DNA of 64,000 bases from Nocardia concava NBRC 100430 (lineage in GTDB: Bacteria; Actinomycetota; Actinomycetes; Mycobacteriales; Mycobacteriaceae): positions 124,001 to 188,000 of the forward strand of contig NZ_BAFX01000074.1 in assembly GCF_000308815.1 (NCBI RefSeq). The letters run 5' to 3'. This document shows positions 1 to 64,000 of this stretch, piece by piece; the first letter of the stretch is position 1, and each line of letters opens with the position of its first letter. The notes below the pieces were generated by a model. It did not search any database. It saw only the letters and a program-made list of their open reading frames with translations, and was not told where the DNA came from. The position numbers and the translations under genes were made by a program.

Positions 1-135
1 GCGGCTGGGCGCGGGCCGTCGCCGTCGATGATCGCGTGGACCAGAGCTATCCGGCCATGCCGTGCCAGGGCCTGTTCGCCCAGCCGTGCCCGCCGAATTC
101 CGTGCGTATTCCTAACTTCACCAGAAAGGTCGCAG

Positions 136-1227
136 ATGCCCCCTGAGACGATGTTGGCCGCGGTACTCGGCGAGCCGGGGACGATCACCACGACGCGGTT
201 GCCCGTCCCCGAGGTCGGACCGGACGACGTCCTGGTCCAGGTCCGCCGCGCGTCGCTGTGCGGTTCGGACCTCAAGATTCGAAGTCAGAAATTCTTCGGC
301 GGCGACGGGCCGCCTTCGAAAGCCTTTGTCCCCGGGCATGAATACGCGGGTGTGGTGGTCGCGGTGGGCAGTAGCGTCGACGAGTTCGCGGTCGGCGATC
401 GGGTGGTGACCGAGGCGCACCGCGGGTGCATGCGCTGCGTCAACTGTCTTTCCGGGTCCTATACCGACTGCTTGAACTCCGGCAAGCTGCACAAAGGCCA
501 TCGGACGCAAGGCATGACGGTCAACGGCGGATTCGCCGAATACGTCGTCAACCACGTGTCCACACTGCATCTGCTGCCGGACGCCGTCGACTTCGACGCG
601 GCGGTCGTCCTCACCACCGTCGGCTCGGTCATGCACGCCTTCGACGCGCTCGGCTCGCTCGTGGTCGGCGCCAGCGTCGCCGTGATCGGCCCCGGCCCCA
701 TCGGGCTGCTGGCCGTCCAGGTCGCGCGCCAACTCGGAGCCGCACCCGTTGCGCTGATCGGCACTCGGGCCAGCCGGTTGGAACTCGGGAAACAGTTCGG
801 CGCCGACCTGGTGATCGATTCGCGCACCGAGGATTCCGTTGCCGCCGTGCGCGATCTCACCGGCGGGCGTGGTGCCGATATCGTGCTCGAATGCTCGGGT
901 GCCGGGCCGTCGGTCGATCAAGCGATCCGGATGGCCAAGCGGTCCGGAAAGGTCGTGCTGGTGGGCTTTTTCGAGCAGCCGGTGACGGCGGACCTCAATC
1001 ATGCGGTCATGAACGGCATTTCGCTGCAAACGGTCCGTGGCGAAGGCGCCGGTTCGGTGGCCAGGGCCGTCTCCCTGGCCGGTCAGGGCAGAATGGACAC
1101 CAATGCGCTTGTGACACACCATTTCCCGCTCGAGGACATCGGTGAGGCGTTCGACACCTATGCCGAACGCCGTGGCGATGCCATCAAGGTGATGCTGGAC
1201 GTGTCCGACGACCCGCAAGCGCCATGA
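136..1227 (+). CDS. Zinc-dependent medium-chain alcohol/polyol dehydrogenase
   Basis: NAD(P)-dependent oxidation of an alcohol or polyol to the carbonyl, probably cytoplasmic. Cys42 in the CGSD motif and His68-Glu69 in GHEYAG are the usual catalytic-zinc ligands, and Cys98/101/104/112 form the structural zinc lobe. A GPGPIG Rossmann turn follows near residue 195. At 363 aa the length is normal for the family. The frame is open upstream to 28, but the ATG at 136 is preferred because an AAAGG ribosome site lies just before it and the family N-terminus aligns there. Its stop overlaps the ATG of the DUF3500 gene by 4 bp, so the two are co-transcribed. The sorbitol/threonine-dehydrogenase subfamily is likely; the substrate is unknown. 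Confidence 0.85.
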   Translation: MPPETMLAAVLGEPGTITTTRLPVPEVGPDDVLVQVRRASLCGSDLKIRSQKFFGGDGPPSKAFVPGHEYAGVVVAVGSSVDEFAVGDRVVTEAHRGCMRCVNCLSGSYTDCLNSGKLHKGHRTQGMTVNGGFAEYVVNHVSTLHLLPDAVDFDAAVVLTTVGSVMHAFDALGSLVVGASVAVIGPGPIGLLAVQVARQLGAAPVALIGTRASRLELGKQFGADLVIDSRTEDSVAAVRDLTGGRGADIVLECSGAGPSVDQAIRMAKRSGKVVLVGFFEQPVTADLNHAVMNGISLQTVRGEGAGSVARAVSLAGQGRMDTNALVTHHFPLEDIGEAFDTYAERRGDAIKVMLDVSDDPQAP

Positions 1228-2396
1228 TCGGTGCAGCGCATACGCAGGCCACCGAGACCGACTCGCGACGAGCGGTCGCCGCGGCGATGACGACCGCGGT
1301 CACGGCGTGGCTGGACACCCTGACCGACTCCCAGCGTGCCGCGGCGCTGTTCGATTCGCCGCTGGTCGCCGCGGCGAATGCCGAACGCGTGCGGTGGTAT
1401 TACACCCCGACCGACCACGGCGGGCTGGCCCTGCGTGAGCAGTCCGCCGCCCAGCAGCGGCTGGCGATGCGACTGGTCGCCTCCGGGCTGTCCGAGGCCG
1501 GGTACGCCACCGTCGCCACCGTGGTCGGTCTGGAGAACATTCTGGACCAGGTCGAAGGCTGGAAAGCCGATTGGGCCAGGGAACGCGGACGCGACCCGGA
1601 GTTGTACTGGCTCAGGCTGTTCGGTACGCCGGGCAGCCCGGTGTGGGGTTGGCGCTTCGGCGGTCACCACATCTCGCTCAACTACCTCATTGTCGACGGT
1701 TGCCTCGTCTCGACGACACCCTGTTTCATCGGTGCCGACCCGGCGAGCACCGCCCTGCTGGGTGGTTCGCCGCTGCGGCCGCTCGGCGGGATCGAGGAGG
1801 TGGCAAGGAATCTGGCCCGCTCCTGCACCCCGGAGCAGCGCGAACACGCCTTGCTGCACGAGTCCGCGATCTCCGACATCGTGTCCGGCAATCGGGCCCG
1901 GGTGTCGCACGGCGACACCATGATGCATATGCAGGACCTGTGGCGCGGCCAGTTCGCCGACCCCGCGCTGAACGAACTCGTCGACGACATCGACCGGCGT
2001 GCGGAAGCGGCGACCGGATACACGGAGGCGGATCACGCGGCATTGGCAATTTCGGTGCCGCCCAAGGGAATCTGCGCACGGAGTCTCGACGCCACGCAAC
2101 GGCAAGACCTGCGCCGGTTGATCGCGCTGTATACGGACCGCGCACCGGCCGCGATGGCGGCTGTCCATGCCGCGCGCTACGCCACCGACGCGGTCCTCGA
2201 CGCCACCTGGTTCGGGTGGGCCGGAGGCATGGACCTCGATGATCCCCACTACTACCGGATCCAAGGACCGGACCTGCTCATCGAATACGACAACACCCAG
2301 CGCCGGGCCAACCACGCGCACGCCGTCTGGCGGGATCTGTCCGCCGACTTCGGATTCGATGCGCTCGCCGAACACCGAATGAACCACTCCCACTGA
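1224..2396 (+). CDS. DUF3500 family protein
   Basis: A 390-aa soluble protein with no signal peptide. It carries the hallmarks of the DUF3500 family: a central GGHHISLNY segment followed by TPCFIGADPA (about residues 150-175), and a C-terminal block with YYRIQGPDLLIEYDN and HAHAVWRDLSADFG. The conserved His pairs suggest metal binding, but no function is established for the family. It is translationally coupled to the dehydrogenase (ATGA overlap) and followed 33 bp later by an HpcH/HpaI aldolase, so it probably acts in the same catabolic route, perhaps as a hydrolase or lyase. That role is inference from context only. Confidence 0.8.
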   Translation: MIGAAHTQATETDSRRAVAAAMTTAVTAWLDTLTDSQRAAALFDSPLVAAANAERVRWYYTPTDHGGLALREQSAAQQRLAMRLVASGLSEAGYATVATVVGLENILDQVEGWKADWARERGRDPELYWLRLFGTPGSPVWGWRFGGHHISLNYLIVDGCLVSTTPCFIGADPASTALLGGSPLRPLGGIEEVARNLARSCTPEQREHALLHESAISDIVSGNRARVSHGDTMMHMQDLWRGQFADPALNELVDDIDRRAEAATGYTEADHAALAISVPPKGICARSLDATQRQDLRRLIALYTDRAPAAMAAVHAARYATDAVLDATWFGWAGGMDLDDPHYYRIQGPDLLIEYDNTQRRANHAHAVWRDLSADFGFDALAEHRMNHSH

Positions 2397-2429
2397 CAGG
2401 CCGCCGCGCCGACCCGCAAAAGAGGCACC

Positions 2430-3209
2430 GTGACGAACAATTCGAAGACAAGCGTGACCGCATTCGCCGAGCAGCTGCGGTCCGGGGCGACAGCCGTGGG
2501 TTACTGGGTGGTATGCGACAACCCGGTGGCCACCGAACGGATCGCGATGCTGGATTACGACTACGTCTGCATCGACGCGCAGCACGGCCTGATCGAATAT
2601 CGGGGCCTGCTCGCCGGAATCACCGCGATTGATGCCGCGGGGACCGCTGCCCTGGTCCGGGTGCAACTCAACGACCCGTTCTGGATCGGCCAGGCGCTTG
2701 ACGCGGGCGCCTGCGGAGTCATTGTGCCCATGGTCGACACGGCGGCCGAGGCGGCAGCGGCGGTGGCGGCGTGCCGCTTTCCGCCGGTAGGCCGCCGCAG
2801 CAATGGCGCGCTGCGCGCGGGGCTGCGGATCGGCCCCTCGCTGGCCGAAGCCAACGTCCAGGTCGCGTGCGTGGTGATGATCGAGACCGCGGATGGCTTG
2901 CGCCATGTCGACGAGATCGTGTCGGTTCCCGGAGTCGACGCCCTCTACATCGGGCCCTCGGACCTGCGTCTCGCACTCGGCGGCGCGAGTCCCACCGACC
3001 CGGCGGTCGATGCCGAGTTCGAGGAGGCGCTTCGCGTGGTGCGCAAGGCCGCTGCCGCCGCCGGAAAAGCCGTGGGCATCCATTGCCCGAACGGTGCGGT
3101 TGCCGCACGCCGCCTGGCCGAGGGCTTCAACTACGTCAGCATCGCCAACGACTTGATGCATATGGAACAGGCAGCCAAAAGCCACCTCGCACAGGCGACC
3201 ATCGAATAA
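2430..3209 (+). CDS. HpcH/HpaI-type class II aldolase/citrate-lyase family
   Basis: Predicted retro-aldol cleavage of a 2-keto-3-deoxy acid to pyruvate (or a related keto acid) and an aldehyde. The TIM-barrel pattern is clear: YVCIDAQHGLIEY near residue 45 corresponds to the family's D-x-E-H stretch, with Gln in place of the usual Glu. MIETADGL (metal-binding Glu) and VDALYIGPSDL near residue 175 are typical. The 259-aa length is normal. The GTG start follows an AGAGG ribosome site. It ends the dehydrogenase-DUF3500-aldolase operon, consistent with oxidation of a sugar-acid-like substrate and then carbon-carbon cleavage. The substitution in the HxxxE/H region could shift substrate choice. Confidence 0.85.
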   Translation: MTNNSKTSVTAFAEQLRSGATAVGYWVVCDNPVATERIAMLDYDYVCIDAQHGLIEYRGLLAGITAIDAAGTAALVRVQLNDPFWIGQALDAGACGVIVPMVDTAAEAAAAVAACRFPPVGRRSNGALRAGLRIGPSLAEANVQVACVVMIETADGLRHVDEIVSVPGVDALYIGPSDLRLALGGASPTDPAVDAEFEEALRVVRKAAAAAGKAVGIHCPNGAVAARRLAEGFNYVSIANDLMHMEQAAKSHLAQATIE

Positions 3210-3816
3210 AGGGCCGCCATACAGACCTGCAGCACGCTTCCGAGCGGCCTCGAAGTCGGGGCCATCAAGCGTCCGACTCGACAACTCCTACCTGACAACT
3301 TTGCGCGGAGTCGGCGGGGTGCACTCCCACACACCCCAGTCAGACGAAGGCTCCGACCCCGCAAAGGCCCGCGTTCCCTGCCGGAATCAACATCCCACAG
3401 CGGCCATCGGCCCCACCCCAACGATGGCGCTGACAGAGAGCATCCCCACCCTCACGTTCAATGGGGCCAGCTCCTGGACTGGCTCAAAGAGTTCGCCTCG
3501 GAGGCGATCAGGCGAGGGTGGGATCCGGAGGAGTATCCACCACCAAGGGCGATGGGCCAAAGATCCACGGCTGGTGGATGTATGGGCACGGCCGCAGTGT
3601 CGTTCGGGTTGTCGCTGAGGACGGTTCGGTGTGGCTTATCAGTGAGAAGGGCTGATGCAACCTGCTTAAAATCCCGTGAACCGAGGATTCGGAACTGGGC
3701 CGGGGGCCGGGCCGGCGAGTGCACGCACATGCCGCGCAGCTTGTCGGCGATGTCGAGGCGGTCCGGATCGGCGTGGATGGTGTTGCTGCGGAAGGCAATC
3801 GGCGGAGGTGCTCGAG
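3210..3816. other. Intergenic stretch with a broken short ORF
   Basis: No intact gene. On the plus strand, near 3458-3525, one frame reads like a protein (LLDWLKEFASEAIRRGWDPE), and a different frame continues plausibly from about 3550 to a stop at 3653-3655 (KIHGWWMYGHGRSVVRVVAE, then DGSVWLISEKG). This is the pattern of a small gene split by a frameshift. I do not recognise the family. Nothing convincing was found in 3660-3816. Confidence 0.3.
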
Positions 3817-4353
3817 TCAGGATTGGGCGTTCGGCTGGCCTGCGCGGTCAGGGGTAGGGATGAGGGTGCCTCGGATCGCGAGGTCGATATGAGGGCGGAC
3901 GATGCCTAGCGGGGGTTTGATGCCCAACGCCGATAGGTCTATCCGTTTGGCGGCCGTGGCGATGAGTTGGGCGCCGTATTGTTCGAGTTCGACGTCGAGG
4001 CGGATGTCGGTCGTTGCGTCGCGGACGGTCAATACGCCGTCCACCTCGAGGCGCGTGGCACCGCGAGCGCCGGCGCGACCGTGGAAGGAAATCACCGGGT
4101 GGGTTTCCACGTCGAGGAACGTGGGTTCACGTAGATGCCGATCGCGAATATTGAGACCGGTTGCAATGCTTGCGGCATGCACTTCCAGTAGTACCGCGGC
4201 GGTTGCGTTCTTGTCCCAGGTTATCGAGCCGCTCGCTCGGCGAAAGCGACCGGAGACGGGGACTAGACCCCAACATCCGCGCGCGGAGAACCCGATGTCC
4301 GCGGTCGCTGGATCGAGTTCCCAGGTACCGGCTTGCTCCATTCTGCCGTTCAT
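3817..4353 (-). CDS. YceI-like family protein
   Basis: A 178-aa lipocalin-like barrel of the YceI family, whose members bind isoprenoid or other hydrophobic ligands. Visible family features: N-terminal TWELDPATADIGFSAR, VSGRFRRASGSI, RDRHLREPTFLDVETHPVISF and TVRDATTDIRLDVE. No signal peptide is evident, so this copy is probably cytoplasmic, unlike E. coli YceI. It overlaps the upstream FAH-family gene by 4 bp (ATGA) and is the last gene of a minus-strand operon starting at the amidohydrolase. A lipophilic ligand or substrate carrier for that pathway is a reasonable guess. Confidence 0.85.
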   Translation of the reverse strand: MNGRMEQAGTWELDPATADIGFSARGCWGLVPVSGRFRRASGSITWDKNATAAVLLEVHAASIATGLNIRDRHLREPTFLDVETHPVISFHGRAGARGATRLEVDGVLTVRDATTDIRLDVELEQYGAQLIATAAKRIDLSALGIKPPLGIVRPHIDLAIRGTLIPTPDRAGQPNAQS

Positions 4354-5207
4354 GCGGGACCGGCCGCGACGATGGGATTCTGCAGCTCGCCGACACCGTC
4401 GATCCGGCTGATCAGGATCTGGCCGGGTGTCAGGAAGCGCGGCGGATTCAGCGCGCTGCCGATTCCAGCCGGTGTTCCGGTGAATAGCAGGTCACCAGGC
4501 AGGAGAGGGAGCACGGCCGAGAGGCGTGAGATCAGCTGTGGCACTGGGAAGATCATGTCCTTGGTACTCGTCTTCTGCACTTCTACTCCATCGAGAGTGC
4601 AGGTCATGTGCAGGTCGTCGGGATCGGGCAGCTCGTCGGGGGTGACCAGCCAGGGGCCGATCGGGCCGTACCCGGGGAGGGATTTGCCGAGACTGAATTG
4701 CGGTGCGGGCCCGCGAAATTGGATGGAGCGTTCGGAAATGTCTTGGGCCACGGCGACACCGGCGACATGTTCCCAGGCGCGCTCGGCCGAGACGTCGCGT
4801 GCGTGGACGCCGATCACGACCGCCAGCTCGATCTCCCAGTCGGCGGTGCCGTCGGTCGGTACGGGAATGCTGCTATGGGCACTGGCCAGGCAGCTGGCGA
4901 ACTTGGTGAACACGAGCGGGTCGCTCGGCAGGTCGAGACCGGACTCGGCGGCGTGCTGCCGGTAGTTCAATCCGATGGCGAAGATCTGCGGCGGGCGCGG
5001 CGCGGGAGGCTGCAGGAGCGCGAGGTCCAACGGCTCGGCGGTGGACAGGTCGGCGCTCTCCGCCCACTGTCGGAACCGGGTCCAACGTTCGTAGATCGAC
5101 TGCGGTTCGGCGGTGAAACGCCCACCGCTGGCGCGTTCGACGTCAACGGCTCCGGCCGCGGTCACGATGACCAGGCGGCCATCGAGATTACCGATCCTCA
5201 CTGTCAC
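4350..5207 (-). CDS. Fumarylacetoacetate hydrolase (FAH) family protein
   Basis: A 285-aa metal-dependent hydrolase/decarboxylase/isomerase of the FAH fold. The C-terminal two thirds contain the metal motifs: Glu residues in EIELAVVIG, Asp in AQDISERSIQ, Lys in GKSLPGYGPIGPW, and the closing LLPGDLLFTGTPAGIG block. The family acts on beta-diketo or 2-oxo-enoate intermediates, typically late in aromatic or cyclic-substrate catabolism. It sits 50 bp downstream of an amidohydrolase and is coupled to a YceI gene. The operon may open and cleave a ring or acyl-pyruvate substrate. The specific reaction cannot be assigned. Confidence 0.88.
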   Translation of the reverse strand: MTVRIGNLDGRLVIVTAAGAVDVERASGGRFTAEPQSIYERWTRFRQWAESADLSTAEPLDLALLQPPAPRPPQIFAIGLNYRQHAAESGLDLPSDPLVFTKFASCLASAHSSIPVPTDGTADWEIELAVVIGVHARDVSAERAWEHVAGVAVAQDISERSIQFRGPAPQFSLGKSLPGYGPIGPWLVTPDELPDPDDLHMTCTLDGVEVQKTSTKDMIFPVPQLISRLSAVLPLLPGDLLFTGTPAGIGSALNPPRFLTPGQILISRIDGVGELQNPIVAAGPA

Positions 5208-5257
5208 TCCTTGGCGTTGAAGATATTGTGGCTTTGTCTAATTCGAGGTATGTGCGG

Positions 5258-6622
5258 TCATATCCACGGATCCGCGGACAGGGCTCGGCAACCCGTGAAA
5301 AGGATCTTGTCGACACGGGAACGGCTTACGAGACCTGCCGCGGAACTTTCGAGATGCTGTAGCACCGATTCGACGTCCACGCCGAGCAGTCGACCGTCGC
5401 GCTTGACGATGCGTCCGTCCACGATGACGGTGTCCACGTTGCTGGTGTCCATGTGCTGCACGATCGCACCCGCCGCGTGATTCACCGGTCCCGCGTTGAG
5501 CGTGCGCGCGTTGAGCGTGATGACGTCTGCCCGCTTGCCCGGTGTCAGGGATCCCACGAGGTGATCGAGATGAGCGCCTTGCGCACCGCCGAGGGTTGCC
5601 ATTCGGAGTATGTCGCGAACCGAGATCGGCTGTACCTCAGTCGAATTGGACTGCCTAGCGACTTCTATGCGACTGCGCTGCCAGGTGTAGGCCGCGCGCA
5701 TCTGGGAGAAGAAGTCGACGGGTGCGATGCCGACCGTGTCGGTGCCGAAGCTCGTGGCGATCCCATGGTCGAGAGCTGCCTGCAGGGCGGGTTGCCCCAT
5801 CGCCAGCGTCTGCTCCGCACTGGCAGAGACCGACACCGTGCCGCCGGTTCGCTGGATGACTTGCCAGGCGGCATCTTCGAGGCCGAGGCAGTGGATGTAA
5901 GTGATCCAAGGCCCGAGCAGTCCCTTCGTTTCGAACTGTTCGAGCACGCGCCCCCAAGTGGCGTCGTTGACGTGCGCGAACATCGGCAGCTCGAGATCTC
6001 GGGCGAGCGCGAACAAATCCTCGTCGATGTGATAGCCCAACGCGAGCCGGATCAGGGTCTGATCGCCGGCTGCCCCGGCATTCGCGAGCAGGCGGTGGAT
6101 GTCGTGCGGGTGGGCATACGAGGGATCCGGCTCGTGATCGCCCAGCGACGGCGAAAGGCTGAAGACACAACGGATTCCGGATCGGCGGATGCCATCGAGC
6201 GCAGCGTCGGTGTGGTCGGGGGTGTAGGAACATTGCGAGGTGTCGACGACGGTTGTGGTGCCCGCGGCCAGGTTCTCCAGCGCTCCGCCGAACTGTCCCC
6301 AGTAGACGTCGTCGGGTGTGTACTGATGAAACAGCGCGTCGGTGCCGACCCGGGATTGCATGAAGTAATCGACGTCGAGGGCGTCGGACCAGAAGGAGCG
6401 CAACGCGGTCTGAAACATGTGGTGATGCGAATTCACGAAGCCGGGAAGAATGATCTTGCCCGTGCAATCGACCACCTGCGCGTCGGCATGCACCTCCTGG
6501 CCGACTTCGGCGATCCGGCCGTTCTCGAGTAGCACGTCCCCGCGCTCGAAATCGCCCAGGCTCTCGTCCATCGTGAGCACGATCCCGCCGCGTAGCAACA
6601 AGCGTCCGTCTATCTCGTTCAT
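5258..6622 (-). CDS. Amidohydrolase (TrzA/AtzB/cytosine-deaminase-like)
   Basis: A 454-aa metal-dependent hydrolase or deaminase. Metal ligands are visible: NSHHHMFQT (HxH strand), FAHVND (His), YIHCLG (His) and FGTDTVG (Asp). A urease-type small beta domain is split between N- and C-terminal ends (LLRGGIVLTMDE; GKRADVITLN). This is the subtype III arrangement that hydrolyses amino- or halo-substituted heterocycles, guanine-type bases or related amides. The start ATG has no clear Shine-Dalgarno sequence and lies 4 bp from a palindrome (6626-6640), so transcription may start very close to the gene. First gene of a three-gene operon, divergent from the MCE gene. Confidence 0.85.
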   Translation of the reverse strand: MNEIDGRLLLRGGIVLTMDESLGDFERGDVLLENGRIAEVGQEVHADAQVVDCTGKIILPGFVNSHHHMFQTALRSFWSDALDVDYFMQSRVGTDALFHQYTPDDVYWGQFGGALENLAAGTTTVVDTSQCSYTPDHTDAALDGIRRSGIRCVFSLSPSLGDHEPDPSYAHPHDIHRLLANAGAAGDQTLIRLALGYHIDEDLFALARDLELPMFAHVNDATWGRVLEQFETKGLLGPWITYIHCLGLEDAAWQVIQRTGGTVSVSASAEQTLAMGQPALQAALDHGIATSFGTDTVGIAPVDFFSQMRAAYTWQRSRIEVARQSNSTEVQPISVRDILRMATLGGAQGAHLDHLVGSLTPGKRADVITLNARTLNAGPVNHAAGAIVQHMDTSNVDTVIVDGRIVKRDGRLLGVDVESVLQHLESSAAGLVSRSRVDKILFTGCRALSADPWI

Positions 6623-6625
6623 AAT

Positions 6626-6640
6626 GGTAACAGTGTTGCC
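6626..6640. promoter_or_regulatory. Palindromic operator GGTAACA-G-TGTTGCC
   Basis: A near-perfect 15-bp inverted repeat just upstream of the amidohydrolase start. A second, perfect copy lies at 6737-6751 on the other side of the divergent intergenic region. A regulator binding both would control the amidohydrolase operon and the MCE gene together. No cognate regulator is adjacent. Confidence 0.55.
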
Positions 6641-6736
6641 GTTATTGTGAGGAGTGTCAACGGGTGGCCCGATCTGGGCGCCTGCCTATATTCGGCAACG
6701 GCGTCGCCTTTAGTGATTGACACACCCTCGAATAAA

Positions 6737-6751
6737 GGCAACACTGTTGCC
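6737..6751. promoter_or_regulatory. Palindromic operator GGCAACA-C-TGTTGCC
   Basis: A perfect 15-bp inverted repeat matching the site at 6626-6640 except for the centre and one arm base. It lies 70 bp upstream of the MCE start. A degenerate half-site (GGCAACG) sits near 6695 between the two. TetR- or GntR-type dimeric binding is likely. Confidence 0.6.
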
Positions 6752-6821
6752 GATAAGGATCCGTGTGGGCGACCGCAGGCCTCTACGTGATCCAAGCCGC
6801 TCCGCCTCGCCTGGAGATTTC

Positions 6822-7901
6822 ATGCCCTTTGCAATCCGTGTCGGATTGACCGCCGTGCTCGGGTGCGCGTCACTGCTGGCCGGTAGCTGTTCTTCGGTGT
6901 CGCATCCGATCGTGCGCGACACTCACATCACCGCTGACTTCCGCAGCATTGCCGGTGTATACGAGGGCAATCCCATTACGGTGCTCGGCTTGCAGGTCGG
7001 GACGGTGGACAAAATCATCCCGCGCAGTGGTTTCGTCGAGGTTCACATGAGCGTCGACGGAACGGTGGAGATTCCCAAAGATGTTGTAGCGGCGCTCATT
7101 TCACCGTCCATCGTCACCGACCGGCACATCGAGCTCACGCCACGCTACACCGGTGGCCCCACCCTGCCGGACAACTCGCACCTGAGTGTCGAGTCCACTC
7201 GCACTCCGGTGGAGTTGGACGCGATGATCAGGACGATCGACGAGTTCTCCGCGGCTCTGAAACCCGAACCGGGCACTCGAATCGGACCACTTTCCGGTCG
7301 GGTGCTGTACCCCCTGCTGGACCGGCAGGGCGAAAAGCTGCGCGACAGTCTCGACGCCTTGTCGGGCGCGCTGCAGGTCGGCGCGCAGAACAAGGACGCG
7401 ATCAGCTCGATCATCGTCAAGCTGAACGAGCTGACCACGATGCTCGCCGACAATGACAGCTCGGTGCGCGACTTCAGCGCAAACCTCACGCAGATGACGT
7501 CGATGCTGGCCGAGCAGGCCCCTGGCCTCCAGGCCGCGCTCGATCAACTCGATGGGTTCCTGGCCGATACCAGCACCACCTTCGGTCAGTACTCGGACCG
7601 GTTGGCCTACACGCTGTCCGGGTTGACGGCGGTGACAAATCAGTTGCGTGCCAACGCCGCTGGAATCACCGAGGTTGTCGACGTTGCGCCCCTGCTGTTC
7701 CAGAACCTCGACCGATCGGTCGATCGCTCCGACCGATTTCTGCGCGCTCACGCGGTATTGGGTACTTCGCTGTCCGGAGAGGCGATCAGCCTGTTCTGTG
7801 AGCGCATTCAGATGCGCTCCGACGGCTGCCGCACTGGAAAGGTGCAAGACTTCGGCCCTGACTTCGGGCTCATGGCAGCAATGTTGGGCCTGACCCCTTG
7901 A
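6822..7901 (+). CDS. Solitary MCE (MlaD-domain) family lipoprotein
   Basis: A 359-aa exported lipoprotein with a single MCE/MlaD domain, of the kind that forms substrate tunnels for lipid or steroid import. The N-terminus is a signal peptide with lipobox LLAGSC. The MCE domain begins at ITADFRSIAGVYEGNPITVLGLQVGTV (about residues 35-55), followed by the helical segment expected of Mce proteins. ATG 6822 is chosen because GGAG sits 7 bp upstream and the signal peptide starts there; the frame is open back to 6717. It most resembles the lipoprotein (E-type) subunit of mce operons. No yrbE permease or other mce gene is adjacent, which is unusual. Confidence 0.85.
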   Translation: MPFAIRVGLTAVLGCASLLAGSCSSVSHPIVRDTHITADFRSIAGVYEGNPITVLGLQVGTVDKIIPRSGFVEVHMSVDGTVEIPKDVVAALISPSIVTDRHIELTPRYTGGPTLPDNSHLSVESTRTPVELDAMIRTIDEFSAALKPEPGTRIGPLSGRVLYPLLDRQGEKLRDSLDALSGALQVGAQNKDAISSIIVKLNELTTMLADNDSSVRDFSANLTQMTSMLAEQAPGLQAALDQLDGFLADTSTTFGQYSDRLAYTLSGLTAVTNQLRANAAGITEVVDVAPLLFQNLDRSVDRSDRFLRAHAVLGTSLSGEAISLFCERIQMRSDGCRTGKVQDFGPDFGLMAAMLGLTP

Positions 7902-7953
7902 GAGTGCGTCGGGGCGGGCACCGGCGCACCGTCGAGGGGCTGCGATGGACGGT

Positions 7954-9393
7954 TCAGGCTCCGCGCAGAGCGGCGTCGAGTTCCGAGGCATCGGCCCAGC
8001 TGCCGTGGAATCCCATGGGAACCCGATGGTTCAGCTTGATCCGGGCGATGGGTGCGGCCGTGAAGTCCCGCGCGTCCTGGACGACGACCTCGCTACGATC
8101 GACGGCGGGATCCCACCAAATGGACAGCAGCCAACCGTCATCCTCGTCCGTGGCATCAGGGCGTGGCACGAATTGTGGTTCGCTGGGTGAGGTCAGCGAA
8201 CCGTCGAGGGGTTGGACCGACGTCTGGCCCGTGAGGTAGTCGTGCTTGGCCACGCCGTCGGTGAACCAGTCTCCGACCCCTCGGGTCGTGGCGTAGTAGC
8301 CGTACCGATGCGACAACCCGGTGCGCTGCTCGTTGATCTGAGGGAACTCGCCGAGGATGTCGGTGGTCTGGCTGTCCTTCACCGTCCCCGCGGCGAGGTC
8401 GAGTTCCCACCGCCAGGGTGTGGCGACCAGCTGCTTGAACCACCAGTTCCAATCCCCGCCCGGCGGTGGGGATTCGAGCTCCTTACGGGTGGGACCGAAG
8501 CGCTCCGTACGGTGCCCATCGACCACGATTCGGGTGCCATCCTGATAGGCATTGAGGAAGTGAGTGGGCGCGAAAACGTCGGGGGAGTCGAGCCAGCGAA
8601 CTACACCGGTCTTGCGATGCAGGACGGCCCATCGGCAGATCGACAATGTCTCCGGTTCCCAGACTGTCGAGGGCTGGCCGTTGAAGACGTTCTCGATGCG
8701 GACCATCGCCGGATAGGCCAGGAAGATCGCGTAGTCGGGCGTGACGGCGTAATCGTGGACGAAAGTGGGAACGCCCAGGTCGACGAGGTGACGATCGAGG
8801 ATCTTGCCGTGCCGGTCGGCCCGGTACCAGGTGAGGGCGCCGTTGACGTTGCCGAAGAACAGGAAGTCACCGTTGGTCGGGTCGACTTTGAAATGGGCCG
8901 TCATCGGTCCGACGATCTCGCCACCGAAGTCGTAGCACCGGCTGACCGTCTCCAGGGTGTCCGGACGCAGCTCGTGTGGAGCGGCCGCTTCGCAAAGTAC
9001 CAGCAATCGATTGTCGTAGAGAGTCACGTGCGTGTTCGCTGGGTTCTTCGGGAGTGTGCCCGGTGGCAGTGCAACGTCCGAGCCATGCATGAAGCTGCCG
9101 AAGATCGCTTGGCCCCGTTGCCTTTCCAATTGCAGCCCCGCAGTGGCGACGTACCGGTTGCGATAGGTTGCTCTGCCGTCGCGGAGGAAGATGGCGTTGA
9201 TCATCCCGTCGCCATCGAACCAGTGATGCCGAGTGGGATCAATCGGGCGATAGGCCTGACTGCTGCTGACTCGATACAGCGCGCCACTCAGCTCACGCGG
9301 GAGCCGTCCCTCGATTTCCAGATCGAAGGCCTCGCCCTCTTCTCGCCATGGTGCGTAAGGGCCGTTGAGAAACATGTTCGTGGGGTCCCACAT
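7954..9393 (-). CDS. Carotenoid cleavage dioxygenase / RPE65 family protein
   Basis: A 479-aa non-haem iron dioxygenase that cleaves a carbon-carbon double bond in carotenoids, apocarotenoids, stilbenes or related phenylpropenoids. The four iron-binding histidines are visible in order: MTAHFKVDP, FVHDYAVTPDY, PTHFLNAYQDG and the C-terminal VPMGFHGSW. The N-terminal HHWFDGDGMI motif is also typical. ATG 9393 is preferred to the GTG at 9399 because GAGGAG lies at proper distance only for the ATG. Transcribed alone and convergent with the MCE gene. The substrate may be a lignostilbene or isoeugenol type rather than a carotenoid; sequence alone does not decide. Confidence 0.9.
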   Translation of the reverse strand: MWDPTNMFLNGPYAPWREEGEAFDLEIEGRLPRELSGALYRVSSSQAYRPIDPTRHHWFDGDGMINAIFLRDGRATYRNRYVATAGLQLERQRGQAIFGSFMHGSDVALPPGTLPKNPANTHVTLYDNRLLVLCEAAAPHELRPDTLETVSRCYDFGGEIVGPMTAHFKVDPTNGDFLFFGNVNGALTWYRADRHGKILDRHLVDLGVPTFVHDYAVTPDYAIFLAYPAMVRIENVFNGQPSTVWEPETLSICRWAVLHRKTGVVRWLDSPDVFAPTHFLNAYQDGTRIVVDGHRTERFGPTRKELESPPPGGDWNWWFKQLVATPWRWELDLAAGTVKDSQTTDILGEFPQINEQRTGLSHRYGYYATTRGVGDWFTDGVAKHDYLTGQTSVQPLDGSLTSPSEPQFVPRPDATDEDDGWLLSIWWDPAVDRSEVVVQDARDFTAAPIARIKLNHRVPMGFHGSWADASELDAALRGA

Positions 9394-9441
9394 GGGCACT
9401 CCTCTTTGTCATGACTGGAATCCGGGTGTGACCACGGTTCA

Positions 9442-9465
9442 ATATGGTACGAATCCGTTCTATAT
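9442..9465. promoter_or_regulatory. Imperfect palindrome upstream of the carotenoid-oxygenase gene
   Basis: Arms ATATGGTACG and CGTTCTATAT match at 8 of 10 positions around a 4-bp centre, about 50 bp upstream of the ATG. This is a plausible operator or promoter element for the divergently placed dioxygenase. No regulator gene lies nearby. Confidence 0.35.
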
Positions 9466-9479
9466 GGAGAGCTTCGCAT

Positions 9480-10064
9480 GAGTGTGGGAGAAACGCAATC
9501 GTACTATTTGTGCTGTGATGGCGGTCTCAGCCTGGCTTGGCCCCTAGTTCATGGCGTCGAAGATCTGTGGTGCCGAGCTGAGTGTTGGGAGGTACCGCAT
9601 GCTGCTGCATGACGCGACGGCGGGTTTCGTGGATCGCGGCGGTGGCGGACTTTGGCGGGGCTCGACGCGTCCGCCCAGGATGGTCCGTCGGCCGTCGCCG
9701 GGCCTGCCGTCAACTCAAAATGGCTGTGCGCCTGGATGAAATGGAAACTAACTTGCTCCGCCTAAATGCCCCACCGAACAGGAATCCTGGCACGGCGAGA
9801 TCGAGGGGCTCCCACCGCGCGCCCGCCTAGGTCAGAACCGTTGTCGTTCACCGTGTTCGGTGGGATCCGCCCGCATTACCGCTGTTGCGCCGCCTTGCCG
9901 AGGTCCAGGACACAACGCGACTTGGTTAGGGGTGCGCGACGACCAGATCGTCGCGGGCGGGGAGATCGCGGGCGGCGGGCTCACCGCAGCGCTGACTCTG
10001 CTCGTTCGCGACCGGGGCCAGGCCGAGATCGCATTCCGGATGCCCATCTACCTACCAGAGGTCG
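9480..10064 (+). pseudogene. Gene-poor stretch with a recombinase-like remnant
   Basis: No intact gene. Around 9730-9840 two successive frames read RLDEMETNLLRL and then SWHGEIEGL. This resembles the coiled tail ('...WLGEVEGLQVSL...' type) that I associate with actinobacterial integrase-like mobile-element proteins, split by a frameshift. The open frame from 9860 to 10243 (GVRDDQIVAGGEIAGGGLTA) is not recognisable. I interpret the stretch as decayed mobile DNA next to the att-like repeat at 10065. Confidence 0.3.
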
Positions 10065-10585
10065 CAGGTTGCGAGCCATCTTGGCTGCCAGTCGGAATCC
10101 TGGCGCAGGTTCGAGCGCTCGATGCCGCGGAACCGGTGGGATGTGATGGGAATTTTAGTGCCATTTTGCGTGCCATTTTGCGGCCGGAATGGTGCGAATC
10201 CATAGGTTTCGGCAGGACACGATGGGACGTCTCGGGATCGTGAAATCGCAGGTCAGAATAGGAGACCCCCCCAAGATCGCCTGGTCAGTGGCCGATCTTG
10301 GGGGTTCTACGAGATGATGAAAAAGTGATGGTCTAGGACCAGGCATTTCGGCCGCTCGGTGGGCGTTTTGTGCCTCTGAAGTGCCACTTTGGGTGCCACT
10401 TTGAGCCGGTTCGAGAGGTGGCCTCTACGGTCGAGTCCTTCGTCGTCGGTGGGTGGATGAAGAAGGACTGACGGTTTCTGCTGGTCAGCGGGTCATGAAC
10501 CTCTGAACCGGGTCGCAGAGTGCCATTTTGGTGTCAGTTTGAATGGATTCGGCTGTTCCGGGACGCCAGTCTTGTCGACTGTGAC
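10065..10585. repeat. Att-like direct repeat, copy 1 (decayed integrase tail plus flank)
   Basis: Same-orientation homologue of 31711-32098. Shared elements in order on the plus strand are: a tRNA T-arm-like GAGGTCGCAGGT followed by GGAATCCTGGCGCA; tandem GTGCCATTTTG motifs (10158, 10170); GGCCGGAATGGTG; a hairpin around CCCCCAAGATCG; and a minus-strand integrase C-terminal tail ending PNPFKLTPKWH. This copy has additional motif pairs at 10381/10393 and 10520/10531 and is frameshifted in the integrase part. It probably marks an old integration junction. Confidence 0.55.
10268..10304. terminator. Hairpin downstream of integrase remnant, copy 1
   Basis: CCCCCAAGATCG pairs with CGATCTTGGGGG (12 bp) around a 13-nt loop. 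The same structure occurs at 31917-31963. It would terminate transcription of the minus-strand integrase or serve as a structural element of the att region. Confidence 0.5.
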
Positions 10586-10870
10586 GATGCCGCTGGTGGA
10601 CCGGCATGCCGGTGCATGCGACCCCGCAACGAATTCCTTATCGATGTGCCCCTGTCGAGCGCAGCTGTCCACCCGCCGGTTCCTTCTTCATCGTCTCGAG
10701 GATGACCTTCAGCGGGATCGTCGTGGCTTCGGTGTCGAGGTTCCTGATGACAGTGTGGATGTGCTCGAGTCGTTGCAGGCGCGGATTGTAGTTGAGTGGG
10801 ATGGCGTCGAGACGAATCGCCCGTGACCCACTGACGTCGCACCGTTGCTACGCGACACGCAGGTTGGTAG
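10586..10870 (-). pseudogene. Unrecognised coding remnant beside repeat copy 1
   Basis: On the minus strand, from about 10850 to 10650, one frame reads like protein without a start codon (LNYNPRLQRLEHIHTVIRN, then TIPLKVILETMKKEPAGGQL). It ends at a stop near 10648, where another frame (GHIDKEFVAGSHAPACRS) continues in phase with the PNPFKLTPKWH tail. This could be a frameshifted C-terminal half of a phage-type integrase. I cannot place it in a family with confidence. Confidence 0.25.
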
Positions 10871-11812
10871 TCAGTCCGTGTAAGTAGGCAGCGCCGGTTC
10901 GCTGGCGACGAATGGTTGTTGCAGTGCTTGGATGCCGCCGAGAGTGACGCCGTGGGCTTCGCCGGTGAGCATTGCGGGTGCATCCGCGTACGGCATGAAT
11001 TGGGTTGAGCAGACTGTGGAGTCGATGCGGGTGGGGTCGGCGGTGCCGTCGTGGGTGAGGGCGTCGAGGGTCAGGGCCCAGGAGATGGAGTCGCCGACGA
11101 TGAGGCCGTGGTCGGCGATGCGGGTGGCGCAGAGGTTTTGGAGGGCGATGTTGCGGGCGCCGGTGAGGGTGCTGGCGGTGGGCTGGGGGAGGACTACTTC
11201 GTCGAACATGCTGTAGATGCTGGTGTAGTCGATGGTGTCGGGCAGTTTGTCGCGGGTCAGACGGCGCAGGAATTGCGAGCCGGGCCGCATCTGCCAGGCG
11301 AGTGCTGGGCACAGGGAGGCAGCGCACAGCAGGTCGGCGTCTGCGGTGCCGTTGTAAACGCCTGCCAGAGAAACGTATTTGTCGACGGCCGCGGCAGCAC
11401 TGGGCCAGAACTTCAGCGCCCACAAGGCCAGTGGTGCGCCTTGGCTGTAGGCGACGACCGAGATCGGCTGTCCGGAGCGCACATTCGCGACCCGGATGGC
11501 ATTGACGACGACTTCGGCGCTCTCGTACACGCTCGTCACTGCTCGGTCGAGTTCGACGGTGCACACCGCGAACCCGGCGGCCTCCAACCCTGATCGCCAA
11601 CCCCACGACCAGGTTTCGGCGGCGTCGATCGCGGTTCCGGGCACGAGTAGGACAGTCTTCTTCCGTGCGATGTCCGGACCGCAGTCGACGGCTGCATCCA
11701 GGGAGGATTGCGGGGTGGTCAGTGGCGGGTCGGTCGCTTCCGCGCCGGCGGTCGGTGCGTGGAGGCTGGTCAGCACGACCGAGGACAGTGCGGCAAGAAC
11801 AAGGGCGCGCAA
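10871..11812 (-). CDS. Secreted CalB-type triacylglycerol lipase/esterase
   Basis: A 313-aa exported alpha/beta hydrolase. A signal peptide (about residues 1-24, ending SLHAPTAGAEA) precedes an LLVPGT oxyanion strand, the nucleophile elbow AYSQG near residue 120, and the segment TSIYSMFDEVVLPQ with a later ADHGLIVGD His. These blocks parallel Candida antarctica lipase B (TWSQGG; NLYSATDEIVQPQ; DHAG). It would hydrolyse lipophilic esters outside the cell. It lies 30 bp downstream of ubiD on the same strand, so both probably share the operator-controlled promoter at 13379. A lipase in a ubiD operon suggests the pathway substrate enters as an ester. Confidence 0.85.
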   Translation of the reverse strand: MRALVLAALSSVVLTSLHAPTAGAEATDPPLTTPQSSLDAAVDCGPDIARKKTVLLVPGTAIDAAETWSWGWRSGLEAAGFAVCTVELDRAVTSVYESAEVVVNAIRVANVRSGQPISVVAYSQGAPLALWALKFWPSAAAAVDKYVSLAGVYNGTADADLLCAASLCPALAWQMRPGSQFLRRLTRDKLPDTIDYTSIYSMFDEVVLPQPTASTLTGARNIALQNLCATRIADHGLIVGDSISWALTLDALTHDGTADPTRIDSTVCSTQFMPYADAPAMLTGEAHGVTLGGIQALQQPFVASEPALPTYTD

Positions 11813-11842
11813 CGTTGGGCTCCTGTGGGTGAATCGATTCGG

Positions 11843-13345
11843 TCAGCGTGGGGTGGTGTCGGGGAAGCCGTCGCCGAGCCAGTTCGCGAGCACGCGGTCG
11901 CGGACGGCGGCGGGGACGTTGTGGGCGAAGCCGGTGCGCTCGGGGCGAGTCACGCCCACGGGCGGAAGGCAGTTGTAGACGATGCGGGGGTTCATCCAGC
12001 CCTGCGGGTAGTTCCCGATGGCCGGGAAAATGTAGGGCGTGGTCGGCCAATTGAGGACGCCCTCGACGAGAATCCGGTTTTCGGGCCTGGTGTCGTAGCG
12101 ACCCTGCAGCGCCCACACGACCTCGCCGAGATCGGCCGGGTTCACGTCGTCCTCCAGCACGATGACGGTATTGAGCGGGGTGCCGTGCCCACGCATGCCG
12201 AGCGCGGTTTCGGCGATGCGGCGGGACAGGATTCGGCCGTCGGATTCGACGTCGCGCCAGTCGTCGGTGACGGTGACGACGAGCCATCCGCAGGCGGATT
12301 CGAAGGGTGTCCAGGCGGTGGCGACGGGCAGGCCCGCGGTCCGCAGGGTGACCACCATTTCGGCGGCCATGCCAGGGCCGATGATGGTGTGGGTTTCGTC
12401 GGCGGGTTCGCCGGAGGAGGAGAACGGGAAGATCGGGTTGTCCCGGTGGGTGATCGCGTCGACGTGATAAACCGGCTCGGGGGCGGGGGTGTCCGGGAAC
12501 ATGTAGCCGCCGAAGTCGCCGTAGGGGCCTTCCAACGCGAGTTCGGAGATGGAGAGCCGGCCCTCGATGACGATCTCGGCGGTCGCGGGAACCTCCAGAT
12601 CGTTGGTCTCGCACGTGATCACTTCGACGGGTTCGCCGAAATAGCCACCGATGTAGTTGACCTCGTCGATGTCACGCGGCAGCGGTGAGCCCCCCGCGAA
12701 CAACGCCAGGGGTTCGACGCCGAGCGCGAGCGCGAAAGGCATGTCCTGCCCCAGTTTTCGCCATTCCGCGAAGATCTGGCCGAGGTGCTGGAACGGCATG
12801 ACGGTCCCGGTGGCCCGACGCTCGTCGAGCACCTGGATACGGGCGACGGACCAGTTCGTCCAGCGGCCGTCAGGGCTGCGGACGATGATGATGCCCAGGG
12901 TGTTGAGGTAACGGCCGCCGTCTCCCGCATGCAGATATGGCGAGGGCAGCGTCGTCAGGTCGACCTCATCACCGAGCAAGATGTGCTGTTTGCAGGGCGC
13001 GGCCTCGACGCGCACCGGGGGGATCGGGGCGCGATCGCGCGCGGCGACGAGCGTTTCGATGATCTCGCGCGCATCGGCGTGCGGATCCAGGCCGAGAGTG
13101 AGGGCCAGGCGGGAGAGGTGCTGTCCGGGAATCCGGCTGGTGCCGACCGGTGCGGTGAGGGCACGGAAGCCGGGCGCGGTGTCCGTGATCGAGGTGAACA
13201 GTGCTGCGGGGGAGCCGGTTTCGTAGATCCGGCGGGAGATGGCGCCCATTTCGAGGTTCCAGTCGACCTCGCGCTCGACCTCGACCAGCTCGCCTATCTC
13301 GCGGAGCGCCTCGATGTAGTCGCGCAGACTCGAAAAGCGTTTCAT
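11843..13345 (-). CDS. ubiD: UbiD-family prenylated-FMN-dependent decarboxylase
   Basis: A 500-aa decarboxylase of the UbiD superfamily, acting on alpha,beta-unsaturated or aromatic carboxylic acids with prenylated FMN. Family landmarks: N-terminal SLRDYIEALREIGELVEVE, the ARIQVLDERRATGTVMPFQHLGQ segment (prFMN/metal site and catalytic Arg region), the EVPATAEIVIEGRL strand, and ALEGPYGDFGGYM, which carries the catalytic Glu and, five residues on, Asp rather than the Glu of fungal Fdc1. The cofactor maker UbiX is encoded at 20948 in the facing cluster. It is divergent from the SCP2 gene over an 80-bp region with a TetR-type palindrome and heads an operon with the lipase. Substrate unknown. 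Confidence 0.92.
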   Translation of the reverse strand: MKRFSSLRDYIEALREIGELVEVEREVDWNLEMGAISRRIYETGSPAALFTSITDTAPGFRALTAPVGTSRIPGQHLSRLALTLGLDPHADAREIIETLVAARDRAPIPPVRVEAAPCKQHILLGDEVDLTTLPSPYLHAGDGGRYLNTLGIIIVRSPDGRWTNWSVARIQVLDERRATGTVMPFQHLGQIFAEWRKLGQDMPFALALGVEPLALFAGGSPLPRDIDEVNYIGGYFGEPVEVITCETNDLEVPATAEIVIEGRLSISELALEGPYGDFGGYMFPDTPAPEPVYHVDAITHRDNPIFPFSSSGEPADETHTIIGPGMAAEMVVTLRTAGLPVATAWTPFESACGWLVVTVTDDWRDVESDGRILSRRIAETALGMRGHGTPLNTVIVLEDDVNPADLGEVVWALQGRYDTRPENRILVEGVLNWPTTPYIFPAIGNYPQGWMNPRIVYNCLPPVGVTRPERTGFAHNVPAAVRDRVLANWLGDGFPDTTPR

Positions 13346-13378
13346 GCCAACTCCTGTTCACCCTTGATTGCACACAGT

Positions 13379-13397
13379 ATCGTACACTCTGTTCGAT
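13379..13397. promoter_or_regulatory. TetR-type operator, site 1 (ubiD/SCP2 divergent promoter)
   Basis: ATCGTACA-CTC-TGTTCGAT is a 19-bp inverted repeat with one arm mismatch. It sits midway between the divergent starts of ubiD (13345) and the SCP2 gene (13426). It matches sites at 14719, 16234 and 26217. Confidence 0.7.
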
Positions 13398-13425
13398 ATT
13401 GGAAGACTCCGAAAGAGGTTGTCCG

Positions 13426-13899
13426 GTGCTGGTCAAAGACCGTCTCGCGCGGGCGAACGCGCACTTCATCGCCGGTCGTAGCCCGGCTCAACTGGCGATA
13501 CTCGACCGCGGTCCGGTGCGCCGGGTCGTGCTGGCAACGCTGCCCACGCTCATGCGATTGTTGTTCGACGAGTCGGGCACGCGGGCGCTCGGAGGCGATC
13601 CGCTGTCGGGCACGCTCGAACTGAATATTCGCCGACCCGATGGAACGGGCGTCGACCCGTTCGAGATCGCGATTCGCGACGGCGGCTGTACGGTGTCCCG
13701 CCGCAGCAGCTTTCGCCGTCCCGACGCTCGAGTGACCATCGGACTGGCCGACATGGTGCGGATGGGCAGCGGCGCGGTCGACCCTGGCCGGTTCGTCGCC
13801 GAGGGCATGGCCGACGGGCGGATTAGCATGGGGGGCGATCCGTTCCTCTTCCTGGCCGTTCCCAATCTGTTTCGGATGGCCAACCGGAAACTGATCTGA
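13426..13899 (+). CDS. SCP2 sterol-carrier-domain protein
   Basis: A 157-aa small protein with an SCP2-like lipid-binding fold: a helical start (VLATLPTLMRLLFDESGTRALGGD), a beta region with GTLELNIRRPDG, and the typical end in which a conserved ADMVRMGSGAVDPGRFVAEGMADGR loop precedes ISMGGDPFLFLAVPNLF. It may carry or present a hydrophobic substrate to cytoplasmic enzymes. The GTG at 13426 is chosen because AGAGG lies upstream and translation further upstream would run through the operator. Divergent from ubiD and followed by the TetR gene. Confidence 0.75.
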   Translation: MLVKDRLARANAHFIAGRSPAQLAILDRGPVRRVVLATLPTLMRLLFDESGTRALGGDPLSGTLELNIRRPDGTGVDPFEIAIRDGGCTVSRRSSFRRPDARVTIGLADMVRMGSGAVDPGRFVAEGMADGRISMGGDPFLFLAVPNLFRMANRKLI

Positions 13900-13928
13900 A
13901 CACCCCGTCGTCGCGAATGCGCACAGGA

Positions 13929-13948
13929 TGTTCGACATATCGTTCGAC
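13929..13948. promoter_or_regulatory. Two operator half-sites upstream of the TetR gene
   Basis: TGTTCGAC at 13929 and CGTTCGAC at 13941 are direct copies of the half-site found in the 19-bp palindromes, 12 bp apart and 32 bp before the TetR ATG. They may allow weak autoregulation. Confidence 0.4.
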
Positions 13949-13979
13949 CAGTGGGCTGCTCGAGCGATAGGATTCGTTC

Positions 13980-14630
13980 ATGGCATCGGTAACCCGCAAC
14001 AAGAGTAGCCACCGTGATCGGCGCACCGCGACGGCTCGTCGCGTGCTCGAGGCGACGGACGCGTTGTTGCGGGGCGGGGAGCGGTTCACCGAGATTCCGG
14101 TGGAGCGCTTGCTGGCCGAGGCGGATGTCTCGCGGTCCACGTTCTACGTCCATTTCGCCGACAAGTCGGTTCTGCTCGCACAGCTGGCGGAGCAGGCTCT
14201 CGCCGATATCCAGGCGGCGGCCGAGGTGTGGTGGTCGCTCGAGCATGCGATCGGACCGGAGCCGGCGGCGAAGACGATTCGCGGGATGATCAAGGTCTAT
14301 CGCAGGCACGCACACGTCTTGCGCGCCCTGACCGAGGTCTCGACCTATGACGACGCGGTGGGTGCGCTGCGACGGCAGCGGATCGAGGACTACACCGCGA
14401 TGTCGGCCCGCCGGATGCTCGAGGAGCAGCGGCAGGGGTTGATCGCCGCGGAGGTGGATGTCGACTACACGGCTTCGATGGTGATCCACCTGATCGACGG
14501 CGCGATCATGGAGCACATCGCCTACGGCTCGCCGCGCGATGACGCACGGCTGGCGAATGCGCTGGCCCGAATGGGCTGGCTCGCGCGCTACGGGCGGATC
14601 CCGGCCGAAGGTGCCGCCGGGCTGGGCTGA
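13980..14630 (+). CDS. TetR-family transcriptional regulator of the ubiD island
   Basis: A 216-aa regulator. The N-terminal helix-turn-helix (TARRVLEATDALLRGGERFTEIPVERLLAEADVSRSTFYVHFADKS, about residues 15-65) is classical TetR. The C-terminal ligand domain ends VIHLIDGAIMEHIAYGS. It is encoded inside the island, and the only repeated palindromes nearby (13379, 14719, 16234, 26217) resemble TetR operators, so it is the natural candidate to repress ubiD, the P450, aldehyde dehydrogenase and fadD units until the substrate or its CoA ester appears. A hairpin terminator follows at 14655. A fragment similar to its C-terminus lies at 26256-26342. Confidence 0.9.
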   Translation: MASVTRNKSSHRDRRTATARRVLEATDALLRGGERFTEIPVERLLAEADVSRSTFYVHFADKSVLLAQLAEQALADIQAAAEVWWSLEHAIGPEPAAKTIRGMIKVYRRHAHVLRALTEVSTYDDAVGALRRQRIEDYTAMSARRMLEEQRQGLIAAEVDVDYTASMVIHLIDGAIMEHIAYGSPRDDARLANALARMGWLARYGRIPAEGAAGLG

Positions 14631-14654
14631 ATCGCCGCTCGCACACACGAAATA

Positions 14655-14686
14655 CGGGCCGCTGCGACCTTCGTCGCGGCGGCCCG
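14655..14686 (+). terminator. Hairpin terminator after the TetR gene
   Basis: A 14-bp stem (CGGGCCGCTGCGAC against GTCGCGGCGGCCCG, one mismatch) with a CTTC tetraloop, followed by CGTCTT. It separates the TetR unit from the P450 promoter. Confidence 0.7.
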
Positions 14687-14718
14687 CGTCTTGACACCTG
14701 TGGCCTTCCGAATGCAAT

Positions 14719-14737
14719 ATCGAACAGACTGTTCGAC
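14719..14737. promoter_or_regulatory. TetR-type operator, site 2 (P450 promoter)
   Basis: ATCGAACA-GAC-TGTTCGAC, a 19-bp inverted repeat with 7 of 8 arm bases paired, 40 bp upstream of the P450 GTG start. Confidence 0.75.
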
Positions 14738-14776
14738 ACACTGGTGTGTCGGCGCCGTATTTCGAAGGAGGCGGCG

Positions 14777-16192
14777 GTGAAGTCGCTGCTCAAGTTGCCC
14801 GAGGATTTCGAGCTACCAGCCCTCCGTCCACAGCAACCGGCGCCGCCCCGGCCGGGGAGCGGCCTGAAGTCGATCCCGGGTGACGCCGGACTGCCCGTCG
14901 TGGCCGATACGTTTCGATACTTCCCGGATCCCGGCGCCTGGTGCGTGCGGCAATACCACCGGTACGGACCCGTGTCGTGGTTCGGGCTGATCGGGCTCAC
15001 CGGGGTGGCCGCGCTCGGCCCGGACGCCTGGGATGTGGTGGCGCGCAACAAGGATCGCGCCTTCGCGGCAGGTCCGGGGTGGGGCAAGATGATCGGCCCG
15101 TTCTTCACCCGCGGTCTGCTGCTGCTCGATTTCGACGAGCACCTTTTCCACAAGCGGGTCATGCAGGAGGCGTTCGGCCGGCCGCGGCTGATCAGCTACC
15201 TGGACGAGATGAACCCGGCCATCACCGCCGCACTGGCGAAATGGCAACCGGGGCAGCGATTCCCGGCCAGCCGTCAGCTCAAACAGCTGACCCTGGACGT
15301 GGCGACCCGGGTGTTCATGGGTGAGGAACCGGGGCCGGAGTCCGACGAGCTGAACGCCGCCTTCACCGACTGCGTGTACGCGGGCTCGGCCCCGATCCGC
15401 TTCCGGATGCCGGGCGCACGCTACCGGCTGCCGGGCACCAGGTGGGCTCGCGGGCTCGACGGCCGCAAGGTACTCGAGCGCCACTTCTACGAGCGTCTCG
15501 CGGACAAGCGCGCATCCACGGGCAACGACCTGTTCACCGTGCTGTGCCACGCGCGGACCGGGAACGGCGAGGAGTTCACCGATGTGGACGTGGTCAACCA
15601 CATGATCTTCCTGATGCTGGCCGCGCACGACACCGCGACCATCACCATGACCACCATGCTCTACCAGCTGGCCAAACATCCGCAGTGGCAACAACGTTGC
15701 CGCGAGGAATCCCTGGCGCTGGGCAAACCGGCCCTGGAGTTCACCGATCTCGATCGGCTGCCCGCACTGGACATGGTGATGAAGGAAGCGCTGCGCCTGG
15801 TCGCACCGATCCCGCACATGCTGCGCTACACGGTGAAGGACACCGAAATCCTCGGCCACTTCGTCCCGCAGGGCACCTATGTGCTCGTCAACCCGCAGAT
15901 GAGCCATCAGCTCCCCGAAATCTGGCCCGACCCGGCGCGATTCGATCCGGAGCGTTTCGCCGAGGACCGCCGCGAGGACAAGGCGCACAAGAACGCCTGG
16001 GTGCCGTTCGGTTCGGGCGCGCACAAGTGCATCGGCATGTACTTCGCGGGTATGGAGATCAAGGCGACCCTGCATCAGATGCTGCAGCGCTTCGAGTGGT
16101 CGGTCGAACCGGGTTACGAGATTCCCTGGGACCGTTGGACATTGCCGATCGCCAAGGACGGCATGCCGGTCGACCTGCGCCCGCTGCGGTAG
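14777..16192 (+). CDS. Cytochrome P450 monooxygenase
   Basis: A 471-aa soluble haem monooxygenase. Landmarks: I-helix AAHDTATIT (acid/threonine pair) near residue 285, K-helix EALR (ExxR), PERF meander, and the haem loop FGSGAHKCIG with the proximal Cys near residue 420. GTG 14777 is preferred because AAGGAGG lies 6-10 bp upstream; the frame extends to 14744 without a ribosome site. It would hydroxylate a hydrophobic substrate, feeding the alcohol and aldehyde dehydrogenases downstream. No ferredoxin or reductase gene is in the cluster, so electrons must come from elsewhere. The operator at 14719 points to TetR control. Confidence 0.93.
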   Translation: MKSLLKLPEDFELPALRPQQPAPPRPGSGLKSIPGDAGLPVVADTFRYFPDPGAWCVRQYHRYGPVSWFGLIGLTGVAALGPDAWDVVARNKDRAFAAGPGWGKMIGPFFTRGLLLLDFDEHLFHKRVMQEAFGRPRLISYLDEMNPAITAALAKWQPGQRFPASRQLKQLTLDVATRVFMGEEPGPESDELNAAFTDCVYAGSAPIRFRMPGARYRLPGTRWARGLDGRKVLERHFYERLADKRASTGNDLFTVLCHARTGNGEEFTDVDVVNHMIFLMLAAHDTATITMTTMLYQLAKHPQWQQRCREESLALGKPALEFTDLDRLPALDMVMKEALRLVAPIPHMLRYTVKDTEILGHFVPQGTYVLVNPQMSHQLPEIWPDPARFDPERFAEDRREDKAHKNAWVPFGSGAHKCIGMYFAGMEIKATLHQMLQRFEWSVEPGYEIPWDRWTLPIAKDGMPVDLRPLR

Positions 16193-16233
16193 TGGAACCG
16201 AACTCGCTTCGGACGTTGACAACGCCCGCAAGT

Positions 16234-16252
16234 ATCGAACACTATGTTCGAC
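16234..16252. promoter_or_regulatory. TetR-type operator, site 3 (aldehyde dehydrogenase promoter)
   Basis: ATCGAACA-CTA-TGTTCGAC, 47 bp upstream of the aldehyde dehydrogenase start and only 42 bp after the P450 stop. It shows that the genes from 16299 onwards have their own regulated promoter. Confidence 0.75.
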
Positions 16253-16298
16253 AACTAGTTCATCAAAGTGCGCGTCCGCGCCCGACCCGAGGCCAGTG

Positions 16299-17864
16299 AT
16301 GTCGACCAGAACAACTCCCCGAAAGCCGGTCACCGCCCCGGTTCTCCAGGTGCACCGCCCCGCGGACGGCACCGTGCTCGCGGAACTACCGATGACGACC
16401 GCCGCACAGGTGCACGAGAAGGTGGAGGCCTTGCGCGTCGCGCAGCCCGCCTGGGAGGCGCTCGGTGTCGCCGGGCGCGCCAGACACTTGGAGAACCTGC
16501 GAGATTGGTTGCTCGACAACCAGGAACGCATGCTCGGGCTCATGCAGGCGGAGGCGGGAAAGCCGCGTGCCGACGCCATGATCGAGCTGGGCTGGATGGG
16601 CGACATCGTGAACACCATGGCCGCGGGCAGCCCGAAGTGGCTGGCGGATCGGCACGTTCGCCCGCATCTGCCACTGCTGGCGACCCGCCGGTTCACCGTG
16701 GTGCGGCGGCCCTTCCCGGTGGTCGGGGTGATCGGTCCGTGGAACTTCCCGACCGTGCTCTGCGCCGGCGACGGCATTCCCGCGCTGTTCGCGGGCGCGG
16801 TGGTGCTGCTCAAGCCCTCGGAGATCACACCGCTGGCGTGTGCGGAGGTGGTGCGCGCCTGGCGCGAGGACATCGGCGCCCCACCCGTGCTCGACGTCGC
16901 GATCGGACTGGGCGAGGTCGGCGCGGCACTGGTCGATGCCGTGGACTTCGTGCATTTCACCGGCTCGGTGCGGACCGGGATGCTGGTCGCCGAGCGGGCG
17001 GCCAAGACGGTGACACCGGTGAGCCTCGAACTCGGCGGCAAGGATCCCTTTGTGGTGCTGCGGGATTCGAATATCGCCCGGGCGGCCAACTGCGCGGTGT
17101 TCAGCGGCCTCGCCAACAACGGCCAGGTGTGCGTGTCCACCGAGCGCATCTACGTCGAGGCTCCGATCTACGACGAATTCGTGGCACGGGTGGTGGCCAA
17201 TGTGCGCGCGCTGCGCCGGGGCACCGACGGCCCGCACATCGGCGTCGAACTCGGCGCGATGACCTCCGCGGCCCAGATCGGCATTGTCGAAGACCATGTG
17301 CGCGAGGCGATCTCGAAGGGTGCGCGCGTCCTGACCGGCGGCAGCCGGGTCGAGCGCGCGGGCAACTGGTTCGAGCCGACCGTCCTGGTCGATGTGGACC
17401 ACTCCATGAAGGTGATGGTGGAGGAGACCTTCGGGCCGGTGCTGCCGATCATGAAGGTCGCCGACGCGGAGGAAGCCATCCGGCTCGCCAACGACTCCGA
17501 ATTCGGGCTCTCGGCAACGGTTTTCAGCGGCGATGTGAAGCGCGGTGAGCAGGTGGCGCGGCGGATCGAGGCCGGTTCGGTGAACGTCAACGACTACGGA
17601 TCCACCACCACCTGCCTGGATGTGCCGATGGGCGGCTGGAAGAAATCCGGCATCGGCTCGCGGGCCGGGTCGACCGCGGTCACGAAATACACCCGCACCC
17701 AGGCGATCGCCAGCCCGCGCGTGCCGACCCTCGACACCGAGGCGTGGTGGTTCCCGTACTCGCCGCTGAAGCAGGGCGTCGTGGAGTGGGGCCTGCGCCT
17801 CCTCAACGCACGCGGCCTGCGACGACTCGGCCTGCGCCGCGATCTGGCCGTCGACGGACGGTGA
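16299..17864 (+). CDS. Aldehyde dehydrogenase (NAD(P)+), first copy
   Basis: A 521-aa member of the aldehyde dehydrogenase superfamily, oxidising an aldehyde to the acid. PWNFPTVL (cofactor-binding start of the Rossmann core), FTGSVRTG, catalytic Glu in LELGGKDPFVV and the nucleophilic Cys in NNGQVCVSTERIYVE are all present. The C-terminal 50 residues (WWFPYSPLKQGVVEWGLR onward) form an amphipathic extension typical of membrane-associated long-chain or P450-linked enzymes. ATG 16299 is adjacent to an in-frame GTG at 16296, and either may be used. First gene of a probable seven-gene operon to 24338. Confidence 0.92.
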   Translation: MSTRTTPRKPVTAPVLQVHRPADGTVLAELPMTTAAQVHEKVEALRVAQPAWEALGVAGRARHLENLRDWLLDNQERMLGLMQAEAGKPRADAMIELGWMGDIVNTMAAGSPKWLADRHVRPHLPLLATRRFTVVRRPFPVVGVIGPWNFPTVLCAGDGIPALFAGAVVLLKPSEITPLACAEVVRAWREDIGAPPVLDVAIGLGEVGAALVDAVDFVHFTGSVRTGMLVAERAAKTVTPVSLELGGKDPFVVLRDSNIARAANCAVFSGLANNGQVCVSTERIYVEAPIYDEFVARVVANVRALRRGTDGPHIGVELGAMTSAAQIGIVEDHVREAISKGARVLTGGSRVERAGNWFEPTVLVDVDHSMKVMVEETFGPVLPIMKVADAEEAIRLANDSEFGLSATVFSGDVKRGEQVARRIEAGSVNVNDYGSTTTCLDVPMGGWKKSGIGSRAGSTAVTKYTRTQAIASPRVPTLDTEAWWFPYSPLKQGVVEWGLRLLNARGLRRLGLRRDLAVDGR

Positions 17865-17910
17865 CGAGCGTGGAAACAACAACCCGCACAACAGGACTGG
17901 AGAACAAGGC

Positions 17911-19302
17911 ATGACCGCGGATCACACGGCGGAATCGGCTCGGATCGGCCGCCTCTACGTCGAACTGCTCGGCAATCGTGAGTTCGAGAAGGCCGCCGCG
18001 CTGTGGAAGGCGGGCGAGATCGACGACATCGTCGGCGTCGGCAAGCTCCGGGCCCCGGAGGGGGTCGTCTCCTTCTTCGAGGGCGTGGTCGCGGCCGTAC
18101 CGGACATGCGCCACGAGGTCCTATCGGTCACCGCGCAGGATGACCGGTGCGTGGTGCTGTGGCGCATCTTCGGCACCTTCGACGGGTCCGGCACCCTGAT
18201 GGGGCTCGCCCCCAACGGCCGTGCGCTGAGCATGCTCGGCACCGACGTACTCACCATTCGCGACGGCCAGATCGTCTCGAACACCTCGCTGTCCAACGGC
18301 CTCGAGGTGGCACGCCAGCTCGCCGTCATGCCGCCGCAGGGTTCGATCGCCGAACAGGTGACCTTCGGTCTGGTCAATTCGCTTGCACCGCTGGCCAAGG
18401 CGGTGCGCCGCAAGCGTGCCGAGAGCGCGCGGATACCGGCCGACGCCCTGGCGGACAAGCACGTTGTCATCACGGGCGCGGCGCGTGGCATCGGGCGCTG
18501 CACCGCGGAGGCCTTCGTAGCGGCGGGCGCTCGGGTGGCCATCGGTGACCTGGACGGCGCGGCCGCCGAGGCCACCGCTGCGGAGATCGCCACACGCACC
18601 GGCGGGCACGTCCTCGGTTTCGCCGTGGACGTCACCGACACCGCGGCGTTCGCGCACTTCCTCGACGCGGCCGAGGACGCTCTGGGCGGATTGGATGTCC
18701 TGGTCAACAATGCCGGGATCATGCCCACGGGAGCATTTCTCGAGGAATCGGATCTGCTTACCGACCGCCAGATCGAGGTGAATGTGAAGGCGGTCATCAC
18801 CGGCGCCAAGCTCGCCGGTGGGCGCTTCGCCCGCCGACGCAGCGGCCATATCGTGAATGTCGCCTCCATGGCCGGTCTGTCCCCGGCTCCCGGCGTGGCG
18901 GTCTACTGCGCCACCAAGGCAGCCGTCGTGTCCCTCGGCGACGCGCTGAATCAGGAGTTCACCGGAACCGGCGTGCGGGTCAGCACGATCGCGCCGTCGC
19001 TGGTGCGGACCGAGCTCTCGGCGGGAATTCCGGTGCCGCGCATGCAGGAACGCTTCCTGCTGGTCGATCCGGAGGAGGTCGCCGCCGCGGTCGTCGCGCA
19101 GGTGGTCGGCCGTCGGGGCGGCCTGGTCACCGTGCCCCGCGCGACCGGCGCGTTCGTCCAGTCGACCCGAATGCTGCCCGAAGGCCTGCGCAACACTCTC
19201 TACCGCGTCACCGGCGTCAGCTCGGCCAACTTCCGCACCGACGAGACGGCCCGCAAGAGCTACCGCGACCGGATCGCCGCGGAAAGCGCGGTGGCGCAAT
19301 GA
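17911..19302 (+). CDS. SnoaL-like domain fused to a short-chain dehydrogenase (SDR)
   Basis: A 463-aa two-domain protein. Residues about 1-140 form a SnoaL/NTF2-like alpha+beta barrel (SARIGRLYVELLGNREFEKAA; GLAPNGRALSMLGTDVLTIRDGQIV). From about residue 183 a classical SDR follows: TGAARGIGR (cofactor), NNAGIM, a SMAGLSP serine and the YCATK Tyr-Lys pair. The SDR part would oxidise or reduce an alcohol/ketone, and the SnoaL domain may bind or isomerise the same substrate. SDRs are usually about 250-280 aa, so this fusion is uncommon. Its stop overlaps the next ATG by 4 bp. Confidence 0.88.
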   Translation: MTADHTAESARIGRLYVELLGNREFEKAAALWKAGEIDDIVGVGKLRAPEGVVSFFEGVVAAVPDMRHEVLSVTAQDDRCVVLWRIFGTFDGSGTLMGLAPNGRALSMLGTDVLTIRDGQIVSNTSLSNGLEVARQLAVMPPQGSIAEQVTFGLVNSLAPLAKAVRRKRAESARIPADALADKHVVITGAARGIGRCTAEAFVAAGARVAIGDLDGAAAEATAAEIATRTGGHVLGFAVDVTDTAAFAHFLDAAEDALGGLDVLVNNAGIMPTGAFLEESDLLTDRQIEVNVKAVITGAKLAGGRFARRRSGHIVNVASMAGLSPAPGVAVYCATKAAVVSLGDALNQEFTGTGVRVSTIAPSLVRTELSAGIPVPRMQERFLLVDPEEVAAAVVAQVVGRRGGLVTVPRATGAFVQSTRMLPEGLRNTLYRVTGVSSANFRTDETARKSYRDRIAAESAVAQ

Positions 19303-20936
19303 CACTCGCAGACAGATTCGCCACGGTGATCGTTCCCGGGCACCGCGCGACCGCCGAGGAACTCGACGAGCTGTTCGCGGCGGCCGAGAGCATCGGCATC
19401 GAATTCATGCTGGGGGAGTGGGACGGCGGGCATTTCGCGCTCGGACATCCGATCGAGAAGCAACTCGACGCCATGCGCTGGGCCGGTAAGTCGTTCACCG
19501 ACCGCGACACGGTCTCCCCGATCGTCTGTTTCGATGCGGCCGGCGGGCGCGCGGCCAACCCGTCCTTCGGTGGTGCGCGCCTGCGGGAGATGGTCTATCA
19601 AGGCTCGGTGACCGCCACCATGGTCTACGACGAGCTGCCCATGTTCGATCACTTCCGCAGGATCGACGACGACACCGTCATGGGCGCGATGGACAGCAAG
19701 GGCCGCACCAAACCCGGCTACTTCTATCTCACCCGCCGTGCCACGGCGGAGATCGAGACCTCCGAGAATGCGGAATCTGATACCAGCGCCGAGATTTCCG
19801 GCTCGGCCTCCGTGTTCAAGGCTCAGGTGCCGCCGCTGTTCATCGACGCGGCGTTGATCCGGGCGCGGAGCGGGCCGTTCTCGATCGAACAGGTCGAGCT
19901 GGAAGCGCCCCGCGCCGATGAAGTGCTGGTGCGGATAGCCGCCACGGGTCTGTGTCACAGCGACCTCACGCTGGCCGGGATGTTCGTGGCCGGGCAGTCG
20001 CCCCTCGTGCTCGGCCACGAGGGCGCGGGAACAGTGACCGCCATCGGCGATGAGGTCACCGATCTGGCCGTGGGCGATCGAGTGGTTCTCAGCTATGCCT
20101 GGTGCGGACGATGCCGAAACTGCCTGCGCGGCAAAATGGCCTACTGCGCCGAGGCCGGCACCCTGAACCTGCTCGGTGTGCGCCCCGACGGCAGCACCGG
20201 CATGCGACAGGACGACCGCGACGTGCGCGGCCGGTTCTGCGGCCAGTCGTCGTTCGCCGGGTACGCCCTCGCCGCCGCACACACCGTGGTGCGGGTGCCC
20301 GCGGACATCCCGTTCGAGATACTGGCTCCGCTGGGCTGCGGGGTGCAGACCGGTGCGGGAACCGTGCTGAATTCCCTGCGCCCCGAACCCGGTTCGACGC
20401 TGGCGGTGTTCGGCGCGGGATCGGTCGGCATGGCGGCGATCCTGGCCGCCCGGGTCGCCGACTGCGAGCAGATCATCGCGGTCGACCCGCGCCCGGAGCG
20501 GCGAGCCTTGGCGCTGGAGCTGGGGGCGAGCGCCGCGTTCGCCCCGGCGGAAGCCAAGGACGGCATTCGCGCGGCCACGGGATCCGGTGTCGATTTCGCC
20601 GTGGACTGTGTCGGCAGCCCGGACGTGGTGCGCGCGGCGGTGGGCGCGCTGGACAGCCCTGGCGTCTGCGCGACCGTCGGCGTGCGGGGCAAGGCCAATC
20701 CGATCGAGCTGGATCAGACCAAGCTCGTCGGCAAGGGCCAGACGGTGCGGGGTGTGGTCGAAGGTGATTCGGTGCCTTCGGCTTTCGTTCCCCTGCTGGT
20801 GGATCTGTACCGCGCGGGCCGGTTCCCGGTGGACCGGATGGTCACGACCTTCCCCTTCGAGAAGATCAATGACGCCGTCGCCGCCACTCGGGACGGCACC
20901 GCGGTCAAAGCGGTGCTGACCTTCGGCGAGGCATGA
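19299..20936 (+). CDS. DUF4334 (GXWXG) domain fused to a zinc alcohol dehydrogenase
   Basis: A 545-aa fusion. Residues about 1-155 match GXWXG/DUF4334 proteins: LGEWDGGHFALGH, MRWAGKSF, VYDELPMFDHFRRIDDDTVMGAMD. After a Ser/Glu-rich linker, residues about 180-545 are an aryl-alcohol-dehydrogenase-type zinc enzyme: TGLCHSDLTLAG (catalytic Cys), GHEGAG, four structural cysteines in WCGRCRNCLRGKMAYC, and a GAGSVGMAA cofactor turn. It would oxidise an aryl or allylic alcohol made by the P450. DUF4334 has no established activity; covalent linkage suggests it handles the same substrate. Overlaps its neighbours by 4 bp on both sides. Confidence 0.9.
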   Translation: MTLADRFATVIVPGHRATAEELDELFAAAESIGIEFMLGEWDGGHFALGHPIEKQLDAMRWAGKSFTDRDTVSPIVCFDAAGGRAANPSFGGARLREMVYQGSVTATMVYDELPMFDHFRRIDDDTVMGAMDSKGRTKPGYFYLTRRATAEIETSENAESDTSAEISGSASVFKAQVPPLFIDAALIRARSGPFSIEQVELEAPRADEVLVRIAATGLCHSDLTLAGMFVAGQSPLVLGHEGAGTVTAIGDEVTDLAVGDRVVLSYAWCGRCRNCLRGKMAYCAEAGTLNLLGVRPDGSTGMRQDDRDVRGRFCGQSSFAGYALAAAHTVVRVPADIPFEILAPLGCGVQTGAGTVLNSLRPEPGSTLAVFGAGSVGMAAILAARVADCEQIIAVDPRPERRALALELGASAAFAPAEAKDGIRAATGSGVDFAVDCVGSPDVVRAAVGALDSPGVCATVGVRGKANPIELDQTKLVGKGQTVRGVVEGDSVPSAFVPLLVDLYRAGRFPVDRMVTTFPFEKINDAVAATRDGTAVKAVLTFGEA

Positions 20937-20947
20937 GGGAGACGACC

Positions 20948-21508
20948 ATGACCCGCAGGCTGATCATCGGAGTGAGCGGCTCCAGCGCACCGCAATTGGG
21001 CTATGCCATGTTGAAGGCGCTGCACGGGCGCACCGACGTGGAGACGCACCTGGTGCTGACCCGTGGCGCCGAGCTCAGCATCAAGCTCGAAATGGGTATG
21101 TCCGCAGGCGAATTCGAGGCCCTGGCCGATGTCGTGCACGATGCGGCGAACCTGGGCGCGTCGATCTCGTCGGGCTCCTTCCGCACCTGCGGCATGGTCG
21201 TCGTTCCGTGCTCGATGAAGACCCTGGGCGCCATCGCCTCCGGCACCAGCACCGACCTGGTCGGCCGAGCCGCCGACGTATGCCTGAAGGAGCGGCGCAG
21301 GCTGGTGCTGGTGACCCGGGAGACACCGTTGAACCTCATCCACATTCGGAACATGGAGACCGTCACCCTGGCCGGAGCGACGGTCCTGCCACCGGTCCCG
21401 GCGTTCTATCACAAGCCGCGCACCATCGACGACCTGCTGAATCAGACGGTGGGCAAGGTGCTCGACCAGTTCGACATCGAGCACTCCCTGTTCGAGCGCT
21501 GGTCATGA
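20948..21508 (+). CDS. ubiX: UbiX-family flavin prenyltransferase
   Basis: A 186-aa FMN prenyltransferase that makes the prFMN cofactor of UbiD enzymes from reduced FMN and dimethylallyl phosphate. Family motifs: GVSGSSAPQLGYAML near the N-terminus (FMN phosphate loop), VVPCSMKTLGAIASGTSTDLVGRAADV, RRLVLVTRETPLNLIHIRNM, PPVPAFYHKPRTIDDL and the C-terminal helix. ATG 20948 follows GGGAG; the frame also contains an ATG at 20933 overlapping the previous stop. Its presence in the operon supports the UbiD assignment at 11843. It is coupled to the next gene by an ATGA overlap. Confidence 0.93.
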   Translation: MTRRLIIGVSGSSAPQLGYAMLKALHGRTDVETHLVLTRGAELSIKLEMGMSAGEFEALADVVHDAANLGASISSGSFRTCGMVVVPCSMKTLGAIASGTSTDLVGRAADVCLKERRRLVLVTRETPLNLIHIRNMETVTLAGATVLPPVPAFYHKPRTIDDLLNQTVGKVLDQFDIEHSLFERWS

Positions 21509-21960
21509 CGGTCCCCGCGGAAGTTCGTACGGCGCTGGCCGGTCGTCCCGAGGTCGGCGCGTGGGATCCCATGTTCCCCTTGCTGACCGTGGACACGACC
21601 GGTTTCCCACACGTGTGCCTGCTGGGCCGCGCGGAGCTGTCCACCGACGCCGACCACGTGTACGCCGTGCTCGCGAGCCCAACGACGGTCGGCAACCTGA
21701 AGCGAACCGGACTGGCCACCCTGATCGTCATCGGGGCCACGGCCGCCGCGTACTGCAAGCTGACAGCGGGCCCGGGTCAGCTCGAGCGCGACGGGCTGCA
21801 CGGCTTCGAATTCACCCTCGCGGAGGTGAAATTCGACAGCGCCGCAGTCGATCTCACCCCGCCCCGATTCCAGGTCGATGCCCGCCTGACCGAGTCGGAG
21901 CGCTGGCAGGACTCGGCGGCGCTGCTCGCCGAACTGGCCGGAAACCACACGATCCACTGA
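21505..21960 (+). CDS. Pyridoxamine-phosphate-oxidase-like split-barrel flavoprotein
   Basis: A 151-aa protein resembling small split-barrel FMN-binding proteins: MFPLLTVDTTGFPHVCLLGRAEL, VYAVLASPTTVGNLKRTGLATLIVIG and YCKLTAGPGQLE. The ATG overlaps the ubiX stop by 4 bp, so the two are translationally coupled. This suggests a flavin-related role, such as supplying reduced FMN, stabilising prFMN, or a third subunit like the small proteins that accompany some UbiD/UbiX pairs. That role is inference; the fold assignment is moderate. Confidence 0.65.
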   Translation: MTVPAEVRTALAGRPEVGAWDPMFPLLTVDTTGFPHVCLLGRAELSTDADHVYAVLASPTTVGNLKRTGLATLIVIGATAAAYCKLTAGPGQLERDGLHGFEFTLAEVKFDSAAVDLTPPRFQVDARLTESERWQDSAALLAELAGNHTIH

Positions 21961-21979
21961 GCGAACAGAAGGTGCGACG

Positions 21980-23533
21980 ATGCCCCTCCCGTCGACGACG
22001 ACATTCGACCGACTCCGGACCCTGGTGGCCATCGGCGACCCGCACAACCGGTCGGAACGCCGCATACCGGAGGTGTTCACCGGCCGCGAGCTGGCGACCA
22101 TTCCGGTCGGCACCGCCGAGGACGTGACCGCCGCGGTCGCGAAAGCTCGTCGCGCCCAGCAGGAATGGGCGCAGCGTCCGATCCGGCAGCGGGCCGCGAT
22201 CCTGGAACGGTTTCGCACCCTGGTGTTCGAGCACGGCGATGTCGTGCTGGACATGCTGCAGGCCGAATGCGGTAAGTCCCGCGCCTCGGCGCAGGAGGAG
22301 CTGCTCGATCTGGCGCTCAACGCGCGATATTACGCTCAACGCGGACCGGATCTGCTCGCGCCCGAGCGCGTTTCGGCCCCGCTGCCCGGGGTGATCAAGA
22401 CCGTCGTCCGGTACCAGCCCAAGGGTGTGGTCGGCATCATCGCGCCCTGGAACTATCCGATCGCGCTGTCGGTCTCCGATGCCCTGCCCGCACTGCTCGC
22501 CGGGAACGGAGTGATCGTCAAACCCGACAGTCAGACGCCGTACAGCACCCTGGCGGCCGTGGAATTGCTGTACCGCGCGGGAATTCCACGCGAGCTGCTC
22601 GCCGTGGTGCCCGGTCCCGGGGCGGTGGTCGGATCGGCCTTGATCGAGCAGTGCGACTACCTCATGTTCACCGGCTCCTCGGCGACCGGTCGGCTGCTGG
22701 CCGAGCAGTGCGCACGCCGGCTGATCGGCTGCTCGGCCGAGCTCGGCGGCAAGAACCCAATGATCGTCACCGCCGGGGCCGATCTCGACATTGTCGCCAA
22801 AGCCGCACTGCGGGCGTGCTTCTCCAACGCCGGGCAGCTGTGCATGGCCATCGAACGCATCTACGTGGAACAGTCCATCGCGGCGCGGTTCCTCGAGCTG
22901 TTCGGCCGCTATGCCCGGGGCATGGTCCTCGGCACCGCTTACGACTTCACCGTCGATATGGGTTCGCTCATGTCCGAGGAGCAGCTGAAGACCGTTTCCC
23001 GGCACGTCGACGACGCGAAAGCCAAGGGGGCCACCGTGATCGCAGGCGGCAACCCTCGCCCCGATATCGGCCCGCTTTTCTACGAGCCGACCGTGCTGAC
23101 CGGCGTCACCGACGACATGGACTGTGCCCGGAACGAAACGTTCGGACCGGTGGTCTCGGTCTACCCGGTGCGCGACGTGGCCGAGGCCGTGGCGCGCGCC
23201 AACGACAGCGAATTCGGGCTCAATGCCAGCGTGTGGGCGGCCTCGGCTGCGGAAGGTGAGGCCATTGCGGCCCGGATCCGTTGCGGCACCGTCAATGTGG
23301 GGGAGGGATACGGTCCCGCCTACGCCACTATCGGCGCACCCATGGGAGGCATGGGATCCTCCGGCCTCGGTCGTCGCCACGGCCCCGATGGATTGCTGAA
23401 ATACACTGAACCGCAAACCATCTCGACCTCGCGCACCATTGTCGCGGACGCTCGCTTCGGCGTACCCGAGCACATCTGGCGACGTGCGCTCGCGCCCATG
23501 GTCCAGTTCGTCCAGCGGATACCGGGGTTCTGA
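21980..23533 (+). CDS. Aldehyde dehydrogenase (succinate-semialdehyde-dehydrogenase-like), second copy
   Basis: A 517-aa aldehyde dehydrogenase distinct from the one at 16299. PWNYPIALSVSDALPALLAGN, FTGSSATGRLLAEQ, catalytic Glu in AELGGKNPMIV and Cys in NAGQLCMAIERIYVE are visible, as is PMGGMGSSGLGRRHGPDGLLKYTE. It resembles enzymes annotated as succinate-semialdehyde dehydrogenases, but that name is often unreliable. Two aldehyde dehydrogenases in one operon suggest either two successive aldehyde intermediates or different chain lengths. It begins 20 bp after the flavoprotein and ends 1 bp before the SDR start. Confidence 0.9.
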   Translation: MPLPSTTTFDRLRTLVAIGDPHNRSERRIPEVFTGRELATIPVGTAEDVTAAVAKARRAQQEWAQRPIRQRAAILERFRTLVFEHGDVVLDMLQAECGKSRASAQEELLDLALNARYYAQRGPDLLAPERVSAPLPGVIKTVVRYQPKGVVGIIAPWNYPIALSVSDALPALLAGNGVIVKPDSQTPYSTLAAVELLYRAGIPRELLAVVPGPGAVVGSALIEQCDYLMFTGSSATGRLLAEQCARRLIGCSAELGGKNPMIVTAGADLDIVAKAALRACFSNAGQLCMAIERIYVEQSIAARFLELFGRYARGMVLGTAYDFTVDMGSLMSEEQLKTVSRHVDDAKAKGATVIAGGNPRPDIGPLFYEPTVLTGVTDDMDCARNETFGPVVSVYPVRDVAEAVARANDSEFGLNASVWAASAAEGEAIAARIRCGTVNVGEGYGPAYATIGAPMGGMGSSGLGRRHGPDGLLKYTEPQTISTSRTIVADARFGVPEHIWRRALAPMVQFVQRIPGF

Positions 23534-23534
23534 G

Positions 23535-24338
23535 ATGACGGTCGTGGCAATCACCGGCGGAGGACGTAGCATCGGACTCGCGATCGCGCGTCGCCTGGCG
23601 CACACGGGCATGCGGGTGGCGATCGGCGATATCGACACCGGCGCAGCCGAATCGGCGGCTGCCGCAATTCCCGGTGCGATCGGGCTGCCCCTCGACGTCT
23701 CCGACGCGGCGAGCTTCGAATCGTTCGTGCGGGAGGTCGAACGGACGCTCGGCCCCATCGATATCCTGGTCAACAATGCCGGAATCATGCCGATCGGCGA
23801 ATTCCTCTCGCACGATGCGGAATTGGCACGGCGTGCGGTGAACGTCAACCTGCACGGCCCGCTCAACGGCATGCGTGCGGTGCTGCCCGGCATGCGCTCG
23901 CGCCGTCGCGGCCACATCGTCAATGTCGCGTCCACGGCGGGCTCCCGCGGCATCCCCGGCGGCGTGGTCTATTCGGCCACCAAATTCGCCGTGGTCGGCA
24001 TGACCGACGCCATCCGGCAGGAATTCGCACCACACGGGATCGCCGTCTCGACCGTCCTGCCATCGTTCACCGATACCGAATTGATCGCGGGCACAACCGG
24101 ATTGCGTGGCGTGCCGACGGTGCGGCCCGAGGATGTCGCCGATACGGTCGCACGTGTCATCGCACGACGCCGCGCGGTGGCCTTCGTCCCGGGCTTCCTC
24201 CGCGGGCTGGTGGGCCTGCAGGCAATCCTGCCGGTGTGGGCCGGTGACCTCGCCGCCCGCTGCTTCGGTGCCGACCGGGTGTTCCTGACCGCAGACCACG
24301 GCCGGCGTGCGGCCTACGACGAGCGAATCACCGGGTGA
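23535..24338 (+). CDS. Short-chain dehydrogenase/reductase (SDR)
   Basis: A 267-aa classical SDR: TGGGRSIGLAIAR (cofactor loop, with SIG in place of GIG), DIDTGAAESA acidic residue, NNAGIMPIGEF, the STAGSRG serine and VYSATKFAVVGM with the catalytic Tyr-Lys. It is probably NAD-dependent oxidation of a secondary alcohol. ATG 23535 starts immediately after the stop of the aldehyde dehydrogenase (TGAG ATG), so it is cotranslated as the last gene of the operon. A strong bidirectional hairpin follows. Confidence 0.9.
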   Translation: MTVVAITGGGRSIGLAIARRLAHTGMRVAIGDIDTGAAESAAAAIPGAIGLPLDVSDAASFESFVREVERTLGPIDILVNNAGIMPIGEFLSHDAELARRAVNVNLHGPLNGMRAVLPGMRSRRRGHIVNVASTAGSRGIPGGVVYSATKFAVVGMTDAIRQEFAPHGIAVSTVLPSFTDTELIAGTTGLRGVPTVRPEDVADTVARVIARRRAVAFVPGFLRGLVGLQAILPVWAGDLAARCFGADRVFLTADHGRRAAYDERITG

Positions 24339-24386
24339 TCGACCGTGCCGCCCACGATCTCGAAGTCGCGGGCGGCACGGTCGATC
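24337..24386. terminator. Bidirectional hairpin terminator between SDR and fadD
   Basis: A perfect 17-bp stem (GATCGACCGTGCCGCCC and its complement) with a 16-nt loop, lying between converging genes and touching both stop codons. Confidence 0.85.
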
Positions 24387-26160
24387 AGGAGTAGAGGTCT
24401 TCGATGGCCTCGGCGTAGCGGTCGTTGATCTGCTTGCGCCGCAATTTCATCGTGGGTGTCAGCACGTCGCTGCCCGGCTCCCAGAAGTCGGCGACGATGG
24501 TGAACTTCTTGATCTGCTCCACCCGTGACAGTTCGGCGTTGGCCAGTTCGACAGCGCGTTCCACCATGGCCCGGACCCGGGAATCCTTGGCCAGCACGCT
24601 GGGATCGTTTGCAAGGCCGTGCTTTTCGGCGAACAGGGCCGCGCTGTCGGAGTCCAGGCTGATGAGCGCGACGTTGTACTTGCGGTTGTCGCCGATGGCG
24701 ACGGCCTGTCCGATCAACGGGGCGTGCGCCTTCACCCGGTTCTCGATATTGGACGGCGACATGTTCTTGCCACCCGCGCTGATGATCAGCTCCTTCTTGC
24801 GGTCGACGATGCGCAGATAGCCGTCGGCGTCGAGCTCGCCGATATCGCCGGTGTGCACCCACCCGTCGGCATCGATGGCTTCCGAGGTCTGCTCGGGCTT
24901 GTTCAAGTAGCCCTTCATGACGATCGGGCCGCGCACCAGCACCTCCCCGTCCTCGGCCACCCGCAGCTCCGATCCGGGCACGATCACACCGACGGTGCCC
25001 AGCCGCACCCGTCCCGGCGGACACATGGTCGCCATACCCGAGAGTTCGGACATACCCCACGCATCCGACACCGGCACTCCCACACCATTGAAGAACCGCA
25101 GCACATCCGCGGAAATGGGAGCGGCGCCGGACACGGCCAGGTTGATCTGGTCCAAGCCCAGAGCGACACGCAGTTTCGACAGGACGAGCGCGTCCGCGAT
25201 CCGCCACCGCAACTGCAGGTCCCAGGGCAATGGGCGGTCCGACAATCGCGTGTCGGAGGCTTCCCGCCCAACCGCGACGGCCCAGCGCGCCAGCCCGCCC
25301 CGCACACCGGTCGCCTCGCCCAGCTTCTCATCGATGGCCGCCTTCAGCTTCTGCCAGACCTGCGGCACCGCGCCGAGAAAGGTCGGGCGGACTTCAACCA
25401 GCGCGGGGACGAAATCCTTGCGATCGGCGACCGCGGTGACCTGATTGCCCAGGACCATCAAGGTGTAGAGCGCCGACCAGCGGTCCGCCACATGCGCCGA
25501 TGGCAGGAACGACAGCACGCGATCCTGCGGGCCCGCCTGCACCAGGCGCTCGGTGCCCTCGACCATCGCCAGCATATTGGCGTGCGTGAGCTGCACACCC
25601 TTGGGATCACCGGTGGTTCCGGAGGTATAGATCAGGGTGAGAACGTCATCGGGTTCGACCGCACGCCAAGCATTCTCGAAGTCGAAGTCCGATTCGGGAG
25701 CCGCCTCGACCTGCTCCAACGTCGGCAGTTCGCCTGCTTCGCCCGCAGTGCGGACCACGTGCGCCACCGCTGTGGCCTCCCGCGCGGCGGTGATGGCGGG
25801 TAGGTATGCCTCGTCGCAAACGACGACCCGTGCCCCGGAATCGCCGAGCACATACCGGATCTGCTCCGGCGACGAGGTGTTGTACACCGAAAACGGTGCC
25901 GCCCCGAGATGTTGGAGAGCGACGTCGACGGGATAGAACTCCGGCCGGTTGGCCATCATCAGCGCGACCCTGTCACCCCGCCGCACCCCGAGCGCCGCGA
26001 AACCCGCCGCCAGCCGACGCACCCGCTCATCCCACTCACGGAAGCTCAGCGCCACCCCGCCGCCCACCGACCGCACCGCGATCTTGCCGGGATCTCGCTG
26101 AACAGTGGCCTGAAAGGCCTCACACATGGTGGCGGCGCGGGACGCATAGGTCTGCGGCAT
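24385..26160 (-). CDS. Long-chain fatty-acid-CoA ligase (AMP-forming, FadD15-like)
   Basis: A 591-aa acyl-CoA synthetase. The adenylation motifs are complete: LIYTSGTTGDPKGVQLTH (P-loop) near residue 185, VSDAWGMSEL near residue 350, VHTGDIGELDADGYLRIVDRKKELI near residue 440, and NMSPSNIENRVK. It would activate a carboxylic acid from the island to its CoA thioester for beta-oxidation or as the regulator's effector. It is transcribed toward the main operon from its own promoter, which carries the fourth TetR-type palindrome (26217), linking it to the ubiD regulon. Confidence 0.92.
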   Translation of the reverse strand: MPQTYASRAATMCEAFQATVQRDPGKIAVRSVGGGVALSFREWDERVRRLAAGFAALGVRRGDRVALMMANRPEFYPVDVALQHLGAAPFSVYNTSSPEQIRYVLGDSGARVVVCDEAYLPAITAAREATAVAHVVRTAGEAGELPTLEQVEAAPESDFDFENAWRAVEPDDVLTLIYTSGTTGDPKGVQLTHANMLAMVEGTERLVQAGPQDRVLSFLPSAHVADRWSALYTLMVLGNQVTAVADRKDFVPALVEVRPTFLGAVPQVWQKLKAAIDEKLGEATGVRGGLARWAVAVGREASDTRLSDRPLPWDLQLRWRIADALVLSKLRVALGLDQINLAVSGAAPISADVLRFFNGVGVPVSDAWGMSELSGMATMCPPGRVRLGTVGVIVPGSELRVAEDGEVLVRGPIVMKGYLNKPEQTSEAIDADGWVHTGDIGELDADGYLRIVDRKKELIISAGGKNMSPSNIENRVKAHAPLIGQAVAIGDNRKYNVALISLDSDSAALFAEKHGLANDPSVLAKDSRVRAMVERAVELANAELSRVEQIKKFTIVADFWEPGSDVLTPTMKLRRKQINDRYAEAIEDLYS

Positions 26161-26216
26161 CGCTTACTCCTTCGATCGACGGCGGACTTCTGCCCGCCCT
26201 ACGATCCGAATTATAT

Positions 26217-26235
26217 GTCGAACAAACTGTTCGAT
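26217..26235. promoter_or_regulatory. TetR-type operator, site 4 (fadD promoter)
   Basis: GTCGAACA-AAC-TGTTCGAT, a 19-bp inverted repeat 57 bp upstream of the fadD start, matching the operators at 13379, 14719 and 16234. Confidence 0.75.
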
Positions 26236-26255
26236 ATCAAGCATCTGATGCAACC

Positions 26256-26342
26256 GAGATCGCCGCGGAGACCGGCGTGACGGCGGTAATGGTCAATTGG
26301 CTGGCGGGGGCGATCATGGAGGTGACGATTCGGCGGTCTTAG
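26256..26342 (+). pseudogene. C-terminal remnant of a TetR-family regulator
   Basis: A 28-codon tail without a start (EIAAETGVTAVMVNWLAGAI then MEVTIRRS and stop). It parallels the end of the TetR at 13980 (DYTASMVIHLIDGAIMEHIAYGS). The sequence immediately upstream is the operator at 26217, so the rest of the gene is gone. It is probably a relic of a duplicated regulator that once bordered fadD. Confidence 0.5.
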
Positions 26343-26402
26343 CCTCGGCGGAGGTGCTCGTGCGGTCGCGTGCGAGTGGATCGGGAGTCGGTGTTGTCTC
26401 GC

Positions 26403-27569
26403 ATGCGCACAGTCGTTGTCGCGGTCTGCCTGTCGATTGTCGTGGCCGTGGCGATGTCGCCGGGGACGGCGTCCGCCGCTGGGATCGAGTTCGGGCCTCC
26501 GGAGGGTTATCCGGGGGTGGTGCTCAGCGGCGGTGCGGGTCCGAGTGAGTTGGTGGTGGCCGATTTCAACGGTGACGGTCTGCCCGATCTTGCTTCCGGG
26601 AATACCATCGCGACCGGGATCTCGTTGTCGCGCAATGCCGGTAATGGCACGTTCGTCGAGGCGGGTGGGGTTGCTACCGGGGCGGATACGCCGTTGGTGG
26701 CGGCGGGTGATTTCAACGAGGACGGGCATCAGGATCTGGTGGCGGCGTCGTTTCTCACCTCGTCGTTGTCGGTGTACGCCGGGCATGGCGACTTCACCTT
26801 CACACCTGTTGGCAGCTATCCGATTCCGTCCATTCCGTTTCAGCTCGCGGTGGCGGATGTGAATGGTGACGGGCACCAGGACATCATTCTGGTGAACGGC
26901 GCACCGGCGCTGGTGACCGTGTTGCTGGGCAATGGTGACGGCACCTTCCGGCCGGGTCCGACCGCGATGCCGGGCGGCCTTTTCGGCTTGACCATGGCCG
27001 TCGGCGATCTCGACGGGGACGGCATTCCGGATCTGGCCGTGGCCGATATCGACTTCCGGCTGCGGGTGCTGCTCGGCCGCGGTGACGGCAGCTTCACGGA
27101 AGTGGGCTCCTACGGGGTGGGCGGTTTGCCGGAGTACATCGAGATCGGCGATCTCGATCGCGACGGCAACCCGGACCTGGTGGTCGCCAACGCGGCCACC
27201 AACGACCTGTCACTGCTCTACGGCACCGGTGGTGGCGGCTTCGAGCCGGAGGTCCGGATGCGTGACCCGCAAGGCGCGCTCCTCGACGCCAAACCCGGTG
27301 TGACACTGGCCGATTACGACGGTGACGGCTGGCTCGACATCGCGTCGGTCTCGGATTTCGCCAGCCAGGTGACCATCATGCGCGGGGTCGGCGGCCGGAG
27401 ATTCGAGGAAGCCGGGCGCTACCAGGTCAGCGACGCGCCGGAGGCGATCCTCTCGGCCGACGTGGACGGTGACGGCGCTCCGGACATCCTCGCCCCGGGC
27501 AACGTGCCATTGCACGGACTCGACGTGAAGACCCGAATCTGGCTGCTGCGCAACAAGCGCGTCGGCTAG
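26403..27569 (+). CDS. Secreted FG-GAP/VCBS-repeat seven-bladed beta-propeller protein
   Basis: A 388-aa exported protein. The signal peptide is MRTVVVAVCLSIVVAVAMSP with a GTASA cleavage site. The mature part contains seven calcium-binding turns of the D-x-[DN]-x-D-G-x2-D type: DFNGDGLPD, DFNEDGHQD, DVNGDGHQD, DLDGDGIPD, DLDRDGNPD, DYDGDGWLD, DVDGDGAPD. That is one per blade, as in integrin-alpha-type propellers. Extracellular binding is likely, with no catalytic signature. In-frame GTG codons at 26370 and 26391 are alternative starts; ATG 26403 best fits the signal peptide. It is followed 36 bp later by a secreted hydrolase. Confidence 0.88.
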   Translation: MRTVVVAVCLSIVVAVAMSPGTASAAGIEFGPPEGYPGVVLSGGAGPSELVVADFNGDGLPDLASGNTIATGISLSRNAGNGTFVEAGGVATGADTPLVAAGDFNEDGHQDLVAASFLTSSLSVYAGHGDFTFTPVGSYPIPSIPFQLAVADVNGDGHQDIILVNGAPALVTVLLGNGDGTFRPGPTAMPGGLFGLTMAVGDLDGDGIPDLAVADIDFRLRVLLGRGDGSFTEVGSYGVGGLPEYIEIGDLDRDGNPDLVVANAATNDLSLLYGTGGGGFEPEVRMRDPQGALLDAKPGVTLADYDGDGWLDIASVSDFASQVTIMRGVGGRRFEEAGRYQVSDAPEAILSADVDGDGAPDILAPGNVPLHGLDVKTRIWLLRNKRVG

Positions 27570-27604
27570 TCCGGTCAACCGCGGAATACAGAGGGAGAGA
27601 ACGT

Positions 27605-29353
27605 ATGTCACGTCGCGTTCGTTTCGCGCGGGCGATGCTCGTGCTGGTGTCGTCGCTGACCTTGTCGGCGGCCGTCACGGGGCCGGGCCCGGCGGCTGCC
27701 GAGCCGTATCCCGCGCCGGAGCCGCCCGACCCGAGTTATGTGTTGTCCAATTTCCTGACCCTGTTCCAGGGCACGGTGCACGATCTCAACAATCCCGCGA
27801 TGCTCGACTACTTCGTCAAGGCGAGCATCCTCACCAACACCGGCCGGCTGACATCGCAGTTCGAGGAGCTGACCCGGCCCGAGATCTACCAGACCTCCGA
27901 CGGGCAGTCGAAGGTGCTGGCCGGCGCCCAGAAGCTGTGGGACACACTGCTGCACACCCCACCGCTGCGGTTGGGTTTTGCGCCGCATCCGGATTACCTG
28001 CCGGATTGGAATCATGACGGCAAGTTCGGGCTGGCCGATACGGCCGGGGTGACGCTCATTCCGGCCAGTGCGGACGCCATGGTCGACGACAACTACTACG
28101 ACCCGGCCTACCAGCAGGCGCAATACCGGTTCCCGTGCCTGCAGCCGGACGGTGCGGTGCTCTACGAGACCACCGACGGTGATTGTGCGGCAGGCGATTC
28201 CGGCGCTGACTTCAAGTTCGGCATTGTCGAGAAGGTGAAGATCGTCGACTCGCGAGGTATCCCGCTCGTCGGGAAGGTCTGGCTGCCCGCGGATTTCGAC
28301 GCCTCATCCGAGAAGAAGTATCCGGTGACCATGGGCATGCCGGGCGCTGCGGAGTCACAGGAACAGGTCGCCATGTACGCGCAGTCTGCTGCCCGTGCGG
28401 GCTATCTCACCTTCACTTTCGCTCAGGCCGGTCAGCCCGGAAGTGACGGCAACGCACTGGATCTCGTGCTGCCGCTGGGTTCGGTCGAGGACTGTTTCGC
28501 CCCTGGCTCCTGCCGCGATGCCCAGGATATCGTGCGCTGGATCTTCGGTCAGGACATCACCCCGGTGGTGGACCTGGCCAACGAGGCCGCCAATGTGCTC
28601 GCCGGACAGAATCCGCGGCTGGTCCGCAGCAATCCCGCCTACGAACCGGTCGGCAACAACCCGCGCAATCAGTGGATCGACAAGCTCGACCTCGAGCATG
28701 TGAACTTGTGGGGTCAGTCCGTCGGCTCGATCGGCGTCACCAACTATTTGAACTGGCAGGACAAAGGATTCGGCATCGACGGCCGCCCGCTGCCGCATGT
28801 CAGCTCGGTCGTCGGCATGTCGGGCTTCGCCGCCACCACCGCGGCCTCCGCGCCCTTGCAGATGCAGACCGCCGACTTCGACATCCCCGGGTTGTCCGGC
28901 TACGGCATCACCAACTTCTATCAGCCGTTCTTCAACCCGACCGACGGCCCGTACGGCACCAAGGACCGCTACGACAACCTGCTGCGTTCGGGCCGCAGCC
29001 AAGCCATGCAGGTCATCGCGTATGAGGGTGGCAGCCACGGAGATTCGGTCAACTGGGTCGCCATTCCCCGCAACCTGCGCTCGCCCGCGCTGTCGGTGCA
29101 CTACTACCTCGACTGGTTCGATTGCTACGGCAAGGCCGATTCCAGCGCCTCCGCCTGCCAGTCGTTGAGCGAACCGGTCAAAGGCCTGTCACGGGCGGTG
29201 GCCACCGAATACGCGCCCCAGGGGTCCGCCGGACCCAGCCTGTGCGTCACCGTCCCCGACCGGGCCAGCCTCGCCCAGATCCTGCGCCCGGAAGTGTTTC
29301 TCTACAACCTCAACAACAGCCCCGCCAAATACGACTGTCAGCCACAGCGCTGA
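27605..29353 (+). CDS. Large secreted alpha/beta-hydrolase-type protein
   Basis: A 582-aa exported protein with a signal peptide (RRVRFARAMLVLVSSLTLSA, cut near GPAAAEP). The fold is recognisable from KYPVTMGMPGAAESQEQVA (strand before the oxyanion hole), the nucleophile elbow NLWGQSVGSIG near residue 370, and a late His in EGGSHGDSVNW. An EF-hand-like DWNHDGKFGLAD segment lies near residue 135. Cysteines in DGDC, DCFAPGSC and DCYGKADSSASAC may form disulfides. Function is unknown; an esterase or peptidase acting outside the cell is plausible. It follows the propeller gene closely and ends at a strong terminator, so the pair is probably one transcript. Confidence 0.7.
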   Translation: MSRRVRFARAMLVLVSSLTLSAAVTGPGPAAAEPYPAPEPPDPSYVLSNFLTLFQGTVHDLNNPAMLDYFVKASILTNTGRLTSQFEELTRPEIYQTSDGQSKVLAGAQKLWDTLLHTPPLRLGFAPHPDYLPDWNHDGKFGLADTAGVTLIPASADAMVDDNYYDPAYQQAQYRFPCLQPDGAVLYETTDGDCAAGDSGADFKFGIVEKVKIVDSRGIPLVGKVWLPADFDASSEKKYPVTMGMPGAAESQEQVAMYAQSAARAGYLTFTFAQAGQPGSDGNALDLVLPLGSVEDCFAPGSCRDAQDIVRWIFGQDITPVVDLANEAANVLAGQNPRLVRSNPAYEPVGNNPRNQWIDKLDLEHVNLWGQSVGSIGVTNYLNWQDKGFGIDGRPLPHVSSVVGMSGFAATTAASAPLQMQTADFDIPGLSGYGITNFYQPFFNPTDGPYGTKDRYDNLLRSGRSQAMQVIAYEGGSHGDSVNWVAIPRNLRSPALSVHYYLDWFDCYGKADSSASACQSLSEPVKGLSRAVATEYAPQGSAGPSLCVTVPDRASLAQILRPEVFLYNLNNSPAKYDCQPQR

Positions 29354-29367
29354 CCTGACCTCACCCT

Positions 29368-29409
29368 CGAACCGCTCGCCGTCCCGGGCCACCGACGGCG
29401 AGCGGTTCG
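29368..29409 (+). terminator. Strong hairpin terminator
   Basis: A perfect 16-bp stem (CGAACCGCTCGCCGTC and its complement) around a 10-nt loop, followed by TGTTCTGA, 14 bp after the hydrolase stop. Confidence 0.85.
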
Positions 29410-29480
29410 TGTTCTGAAGGTCGGCTGAGGGTTCGGTGCGGTGGCCGGGCTTCCCCGGCTTTGGATGCTATGAAGTTGCC

Positions 29481-30440
29481 ATGAGTATCGGGCGCGGGAT
29501 GTGGATCATCGGTGCGGTGCTGGCGGTGGCCGTCACAGCGGGATGTGGGGACGGGGCTTCGTCGACATCCGGGGCGACTTCATCGACGTCGAGTGCCGCT
29601 GCGATTCCGCCGGTGCTCGGCGCGTCGACGATGGCGGGTGCCGGGTCGACGGTGGAATCGCTGACCGTCGATGGCAAGACGGCCAACTATGTGCTGCATG
29701 TCCCGGCCGGCGTGAGTGGTGCGTTGCCGGCGGTGATCGTGCTGCACGGCGGGAACGGCAGCGGCACCCAGATCGAGACCGTGAGCGGGATGTCGGCCGT
29801 CGCCGATAGCAGCGGTTTCGTGGCCGCCTATCCGGACGCGACCACACCGAGTGCTATCAAAGCCTTGATCGCGGAACTGGTTTCACAACACGGCGTCGAT
29901 CCGGCGCGGATCTACCTCAGCGGCATCTCCCACGGCGGCATCGACACCCAGGTGGCGGCCTGCGCGCTCTCGGGGCAACTGGCCGGAATCGCGGTGCTCT
30001 CGGCAGGACTGCCCACCCAACTCGAATCGCAGTGCCCGATCGCGAAGCCGCTGCCGGTCATCCTGATTCACGGCACCGCCGATCCCGTGGTGCCCTACGC
30101 CGGCGGCACCGTGAACAGCCCGAACGCGACGGAACGCGGCAATGCCACAGTGTTGCTGTCCGCCGTCGATACCCTGAAGTTCTGGCGCGGCAAGGACGGC
30201 TGCACCGGTGACACCACCACCGCGCCCGCACCGGGCACCGACGATACGGTCACCCTCACCACCGGCCCCGCCTGCACGGATGGCGTTCAGGCGCAACTGT
30301 ATTCGGTCCAGGGCGGCGGCCACACCTGGCCGGGCGGTAGCACCACCCAGCAGCAGTACAGCAGTACCCTCGGCCCACTCAACACAACATTCGACGCCAG
30401 CAAGACGATCTGGGACTTCTTCGCCACCCAAGCCCACTGA
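29481..30440 (+). CDS. LpqC-like lipoprotein esterase (PHB-depolymerase/feruloyl-esterase family)
   Basis: A 319-aa lipoprotein. The signal peptide ends in lipobox AVTAGC and is followed by a Ser/Thr-rich spacer. The alpha/beta-hydrolase core has HGGNGSGTQ (oxyanion hole), nucleophile Ser in YLSGISHGG, Asp in HGTADPVVPY and the catalytic His in GGGHTWPGG. This matches the esterase D/PHB depolymerase family that includes mycobacterial LpqC. It would hydrolyse short polyesters or phenolic esters at the cell envelope. ATG 29481 is chosen by the signal peptide; the frame extends to 29436. Monocistronic, after the terminator at 29368. Confidence 0.88.
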   Translation: MSIGRGMWIIGAVLAVAVTAGCGDGASSTSGATSSTSSAAAIPPVLGASTMAGAGSTVESLTVDGKTANYVLHVPAGVSGALPAVIVLHGGNGSGTQIETVSGMSAVADSSGFVAAYPDATTPSAIKALIAELVSQHGVDPARIYLSGISHGGIDTQVAACALSGQLAGIAVLSAGLPTQLESQCPIAKPLPVILIHGTADPVVPYAGGTVNSPNATERGNATVLLSAVDTLKFWRGKDGCTGDTTTAPAPGTDDTVTLTTGPACTDGVQAQLYSVQGGGHTWPGGSTTQQQYSSTLGPLNTTFDASKTIWDFFATQAH

Positions 30441-30606
30441 GGCCGGGTCAGGTATCGAAAACGACGCACTACCTGTCCACTGACAACTGGCATGTCAGGT
30501 GTCGGGTGACGCCCAGGATGCATACCGGGCGGTATTGTGAGACCATCTGTTCTCAGATACCGGCGGTCGTGGTAGATGCCGTTGGGACCATGTGGAGGAG
30601 GCCCTG

Positions 30607-31407
30607 ATGGCAACTGAAGCGAGACGCCAGCAGGACACACGTGGCATCGGGGATCGGAGTCCGGTAGTTCCGGCATTTGGGGATGTGTTGCGGCGCTTGC
30701 GTGTTGCGCGGCGTATCTCACGGGAAAGGCTGGCTTTCAATACCGGCGTCAGCGGCAGTTACGTCACGCATCTGGAGAAGGGGCAGCGTGAACATCCCAC
30801 CAGGGTGGTGGTGGAGGCGTTGATTCGATATCTGGATCATCTGAGTCCGCTGTCGGCTGCGGATCGTCGTCAGTTGTGGGATACGGCCGGGATGGGAACC
30901 GACGAAAATCGGTCCCTTGCTGAAATGCGTGCGGCTATTACGCCGGACTTGCTTCTCACGCTTGCCCTGCACGACCCGAAACCTGCGGCCTATATCGATA
31001 TCTGCGGCAATCTCCTGGCATGGAACTGCGGTTTCGGGGCATCGTTCCCGGGAATCGCGGAGGACGGCAGCATCTTTCGCTGGTTGTTCGGCAATGAGCA
31101 GGCTGTGCGCGTGCTGGTGAATTGGAATGCCGATGTGGCGCAGGCTGTGCGGTGGTTGCGCAGTTCGATCGGTCGGATCGGCAGCCTGGGGGAGTATGCC
31201 GATCTGCTGGATGAACTACGCGGGTATCCGATGCTCCGGCAGGTATGGGACGAGGGAGAGACCGAGTTCGTTCCCCCGCTGTGGTCCGGGGAATTGCGGG
31301 ATCCGGAAACCGGTCGTCAGTACCCGGCCCTCGTGCAGTGCGGACGGGTCGCGTCCGCGACGTACCCGGGCCAGCTGATCGGATTGTTCGTTCTGCCTGT
31401 GGCATAA
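30607..31407 (+). CDS. XRE-family regulator with MmyB-like ligand domain
   Basis: A 266-aa regulator. The N-terminal helix-turn-helix (FGDVLRRLRVARRISRERLAFNTGVSGSYVTHLEKGQ, about residues 20-60) is XRE type. The remainder resembles the MmyB-like domain, a PAS-like pocket that binds fatty-acid-type ligands: YIDICGNLLAWNCGFGASF, FRWLFGNEQAVRVLVNWNADVAQ and MLRQVWDEGE. ATG 30607 follows GGAGGAG at ideal spacing; a GTG at 30592 lies inside the ribosome site. MmyB regulators usually sit beside the SDR or reductase they control, but no such partner is adjacent here. Confidence 0.85.
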   Translation: MATEARRQQDTRGIGDRSPVVPAFGDVLRRLRVARRISRERLAFNTGVSGSYVTHLEKGQREHPTRVVVEALIRYLDHLSPLSAADRRQLWDTAGMGTDENRSLAEMRAAITPDLLLTLALHDPKPAAYIDICGNLLAWNCGFGASFPGIAEDGSIFRWLFGNEQAVRVLVNWNADVAQAVRWLRSSIGRIGSLGEYADLLDELRGYPMLRQVWDEGETEFVPPLWSGELRDPETGRQYPALVQCGRVASATYPGQLIGLFVLPVA

Positions 31408-31710
31408 GTGAATCCGGCGTCCCTGAGAAGCTGCTGACCGGCGCTGCTTTCATGGGCGCGAATTTCGCGGCCTCGGTCACAGTCCCCGAAGGCCATCACG
31501 GATCTGTCCGACGGGATCTGCTCCAATCCGTACGAGTTCGGCGCCTTTGCGATCGCCTGGGGGAGAACCACTTTACGGACCTCGTACCCGCTGCTACTCA
31601 ATCCGGCACGCACGTGCGACCGGCAACAGATTGTCGACCGCAGACCGACTCAACCAGGCAGGCGCAGGGAGCTGACAAGTGCTCGACCGTTTCCCGTTGG
31701 CTCAAGATCC
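31408..31710. other. Gene-free stretch before repeat copy 2
   Basis: No supportable gene. A plus-strand reading around 31500-31560 gives a protein-like fragment (DLSDGICSNPYEFGAFAIAW) that could be the tail of a broken accessory gene. Nothing else was recognised. Confidence 0.3.
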
Positions 31711-32098
31711 GGAGGTCGCAGGTCACGTGTCATCCCGGCTGTGGGTCGGAATCCTGGCGCACGTTCGCGTGGTTGATGCGGCGGAACCGGTGGGATGCGG
31801 TGGGAATTCCAGTGCCATTTTGAGTGCCATTTTGCGGCCGGAATGGTGGGAATCCAAGGGTTTCGGTCGGAACTGGTGGGATTCGTTGGGGCAATGAAAT
31901 GCCAGGTCAGAACGGGTAGAACCCCCAAGATCGCCAGGTCAGCGAATGATCTTGGGGGTTCTACGAAATGATGAAGAAGGATTGACCGTTTCCGCTGGTC
32001 AGCGGGTTGTGAACTGCTGAACTGGGCCCCGGCGTGCCACTTTGGTGCCATTTTGAACGGGTTCAGCAGTTCCAGGACGTCCGCGTTGTCGGCCGCCA
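31711..32098. repeat. Att-like direct repeat, copy 2
   Basis: Homologous to 10065-10585 in the same orientation. It contains GGAGGTCGCAGGT and GGAATCCTGGCGCA (tRNA T-arm-like), paired GTGCCATTTTG motifs at 31812/31824, a perfect hairpin at 31917-31963, a second motif pair at 32034/32045, and the better preserved integrase tail on the minus strand. Compared with copy 1 it lacks the middle motif pair. The two copies are about 21.6 kb apart. Confidence 0.6.
31917..31963. terminator. Hairpin downstream of integrase remnant, copy 2
   Basis: A perfect 16-bp inverted repeat (TAGAACCCCCAAGATC and its complement) with a 15-nt loop. It counterparts the hairpin at 10268-10304 and is better preserved. 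Confidence 0.6.
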
Positions 32099-32195
32099 CC
32101 ATGCGGCGAATACCCTGGTGAATGTAGTGAGGTTGCGCCGTCGACTTGTTGGCGTCCATGTGTCCGAGCTGGGCGCTGGCCCGCTCGTCACCTCC
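32034..32195 (-). pseudogene. C-terminal fragment of a tyrosine recombinase (phage-type integrase)
   Basis: About 54 residues on the minus strand carry the end of an integrase: GGDERASAQLGHMDANKSTA, then QPHYIHQGIRRMVAADNADV and LELLNPFKMAPKWH. AQLGH is the conserved box II histidine segment and HYI would hold the nucleophilic Tyr, although the His-Tyr spacing is two residues longer than usual. No catalytic arginine region, start codon or upstream body is present, so it is a relic. The reading frame runs on past the expected end, another sign of decay. Homologous tail at about 10540 (PNPFKLTPKWH). Confidence 0.55.
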
Positions 32196-32364
32196 GGTGA
32201 CTCCGCATCGAGCTGGCGGCGTCTGAGTTGCTGGTCGTGTATCTCGAGGATTGGAAATTGTTGGGCAGGCCTTGCTTTCGGGCAGGTATGTCGAGATCGG
32301 TATCGAATCCGCGGGCTGTTCGCGGACGAAGGTAGGAAACGGGCTAGACCTTCGTCGCGAGCCT

Positions 32365-33126
32365 TCAGGCCGGTTTGCGGGCCTCGATGAGGAAGCGGGT
32401 TGTGGTCGCGACGAACGGGCCGTCGGCTTCGATTTGTTCGTGCAGTTGGCGGAGCCGATCGTGGTATTCGACGACGGTGAAGCCGGGCACCATCCAGATC
32501 ACCTTCCGCAGGAAGTAGATGACAGCACCGATGTCGAAGAACTCGGTTCGCAGCTGCTCGAAGCGCAGGTCGGCCACCTGCAGACCGGCTGCTTCGGCCT
32601 CGCGGCGCGTGTCCTCGGGATGCCGTGCGCGCCGGACGTGGTCGGGTTGTGGTCCCAGGAAGTATTCGACCAGTTCGAAAACGCTTGCCGGACCGACGTG
32701 CTGGGAGAAGTAGGTGCCCCCGGGCTGCAGTACGCGGGCGATTTCCGTCCACCACGCTTTCACCGGGTGCCGACTGGTGACCAGGTCGAACGCCGCGTCG
32801 GCGAAGGGTAGCGGTGGCTCGTCGGTATCGGCGACGACCACAGCACCCCGCGGGTGTAGCAACTGGGTCGCTTTGGCTACATTCGGCGGCCACGACTCGG
32901 TCGCCACCATGGTGCGGGGGAGCGTGGGCACGCCGGCCAGTACCTCGCCGCCGCCGGTCTGGATGTCCAGTGCCGCAGTCGATCCGGCCAACCGCTCACC
33001 CATGAGTCGTTGATATCCCCAAGACGGGCGCTGTTCGGTGGCGCGGCCGTTCAACCAGGAGAAGTCCCACCCGGCCACCGACACGGCGTCGGCTTCGGCA
33101 ACCAGTTCCTCGAAGCTCCGCAACAT
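32365..33126 (-). CDS. Class I SAM-dependent methyltransferase
   Basis: A 253-aa Rossmann-fold methyltransferase. The SAM-binding strand is TAALDIQTGGGEVLAG (near residue 55), followed by VATESWPPNVAKA, PLPFADAAFDLVTSRH and the ARVLQPGGTYFSQHVG strand. It resembles RlmA/UbiE-like enzymes, with the substrate undefined. Its ATG lies one base from the stop of a truncated P450 fragment, so expression probably depends on that gene's promoter. It lies in an accessory region between mobile-element scars and regulator genes. Confidence 0.82.
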   Translation of the reverse strand: MLRSFEELVAEADAVSVAGWDFSWLNGRATEQRPSWGYQRLMGERLAGSTAALDIQTGGGEVLAGVPTLPRTMVATESWPPNVAKATQLLHPRGAVVVADTDEPPLPFADAAFDLVTSRHPVKAWWTEIARVLQPGGTYFSQHVGPASVFELVEYFLGPQPDHVRRARHPEDTRREAEAAGLQVADLRFEQLRTEFFDIGAVIYFLRKVIWMVPGFTVVEYHDRLRQLHEQIEADGPFVATTTRFLIEARKPA

Positions 33127-33127
33127 G

Positions 33128-33394
33128 TCAGCGATCCTCGCACAGGAATCCGTTGTGAGGCGGCAGGGCCGCAGCCCGTGAGCCGGCGCGGTAGGTGGTC
33201 CGTAGGTCGGGATCGAGTCGGTTCAGGATGGACAACAGGACGACTTGCAGGTCGTCGCCGCCGGTGATTAGCCATCCGTGAACTCCGGACGGGGTTTCGA
33301 ACCGATGAATGGGCCCCTCGTTCTGTACTTTCCGGTAGAAGTCGTGGGGGTCTCGGAAATATGCTTCGTCGAATGTGACGCTGGTGGGTGACAT
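33128..33394 (-). pseudogene. Truncated cytochrome P450 (N-terminal fragment)
   Basis: An 88-residue ORF whose first 55 residues read as a P450 N-terminus (VTFDEAYFRDPHDFYRKVQN then EGPIHRFETPSGVHGWLIT), matching the usual D-P-H-x2-Y-x6-EGPVHR pattern. The I-helix, ExxR and Cys haem loop are all missing. The tail (LSILNRLDPDLRTTYRAGSR) does not look like P450. Its stop is one base from the methyltransferase ATG. It is probably a deletion relic that may now act as a leader peptide for the methyltransferase. Confidence 0.6.
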
Positions 33395-33444
33395 GGTTCC
33401 CCGGTTTCCGTGATCTTGGAACACGAAAAGCGCACTATTGCAGT

Positions 33445-33609
33445 ATGACCGACAAGATCGTACGTCAGGAGGAACACGCGCCGACGCCACAGTGGCTGCT
33501 TGTCGAGACGTTCGGTGAACTGGACGGTAACTACACAATCGTTGACTGGGGTGGACAACCTGCGAAACCTCCGGCTGATCCGGTGGGTGCACGGATCGCC
33601 GGTACCTGA
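33445..33609 (+). CDS. Small hypothetical protein, possibly frameshifted
   Basis: A 54-residue ORF starting 50 bp from the divergent P450 fragment (MTDKIVRQEEHAPTPQWLLV, ETFGELDGNYTIVDWGGQP). The second half appears to continue in an overlapping frame to 33730 (LIRWVHGSPVPDEIAWRRNR), which suggests a frameshift in an originally longer gene of about 95 codons. I do not recognise the family. Low confidence that it is expressed. Confidence 0.35.
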   Translation: MTDKIVRQEEHAPTPQWLLVETFGELDGNYTIVDWGGQPAKPPADPVGARIAGT

Positions 33610-33819
33610 TGAGATCGCGTGGCGCAGGAATCGCGGAGAACCGGATCCGGAGGTGCACCCTGACGATCGGCAGCAAATGATCGAAATGGCCCGGGAGCCT
33701 TTGGATGGCACTCCCTCCCAACGGCATTGACCGGGAACCCGCGCTCGACCCGATGGCAAGTACCGAAAGAACCTCCGGACCACTTGAGCGACTCCGCAAT
33801 TCATGAGGATCCGAGACAT

Positions 33820-33846
33820 GCCCCAGCCTTCTCCTGTGGCTGGGGC
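33820..33846. terminator. Hairpin GCCCCAGCC/GGCTGGGGC
   Basis: A 9-bp perfect stem with a 9-nt loop in the gap between the small ORF and the convergent hypothetical gene. It could terminate transcription from either side. Confidence 0.5.
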
Positions 33847-33880
33847 TGTCTTCCCGCGGATTGCGGGCATCGGAATGGCT

Positions 33881-34528
33881 TCAGGGGGTTACCGCACGGT
33901 CCGTACGGAGTTCGGGCGTTCGGTCCGACAGCGGCGGCAAGACACGACGTGAGTACGTCGATTCCGGGTGCACGGTTACCACGTCCAGCCGCTGCACCAG
34001 CGAGCCGGGCGCTTCGCCCTCCTCGAAATGCTCGAGCGACGGCACGAACACCGCTTCCGCGTCCAGACGGGTAGCTTGGGCCTTCAACCGTGCGAACGGT
34101 GGCCGACCGCTGGCGGGGTCGTAGACCACGATTTCGGCCAAGTCGTAGCCGTATCGCGCTGCGAGCCTACGTATCTCGCTCTCGTCCCACTGCTGACTCA
34201 CGCCGGAGACATCAGTGCGCAGGTATCCGAGCGCGGTGGGTGTGTATCGCATGACCGCCCTTTGGTCGTCGTGGCCGTCGATGGCCGTGGAGTCGTGGAG
34301 TTGGAGGTAGAAGCCGCCGTAGTCGTCGGCGGAGTCCTGACTGCTGCTCTGGAGTTCCAGTACGCCGCCGGGGAACTGGAACAGTCGCGTACGCGGCACG
34401 GCCTCTGGTTCGTCTGGATCGGTCACGGCTGCCCCTGTCATCGCTGGTGAGGCAGTCCGGGGCCGAGACGACTGCACCGCCCCGAACGCATAGACCGACG
34501 CTAAGAAGCGTGCAGGTCTCCAAGCCAT
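33881..34528 (-). CDS. Hypothetical protein with weak serine-recombinase-like C-terminal region
   Basis: A 215-aa ORF; a second ATG at 34441 (186 aa) is an equally good start. Residues about 115-175 (RLAARYGYDLAEIVVYDPAS, PPFARLKAQATRLDAEAVFV, PSLEHF) have the spacing of the resolvase fold, in which 'YGY-hydrophobic' and 'VVVPSL-H' strands frame the domain, but the catalytic Ser region is absent. The N-terminal half (RLFQFPGGVLELQSSSQDSA) is unlike recombinases. I cannot name a function. It is divergent from the DUF6879/XRE gene set starting at 34643. Confidence 0.5.
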   Translation of the reverse strand: MAWRPARFLASVYAFGAVQSSRPRTASPAMTGAAVTDPDEPEAVPRTRLFQFPGGVLELQSSSQDSADDYGGFYLQLHDSTAIDGHDDQRAVMRYTPTALGYLRTDVSGVSQQWDESEIRRLAARYGYDLAEIVVYDPASGRPPFARLKAQATRLDAEAVFVPSLEHFEEGEAPGSLVQRLDVVTVHPESTYSRRVLPPLSDRTPELRTDRAVTP

Positions 34529-34642
34529 ACCTATGCTGAACTATGCCGAAATTGGCCTATTCCGTGGCTGGTCCGTACTTCCGAGCGGGACAATTGGGAT
34601 GCGCAAGCATAGTTGCGCCTAGTCCAGATAGGGAGCGTCATC

Positions 34643-34972
34643 ATGTTGTTGAAATTCCTGGGCAAGGGTGGTTCGGGCGATGGTGAATGCCCGTCGCTGT
34701 ACGTGGCCGACACCAGCACCTACGTCATCGTGGGCTGGAAGACCGATACACCGGGGACGGTAGAGATTCCGCACCTGCTGTTGGGGTTCGCAGAGCCGGA
34801 TACCTTCGTTGGTGCCACCATGACCGATACCGGCCGAGGAACGTTCCTGGTGTCCGGCGAACCGATCATCAACCATGAGATGGTGGTCCGGCTGGACATG
34901 GAGCCCCACGAGACCGCCATCGAAGTGCCCAGGGCTGAGAGGACTTTCTACGGTGTTACTGCGGCAGCCTAG
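34643..34972 (+). CDS. Hypothetical 109-aa protein upstream of DUF6879
   Basis: A small soluble protein (MLLKFLGKGGSGDGECPSLY...) with a predicted mostly beta fold: YVIVGWKTDTPGTVEIPHLL, GTFLVSGEPIINHEMVVRLD. ATG 34643 follows GGGAG at good spacing. It precedes a DUF6879 gene that it overlaps by 20 bp, then an XRE/DUF5753 regulator. Small genes next to XRE/DUF5753 regulators are common in actinomycetes and often form a regulatory pair or triplet. I do not recognise this family by sequence. Confidence 0.65.
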   Translation: MLLKFLGKGGSGDGECPSLYVADTSTYVIVGWKTDTPGTVEIPHLLLGFAEPDTFVGATMTDTGRGTFLVSGEPIINHEMVVRLDMEPHETAIEVPRAERTFYGVTAAA

Positions 34973-35471
34973 CCCGTGGCCTGAGCTGTTCAGGAAGGCC
35001 CAACGCGAGGCATTCCACCTGGAAGTGAGGGACACCTACTCCGTGCCTGCCGAATCAGAACCGTTGCGGCGGTTCTTGAACGGTGAACCACCGATACCGG
35101 AGTACGGCAAGCGGCCGTGGACAGAGCTTGTTCAGGAGACCGTCAGCCGGGGTGTGCGAGTTACTCGCGTCCGGGTAGTAACCGAGCCGCACTCGGACTA
35201 TCAGCGTTGGCTGCTGTCCATCACAGCGAGCAATGTCGAGGCAGGAGAAGACATTCGGTACCTGCCCCGTCACCTTGCCCGAGACGTGCCATCGGATGAC
35301 TGGTGGCTGTTCGACGACGCCACCGTGGGTTTCAATCTGGTGGATAACGACGGGAAGCCCGCTGGTGCAGCAATCACCACAGACCCCGGCATTGCTGCGT
35401 ACTGCCGAAGCGTGAAGGAAATGCTCTGGCAATCCGCGTCGCCCTTCCGGGAATACACGGGCGAAGTTTGA
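34953..35471 (+). CDS. DUF6879 family protein
   Basis: A 172-aa protein of the DUF6879 family. WPELFRKAQREAFHLEVRDTY near the N-terminus, TRVRVVTEPHSDYQRWLLSI, YLPRHLARDVPSDDWWLFDD and YCRSVKEMLWQSASPFREY are typical. GTG 34953 is preferred: it is the first start in phase with the conserved N-terminus and overlaps the previous gene by 20 bp. The family is a frequent neighbour of XRE/DUF5753 regulators, as here (4 bp gap). The function is unknown; an effector or partner restrained by the regulator is the usual speculation. Confidence 0.8.
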   Translation: MLLRQPSPWPELFRKAQREAFHLEVRDTYSVPAESEPLRRFLNGEPPIPEYGKRPWTELVQETVSRGVRVTRVRVVTEPHSDYQRWLLSITASNVEAGEDIRYLPRHLARDVPSDDWWLFDDATVGFNLVDNDGKPAGAAITTDPGIAAYCRSVKEMLWQSASPFREYTGEV

Positions 35472-35474
35472 TCG

Positions 35475-36323
35475 GTGGGTGATTCGGTACAGCAACAGCG
35501 CGAAGCGCTCGGGGAACGCCTCCGGGCGCTTCGCCAGTCCGCCGGTCTCAGCGGTAGCGAGCTTGCTCGTCGGGCGGGCTGGCATCAGACCAGGGTCCCC
35601 AAGATCGAGTACGGCAAGACCAAGCCCTCGGTGGTCGATATTCAGCTCTGGTGCAAGCTCACCGGGGCTGAGGGTGAATTACCGGACCTGGTTGCGTCGC
35701 TGCGGAACATAGACGCCGCTTACCGGGAGTGGCGTCGGACCCTCAGTGGTGGGACCAAGCAGAAACAGCACGAGATTCTGCGCCTGATGCAGCAGGCTAA
35801 CGTGATTCGGGTGTATCAGCCGTCTCTGATACCTGGACTACTTCAGACCGCCGAATACGCTGCGGCGATACTGCGGAGGTCCATCAGGTTCCACGGGATA
35901 CCTGACGACCTGGATGAGGGGGTAGCTAAACGCATTGAGCGGCAACAGGTTCTATACAAGGGTGACCGCAGGTTTCATCTGCTGATGGGTGAGCAAGCCC
36001 TGTACAACAACGTCGGTGGAGACTCGGTTATGAGAGGACAGCTAGACCGGCTGATTGCGGCAATGGGGTTGCCGCGAGTCACGTTCGGGATTGTCCCCAT
36101 GGGTACCGAACTTCCGATGCAGCTGACCAACTTCGTCATGTTCGATGAGCGACGGGTTACCGTCGAAGGGATTACCGCAGAGTTGACGATCACCCAGCCA
36201 CGAGAAATCAAGCTGTACCACCGGACGTTCGATGTCTTGGCGGGTCAGTCCGTGACCGGAGAAGTCGCACGGGAGTTGGTTTTCGAGGCCGCCAACAGGC
36301 GAACCGACCGGCGCAAGAGGTAG
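35475..36323 (+). CDS. XRE-family regulator with DUF5753 domain
   Basis: A 282-aa helix-turn-helix protein. The XRE domain spans about residues 10-65 (LGERLRALRQSAGLSGSELA; TRVPKIEYGKTKPS). The DUF5753 domain follows (VIRVYQPSLIPGLLQTAEYA; RIERQQVLYKGDRRFHLLMG; FGIVPMGTELP; EITAELT-like end). Proteins of this type control development and antibiotic production in streptomycetes together with a small DUF397 partner. Here the partner position is taken by DUF6879. GTG start. Probably autoregulatory for the three-gene unit 34643-36323. Confidence 0.9.
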   Translation: MGDSVQQQREALGERLRALRQSAGLSGSELARRAGWHQTRVPKIEYGKTKPSVVDIQLWCKLTGAEGELPDLVASLRNIDAAYREWRRTLSGGTKQKQHEILRLMQQANVIRVYQPSLIPGLLQTAEYAAAILRRSIRFHGIPDDLDEGVAKRIERQQVLYKGDRRFHLLMGEQALYNNVGGDSVMRGQLDRLIAAMGLPRVTFGIVPMGTELPMQLTNFVMFDERRVTVEGITAELTITQPREIKLYHRTFDVLAGQSVTGEVARELVFEAANRRTDRRKR

Positions 36324-36472
36324 TCGGGCCACGAGGCACTGGCCGTGTAGGTTCCGTCGACATGCCGGATCGTGAACGCGTTCTTCAAATCGCCGGCCTC
36401 GGTCGCGGCGGATGGCCGATTCGCCGACGTTGCGTGACGGCCCGGGATGTGGGGTGATCTCCAGTTATGGCC

Positions 36473-36508
36473 GAGGCCCCGCCCGGAATGCTTCCGGGGC
36501 GAGGCCTC
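36473..36508 (-). terminator. Hairpin terminator of malate synthase gene
   Basis: A 16-bp stem (GAGGCCCCGCCCGGA region against TCCGGGGCGAGGCCTC, one mismatch), located 52 bp past the glcB stop on its strand. Confidence 0.7.
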
Positions 36509-36559
36509 AGGTTGAAAAGAGCTGCCAGGAGCTACTTTTCAGACGTTTCCAACGCTCGG

Positions 36560-38743
36560 TCAGACCGACTTGTTGAAGGCCTTGGCCTCGCGGCGGCGGC
36601 GGTGGAGGATGGGCTCGGTGTAGCCGTTGGGCTGGGTGGTGCCCTCGAGGACCAGTTCCTTCGCCGCCTGGAAGGCGATGGAGGCGTTGAAGTCCGGAGC
36701 CATCGGGAAGTAGGACGCGTCGCCCGCGTTCTGGCGGTCGACGACCGGGGCCATGCGCTCCAGGGAGGCGATGACGTCGGCCTCGGAGACGATGCCGTGG
36801 CGCAGCCAGTTGGCCATCAGCTGGGAGGAGATGCGCAGGGTGGCGCGGTCCTCCATGAGGCCGATGTCCTTGATGTCGGGCACCTTCGAGCAGCCGACGC
36901 CCTGGTCGATCCAGCGGACCACGTAGCCGAGGATGCCCTGGGAGTTGTTGTCCAGCTCCTGCTGGATCTCCTCGGGCGACCAGTTGGTGTCGGGGGCCAG
37001 CGGGATCTCGAGGATCTCGTCGACGGTGGCGCGCGGGCCGCCCTTGGCGATCTCGGCCTGCCGCTTGAACACGTCCACCAGGTGGTAGTGGGTGGCGTGC
37101 AGGGTGGCGGCGGTCGGGGACGGGACCCACGCGGTGTTGGCGCCCGACTTCGGGTGGCCGATCTTCTGGACCAGCATCTCGGCCATCAGATCCGGCATGG
37201 CCCACATGCCCTTGCCGATCTGCGCCTTGCCGGGCAGACCGGTGGCCAGACCGGTGTCGACGTTCCAGTCCTCGTAGGACTTGATCCACTGCTGGGCCTT
37301 CATCTCGGCCTTGCGGACCATCGGCCCGGCCTCCATGGAGGTGTGGATCTCGTCGCCGGTGCGGTCCAGGAAGCCGGTGTTGATGAAGACCACGCGGTCC
37401 TTGGCGGCGAAGATGGACGCCTTCAGGTTCACCGTGGTGCGGCGCTCCTCGTCCATGATGCCGACCTTGAGGGTGTTGGCGGGCACGCCGACGACCTCTT
37501 CGATGCGGCCGAACAGCTCGTTGGTGAAGGCCACCTCGTCCGGGCCGTGCATCTTCGGCTTCACGATGTAGATCGAGCCGGTGCGGGTGTTCTTGAGCTC
37601 GGTGTCTCCGTTGAGGGCGTGCTTGGCGATCAGGACGGTGATCAGGCCGTCCATGATGCCCTCGGGAACCTCGTTGCCCTGCGCGTCGATGATCGCGTCG
37701 GAGGTCATCAGGTGACCCACATTGCGCACGAACAGCAGCGAACGGCCGTGCAGCACAAGCTCACTGCCGTCGAGGGCGGTGTACACGCGGTCCGGGTTCA
37801 TGGTGCGGGTGAAGGTCTTGCCGACCTTGGTCACCTTCTCGGCCAGCGTGCCCTTCATCAGGCCCAGCCAGTTGTGGTAGCAGAGGACCTTGTCCTCGGC
37901 GTCCACGGCCGCGACCGAGTCCTCGAAGTCCATGATCGTGGTGACCGCGGACTCCAGCACCACGTCCTTGACGCCCGCGGTGTCGGTGGAACCGATCGGG
38001 GAGGACGGGTCGACCTGGATCTCGATGTGCAGGCCGTTGTGCTTGAGCAGGATCGAGGTCGGGTTGGCCGGATCGCCCAGGTAGCCGACGAGCGCATCGT
38101 TGTCGGCCAAGCCGATCTCGGTGCCGTCCTCGAGGCCGACGACCAGCTCGCCGTCCTCGATCGAGTACTTGGTGGAGCCGACGTGCGAGCCGGTGATCAG
38201 CGGCACCGCGTCGTCGAGGAAGTTGCGCGCCCACTCGATGACCTTGTCACCGCGGACCTTGTTGTAGCCGCTGCCCTTCTCCGCTCCATTGGCCTCGGAG
38301 ATGGCATCGGTGCCGTACAGCGCGTCGTAGAGCGAACCCCAGCGCGCGTTGGCGGCATTGATGGCGAAGCGGGCGTTCATCACCGGCACGACCAGCTGCG
38401 GTCCCGCCTGGGTGGCGATTTCGGCGTCCACGTTCTCGGTTCCGATTTCGAAATCGGCCGGTTCGGGACGGAGATAGCCGATCTCGGTGAGGAACTGCTT
38501 GTAGGCAGCCTTGTCGTAGCCTGCGCCCGGGTTCGCGCGGTGCCACTCGTCGATCTTGGCTTGGATGTCGTCGCGTTCTGCGAGCAGGGCTCGGTTGCGA
38601 GGGGCGAGGTCGTTGATGACGGCCTCGGCACCCGACCAGAACGCGGCGGAATCAACACCGGTGCCGGGGAGGGCCTCGTTCTCCACGAAATCGTGGAGCA
38701 CCTTGGCAACCTGCAGCCCGCCGACCTGAATCCGCTCTGTCAT
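36560..38743 (-). CDS. glcB: Malate synthase G
   Basis: A 727-aa enzyme condensing glyoxylate and acetyl-CoA to malate (glyoxylate shunt). The length is the G-type. The N-terminal [27 protein letters not shown] and the catalytic core ([20 protein letters not shown] with acidic ligands; [33 protein letters not shown]) are all typical, as is the C-terminal [28 protein letters not shown]-type region that contributes the catalytic Asp and Cys. The corresponding M. tuberculosis gene is Rv1837c, and the genes at 50230-60215 preserve that neighbourhood. Monocistronic, divergent from the SDR operon at 38927. Confidence 0.97.
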
Positions 38744-38868
38744 CTACTGCCTCATTTCGAGAAGCCGGGTGGAAAAAGTACGGGCGTCATATTACTCGCG
38801 GTTACCGGGCGGTATTTCACGGCCTCGGGGTTGGGGCCTCGCACGATGGGTCTTGATTGTATCGATCG

Positions 38869-38883
38869 GTACATTTAATGTAC
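38869..38883. promoter_or_regulatory. Perfect palindrome GTACATT-T-AATGTAC
   Basis: A 15-bp inverted repeat 44 bp upstream of the SDR start and 126 bp upstream of glcB. Related TGTA...TACA and TGTAC...GGAACA elements overlap it. It is a likely operator for the TetR regulator encoded at 39670. Confidence 0.6.
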
Positions 38884-38926
38884 TGGTTGGAACATTTTTT
38901 GGCGGCTCGTCGCGAAGGTGCGATTC

Positions 38927-39673
38927 ATGGGAAATCCCTTGTCCGGCAAGGTCTCTGTGGTAACGGGCGGCAGTCGCGGGCTGGGCCGGGAGATGGTCCT
39001 GGCGCTCGCTGAGGCGGGCTCGGATGTCGTCATCGCCAGCCGCAAGCTCGACGCGTGTGAGGAATTAGCCTCCGACGTGCGTGCCAAGACCGGGCGACGG
39101 GCGCTGCCGGTGGCCTGCAACGTGGGGGATTGGGCGCAGTGCGAGGCGCTCGCCGAGGCGGCTTACGGCGAGTTCGGCGCGGTGGACGTGCTCATCAACA
39201 ATGCCGGGATGTCGCTGCTCTATCCCAGCTTGGACCAGGTTTCCGAGGCCATGTTCGACAAGGTGATCGCCACCAATCTGAAGGGGCCGTTCCGGCTCTC
39301 GGCCCTGTTCGGGTCGCGCATGGCCGCGGCGGGCGGGGGATCGATCGTAAATATATCTTCGGTGGAGGCCGTGCATCCGGAACCGACGGCGGTGCCCTAT
39401 GCCGCCGCGAAGGCCGGACTCGAGGCGCTGACCATGGGTTTCGCTCAGACGTACGGACCGGCCGTGCGGGTGAACACGATTCGCTGCGGGGCCTTCGGCA
39501 CCGATATCGCCAAGGCCTGGCCCGCGGGGCTGGCCGAAGAGTTGGCCCGCCACACCGCGCTCGGCCGCATCGGCGCACCCGCCGACATCGTCGGGGCCGC
39601 ACTGTTCTTCGCCTCGGACGCCTCGGCCTACTGCACCGGTTCGACACTCGCCCTGGACGGCGGGATCCGTTGA
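38927..39673 (+). CDS. Short-chain dehydrogenase/reductase (SDR)
   Basis: A 248-aa classical SDR: TGGSRGLGRE cofactor loop, NNAGMSLLYPS, NISSVEAVHPEPTAVPYAAAK with catalytic Ser, Tyr and Lys, and the end SAYCTGSTLALDGG. It resembles 3-oxoacyl-ACP reductase/3-hydroxyacyl-CoA dehydrogenase-type enzymes. First gene of an operon with a TetR regulator and an acyl-CoA dehydrogenase, so a step in acyl-CoA catabolism is likely. ATG 38927 is chosen over the upstream GTG at 38918. Confidence 0.9.
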   Translation: MGNPLSGKVSVVTGGSRGLGREMVLALAEAGSDVVIASRKLDACEELASDVRAKTGRRALPVACNVGDWAQCEALAEAAYGEFGAVDVLINNAGMSLLYPSLDQVSEAMFDKVIATNLKGPFRLSALFGSRMAAAGGGSIVNISSVEAVHPEPTAVPYAAAKAGLEALTMGFAQTYGPAVRVNTIRCGAFGTDIAKAWPAGLAEELARHTALGRIGAPADIVGAALFFASDASAYCTGSTLALDGGIR

Positions 39674-40305
39674 CCGCCCCCGCCCGCAAGCGCGGCCGCC
39701 CGCCCGCCTCGGCCTCCGGCCCGGGGGAGACCCGGGAGCGGATCATGGCCGCCGCGCTGGAGCTATTCTCGGAGAAGGGCTTCCACGGCACCGGCGTCGC
39801 CGAGATCGGGGACCGGGCCGATGTGCAGCGCGGCGCGCTGTACTACCACATCGGCTCCAAAGAAGAACTGCTGTGGGAGATCCTCGCCGAGTACACCCGG
39901 CTCATGCTGGCCGAGGCCGAACTCATCGCGAGCGGCTCGGACTATCCGGTCACCAAGCTGCGCAAGCTGATCCACTCGCATGTGCGCCTCATCATCGAGA
40001 ACCGCCGCGCCGTCGCGATCCAGCTGCGTGACGTCACCGCGCTCAGCGGCGAACGGGCGCGCGAACTGCAGGAGCTGCGCGACCGCATCCAAGCCCTGTG
40101 GCAGAGCGTCATCGACGCGGGCAAGGCTTCGGGCGTGCTGCGCACCGCCGACCACGTCGTCACCAACAGCGTGCTCGGCATGCTCAATTCGGTGACCTTC
40201 TGGTACCGCGCCGACGGGCAGCACACCCCCGACGAGATCGCCGGCATTCTCTGCACCACCGTCCTGGACGGACTCATCCAACCGCGCAAGAGCACGAAAG
40301 GCTGA
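39670..40305 (+). CDS. TetR-family transcriptional regulator
   Basis: A 211-aa regulator starting with an unusual TTG that overlaps the SDR stop (TTGA). No ATG or GTG is suitably placed before the helix-turn-helix. The N-terminus is basic (TAPARKRGRPPASASG). The DNA-binding domain (RERIMAAALELFSEKGFHGT; IGDRADVQRGALYYHIGSKE) is canonical TetR, and the C-terminal domain resembles KstR2/FadR-type TetR_C. It is translationally coupled to the SDR and 2 bp before the acyl-CoA dehydrogenase. It probably represses its own operon through the palindrome at 38869, with an acyl-CoA effector. Confidence 0.87.
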   Translation: MTAPARKRGRPPASASGPGETRERIMAAALELFSEKGFHGTGVAEIGDRADVQRGALYYHIGSKEELLWEILAEYTRLMLAEAELIASGSDYPVTKLRKLIHSHVRLIIENRRAVAIQLRDVTALSGERARELQELRDRIQALWQSVIDAGKASGVLRTADHVVTNSVLGMLNSVTFWYRADGQHTPDEIAGILCTTVLDGLIQPRKSTKG

Positions 40306-40307
40306 TC

Positions 40308-41597
40308 ATGGCTTGGGATTTCGAGACGGACCCGGAGTACCAGAAGAAGCTGGACTGGGTCGCGGAGTTCGTCAGGACCGAGGTGGAACCCCTGGACCTG
40401 ATCTACCCCAACCCGTATGACCGCACCAATCCGGAGATTCGTGCGCTCATGAAGCCGCTGCAGGAGAAGGTGAAAGAGCAGGAGCTGTGGGCCTGCCACC
40501 TGGGGCCCGAACTCGGCGGCCCCGGTTACGGGCAGCTGAAGCTGGCGCTGCTCAACGAGGTACTGGGCACCTCGCAGTGGGCCCCGCTCGTCTTCGGCTG
40601 TCAGGCACCGGATTCCGGCAATGCGGAGATCCTCGCCCACTTCGGCACGCCCGAGCAGAAGGCGAAGTACCTGCGGCCCTTGCTCGATGGTGAGATCGGC
40701 TCCTGCTACGTCATGACCGAGCCCACCGGAGGTTCCGACCCGACGTCCTTCCAGACTCGGGCGGTCCGCGACGGTGACGAGTGGGTCATCAATGGGGAGA
40801 AGTGGTTCAACTCCGCCGCCGAATTCGCGACCTTCCATATCGTCATGGCGGTCACCGACCCGGACGCGCCGCCGCACCAGCGGCTTTCCATGTTCATCGT
40901 GCCCGCGGACACACCCGGCGTCGAGGTCGTGAAGAACTTCACCGTCCCCGGCTTCAGCGAACACGAAGGCCACCTGCGTTTCTCGAACGTCCGCATTCCG
41001 GCTGATTCGCTCCTCGGCGCGGAGGGCCTCGGCTTCATCGTCGCTCAGACCCGCCTCGGCGGCGGCCGCGTCCACCACGCCATGCGCACGGTCGCGTTGG
41101 TGCGCAAGGCCTTCGACATGATGTGCGAGCGCGCAGTCTCCCGCCCCATGGGCAAGGGCGTCCTCGGCGGCAAGCAACTGACCCAGGAAAAGATCGCCGA
41201 ATCCTGGATCGAGATGGAGCAGTTCCGGCTGCTGGTGCTGCGCACCGCGTGGCGCATCGACAAGGAACAGGACTACCGCAAGGTCCGCCACGACATCGCC
41301 GCCATCAAGGTCGCCATGCCGAAGGTCATGCACGACATCGCCCAGCGCGCAATGCATCTACACGGCGCCCTCGGCGTGAGCACCGACCTCCCGTTCACCG
41401 ACATGATGACCTACGCCCAGATCATGGCCATCGCCGACGGACCGACCGAAGTCCACAAGATCACCCTGGCCAAGGAGGTCCTCAAGACCTACGCCCCGGC
41501 GGATCCGGTGTACCCCAGCGGTTACCGCCCGGCCCTGCGCGAGAAGGCCCGCGAATTGGTAGCCACCCGCCTCGAACACACCATCGCCAACCTCTAA
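40308..41597 (+). CDS. Acyl-CoA dehydrogenase
   Basis: A 429-aa FAD-dependent acyl-CoA dehydrogenase introducing an alpha,beta double bond. Motifs: CYVMTEPTGGSDPTSFQTRA (flavin/substrate loop), WVINGEKWFNSAAEFATFHI, FIVAQTRLGGGRVHHAMRTV and GVSTDLPFTDMMTYAQIMAIADGPTEVHK-type C-terminal helix. It belongs to the slightly longer ACAD group (ACAD10/11-like) found in mycobacterial lipid catabolism. ATG 40308 lies two bases after the TetR stop. A long bidirectional hairpin ends the operon. Confidence 0.93.
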   Translation: MAWDFETDPEYQKKLDWVAEFVRTEVEPLDLIYPNPYDRTNPEIRALMKPLQEKVKEQELWACHLGPELGGPGYGQLKLALLNEVLGTSQWAPLVFGCQAPDSGNAEILAHFGTPEQKAKYLRPLLDGEIGSCYVMTEPTGGSDPTSFQTRAVRDGDEWVINGEKWFNSAAEFATFHIVMAVTDPDAPPHQRLSMFIVPADTPGVEVVKNFTVPGFSEHEGHLRFSNVRIPADSLLGAEGLGFIVAQTRLGGGRVHHAMRTVALVRKAFDMMCERAVSRPMGKGVLGGKQLTQEKIAESWIEMEQFRLLVLRTAWRIDKEQDYRKVRHDIAAIKVAMPKVMHDIAQRAMHLHGALGVSTDLPFTDMMTYAQIMAIADGPTEVHKITLAKEVLKTYAPADPVYPSGYRPALREKARELVATRLEHTIANL

Positions 41598-41603
41598 CCG
41601 TTT

Positions 41604-41678
41604 CCGTCGAGCGGCGCATCCTGGAGGCGAATTCCGGACTATCCAGGCAAATCCCCTCCAGGATGTGCAGCTCGACGG
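41604..41678. terminator. Long bidirectional hairpin between converging genes
   Basis: Arms of 24 bp (starting CCGTCGAGCGGCGCATCCTG) pair with two mismatches around a 27-nt loop. It fills the whole gap between the acyl-CoA dehydrogenase stop and the stop of the facing hotdog gene. Confidence 0.8.
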
Positions 41679-42404
41679 TTAGAGGGTTTTCGGCTCGATC
41701 CAGAGGGCCTCGGCGAGGGCGCACAGGTCGCCGTCCGGGGTCGAAAGGGCCACGCCGACAGTGTGTTTGCGGCCGTCGCGGTGCAGGACCCAGGCGTGGG
41801 AGATGTAGTCGGCTCCGGCCAGGATGGGGGCCGTTTGGGTGGCGGTGAGGGCGGCGGTGAAGGTGCCGCGGCCCATGCCGGAGAAGATGAATCCGGCCAG
41901 GCCGCCGGGGCAGTCGAGGGCGGCCCAGACGATTTCCGGTGGGAGTTCGCCGTTCTCGTCGGCGAGGGCGGTGTCGGGGGTCCAGGCGGCCGCCATCACC
42001 TCACGGCCGGGAATCCGCCAGGGGAACAGTCGCAAGCCCCGGCCCGGCTCGCACGCCTCGCCGCAGCCGTAGCAGTCGGTGATAGTGCGACCCGGGTACG
42101 ACAGCCGCGTTTCGACCGCTTCTTTCGCCTCGGACCAGGACGGGGTGGGGATCGGGTCGATCGTGAGCGTGGCGGTGCTCGCCTCGACCAGCACGGTGTC
42201 GTCGAGGGAGGTGAAGGCGGCGCGGCCGGATTCGGGTCGCGACAGCTGGAACGGGGTGCCCACCATGACCGGGCTGCGGAAGTCGACGCGCACGGTCTCG
42301 GCGTCGGCGTGCGGCGCGAGTAGGCCCGCGATGTAGCCGCCGAACACGATGTCCGGGTAGCCGTGGATGTGTTCGGGGAGGGTGAGCGCTTCCGCCTGGG
42401 TCAT
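41679..42404 (-). CDS. Hotdog-fold acyl-CoA thioesterase-like protein
   Basis: A 241-aa protein with two tandem hotdog-type halves. The first has EHIHGYPDIVFGGYIAGLLA followed by VRVDFRSPVMVGTPFQLS. The second has a CYGCGEACEPGRGLRLFPW cysteine cluster, PEIVWAALDCPGGLAGFIF and GTFTAALTATQTAPILAGADY then ISHAWVLHRDGRKH. It probably hydrolyses or binds acyl-CoA. ATG 42404 is preferred; the frame extends to 42494 without a ribosome site. It converges on the acyl-CoA dehydrogenase operon, fitting a lipid-metabolism role. Confidence 0.7.
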   Translation of the reverse strand: MTQAEALTLPEHIHGYPDIVFGGYIAGLLAPHADAETVRVDFRSPVMVGTPFQLSRPESGRAAFTSLDDTVLVEASTATLTIDPIPTPSWSEAKEAVETRLSYPGRTITDCYGCGEACEPGRGLRLFPWRIPGREVMAAAWTPDTALADENGELPPEIVWAALDCPGGLAGFIFSGMGRGTFTAALTATQTAPILAGADYISHAWVLHRDGRKHTVGVALSTPDGDLCALAEALWIEPKTL

Positions 42405-42495
42405 GGTGAAGGTCAACCTTTCCCGGCCTGGCGGCCGATCTACACGATCGACGATACCCAGCGGCCGTACCCGTGGTCTCGTGAGATTTCGCACC

Positions 42496-43179
42496 TCAGG
42501 ACAGGGGTTGCGCTCCCCGCTGGGCCAGCATGATGGTCATCAGCCCGGCCTCCTGGGATTGGGCGGAGATCATGCCGCGCGCGGATTCCTTCACCGGGCC
42601 CGAGGCGATGAGCTGATCGGCCGCCTTCGCCATGGCCGCGCCGCCGCGATGGTGGCGCAGCATGAGCTGCAGGAACAGGATCTCGGCGTCCTTGCCCTTC
42701 GCGGCGGCCAGCGAGTCGAGCTCCGCCTGGGTGGCCATGCCCGGCATCGAGGTGCCGTTCGCGCTGGTCATGGTCATCGAATGATCGTGCGCGGCATCGG
42801 TGTTCATCCACGCCATCGGATGCTTGGAATCGGGTGAGGCATTGGCCAGGCGCAGCCAGCCGAGCATGGTGCCGATCTCCATGCGCTGGGTGTCGCCGAT
42901 CTGCTGGGCCAGCTGCCGCACCGTCGGGTCGACGCCGGAATCCAAGCGCTGCACCATGATCAGCGCCTGCTCGTGGTGAGACGACATGTCCTGGGTGAAG
43001 CCGATCTCGACCTGGCTGAGAACCGTTGTCGCGGAATGGTTCTCGGAGAACACGACCGGGCGCAGCAGCATCCCGGCCGCGATCAGCGCGAGGGCGAGCA
43101 CGACGGCCACGAGCGGCCGCCGGACCCGATCGCCCAGGCGGGCAGTCGTTGTGCCCTCGGGTTCAGCGTCTTCCGTCAC
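42496..43179 (-). CDS. DUF305 family membrane-anchored protein
   Basis: A 227-aa protein with one N-terminal membrane segment (about residues 22-42, LVAVVLALALIAAGMLLRPV) and an extracytoplasmic DUF305 domain with its two His/Met-rich motifs: IGFTQDMSSHHEQALIMVQR and LMLRHHRGGAAMAKA. Such proteins have ferritin-like four-helix bundles and are often linked to metal, particularly copper, handling. A His/Met cluster (DAAHDHSMTMTSANGTSMPG) in the middle would fit metal binding. It overlaps the preceding LVIVD gene by 4 bp, so the two exported proteins are cotranslated. Confidence 0.85.
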   Translation of the reverse strand: MTEDAEPEGTTTARLGDRVRRPLVAVVLALALIAAGMLLRPVVFSENHSATTVLSQVEIGFTQDMSSHHEQALIMVQRLDSGVDPTVRQLAQQIGDTQRMEIGTMLGWLRLANASPDSKHPMAWMNTDAAHDHSMTMTSANGTSMPGMATQAELDSLAAAKGKDAEILFLQLMLRHHRGGAAMAKAADQLIASGPVKESARGMISAQSQEAGLMTIMLAQRGAQPLS

Positions 43180-44753
43180 GAGCCGACCACGGACTGCTGA
43201 TCGGCGGGTGGCGTGTACACGTCGTCGGCGAGCTGCAACACCATGAAGCCGTTGTCATTACAGGTGGCCCACAGCTGGCTGCCGTGCCACTCCGGCGGCG
43301 AGAAGCACCAGTCGCTGGACAGGTCGCCGAAGGCCACCATGCCGGTCCGCGCCGACAGCGCCTGGGTCGGATCGAACTTGCCCTCCAGGATGGCCCGGGC
43401 CGCCGACGGGAACTCCATGGCGGGCACGCCGATAATCGAGGCCAGCGCGTGCGGGGAGTTCCACAGCTCCAGGTTGCGGCCCTTGCGCGCGGGCGGATTG
43501 AAATAGCCGATCTCCTTGGCGTGGAACGGATCCCGCACATCGAAGACGCGGATCCCGGCCTCCTCCCAGGCGCAGGCCAGCGCGGTCGGGTTGGTCGGGC
43601 GGTCCGCGGCGCAGTAGTGCGCGTCGTAGGAGAACACCGACCCGCCCATGGCCGAGGCCATCGCCGAATCCTGGTTCTCCGGCAGGTTGATCTCCAGCTT
43701 GATCTTGGTCGCCACGAACGGATTCGTCTCGTCGGAGATGTCGATGAGCTTCACCCCGCCCGCGCCGCCCTCGTCCACGGTGAACAGGTACGGCTTGCCG
43801 TCATAGGTGACCGGAATGCTGTGCTGGGTCGCCCAGCCATCTGTCCAGAAGACCCGGCCCAGGTGCGCGACCTGCGGATTCGGATCGCGGCGCTGCACAG
43901 CGCTGATGTCGAGCACGGTGAATCCGGCCAGCGCGGACAGGTACATGCGGTTGCCGTCCGGGCTGATCCCGAAGCCGTGCGCCTCGATCCCGGTGAGGCC
44001 CTGCCAGATCACGTGGGGATTGGTCGGATCGGTGAGATCGACGGCGCTGACGAAACCGGGCGCGATGCCCGAGGCCCAGTAGGTCCGGCCGTCCGGCGAG
44101 AAACCGCCCTCGTGCGTCGTGATCGGCAGCGGCATCAGCAGATTCGTGCCCGCGCCTTGGTTCAGCAGCCGGGGATGCGCGCAGTCGGAGATGTCGTAGA
44201 CCGACAGGTATCCCGCACCCTCGCCGACCGGAACACCGGTGCCCACCAGCAGTTTCCGCTCAGCGTTGACCTTGAGCGACTCCCAGGTCCCGGCCAGCAT
44301 GGCCGGTTCGGTGAGGCTCCCGGTCACCACCGGATTCGCCGGATCGGAGACATCGAGCACCTGCACGCCCTGCGAGGGCCCGAGGATATTGCCCGGGAAC
44401 AGCGATCCCGTGTACGAGCAATGGTCATAGGTCGTCGAGGTGATGCCCGCGCCCTTGCCGACATACCCGCCGACGAACGACAGATTGCAGCGATACCCCA
44501 GCGTGCTGCGCCCGCTGTTGCGGTCGTCGGCCGGAACATCGCCCTGCAGACCGTTTTCCGGCAACGCGTCCGCGCCGCAGTCCGCGCGCGGCACCGAGGT
44601 CCGCCCGACATCCAGGAACTGCTGCACCTGATTCGCGAGATCGTCCTGCAGATCCGCGGACGCACCGTGCATCGGCAGCACGGCCGCCCCCAGCAGCGTC
44701 ACCGCCAGCACCGCCGCCGGCTTGGACCGGCGCATGCGCGTGAACCGCCTCAT
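43176..44753 (-). CDS. Secreted LVIVD-repeat beta-propeller protein
   Basis: A 525-aa exported protein. The signal peptide is MRRFTRMRRSKPAAVLAVTL, cut near MHGASA. The mature part has repeated LVIVD-type blades: VQVLDVSDPANPVVTGSL, LSVYDISDCAHPRLLN, VSAVDLTDPTNPHVIW, FTVLDISAVQRRDPNP, VKLIDISDETNPFVAT, IRVFDVRDPFHAKEIG. That is six recognisable blades. A CSYTGSLFPG and several Cys residues suggest disulfides. It is probably an envelope binding scaffold. Translationally coupled to the DUF305 gene, so they may form one extracytoplasmic complex. Confidence 0.85.
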   Translation of the reverse strand: MRRFTRMRRSKPAAVLAVTLLGAAVLPMHGASADLQDDLANQVQQFLDVGRTSVPRADCGADALPENGLQGDVPADDRNSGRSTLGYRCNLSFVGGYVGKGAGITSTTYDHCSYTGSLFPGNILGPSQGVQVLDVSDPANPVVTGSLTEPAMLAGTWESLKVNAERKLLVGTGVPVGEGAGYLSVYDISDCAHPRLLNQGAGTNLLMPLPITTHEGGFSPDGRTYWASGIAPGFVSAVDLTDPTNPHVIWQGLTGIEAHGFGISPDGNRMYLSALAGFTVLDISAVQRRDPNPQVAHLGRVFWTDGWATQHSIPVTYDGKPYLFTVDEGGAGGVKLIDISDETNPFVATKIKLEINLPENQDSAMASAMGGSVFSYDAHYCAADRPTNPTALACAWEEAGIRVFDVRDPFHAKEIGYFNPPARKGRNLELWNSPHALASIIGVPAMEFPSAARAILEGKFDPTQALSARTGMVAFGDLSSDWCFSPPEWHGSQLWATCNDNGFMVLQLADDVYTPPADQQSVVGS

Positions 44754-44923
44754 CGCGGTACCCCCGTCTTCGTTTCGAGCACAAGCACGGTGACCGGCCG
44801 CACATCAGGATGGCGGCTGTGGTCACGGTTACGTCTCGAAACGCTAACCCATAAACTGACCGGCCGGTAGGGGTTCAGGCAAAGATTGTCTGTGACACTC
44901 TGGTGGTGGAAGGAGTGTCGGCA

Positions 44924-45547
44924 ATGCGCAGAGCAGGATTCGCGACAGTGGTGGCGTGTGCGGTCGTGGTGGTCGCCAGCGGATGCGGCGGTTCGACATC
45001 CTCCGGTACCGCCACCCAATCCGGTGGGCCGACGGCGGCGACCACGACGACCGCCGACGGCGGCAATTCCGGCGGCACCACCCCGGAATCGACCGCGCCG
45101 CAACCGAATCCCAAACCCACCGACACCCCCATCGCCGCCTGCGCCCCCGGCCAGGTCGACGTCACCGCGCAGAACATGGGCGCGGCCACCAGCCACTACG
45201 GGCTGACCCTGGTCTTCTCCATCGCCAACCCCGCCCAGGCGTGCACCCTCACCGGCTACCCCGGCATGGACGAGATCACCGAAACCGGCGAGGTCGTGCA
45301 CGCCGAACGGACGCTACGCGGATTCATCGGCGGGCTCCCCGAGGGCAATGACAAGGAACCCACGGTAGTGGTCAAGTCCGGCCACCCCGCCCGCGCCGTC
45401 GCCGAATCCGTCGCCTGCGGCGTGCTCGACAAACCCGACCCCAAGGTCGCGAAAGTCGAAGTCACCCCGCCCAACTCCACCGATACCCGGGTGATCGACA
45501 AGTCCCTCACCGTGTGCAATCTGAAGATCCACCCGGTCACCGAATAG
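44924..45547 (+). CDS. DUF4232 family lipoprotein
   Basis: A 207-aa lipoprotein. MRRAGFATVVACAVVVVASG-C gives a signal peptide with lipobox VASGC, followed by a low-complexity Ser/Thr/Gly/Pro spacer. The DUF4232 domain starts at CAPGQVDVTAQNMGAATSHY and includes LVFSIANPAQACTLTGYPGM. Paired cysteines probably form a disulfide. ATG 44924 is preferred over the GTG at 44903 because GGAAGGAG lies in between. Surface-exposed protein of unknown function. A palindromic ACCGGCCGGT at 44859-44868 lies in the divergent promoter shared with the LVIVD gene. Confidence 0.85.
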   Translation: MRRAGFATVVACAVVVVASGCGGSTSSGTATQSGGPTAATTTTADGGNSGGTTPESTAPQPNPKPTDTPIAACAPGQVDVTAQNMGAATSHYGLTLVFSIANPAQACTLTGYPGMDEITETGEVVHAERTLRGFIGGLPEGNDKEPTVVVKSGHPARAVAESVACGVLDKPDPKVAKVEVTPPNSTDTRVIDKSLTVCNLKIHPVTE

Positions 45548-45555
45548 CCGCGCGG

Positions 45556-47334
45556 TCAGTCCTGCTCGTTGTTGGCGAGGATGTCCCGGGCGAGGCTGAG
45601 GAACGGGTCGTCGAGCCAGGGGCAGGCCAGGGTGAGGCGGCAGAACGAGGACAGGATCGTCACCGGGCGGGTGCGGGCCGCCTCGCCCAGGTCGAGCATG
45701 CGGCGGCAGATCGCCATGCCGATATCGTCGCGGGTGTCGGGATGGGTCCAGGCGACCGCGATGAGAGCGAGCGCGGCGGCCTCGCAGACCCAGTCCTCCG
45801 GGCCGCGGAGCAAATCGAAAAGTACCGTGCGGCGGGTGGATTCGTACCAAGGTTCGGCGACGCGGTGGTGGGCGATACCCAAGGATGCGGCGACCTGCAC
45901 GGCGCGGACCCACATGTCGGGGTAGCGCGCGGTGAAGGCGCGGGTCTCGTCGTCCGCGGGGGCGGGCGGGTGGACCAGGGTGGCGATCAGGTCCGGTAGG
46001 GGTACGTCGGACAGTGCGACCGCGTGATCGTAGGCGGCGGGCAAGTGGGGCCAGCGCAATTGGGTTGTGCGCCGGACGGTCTCGGCCGACTCGCGGGCCG
46101 GGGCGGGGACGGTGCGCTCGGCGATCATGGCATCGCCGGGGTAGCGCCAGACGGCGACACCCGACGGATTCCATTCGGGGGAGGGGAGTCTCGGGTCCGG
46201 ATGACCGGCGTCCGAGACGGTGAGCTCGGCGCGGGGCAGCACGGAAAGCAGGGTCATCATGGCGCTCGGCGGCTCGACGCCGGAAACGGTGCCCTCGAAC
46301 GACAGGTCCCGATGCTCGGGCTGCTCGGCGAGGATCTGATGCAGCAGGTTCACCAGTGATTCGGTCGCGCCGTCGACGTGGCCGAGCCATGGTGTGTCCC
46401 AGGAGAATCGGGCCAGCAGATCGCCCGCGTAGTGATGGTCGGGATGGTCGCGGAGGTGGTCGGCGAGCGCCAGCAGATGGCGGGGGTCGCGGTCCATGCG
46501 ATAGCGCAGGCCCAGGAGTGCGGGCGCGGCCTTCTCGTGTGCCGGTGACTTGGCCGAAACCTCTTCCAGCCAAGGCAATCCCAGCTCCAGGCGGCCGGTG
46601 TCGGCATACAGCTCGGCCAGATCGACGTGCAGGTACACGTCGGACGGATCCCGCCGCAGGTAGTCGGACCACACCGCGATCGCATCGTCGGCCCGGCCGA
46701 TCGACCTGTACACGTGGCCCAGCATCACACTCGAGAGCCGGTCCGGATCGCGGCGATGCGCCCGCACCGCCCAGGATTCGGCACGATCGAACGCGGTGAA
46801 GCGGCGAGCCAGCGCAGAACCCAACGCGAGCAGCCGATTATCCTCGGCTTGCCGCTCGACGGCGGCGCACAGCAGCGCGAACAGCGGCCCGAGCGGATCC
46901 CGCAGCTCCTCCGGAACCGGTTCGGGCAGTGCCCGATTGAGCGTGATCAGCCCGTAGAGCACCGTCTCACCGCTCAGTGCCTCGGCGAGCCCGTCGCACC
47001 CGAGCCACGGCACCCGCGCCCACGGCAGACTCGGCTCGAAGGCTGCGAGCTGAGCGAGCAGCGACACCGCCTCATCCCACTGCCCGGCGGCGGCCAGCAG
47101 ATGCGCACGCGCGGCCATCGACCCCGCATACGGCCGCTCCATCGGATACAACCCCAATGCCGCCTCGACCCCACCCGCCGCCACGGCGAGCTGCGCCAGC
47201 ACCTCATGCGCCTCCGGCAGCGCGGGCTCGGTATTCAGCGCATCCGCGACATGATCCGCCGCATGCGCCAGATCACCGCTGTCGAGCGCCAGCACCGCGA
47301 CCGAAACCTCGCCTCGCGCTTCCGAAACCACCAC
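45556..47334 (-). CDS. TPR-repeat protein of unknown function
   Basis: A 592-aa soluble protein whose first half is helical-repeat: ALDSGDLAHAADHVADALNT, AAGQWDEAVSLLAQLAAFEP, LGHVYRSIGRADDAIAVWSD then YLRRDPSDVYLHVDLAELYA are TPR-like units. The second half (WNPSGVAVWRYPGDAMIAER; RYPDMWVRAVQVAASLGIAH; WVCEAAALALIAVAWTHPDT) has HEAT-like helices. GTG 47334 is chosen as the start where codon use and homology-like sequence begin; the frame runs on to 47679 but looks non-coding. It may be a protein-interaction scaffold. It faces the TerD-VWA gene across 447 bp. Confidence 0.7.
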   Translation of the reverse strand: MVVSEARGEVSVAVLALDSGDLAHAADHVADALNTEPALPEAHEVLAQLAVAAGGVEAALGLYPMERPYAGSMAARAHLLAAAGQWDEAVSLLAQLAAFEPSLPWARVPWLGCDGLAEALSGETVLYGLITLNRALPEPVPEELRDPLGPLFALLCAAVERQAEDNRLLALGSALARRFTAFDRAESWAVRAHRRDPDRLSSVMLGHVYRSIGRADDAIAVWSDYLRRDPSDVYLHVDLAELYADTGRLELGLPWLEEVSAKSPAHEKAAPALLGLRYRMDRDPRHLLALADHLRDHPDHHYAGDLLARFSWDTPWLGHVDGATESLVNLLHQILAEQPEHRDLSFEGTVSGVEPPSAMMTLLSVLPRAELTVSDAGHPDPRLPSPEWNPSGVAVWRYPGDAMIAERTVPAPARESAETVRRTTQLRWPHLPAAYDHAVALSDVPLPDLIATLVHPPAPADDETRAFTARYPDMWVRAVQVAASLGIAHHRVAEPWYESTRRTVLFDLLRGPEDWVCEAAALALIAVAWTHPDTRDDIGMAICRRMLDLGEAARTRPVTILSSFCRLTLACPWLDDPFLSLARDILANNEQD

Positions 47335-47781
47335 ACCACTCCCCGCATATCGACTCGGCCGATTCGACCTTCGCGCACATGATCTCCGACCACGTCGCCC
47401 TTCGCCCGCCGAGGTGCTTGCTCGATGAGATCCGCCAGGGCTCAGTGGGTTTCGAGAGCCGGGCTCGGCAGACTGGAGCGTACCCTCGGTGCCCGATCCG
47501 CCACCCCGCAGGTCGGTGGGCAGCAGCCGCCGGGGCGGTGTGGGCCTGCGACCCCTGGTCACGCCGCGACCCCCTTGCCGATCTCGCGCGGCACGACTCG
47601 TCACGCGCCGTGCATGCCGCGCAGCACGACCACTTGTCCTTGGTTCGACGACCGGCCTCGGGAACTGGTGCGCCAGCATGGCCGGGACGGCCGCGGACAG
47701 AGCGAGTTTCGGCCCGGGGCATGGCGGAATGATCGTCGGCTATCGGATGTGGCGGGGCAAGGTCTGCGGCAGACTGGGGCG
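47335..47781. other. 447-bp divergent intergenic region
   Basis: The promoters of the TPR and TerD-VWA genes must lie here. I see no convincing gene; the open frames are arginine-rich and lack family features. A motif GGCAGACTGG occurs twice (about 47467 and 47768), the second just before the TerD start. Its meaning is unclear. Confidence 0.4.
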
Positions 47782-49335
47782 GTGACGAATCTCAGCAAAG
47801 GCGCCAATGTGCCGGTGTCCGCGTCCGCCGTGCGTGCGGTGGTGGGCTGGTCGGGTGGGGCCGGGGTGCCCGATATCGACGCGTCGGCGCTGCTGCTGAC
47901 CGCATCCGGGAAGGTGCGCAGCGATGCGGATTTCGTGTTCTACAACCAGCCGAGGCATATCAGCGGGGCGGTGCAGTATCCGGGGAAGCAAGGCACAGCC
48001 GATGCCGTCGAGGTGAATCTGGCCGGGGTTGAGGCGGATATCGAGCGGATCGCATTGTGCGCGTCCGCCGACGGCGGGACCTTCGGGCAGGTGCCCGGGC
48101 TACATCTGCGATTGCTCGACGCCGCCGGGGGATCCGAGATCGCCAGGTTCGATATCGCCGCCGGGCCGGAGACCGCCATGCTGTGCGGCGAGCTCTACCG
48201 GCGCGCGGGCACGTGGAAGTTCCGCGCCGTCGGGCAAGGGTGGTCCAGCGGATTGGCCGGACTGGCAACGGATTTCGGGATCACCGTCGACGAGGCACCG
48301 CCACAGCCGATTCCGACCGCGCCCCAGCCCACTCCCCAGATGCCGCCTGGTCAGTACCCAGCGCCCGGTCAGTTCGCGCCGCCCTCCCCGGGCGGGTTCG
48401 CGCCACCTCCGCCTGTGGGGCAGTACCCGCCGCCAGTGCCCTCCGGGCAGTTCCCACCACCGGCACCCGCCGGGCAGTATCCGCCGCCACCAGGGCAGTT
48501 CGCGCCTGCGCCACCCGCCGGGCACCCTGCGCCGCCCGCGCCTCCGTCGCCCGGTGGCCCCGGGATCCGGCTGACCAAGGGGGAGGAGCGGCTGCCCATC
48601 GATATGCGGAAGCGGTTGTCGCTGCGCAAGGAGCAGGTCGCGGTCAATCTCGCCAAGCGTGGCATGCAAGGACTGACCGCACGAGTGGTGCTGGTGCTGG
48701 ATGCTTCTGGGTCGATGACGCAGCTCTACAAGAAGCGGGTCGTGCATCGGGTGGTGGAGCGGATGGCGGCGGTGGCCGCGCAGCTCGATGACAACGGGAG
48801 CATGCAGGCGTGGACCTTCGCCACCGAGGCGGCGCGGCTGCCCGATCTGAACATCGGGGAGCTGCCGCAGTGGCTGGAACTGCATGTGCGCGTGGGCGAG
48901 ATGGGGCTCTTCGGGCGTCGGCGACCGCCGCAACTGCATCCCGGGCAGGTGGACATGCGCGCCATCGGCTTCTCCAACGATGAGCCGAAAGCCATTGCGC
49001 AGGTGCGTGATTACGTCCGCCGGGAGCCGCTGCCCATGCCGACGCTGGTGCTGTTCTTCTCCGACGGCGGGGTGCACAGGAATCGGGAGATCGAACACGA
49101 ATTGCGTTCGGCGGTGGAGGAACCGATCTTCTGGCAGTTCATCGGGCTGGGTCAGCGCGGCGGATACGGCGTGCTCGAGCAGCTCGACACCATGGGCGGC
49201 CGCCGGGTCGACAATGTGGGGTTCTTCGCCGTGGACGATATCGACAAGATCAGCGATGCGGAGCTTTACGATCGGCTGCTGGCGGAGTTCCCGTCCTGGA
49301 TCACGGCTGCGGCACGCGCGGGGATTCTGCGCTGA
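47782..49335 (+). CDS. TerD-domain/proline-rich/VWA fusion protein
   Basis: A 517-aa protein. Residues about 1-170 form a TerD-type calcium-binding stress domain: [49 protein letters not shown] and [20 protein letters not shown]. Residues about 175-265 are a Pro/Gly/Gln-rich linker with PPPxGQ-type repeats. From about residue 285 a von Willebrand factor A domain follows with the MIDAS motif DASGSM and [17 protein letters not shown]. Related TerD-VWA fusions occur in actinobacterial ter-like systems, which respond to tellurite or envelope stress. Its 3' end overlaps the facing gene by 35 bp. GTG start. Confidence 0.9.
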
Positions 49336-50233
49336 CGGCAAGCAACTCCCGGCAGGCGGTCAGCAGGCGGGTTCGTAGGGTCTCGGCGCGGGCGGCGATA
49401 TCCGCCTGCGCCCGGACGTATTCGGCTCGGCCGGAGGGGGTTTCGATCCGGATCGGTTCGTAGCCGAACTCCAACAGGTCGTACGGGCTGGCCTTCATAT
49501 CGAGTTCGCGGGCCGCGCACGCCAGTTCGAAGGCATTGAACAACAGGTCGGAGCCGATCAAGGGGGTGAGTTTGAAACCCCACTTGTAGATGTCCATATT
49601 GGCGTGCAGGCAGCCGGGCTGCTCGCGGTCGACCTGGAGTTCACGGGTGAGGGGCTCGATATTGAGCGGCACCGCTTCGGGGGTGAAGAACCGGAAGGCA
49701 TCGAAATGGGTGCAGCGCAGTTGCATCGATTCGACGACCGCGTCGGTGCCCGCGGAGCCCAGGCGCAGCGGAACCTGCTGATGGCGCACATCGTCGGTGC
49801 GATAGACCATGGCCCACTCGTGCAGGCCGAAGCAGGACAGCTGAGCCGGGCGCGTGGCGGTGGCCGCCAGCAGGCGGGCGACGAATTCGACGGTGTCGCG
49901 GCGCTTTTCGAGGAACGCCGGGTCGGCGGTCCACCCGGTGAGCGGTGCGCCGACCTCGGCCGAGATCCGGTGGTAGCCACGGAATTCGGTGTACTCGGGA
50001 GCCTCGGCCAGGATGGTGCCGAAGCCGGGGTGCCAGCGCTTGAGCTGGGCGGGCTTGTGGCCGTAGTAGGTGAACAGGAAGTCGATCACCGGATGCTTCG
50101 AACCCGCCGCCCGCCGTTGCAGATACGGGCCGACCAGGGCATCGACCCGATCGCGGTGGGCGGCCGCCCGGCCCCGCCAGTCGGGGCCGGACAACCACTC
50201 GGATCCGGGTAGGTCGTTGTACACGTTCATCAT
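49301..50233 (-). CDS. Conserved actinobacterial protein, often annotated 3-methyladenine DNA glycosylase
   Basis: A 310-aa protein. [62 protein letters not shown] and [20 protein letters not shown] match a conserved actinobacterial family that databases commonly call 3-methyladenine DNA glycosylase. I see neither a helix-hairpin-helix motif nor AAG-type motifs that would prove glycosylase activity, so treat the name with caution. The HEW and HANMD motifs suggest metal or substrate binding. It overlaps the upstream CBS gene start by 4 bp and the converging TerD-VWA gene by 35 bp. Confidence 0.75.
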
Positions 50234-51294
50234 TCGGCGAGGCGGTGGGTGGCGTCGCGGACGGTGCCCACGAACTCCTCCACCAGATCTTCCAGGGCCA
50301 CGATGCCCACCGTATTGCCGCGGCTGTCGACCACACGGCCCAGGTGAGAGTTGGTGCGGCGCAGGCGAGCCAGCGCCTCGTACAACGTGGTGCCCATGGA
50401 CAGAGTGGGCAGCGGGCGGATATCGGTGCGAGGGATCGGCGTACCGGGCCCCGCGTCATCGTCCGCGGTCAGGTCGAGGACATCCTTGACGTGCAGGTAG
50501 CCGACCAGCGAGCCGTCGGCCGCACGCACCGGATAACGCGAGAATCCCGTTTCGGCGACCGCGGATTCGATATCGCCGAGCGTGGTCCCGTCCCCGCGCA
50601 GCGGGACCGAGCGGAGCTCGGCCAGCGGCACCATCACATCGGCGACGATGCGATCGCTGGTGCCCAGCGCCTGGGTGAGGCGGCGATGCTCCTCCTCGTC
50701 CAGCAGTCCCTCCGACCGCGATTCACCGAACATCTCCGCCAGCTCCACCGACGACACCGTGGAATCCAGCTCGTCCTTCGGCTCGATCCGCAAGGCGCGC
50801 AAGGTCATATTGGCCGCGAAGTTGTAGACCGCGATCAACGGCTTGGCCAGCCGCAGCCACATCAGATGCAGCGGAACCAGCAGCAGCGCAGAACGTTCCG
50901 GCCCGGCCAGCGCGATGTTCTTCGGGATCATCTCGCCGAGCAGGATGTGCAGGATCACCACGATGGCCAGCGCCAGCGCGAACGAGATCGGATGCAGCAG
51001 CGAATCGGGCATGCCGAGCAGCTCGAACGGCTTCTCCAGCAGATGCGCCACCGCGGGCTCACCCACCCGGCCCAGCAAGATCGAGCAGATGGTGATGCCC
51101 AGCTGCGCGGCCGCCAGCATCATCGACAGATTCTGGCCCGCCTCGATCACCGTGTTGGCGCTGCGCTTGCCTTGTGCCGCAAGCGCTTCCAGCCGGTCGC
51201 GGCGCGCCGAGATGAGCGCGAACTCCGCGCCCACGAAGAACGCGTTGCCCAGCAACAGCAGGAAGGTCAGCAGGACGGCGTACAGGTCACCCAT
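50230..51294 (-). CDS. DUF21/CBS-domain membrane protein (CNNM/CorC-like), shorter copy
   Basis: A 354-aa membrane protein. An N-terminal DUF21 transmembrane domain with about four helices ([60 protein letters not shown]) is followed by a CBS pair ([56 protein letters not shown]). It lacks the C-terminal CorC_HlyC domain of its neighbour. The family transports magnesium or other divalent cations. It overlaps the longer paralogue by 8 bp, and together they correspond to M. tuberculosis Rv1841c/Rv1842c beside guaB1. They are probably a heteromeric exporter. Confidence 0.9.
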
Positions 51295-52669
51295 GGCTGT
51301 GCTCCCAGCTCGCGAGGGCCTCGGCGTCGACCGGGCGGATCAGGACGCGGTCGATGCGACGGCCGTCCATGCGCTCCACGGTGGCGATCCAGCCGCCGGT
51401 GGTCTCCGGATCGAGCAGATTGGCCGGCTGCGGCAGCAGGACCTCATCGCCCGCCACCGGGATCCGGCCCAGCCGGGTCAGCACCAGACCGCCGAGGGTT
51501 TCGTATTCGCCTTCGGGCGCGTCGTATCCGGTGGCGCGGGAGACCTCGTCGATGCGCAGCAGCCCCGAGCAATTCCAGCCGGTCGGGGTGCGGCGCACGT
51601 CGAGTTCCTCCTCGTCGTGCTCGTCGCGCACATCGCCGAGGATCTCCTCGATCAGATCCTCCATGGTGACGATGCCCGCGGTGCCGCCGTATTCGTCGAC
51701 CACCAGCGCCACCTGCATGCCGTCGCGGCGCACCCGATCGAGCACCTCGTCACCGTCGAGGCTGGCGGGCACCACCGGCACCGGCTTGGCGATGGTCTTC
51801 AGCTTGATATTGCGGCGATCCTTCGCCGGATACACGAACACCTGCTTGACGTGCACGAACCCGAGCGTGTTGTCCAGATCGCCCTCGATGACGGGGAACC
51901 GGGAGTAGCCGGTCTCGCGCGCGGCATCGATCAGATCGGCGAGAGTGCAGTCCTGATCCAGGGATTCGATGGTCATGCGCGGGGTCATGAGCTCCTCCGC
52001 GGTGCGCTCACCGAACTGCAGCGAGCGATCCACCACCTGCGCGGTGCGCTGGTCCAGCACCCCGTGCAGCGCGGAAGTCCGCACCAGCGAACCCAATTCC
52101 TGCGGCGAGCGCGCCGAGCGCAGCTCCTCCGCCGGTTCGATGCCGACCTGGCGCACCGCCCAGTTGGCGGCGCCGTTCAGGAAGTTGATCATCCACTTGA
52201 ACACCGTCGAGAACGCGATCATCGGCCCGGCGGTGAAGCGCGCCACCTCCAGCGGCGCGGCGATGGCGATGTTCTTGGGCACCAGCTCGCCGTAGATCAT
52301 CGACAGCGAGGTCGCGATGATCAGCGCCAGCGCCAGCGAAATGCCATGGGAGGTACCGGCACTCACGCCGAACGCGTTGAACATCGGCTCCAGCAGGCGA
52401 GCCAGCACGGGCTCGGCGATATAACCGGTGATCAGCGTGGTGATGGTGATGCCCAGCTGCGCGCCCGAGAGCTGGAACGAGAGCGTGCGATGCGCACGGC
52501 GCACCTGGCGGGCCCGGCGGTCGCCCTCGCGGGCGTGGGCCTCCACGGTGGAGCGTTCCAGGGCGGTGAGCGAGAATTCGGCGGCGACGAAGAGCGCGGT
52601 GCCGGCGGTCAGGGCGATGAATCCGAGCAGACTGAGAACGGTGAGCAGAACCGACACGGTCAGCACCAC
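51287..52669 (-). CDS. DUF21/CBS/CorC_HlyC membrane protein (CNNM/CorC-like), longer copy
   Basis: A 460-aa member of the 'hemolysin family', better viewed as CNNM/CorC cation transporters. DUF21 membrane domain ([60 protein letters not shown]), CBS pair ([40 protein letters not shown]) and a C-terminal CorC_HlyC domain ([34 protein letters not shown]). First gene of the pair. Its likely partner is the shorter copy, with which it overlaps by 8 bp. Orthologous context: Rv1842c next to guaB1. Confidence 0.92.
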
Positions 52670-52918
52670 CTGGCCGTTCGCACTACCGATAGAGCGGGGA
52701 CGCCGGGTTTGTCACCCGGCTCGGTAGAGGAGCCCTCCTGTGAAGCGCCCTTGGACGCGGGTGACAACTGGTTCCTTTCGCAGGGGTTCGCTTGGCGGAA
52801 TGTACGCCACGGGTACCCATTTTTGGGCCCGGTCAGGCCATGGTACCGGGAGGCTTTCACGGTTTCCGCACAGCGGGGCCGTATCACATGCCATGCCGCG
52901 CTGAATCACACGGCATCT

Positions 52919-52993
52919 CGTCATCCCGGCGTGCTTTTGGCCGGGATCCATATCGGTGCGGTGGATTCCGGCCAGGAACATGCCGGAATGACG
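52919..52993. repeat. Imperfect 75-bp inverted repeat (REP/MITE-like)
   Basis: Arms of about 31 bp, beginning CGTCATCCCGGCGTGCTTTT and ending GCCGGAATGACG, pair at roughly 25 positions around a short centre. Palindromes with a CGTCAT...ATGACG ends and GGCCGGAATCC cores look like dispersed extragenic repeats of nocardiae/rhodococci. No second copy is seen in this window. Confidence 0.5.
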
Positions 52994-53015
52994 GGGTAGT
53001 TGTGGCCCGCACACG

Positions 53016-53052
53016 CGAAACCCGGCGGATCCTCGCGACCCGCCGGGTTTCG
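53016..53052 (-). terminator. Hairpin terminator of guaB1
   Basis: A perfect 13-bp stem (CGAAACCCGGCGG and its complement) with an 11-nt loop, located 22 bp after the guaB1 stop. Confidence 0.8.
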
Positions 53053-53074
53053 GCTGTGCAGTACTAGCGGGTGA

Positions 53075-55949
<2,875 letters not shown>

Positions 55950-56162
55950 CACCGCAACACATCTGCACCCACCGACAACTTCACCAGACCCGCGCGGTCC
56001 AGGGCAGGCTCGAGCGGCGACCCTCCCCTTGGGGCCTTCATCACCGCTCTGAAGGGCAGCGCACTGGCCCGCGCCCTGGTAGCTGAATGCTGAGAGTTCG
56101 CGGTGCGTTGGGTGCAGAAATATGGGGAGCGGGCGTTGACGGTGTGCTCTACCTTCGCCACA

Positions 56163-56603
56163 GTGACTGATCTTGCGGCGCTCGCCGATCGACTGGACAT
56201 CGGCGACACCATCACCAAACTCTTCGTCTACTGCGACCAGGCGCGCTGGTCGGACCTGCGCGAGTCGGTACTCGCCACCGAGGTGTACTTCGACAGCGGT
56301 TTCGGCGGACCGGTCGGGCCGCGGCCCGGCGGCGACATCGTCGACGACTGGGCCGCCGGGCTGGGCGCCCTCGACGCCGTGCATCACCAGTCGGGCAATC
56401 AGCTCATCGAGATCACCGGCGACACCGCGCTGGCGCATGCGGACGCCATCGCCGTGCACGTGAAGAACGATGCGCAGAACGGCACCACCCGGTGGTTCGT
56501 CGGCAGCTATGTGATCGGGCTGGAGCGCGGTGAGAAGGGCTGGCGCATCAACCGTTTCGAGTACACGTTGAAGGTCATCGACGGTAACGCCGACCTGACC
56601 TGA
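56163..56603 (+). CDS. SnoaL-like (NTF2-fold) protein
   Basis: A 146-aa protein with the SnoaL-4/NTF2-like pattern: LADRLDIGDTITKLFVYCDQ, ARWSDLRESVLATEVYFDSG, HHQSGNQLIEITGDTALAHA, GTTRWFVGSYVIGLERGEKG then WRINRFEYTLKVIDGN. Members include cyclases, isomerases and dehydratases with a hydrophobic pocket. GTG 56163 is taken as the start; the frame extends to 56103 into the mobile-element flank. It stands next to the tnpB element and converges on a cupin gene 7 bp away. Confidence 0.82.
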   Translation: MTDLAALADRLDIGDTITKLFVYCDQARWSDLRESVLATEVYFDSGFGGPVGPRPGGDIVDDWAAGLGALDAVHHQSGNQLIEITGDTALAHADAIAVHVKNDAQNGTTRWFVGSYVIGLERGEKGWRINRFEYTLKVIDGNADLT

Positions 56604-56610
56604 GCGGCGC

Positions 56611-56991
56611 TCACGCGGTGGGGATGAACAGCGCCTCGAAGGGCGGCTCACCCACCGCGACGGTCGTGTGACCGCGTCCTGCGGTGTCGGCGGCCAGCAC
56701 CAGATCGCCGGGTGCGAAGCGTCGCCGCGCACCGTCGGAGGTGGTCACCTCGATCGCGCCGCGCAGCATGACCACCCACTGCCGGGCCGGGGCCGGATGC
56801 GGCTCGCTGTCGAAGCCGACGCTGCGCAGGTAGGAGACGCCGGTGGCCGAGGGCATGCCGCCGACCGCCATCGCGGGCACGCCGGGCGCGAGAGTTCGGT
56901 CCGTCAAAGGGATTTCGGCATCGGTGAATACGGACCCACCGTCGGTGGTGGAGTCGATCACGGTGTAGCTCAGGCTCTTTCGCTCGATCAT
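56611..56991 (-). CDS. Cupin-domain protein
   Basis: A 126-aa single-domain cupin. The second motif region is visible as ARQWVVMLRGAIEVTTSDGA, RRRFAPGDLVLAADTAGRGH, and PFEALFIPTA closes the barrel. The metal-binding histidines are only partly conserved. ATG 56991 (MIERKSLSYTV) is the likely start, although the frame extends further upstream. Function unknown. It shares no operon with its neighbours. Confidence 0.75.
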   Translation of the reverse strand: MIERKSLSYTVIDSTTDGGSVFTDAEIPLTDRTLAPGVPAMAVGGMPSATGVSYLRSVGFDSEPHPAPARQWVVMLRGAIEVTTSDGARRRFAPGDLVLAADTAGRGHTTVAVGEPPFEALFIPTA

Positions 56992-57230
56992 GGTGCCGAT
57001 GCTCGCCGGTTCGCGGACTGTCCGCGATTCCCCGGAGGGAATAGCGCGGACGCGAGTCCCGGTCGTCGTGCCGGACGGTTCAGCCGGTGGTTCGACAGTC
57101 CTGGCGTGTGGTTGCCGGAAAATTGCTATAGCCTCGCGAGGGCTCCGAGTTATCTCAATCTCGTCCGATTTGCCGGGAAAACTCGCCGGATTTCGCGGGC
57201 GTGTCGTAGGGACATCCAAACGTGTTGGCG

Positions 57231-58835
57231 TCAACGGGAAGTACGGCGCGCACCCGGCTTCCGCTTCTTGTTGTGCGGACGGCTCTCACCCTTGGGTCGC
57301 GTCCACACCCGAGGCTGCTCGCGCGCATCCCGTTGGGCCTTCACCGGCGTCGACGGATCGGACACCGGACGACCCGAAGGGCGGCGGGCACCGGTGATCT
57401 CCGCGAGCCGCCGATCACCCGGCCGCACCTCCACCTCGGTGAGCGTGAGACCGGCGAGCCGGGCCAACTGCGCGGCCTCGTCGGCGTTGTCAGGGGTCAC
57501 GATGGTGACCACCGTGCCGGAGGCGCCGGCGCGGGCGGTCCGACCGGTCCGGTGCAGGTAGTCCTTCGGATCGGCGGGCAGGTCGACGTGCACGACCAGC
57601 GAGACATCGTCGATGTGCAGCCCGCGTGCGGCCACATCGGTGGCGACCAGCACGGGGGCGGTCCCGTCCGCGAACGCGGCGAGGGTTCGGGTGCGCTGGT
57701 TCTGCACCTTGCCGCCATGCAGCGCGACCGCACCGATGCCCTCCTCCCGCAGCTTTCGCGCCAGCTTGTCCGCCCCGTACTGGGTCTTCACGAACAGCAG
57801 CGTGCGCCCGGCCCGCGCCGCGATCTCGGTGACGACCAGACGCTTGTCGGTCCGCCGCACCCGCAGCGCGTAGTGGGCGATATCGGGGACCGCGCGCCCG
57901 GCACCGGCGTTGTCGGCCGGTGAACCCGAATCCGTCACTGCGAGAGCTGGATCCGTGTCCAGCACAGTCGCGGCGACGGGGCGAGCATCGGACTCGTCGC
58001 CGGCAGGCCCCGTGCCGACCGAATGCCAGGCCGGATCGCGCAGGTAACGTTGCGCCAGTTCGTCGATCGCGCCGTCGAGGGTCGCCGAGAACAGCAATTG
58101 CTGAGCGTCGGCGGGCACCTTGTTGAGCAAAGCCGTGAGCTGGGGTAGGAAGCCGAGTTCGGCCATGTGGTCGGCCTCGTCCACGGTGACCACTCGAATG
58201 TCGGTCAGCGCCACGGCCTTCCGCCCGAGCAGGTCGGTCAATCGGCCGGGCGTCGCGATGACCACGTCCACGCCGCGTGCCAGCCGCTCCTCCTGCTTCT
58301 TGATCGGCAGCCCGCCGACCGCGGTGGCCAAGCGCAGGCCGAGTGCGAGCGCGGGCTCGTCCAGGGCCGATTCGATCTGCATGGCCAGTTCCCGGGTCGG
58401 CGCCAGGATCAGGCCGCGCGGTCGCTTCGGCTGGCTCGGCGCGCCGAACAGCCGGGCCAGCAGCGGCAGACCGAACGCGAGGGTCTTGCCGGAACCCGTG
58501 GCGGCCTGCCCCAGCACATCGCACCCGGCCAGGATGTCCGGAATCACCGCGCGCTGAACCGGGAACGGTTTGTCTATCCCGTTGCGCCGCAGTGCCTGCA
58601 CCAAGACCACGGGCAGCCCGAGATCGGCGAAATTCGCCGCGGTGAGCCTCGCGAGGTCCGGCGTGCGGACCCCGGTGTCGCTCACGGGTTCGGGGGACGA
58701 GGGCTCGGCGGTGGGCGACGCGTCGGTGTGGATTTCGGCCTCCTGGGCTGGATTCGGGTGCGTTCGGGATGCGGGCAGGGCGGAACCCGCCGCGCCCGAG
58801 TCGGATTCGGGGACGTGCGGGTGGGGATCAGGCAC
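57231..58835 (-). CDS. DEAD-box ATP-dependent RNA helicase (RhlE-like)
   Basis: A 534-aa helicase. Q motif (FADLGLPVVLVQALRRNGID, PFPVQ), Walker A AATGSGKT, PTRELA, motif II DEAD in VVTVDEADHMAELGF, SAT in LLFSATL, and the C-terminal ATDVAARGLHIDD and HRTGRTARAG. A Ser/Pro-rich 55-residue N-terminal extension and a basic C-terminal tail (RVWTRPKGESRPHNKKRKPG) flank the core. It would remodel RNA in ribosome assembly or cold adaptation. It overlaps the M56 peptidase gene by 8 bp, so it belongs to the blaI operon. A start at an internal GTG is possible. Confidence 0.93.
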   Translation of the reverse strand: MPDPHPHVPESDSGAAGSALPASRTHPNPAQEAEIHTDASPTAEPSSPEPVSDTGVRTPDLARLTAANFADLGLPVVLVQALRRNGIDKPFPVQRAVIPDILAGCDVLGQAATGSGKTLAFGLPLLARLFGAPSQPKRPRGLILAPTRELAMQIESALDEPALALGLRLATAVGGLPIKKQEERLARGVDVVIATPGRLTDLLGRKAVALTDIRVVTVDEADHMAELGFLPQLTALLNKVPADAQQLLFSATLDGAIDELAQRYLRDPAWHSVGTGPAGDESDARPVAATVLDTDPALAVTDSGSPADNAGAGRAVPDIAHYALRVRRTDKRLVVTEIAARAGRTLLFVKTQYGADKLARKLREEGIGAVALHGGKVQNQRTRTLAAFADGTAPVLVATDVAARGLHIDDVSLVVHVDLPADPKDYLHRTGRTARAGASGTVVTIVTPDNADEAAQLARLAGLTLTEVEVRPGDRRLAEITGARRPSGRPVSDPSTPVKAQRDAREQPRVWTRPKGESRPHNKKRKPGARRTSR

Positions 58836-59769
58836 GGCTGACCAGTCGGCTGAGTTCGACCAGCCAGGGGATGGCCACCGCGAGGGTGGGGACCACGAGG
58901 ATGGCCATCGCCGCCAGATACGCGGCGACGGCGATGCGCAGGTCGCCGATGGGACCGGCGAGCCGCTGGATGCGGATCAGGGTGGTGGGGCCGCCGACGG
59001 CCATCGCACCCTGCGGGGCAGGCGAATTCGAACAGGCCACCAGGGCGCGGGCCAGGGGAGTGGGCCCGGTGACCTTCACCGCGGAATCGTCGGCGAGCAG
59101 TTCGATGAGCAGCTTCACCGAGTCCAGCGCGGATTTCGAGCGCACCACCCGCGGGAACGCCTCGTGCGCGGCGGTGAACGCCTCGAGCACCAGGTCGTGG
59201 CGGGCGCGCAGGTGGGAGCGCTCGTGGCTGACGATGGCGGTCAGTTCTTTTTCGGACAGGTTCGTGACGGTGCCTTGGCTGAGCACCACGCGCTGGCGAA
59301 TGCCGGGCAGGCAGTAGGCGATCGGCTCGGTGGCCGCCAGCACCCGGATATCGGCCGCCTTGCGTTGCACGCTGGACTGATCGAGCAGGTCGACCAGCAT
59401 GCGATGGCGGGCGCGACGACGCCGGGTGTGGATGCCGACCCGGATCACCGACCAGATGAGCCGGGCACCGACCAGCAGGGTGAGCGCGAAGACGAACACC
59501 AGCGCCAGCCACAGCGGCAGACCGAGCGCGTCGATCTCCTTGCTGGGCGTGGTGGTGGGGCGGCCGTCCGCGCCGGGCACCAGCAGCCGCGAGGCGATGG
59601 CGAGTCCGGAACCGAAGGCGGACAGCACCGCCGCCAGCGCGATCGCCTGCCAAAGCACCAGCGCCGCACGGGGACTGCGATAGGGCCAGGTCGCCCGGCT
59701 GAGCAGCGCTGGCACCGGTCCCGCCAACAACAGGGCGAGACCGGCGAATACCGGCGCTGTCCAGTCCAA
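58828..59769 (-). CDS. M56-family membrane metallopeptidase (Rv1845c/BlaR1-like)
   Basis: A 313-aa integral membrane protease. Transmembrane helices lie near residues 5-25, 40-60, 85-105 and 285-305 (ALVLWQAIALAAVLSAFGSG; LWLALVFVFALTLLVGARLI; LAAMAILVVPTLAVAIPWLV). The zinc motif is SHERSH (HExxH-like). It lacks the extracellular penicillin-binding sensor domain of BlaR1. It corresponds to M. tuberculosis Rv1845c, which lies beside blaI and is under BlaI control. Located 44 bp downstream of blaI and overlapping the helicase gene. Confidence 0.88.
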   Translation of the reverse strand: MDWTAPVFAGLALLLAGPVPALLSRATWPYRSPRAALVLWQAIALAAVLSAFGSGLAIASRLLVPGADGRPTTTPSKEIDALGLPLWLALVFVFALTLLVGARLIWSVIRVGIHTRRRRARHRMLVDLLDQSSVQRKAADIRVLAATEPIAYCLPGIRQRVVLSQGTVTNLSEKELTAIVSHERSHLRARHDLVLEAFTAAHEAFPRVVRSKSALDSVKLLIELLADDSAVKVTGPTPLARALVACSNSPAPQGAMAVGGPTTLIRIQRLAGPIGDLRIAVAAYLAAMAILVVPTLAVAIPWLVELSRLVSRA

Positions 59770-59813
59770 TGTCCTCAGCTCACTGCGTTGTGGGGCTCGG
59801 GCCGAGGATACGG

Positions 59814-60215
59814 CTATTTGGACTCGGGTTTGTCCTTGCGCGCGACCTCGGTGGCTTCGAGCTTAGCGAGTGCATCGCGCAATGCGGCAGCCTCATCCGC
59901 ACCCACCTGTTCGACGAAGTGCACCAGGGCGGCCCGGCGGCTGCCCACCTCATCGGCTTGCTGCAGCGCGTCGAACATCAGACTGGCGACGAGCTCGTCG
60001 CGAGTGTGCACCGGGGCGTAGCGATGCGCGCGGTCATCACGCTGCTGGACCACCAGATTCTTCTTCGCCAAGCGCTGCAGAACGGTCATCACCGTGGTGT
60101 ACGCGAGTTCACGACGTGCAGCGAGTGCTTCATGGACCTGCCGGACCGTTTGCGGTTCGTCGGCCGACCACAACTGGTCCATGACCGCTTTCTCGAGTTC
60201 ACCAAGACCTGCCAT
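59814..60215 (-). CDS. blaI: BlaI/MecI/CopY-family repressor
   Basis: A 133-aa winged-helix repressor: LGELEKAVMDQLWSADEPQT, VRQVHEALAARRELAYTTVM, TVLQRLAKKNLVVQQRDDRA are classical BlaI DNA-binding elements, followed by a C-terminal dimer domain. Orthologous to M. tuberculosis Rv1846c, which represses the beta-lactamase gene, the Rv1845c homologue and itself. A matching dyad lies 35 bp upstream (60250). First gene of blaI-M56-helicase. Confidence 0.93.
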   Translation of the reverse strand: MAGLGELEKAVMDQLWSADEPQTVRQVHEALAARRELAYTTVMTVLQRLAKKNLVVQQRDDRAHRYAPVHTRDELVASLMFDALQQADEVGSRRAALVHFVEQVGADEAAALRDALAKLEATEVARKDKPESK

Positions 60216-60249
60216 TCCACAAGTTTACGGAGACAACGACAGGAATGCG

Positions 60250-60266
60250 TACTACAGGTCGTCGTA
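60250..60266. promoter_or_regulatory. Candidate BlaI operator
   Basis: TACTACA-GGT-CGTCGTA is an inverted repeat (TACTAC against TACGAC on the other strand), resembling the TACTACA...TGTAGTA dyads bound by mycobacterial BlaI. It lies 35 bp before blaI and is consistent with autoregulation. Confidence 0.6.
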
Positions 60267-60293
60267 ACCGGGTGGTAGCTGGTGTGGGATTCC

Positions 60294-61121
60294 TCATACC
60301 CCGGCGTCGACCGGCATATCTGCGAGCGCGGACGCGTGCACGTGGCGGGCGCCGATCGGGACGATCATCGGTCGACCCGACACCGGATCCTCGAGCACCT
60401 CGGCACGCAGGCCGAAAACCTCGCGCAGAAGATCGGCGGTAATGATGTCGGCGGGCAGGCCCTGGGCGACGATGCGACCGGCGTGCATGACGATCAGTCG
60501 GTCGCTGTAGCGAATCGCGAGATTCAGATCGTGCAACACCATGACCACCGTGCGGCCGAAGTCGTCGTGCAGGCGATCCACCAGATCGAGAACCTCGAGC
60601 GAATGCGCGAGATCCAGATATGTGGTCGGCTCGTCGAGCAGCAGGATGTCGGTGCCCTGCGCCAGCGCCATGGAGATCCAGGCCCGCTGCCGCTGGCCGC
60701 CGGAGAGTTCGTCGAGGGTGCGCCCCGCCAGATCCGCGATGCCGGTCTGTTCCAGCGCGGTCGCCACTTCGGCCTCGTCGTCAGCCGACCACTGCCGCAG
60801 CCACGACTGATGCGGATGCCGTCCCCGCGCCACCAGATCCGCCACGGTCAACCCTTCCGGCGCGACCGGCGTCTGGGGCAGCATGCCGACGATCCGGGCG
60901 ACGTCCTTGGTCTTCATGGTGGAGATGGCCTTGCCGTCCAACAGGACCCGGCCGGACTTGGGACGGAGGAGTCGACCCAGCGAGCGCAGCAGCGTCGACT
61001 TGCCGCAGCCGTTGGGACCGATGACGGTGGTGATGAGCCCGGGCTCGATATCGACCGACAGCCCGTCCACGATGACCCGCTCGCCGTAGCCGAGGGTGAT
61101 GTTTTCCGCAGCGAGAGTCAC
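60294..61121 (-). CDS. Iron-siderophore ABC transporter ATPase (FecE/FepC type)
   Basis: A 275-aa ATPase. Walker A GPNGCGKST, signature LSGGQRQRAWISMALAQGTD, Walker B LLLDEPTTYLD and switch His in VMVLHDLNLA. It drives import of ferric siderophores (or cobalamin/haem). It overlaps the permease gene by 4 bp and is the last gene of a three-gene operon with an iron-box promoter at 63355. Confidence 0.94.
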   Translation of the reverse strand: MTLAAENITLGYGERVIVDGLSVDIEPGLITTVIGPNGCGKSTLLRSLGRLLRPKSGRVLLDGKAISTMKTKDVARIVGMLPQTPVAPEGLTVADLVARGRHPHQSWLRQWSADDEAEVATALEQTGIADLAGRTLDELSGGQRQRAWISMALAQGTDILLLDEPTTYLDLAHSLEVLDLVDRLHDDFGRTVVMVLHDLNLAIRYSDRLIVMHAGRIVAQGLPADIITADLLREVFGLRAEVLEDPVSGRPMIVPIGARHVHASALADMPVDAGV

Positions 61122-62281
61122 AGGGTGGCCTTCCGATTGGCGCGAACGAGCAGGTAGAGCAGGAACGGTCCGCCGACCGCCGCGGTGACCACACCGACCG
61201 GCAGAGAGACGGGAAAGGCGGTGCGCGCGAGCAGGTCCGCGCCGACCACAGCGATGGCTCCGACCAAGGCGGAGGCGATGATCGGCTCACCGGGGGTGCG
61301 CAGGAGCCGCCGTGCGATCTGCGGCGCGGCCAGGCCGACGAAGCCGAGCGGGCCGACCGCCGCGGTCGCCAGCGCCGCGCAGACGACCGCGGCCGCAATG
61401 AGAATCGCCTGCTGGGTCTGAATTCGGACGCCGAGGACCCGGGTGGTGTCGGTGCCGAATCGCAAGGTCGCCAGTGTCCGGGCGGATCCGGCCGTCACGA
61501 GTAGCGCCAGTCCGAGCCCGATCGAAGCGGGGATCAGGGTCGACCAGTCCGCGGCATTGAGCGAGCCCGTCAACCACTGTTGCGCGTGCGCGGCATCGGT
61601 CAGCGTCGCCCGCGTCAGCAGCCAGCTCACCACCGACAGCAGGGCCGCGTTCACGCCGATTCCGATGAGTACCAACCGGAATCCCATGACCCCGCTGTCC
61701 CCGGTCGTGGTCCGGCCCCAGGCCAGCAGGTAGATGACCACGGCCGTGAGGAGCCCGCCGATCAGCGCGGCCGCCGAAACACCCAGCGCCGCCGTGGTAC
61801 CGGTGGCGACGCCGCCCATGCCGACGAGCACCGCGACCGCCCCGCAACTGGCACCCGAGGTGATGCCCAGCAGATCCGGGCTGGCCAGCGGATTGTGCAG
61901 AATCGACTGCGTCACCGCCCCGGCCAACCCGAGCGCGGCACCGACCACCACCGCGGTCAATGCCCGCGGCAGCCGCGAATCCATGATGACGAACCGCTGC
62001 GCCCGCGTTCCCCCGCCGCCCAGCACATCCAGCACCCTGCCGATCGGAATCCTGAACTCGCCCAGCGCGATATCCAGCGCGAACAGCCCGAAGAGCAAGG
62101 CCACGAGCCCGATCACCGTCAGCAGCGCACCGACACGCAGCACAGTCGAGAGTTTCCCGACCCGTAGCGCGGGCCGAACAGCGTGCAATGTCGCCGATTT
62201 CGTGCCGGAGGCAGCGTTTGCCGACGGGTCGCCAGGGCTCACAGCGCCTGCTTCGCTGGTGAGAGGTGTTGGAAGACTCAC
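61118..62281 (-). CDS. FecCD-family siderophore permease, second subunit
   Basis: A 387-aa permease with about nine to ten transmembrane helices. Landmarks: RLPRALTAVVVGAALGLAGA, LASPDLLGITSGASCGAVAV, WLTGSLNAADWSTL and PLGFVGLAAPQIARRLL (EAA-like loop). GTG 62281 overlaps the preceding stop (GTGA) and fits the 30-45-residue N-terminal tail. The frame is open further upstream only because it is a shadow of the first permease. It forms a heterodimer with the other subunit. Confidence 0.92.
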   Translation of the reverse strand: MSLPTPLTSEAGAVSPGDPSANAASGTKSATLHAVRPALRVGKLSTVLRVGALLTVIGLVALLFGLFALDIALGEFRIPIGRVLDVLGGGGTRAQRFVIMDSRLPRALTAVVVGAALGLAGAVTQSILHNPLASPDLLGITSGASCGAVAVLVGMGGVATGTTAALGVSAAALIGGLLTAVVIYLLAWGRTTTGDSGVMGFRLVLIGIGVNAALLSVVSWLLTRATLTDAAHAQQWLTGSLNAADWSTLIPASIGLGLALLVTAGSARTLATLRFGTDTTRVLGVRIQTQQAILIAAAVVCAALATAAVGPLGFVGLAAPQIARRLLRTPGEPIIASALVGAIAVVGADLLARTAFPVSLPVGVVTAAVGGPFLLYLLVRANRKATL

Positions 62282-63315
62282 AGGCTCACCAGCTTTCGGC
62301 GGCGGACGAGCAGGATGAAGAACGGTGCGCCAAGGGCGGCGAGGGTGATTCCGGCTTGGAGTTCTCCGGGGCGGGCGATCAGGCGTCCGGTGGTGTCGGC
62401 CAGGAGCAGGACCACCGCGCCGAGCAGGCCCGAATAGGGCAGCAGCCAGCGGTAATCCGGGCCGGTCAGGGCGCGGGCCAGGTGCGGGACGATCAGGCCG
62501 AGGAAGGCGATCGGGCCGACCGCCGCGGTCGCTGCGCCCGCGAGCAGGACGACGGCGGCCAGGCCCAGGGTGCGGGTGCGGGCGAGATTGACGCCCAGGC
62601 CGCGCGCCACATCGTCGCCGAGTCCGAGGAGATTGAGACCTGGGGCCGAGGCCAGGGCCAGGATCGCGCCCAGGATCAGGAACGGCAGGATCTGGCGGAA
62701 GGTCGAGGCGTCGTGCCCTGCCACATCGCCGACCACCCAGTAGCGGTAGGTATTGAGGGCCGTGCCGTCCAGCAGGACAACGATATTGGTCATGGCCTGC
62801 AGGAATGCGGTTACGGCCGCGCCCGCCAGGACCAGGCTCAGCGGGCTGGCCTTGCCGCCGCCGACGGCGGAGACGCCGAACACCACCAGGCCGGCCAGCA
62901 GGGCGCCCGCGAAGGCGAACCAGATGTACTGCGCGGGCGTGGTGAGCGCGAGCAGATGGATGCTCAAAGCCGCCAGAAAGGCCGCGCCCGCGTTGATGCC
63001 GAGTAATCCCGCGTCTGCCAGCGGGTTTCGGGTGTAGCCCTGGATGAGCGCCCCGGCTATGCCGAGCGCGAGGCCGGTGATCAGGGCGAGTCCGGTTCGG
63101 GGGAGCCGCAATTCGCGCACGATCTGGGTCGCCGAATCCGCGGCCGGACACGAAAGCGGTGTTCCAGCAGGACAAACGAGTGCGTCGTACACGGTCCCCA
63201 ATCCCAGATTCCGGGATCCGAGGGCAATGCTGGCGGCCGCCGCGACCAGCAATAACGCGGCGAGAACGAGAAGTCCGAGCAGACGTCGCCGTCTGTTGGT
63301 GACTACGGCGGGCAC
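62278..63315 (-). CDS. FecCD-family siderophore permease, first subunit
   Basis: A 345-aa membrane permease: LLGLLVLAALLLVAAAASIA first helix, RLPRTGLALITGLALGIAGA, LADAGLLGINAGAAFLAALS, YRYWVVGDVAGHD and PIAFLGLIVPHLARALTGPD motifs. Translated with its partner through a GTGA overlap. The substrate-binding lipoprotein is not in this window. An iron box lies 40 bp upstream. Confidence 0.93.
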   Translation of the reverse strand: MPAVVTNRRRRLLGLLVLAALLLVAAAASIALGSRNLGLGTVYDALVCPAGTPLSCPAADSATQIVRELRLPRTGLALITGLALGIAGALIQGYTRNPLADAGLLGINAGAAFLAALSIHLLALTTPAQYIWFAFAGALLAGLVVFGVSAVGGGKASPLSLVLAGAAVTAFLQAMTNIVVLLDGTALNTYRYWVVGDVAGHDASTFRQILPFLILGAILALASAPGLNLLGLGDDVARGLGVNLARTRTLGLAAVVLLAGAATAAVGPIAFLGLIVPHLARALTGPDYRWLLPYSGLLGAVVLLLADTTGRLIARPGELQAGITLAALGAPFFILLVRRRKLVSL

Positions 63316-63354
63316 GGTGACGAACTACTCCTGACGCGTTCATTGCTCGATAAG

Positions 63355-63373
63355 TATGGTAACCCTAACCTAT
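63355..63373. promoter_or_regulatory. IdeR/DtxR-type iron box
   Basis: On the minus strand ATAGGTTAGGGTTACCATA resembles the IdeR consensus TTAGGTTAGSCTAACCTAA, 40 bp before the permease start and 78 bp before the plus-strand ferric-reductase-like gene. Both would be repressed by iron-loaded IdeR. Confidence 0.75.
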
Positions 63374-63450
63374 CTTCCCGTTCTCGTTGTCCATGCAGTG
63401 GTTCTCATTCGCTAATGCCATGGCCGAACAGTCGATGATGAGGAGGTTCG

Positions 63451-64000
63451 ATGCTCGAACCCGTAACCGTGTGCCCGCCGCGCGATTCCCTGCTCGCCTT
63501 CGGGCTGGCGTGTAACCGCCTGCGCGCGCTGCAACCCGAACACCCGCGCGTCTACGCCGTCGCCGCCATGGCCGATCAGGGCAAACGCCGCTGGTGGCGG
63601 CTGGCCGACGGGATCCGTGAGGGCCGCATCGAGTTGATGTACCGGCGTCACGTCGCGGAGATGAGCAATGCCGATATCGCCGCCGAGGTGGTGGCCACCG
63701 CGCTGATCCACGCGGTGGTCGGGCGGGTGCTGGCCCTGGTGGTGTCGGAGGGGCGGGCCTGGGATCCGGGCCTGGAGAACCTGTGGATCCACACCGACAA
63801 TGACGGCGGCATCGACTGGGCGGGATTGTCCGACACCACGATCCGCGTGGTCGACGGCGATCTGCTGGCCCGGCAGGCCGGGGTGGTGGCGCTGCCGTGC
63901 GAGGCGGCGCTGTACGTGTGGCTGGCGCACCGCTGCATTCCCGCGCTGACCCTGGTGCAGGAGGCCATGGCCCGCTGCGCCGGACTCGGGCAGCGCCGAT
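63451..64000 (+). CDS. Probable FhuF-like siderophore ferric reductase, cut by the window end
   Basis: An open reading frame of 183 codons that runs off the window. It begins with ATG 63451 after AGGAGG (63441-63446). The sequence (MLEPVTVCPPRDSLLAFGLA, PRVYAVAAMADQGKRRWWRL, IHAVVGRVLALVVSEGRAWD then ENLWIHTDNDGGIDW) fits the FhuF-like ferric-siderophore reductase family in its N-terminal domain; the C-terminal CCxxCxxC cluster would lie outside. Divergent from the siderophore importer across the iron box, which supports the role. Nothing opposite to it on the minus strand looks like a gene. Confidence 0.65.
   Translation, partial: MLEPVTVCPPRDSLLAFGLACNRLRALQPEHPRVYAVAAMADQGKRRWWRLADGIREGRIELMYRRHVAEMSNADIAAEVVATALIHAVVGRVLALVVSEGRAWDPGLENLWIHTDNDGGIDWAGLSDTTIRVVDGDLLARQAGVVALPCEAALYVWLAHRCIPALTLVQEAMARCAGLGQRR

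What the first reader, a model, noticed from the sequence alone, without database searches (positions are those of the whole stretch)
19299..20936. Fusion of a DUF4334 (GXWXG) domain to an aryl-alcohol-type zinc dehydrogenase
The N-terminal 155 residues match DUF4334 and the C-terminal 365 a complete zinc dehydrogenase. Fusion to an enzyme of known chemistry is a clue (Rosetta-stone argument) that DUF4334 binds or processes the same alcohol or aldehyde.
Basis: partly seen in the sequence, partly recalled or inferred. Interest (0 to 1): 0.65.

Follow-up and report, generated by a model that had tools for sequence, protein, structure and literature searches.

The report
DUF4334 barrel fused to alcohol dehydrogenase
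A bacterial gene joins a small barrel-like protein domain of unknown function to a zinc alcohol dehydrogenase, and in many related bacteria the same two parts are neighbouring genes, a strong hint that they work together.

Summary
Confirmed. Window 19299-20936 (+) is one 545-residue frame: GXWXG + DUF4334 (residues 24-146), a linker predicted disordered (150-176) and a complete zinc dehydrogenase (about 180-545) with all seven zinc ligands. Codon statistics favour one frame through the linker. The link goes beyond this gene: in the genus, 76 of 148 genomes carry DUF4334 and this dehydrogenase as separate genes, matched regions 5-41 bases apart; 20 of 26 chosen pairs have a divergent TetR gene upstream; a genome of another order has the reverse fusion. 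A second DUF4334 class shows no such dehydrogenase on the same strand within about 1.5 kb (0 of 38 places). DUF4334 is predicted to be a barrel like the uncharacterised structure 4MVE, with weak lipocalin-like resemblance. Neighbours include P450, two ALDHs, UbiX, a PhdC relative and UbiD. A functional link is well supported; whether DUF4334 binds the alcohol or aldehyde, or catalyses another step, is not shown.

The parts
19299..19748 (+). GXWXG + DUF4334 domain, residues 1-150: predicted barrel-like, about nine strands after N-terminal helices
   Evidence: Pfam; AF2 model pLDDT 91.2; match to 4MVE, TM 0.88, Z 24.9; coordinates of the model were not seen
19746..19826 (+). linker, residues 150-176, Ser/Glu/Ala-rich, predicted disordered
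   Evidence: pLDDT under 50 at 150-176; coding frame continuous
19836..20933 (+). zinc-dependent medium-chain dehydrogenase domain, residues about 180-545
   Evidence: Pfam, PDB matches, zinc ligands
17911..19302 (+). upstream neighbour: SnoaL-like domain fused to a short-chain dehydrogenase; overlaps the fusion's start by 4 bases
   Evidence: Pfam, ORF coordinates
16296..17864 (+). aldehyde dehydrogenase family protein
   Evidence: Pfam; no NCBIfam model over cut-off among the 25 of 42 rows shown
14744..16192 (+). cytochrome P450
   Evidence: Pfam
20933..21508 (+). UbiX-family flavin prenyltransferase; overlaps the fusion's stop by 4 bases
   Evidence: Pfam; NCBIfam UbiX family models over cut-off
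21505..21960 (+). 151-aa relative of PhdC, a prenylated-flavin maturase; overlaps UbiX by 4 bases
   Evidence: PDB 9srg, E 2.8e-23; 9SRG is PhdC (PMC13040415, passage)
21980..23533 (+). second aldehyde dehydrogenase family protein
   Evidence: Pfam; NCBIfam PRK09407, named succinic semialdehyde dehydrogenase, 780 bits over cut-off 521
11843..13345 (-). UbiD-family decarboxylase
   Evidence: Pfam; TIGR00148 over cut-off

Best explanation
The gene encodes a two-domain enzyme. The C-terminal half is probably an active, NAD-dependent zinc dehydrogenase for a hydrophobic, perhaps aryl or allyl, alcohol. The N-terminal DUF4334 half is a small barrel that binds the substrate or the aldehyde product and serves the dehydrogenase as its dedicated carrier or holding domain, tethered by a flexible linker. 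In most relatives that have both, the two proteins come from a tight two-gene operon, often beside a TetR regulator. In the window the fusion sits in a longer run of genes in which P450, the alcohol dehydrogenase and an aldehyde dehydrogenase could make an acid that a UbiD enzyme, supplied by UbiX and a PhdC relative, could decarboxylate. Shown here: the fusion, the intact zinc ligands, the conserved pairing and the neighbouring gene families. Predicted: the barrel fold. Inferred: activity, ligand binding, the substrate class, operon membership and the pathway order.
For: Complete dehydrogenase with all zinc ligands. Of 82 class A DUF4334 rows in 78 of 148 genomes of the genus, 76 lie 5-41 bases before this dehydrogenase on the same strand, distances between matched regions; a further one, G085:C24, is paired with a more distant dehydrogenase (L140). 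Pairs outside the genus: G480, G184, G713, G692, G775 and Tsukamurella; reversed gene order in G395 (Tsukamurella annotation). Reverse-order fusion in G868, a single-contig genome. Control: 0 of 38 class B DUF4334 places have this dehydrogenase on the same strand within about 1.5 kb (rows chosen by score, not at random). Divergent TetR-like gene, matched regions 86-108 bases upstream, in 20 of 26 chosen pairs. DUF4334 model pLDDT 91.2, matching 4MVE at Z 24.9. Neighbours P450, ALDHs, UbiX, PhdC relative, UbiD.
Against: No ligand, substrate or activity was found for any DUF4334 protein here, and lipocalin-like matches are weak (Z 7.3 and below, a level the tool calls common). The conserved polar residues (H50, K64, D111, D117, D123) could equally mean catalysis. 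DUF4334 also exists without the dehydrogenase: 63 of the 148 genomes have a DUF4334 match but none of class A at the threshold used (141 less 78), and class A members elsewhere sit beside an aminotransferase or between a flavin monooxygenase and an FMN dehydrogenase. pTM 0.68 with a disordered linker gives no defined domain contact. Of 30 positions conserved at 90% or more the window differs at two, L29A and R101Q. Against the aromatic route: the one ALDH whose NCBIfam model passes its cut-off is named succinic semialdehyde dehydrogenase, and the lignostilbene-dioxygenase model for the gene at 7954-9399 scores 231 against a cut-off of 800.
Confidence: 0.47

Rival explanations
1. DUF4334 is an enzyme in its own right: a barrel that catalyses the step just before or after the dehydrogenase (for example isomerisation, hydration, cyclisation or epoxide opening), so the fusion is a bifunctional catalyst.
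For: Invariant W41, W61, D111, D117 and near-invariant H50, K64, R101, Y110, D123 across 54 DUF4334 sequences of two classes are more polar than a plain hydrophobic carrier needs. The spirocyclases OlmO and OssO appear, weakly, in the Foldseek list (ranks 5 and 7, prob 0.44 and 0.30). DUF4334 also occurs beside other oxidoreductases.
Against: No catalytic relative was found; the only close structure is an uncharacterised protein (4MVE). Whether the conserved residues point into the barrel was not examined, as no coordinates were available. The window's domain has Q at near-invariant R101.
Confidence: 0.3
2. DUF4334 is a regulatory, stabilising or assembly domain of the dehydrogenase and does not touch substrate.
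For: A small domain on a flexible linker and a partner made in fixed order from a tight gene pair would also fit.
Against: Near-invariant residues shared with DUF4334 proteins that have no such dehydrogenase neighbour point to a function of its own; dehydrogenases of this family also occur without it (42 of 83 in the tree sample; sample of best hits, contig ends not checked).
Confidence: 0.16
3. The fusion is a sequencing or assembly artefact, or a neutral join of neighbouring genes without meaning.
For: In 16 distinct places the two genes are in the same frame with one TGA between the matched regions, and in one more with two, so joining is easy; no second genome with this DUF-first fusion was found.
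Against: The linker is about 27 coded residues with normal codon statistics, not merely a lost stop codon; a reverse-order fusion exists elsewhere; the pairing itself is widely conserved.
Confidence: 0.06

Closest known systems
4MVE, Tcur_1030 of Thermomonospora curvata (DUF4334 family, uncharacterised solved structure)
   Same: Same family by profile (E 1.4e-46) and same fold as the model (TM 0.88, Z 24.9, 41% identity)
   Different: Stand-alone 151-residue protein; whether its gene neighbours a dehydrogenase was not examined
Benzyl alcohol dehydrogenase of Acinetobacter calcoaceticus (1F8F) and Burkholderia ambifaria zinc dehydrogenase (5TNX)
   Same: Same fold; 40% and 48% identity to the dehydrogenase half over the model
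   Different: The PDB matches cover only the dehydrogenase half; substrate of the window enzyme unknown
Two-gene DUF4334 - dehydrogenase pair, as in Tsukamurella tyrosinosolvens EL451_RS03025/RS03030
   Same: Same two families in the same order, genes overlapping by 4 bases
   Different: Two proteins, not one; no P450, ALDH or UbiD listed in the annotated stretch shown, which is incomplete
   Same: Same two parts in one frame (Pfam)
   Different: Dehydrogenase first, DUF4334 last: most simply a separate fusion event
Lipocalin / fatty-acid-binding (calycin) barrels
   Same: General arrangement (VIA Z up to 7.3 for lipocalin-like entries)
   Different: 5-14% identity and Z under 8 in those rows, which may be only a common arrangement

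Membership tests
GXWXG / DUF4334 family (PF14231 + PF14232) | both Pfam models above gathering score, in order | tested here: met
   70.8 and 90.8 bits against 25 and 25
GXWXG / DUF4334 family (PF14231 + PF14232) | G-x-W-x-G motif | tested here: met
   G39, W41, G43
GXWXG / DUF4334 family (PF14231 + PF14232) | fold of the solved member 4MVE | tested here: met
   model TM 0.88, Z 24.9; a prediction, not a solved structure
Zinc-dependent medium-chain dehydrogenase (ADH_N + ADH_zinc_N) | both domains above cut-off | tested here: met
   86.3 and 84.4 bits against 23.5 and 31.8
Zinc-dependent medium-chain dehydrogenase (ADH_N + ADH_zinc_N) | catalytic Cys-His-Cys and four structural Cys ligands | tested here: met
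   C219, H240, C347; C269, C272, C275, C283, 32 of 32 rows; assignment to the two sites recalled
Zinc-dependent medium-chain dehydrogenase (ADH_N + ADH_zinc_N) | glycine-rich nucleotide motif | tested here: met
   GAGSVG 372-377; motif recalled
Aryl-alcohol dehydrogenase (by activity) | oxidises benzyl-type alcohols | not testable with these tools
   only similarity to 1f8f
NDMA-dependent alcohol dehydrogenase TIGR03989 | score above curated cut-off | tested here: not met
   243.3 bits against 440
S-(hydroxymethyl)mycothiol dehydrogenase TIGR03451 | score above curated cut-off | tested here: not met
   204.3 bits against 512.9
Lipocalin / calycin superfamily | clear structural match to a lipocalin | tested here: inconclusive
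   lipocalin-like entries only at Z 7.3 and below
UbiX-UbiD-PhdC prenylated-flavin decarboxylase system (neighbourhood) | flavin prenyltransferase, decarboxylase and maturase relatives present | tested here: met
   UbiX and UbiD family models over cut-off; PhdC 9srg E 2.8e-23

The most novel reading that the evidence does not exclude
DUF4334 is a dedicated carrier or catalytic partner of a branch of zinc alcohol dehydrogenases: a barrel that hands a hydrophobic alcohol or aldehyde to or from the enzyme, or transforms it, wired to it by gene pairing and by fusion in both orders. That would give a function to a DUF family and a new kind of two-part dehydrogenase.
Probability: 0.35. Interest if true: 0.68.

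Novelty: new variant of a known kind. Interest (0 to 1): 0.52.

Why it matters
DUF4334 has a solved structure but, in the papers found here, no function. A conserved two-gene unit, fusions in both orders and a neighbouring regulator turn 'domain of unknown function' into a testable proposal with a named partner enzyme and candidate substrate classes. If true it would add a substrate-handling or catalytic barrel to one of the best studied enzyme families and help to annotate many genes now named only DUF4334.

Tried and rejected
Sequencing-error join: disfavoured by codon statistics across the linker, absence of repeats at the junction and the reverse fusion elsewhere.

Independent origin of the window's pairing: the DUF tree puts the window's domain with L004 (a contig filed as Pedobacter, 51% identity, support 100/96), outside the other class A domains, which suggested a separate event. 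The dehydrogenase tree does not settle it. One clade of all DUF-linked dehydrogenases is rejected (p-AU 1.75e-51, 41 rows against 42), but holding the window together with the main linked group plus three unlinked rows nested in it is not rejected (p 0.328). G868's dehydrogenase already groups with them (66/92, not starred), and the same test for G395 did not finish. So the number of origins of the pairing is open; the two fusions, being in opposite orders, are most simply two events. L004 has no such dehydrogenase in the stretch held.

Full-length fold for a domain contact: the first combined alignment (A3) misaligned the DUF rows and was dropped; A4 gave pLDDT 88.2, pTM 0.68 and a disordered linker, so no contact can be claimed. 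The 50 Foldseek rows shown for that model match only the dehydrogenase half.

DUF4334 on plasmids: of 129 records I looked at the neighbours in five more (Sinorhizobium, Rhizobium, Nostoc, Synechocystis, and a second Tsukamurella copy) besides; no shared theme. In S. medicae an iron-containing alcohol dehydrogenase, another family, lies about 3 kb away on the other strand.

Limits of the controls: the 38 class B places are 32 in the genus and 6 outside it, mostly the best-scoring rows. In wider stretches of two genomes, G096 and G042, class B DUF4334 lies 5.5-5.8 kb from the pair on the same strand, and in G235:C9 a weakly scoring dehydrogenase lies 2.6-2.9 kb away. The TetR scan used two seeds; 6 of 26 pairs had no divergent match, two of these having one on the same strand.

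Naming the genus: a nearby 5-kb stretch matched plasmid records mainly through malate synthase G, best 80% to Rhodococcus ruber, which does not name it.

Literature: 'DUF4334' gave 1 paper (one passage read: a probably acquired gene in Bdellovibrio); 'GXWXG' gave 2 (passages of one read: a transposon insertion in MAB_0274c; the other not opened); '4MVE' none; the rows shown gave nothing on a DUF4334-dehydrogenase link. Only open-licence PMC papers are held.
Full report
WHAT IS THERE. The ORF at 19299-20936 (+) has 545 codons and starts with ATG. Pfam places GXWXG at residues 24-82, DUF4334 at 91-146, ADH_N at 206-334 and ADH_zinc_N at 376-495, each over its gathering score. Residues 182-541 match PDB 5tnx (E 1.6e-100) and 183-540 match benzyl alcohol dehydrogenase 1f8f (E 3.7e-85). 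All seven zinc ligands are present and identical in 32 of 32 aligned rows. A codon model trained on 19 other genes of the window gives the annotated frame the best score in every window that lies inside the gene, linker included, and no repeat marks the junction. The fused frame is therefore taken as real.

HOW RARE IS THE FUSION, HOW COMMON IS THE PAIR. The full-length protein as query matched end to end in one frame only in the window's own genome: among 150 genomes of the genus, 397 of the order and 216 of the class at E<=1e-100; the sets overlap, few candidates per genome were scored and two lists were cut. The parts, unfused, are a common pair. With the class A DUF4334 protein and its dehydrogenase from genome G079 as queries, 148 genomes of the genus gave 82 DUF rows in 78 genomes (E<=1e-22) and 78 dehydrogenase rows in 77 genomes (E<=1e-105). 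Matching the coordinates, 76 DUF rows in 76 genomes lie 5-41 bases upstream of a dehydrogenase row on the same strand (distances between matched regions). Of the six unpaired DUF rows one is the window's fusion; one (G085:C24) is paired with a more distant dehydrogenase (L140); four (G040:C5, G014:C4, G070:C37, G126:C23) are not paired at this threshold, and of these G040:C5 and G126:C23, read over wider stretches, have no such dehydrogenase on the same strand (L148, L147). Of the two dehydrogenase rows without DUF4334 one starts at a contig end (G107) and one is a 53% match (G061:C4). The genus is unnamed in these tools; from genome sizes and relatives I suspect Nocardia, but no call establishes it.

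OUTSIDE THE GENUS. In a spread of 396 genomes of the phylum, 18 have DUF4334 (25 places, genus members included; 0 of 14 control genomes). Among these 25 places and the loci fetched, the pair also occurs in G480 and G184 (same order) and in G713, G692 and G775 (same class), and in Tsukamurella tyrosinosolvens, where the annotated genes overlap by 4 bases. G395 has the two genes in reverse order, 58 bases apart. G868, of another order, has one frame with the dehydrogenase first and GXWXG + DUF4334 last (Pfam 132-424 and 512-638 of the 641-residue stop-to-stop frame). Two fusions in opposite orders are most simply separate events.

CONTROL AND COUNTER-EVIDENCE. A second class of DUF4334, with an insert, forms its own group in the tree (21 of 55 rows, 100/99). 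At 38 such places held with about 1.5 kb on each side, 32 in the genus and 6 outside, none has this dehydrogenase on the same strand; these were mostly the best-scoring rows, not a random draw. In the genus 141 of 148 genomes have a DUF4334 match and 78 a class A match, so 63 have DUF4334 only of another class at these thresholds. In wider stretches of G096 and G042 a class B gene lies 5.5-5.8 kb from the pair, and in G235:C9 a weakly scoring dehydrogenase lies 2.6-2.9 kb away. Class A members in another genus of the family follow an aminotransferase gene (Pfam-tested in one, L166; the others by like sequence starts), and one in a third genus lies between a flavin monooxygenase and an FMN dehydrogenase (L154). 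DUF4334 is thus not tied to this dehydrogenase alone. Of the 83 dehydrogenases in the tree sample, 42 have no DUF4334 found within 200 bases on the same strand (best hits, contig ends not checked). The linked dehydrogenases are clustered on the tree (4 changes against a shuffled mean of 27.9), but the trees do not settle how often the link arose.

REGULATION. In 26 pairs examined (fetched because the pair had been noticed), 20, all in the genus, have a TetR-like gene on the opposite strand with matched regions 86-108 bases upstream of DUF4334; two others (G713, G692) have one on the same strand. The pair thus looks like a small inducible unit of its own; induction is inferred.

STRUCTURE. DUF4334 residues 1-158 with 54 aligned sequences gave a model of pLDDT 91.2 and pTM 0.85: N-terminal helices and about nine strands. 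By sequence profile the only clear solved relative is 4MVE, Tcur_1030 of Thermomonospora curvata, an uncharacterised protein (E 1.4e-46), which is also the top structural match (TM 0.88; Z 24.9). The next rows are designed barrels (Z 7.7 and below) and lipocalin-like proteins (Z 7.3 and below), a level at which the tool warns that only a common arrangement may be shared. I did not see coordinates, so the closed barrel is inferred from these matches. The full-length model (pLDDT 88.2, pTM 0.68) shows both domains and a disordered linker at 150-176; no domain contact can be claimed. Thirty positions are conserved at 90% or more in DUF4334; the window departs at two (L29A, R101Q).

NEIGHBOURHOOD. 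On the same strand run P450 (14744-16192), ALDH (16296-17864), a SnoaL-SDR fusion (17911-19302), the fusion, UbiX (20933-21508), a 151-residue protein (21505-21960) and ALDH (21980-23533). Neighbours in this run overlap by 4 bases or are 19-103 bases apart; the fusion overlaps the genes on both sides by 4 bases. The 151-residue protein has no Pfam or NCBIfam match at E 0.001 but matches PDB 9srg at E 2.8e-23, which is PhdC, the prenylated-flavin maturase of Mycolicibacterium fortuitum (PMC13040415; abstract and passages read). A UbiD-family gene lies at 11843-13345 (-) and an RPE65-family gene at 7954-9399 (-) whose best NCBIfam model, lignostilbene dioxygenase, is far under its cut-off (231 against 800). 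Of the two ALDHs the one at 21980 passes the cut-off of a succinic semialdehyde dehydrogenase model, which does not favour an aromatic aldehyde. From general knowledge (recalled), alcohol dehydrogenase plus ALDH would give an acid, and UbiD enzymes with prenylated flavin decarboxylate aromatic or alpha,beta-unsaturated acids. This is a coherent but unproven route, and it would suit an aryl or allyl alcohol as substrate.

EXPLANATION AND RIVALS. A second catalytic domain is the main rival (0.30), supported by the conserved polar residues. A regulatory or stabilising role (0.16) and an artefact or neutral join (0.06) are less likely.

NOVELTY. The searches of the held library showed no description of a DUF4334-dehydrogenase link in the rows shown or in the passages read. 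Both families are known; the conserved pair and the fusions in both orders make a new variant of a known kind.

Noticed in passing
window 17911-19302 (+): A second unusual fusion directly upstream: a SnoaL-like domain joined to a short-chain dehydrogenase. In 148 genomes of the genus the other matches at E<=1e-60 begin at query residue 142 or later, that is at the dehydrogenase part, and in 219 genomes of the order none but the window's own reaches E<=1e-85 (few candidates per genome scored).
   Followed up: partly
window 21505-21960 (+): A 151-residue protein without Pfam or NCBIfam match is a relative of PhdC, the prenylated-flavin maturase, and sits next to UbiX.
   Followed up: partly
window 7954-9399 (-) and 11843-13345 (-): An RPE65-family gene (best NCBIfam model lignostilbene dioxygenase, under its cut-off) and a UbiD decarboxylase near the run might mean breakdown of an aromatic or stilbene-like compound.
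   Followed up: no
   Followed up: partly
L166:5361-8469 (+): In genomes of another genus of the family, class A DUF4334 follows an aminotransferase gene and lies near an enoyl-CoA hydratase (Pfam-tested in this locus only).
   Followed up: partly
L004:3214-3657 (+): The closest relative seen of the window's DUF4334 domain (51%) lies on a contig of a metagenome bin named Pedobacter whose other genes look proteobacterial to me; the bin may be contaminated. Not tested.
   Followed up: no
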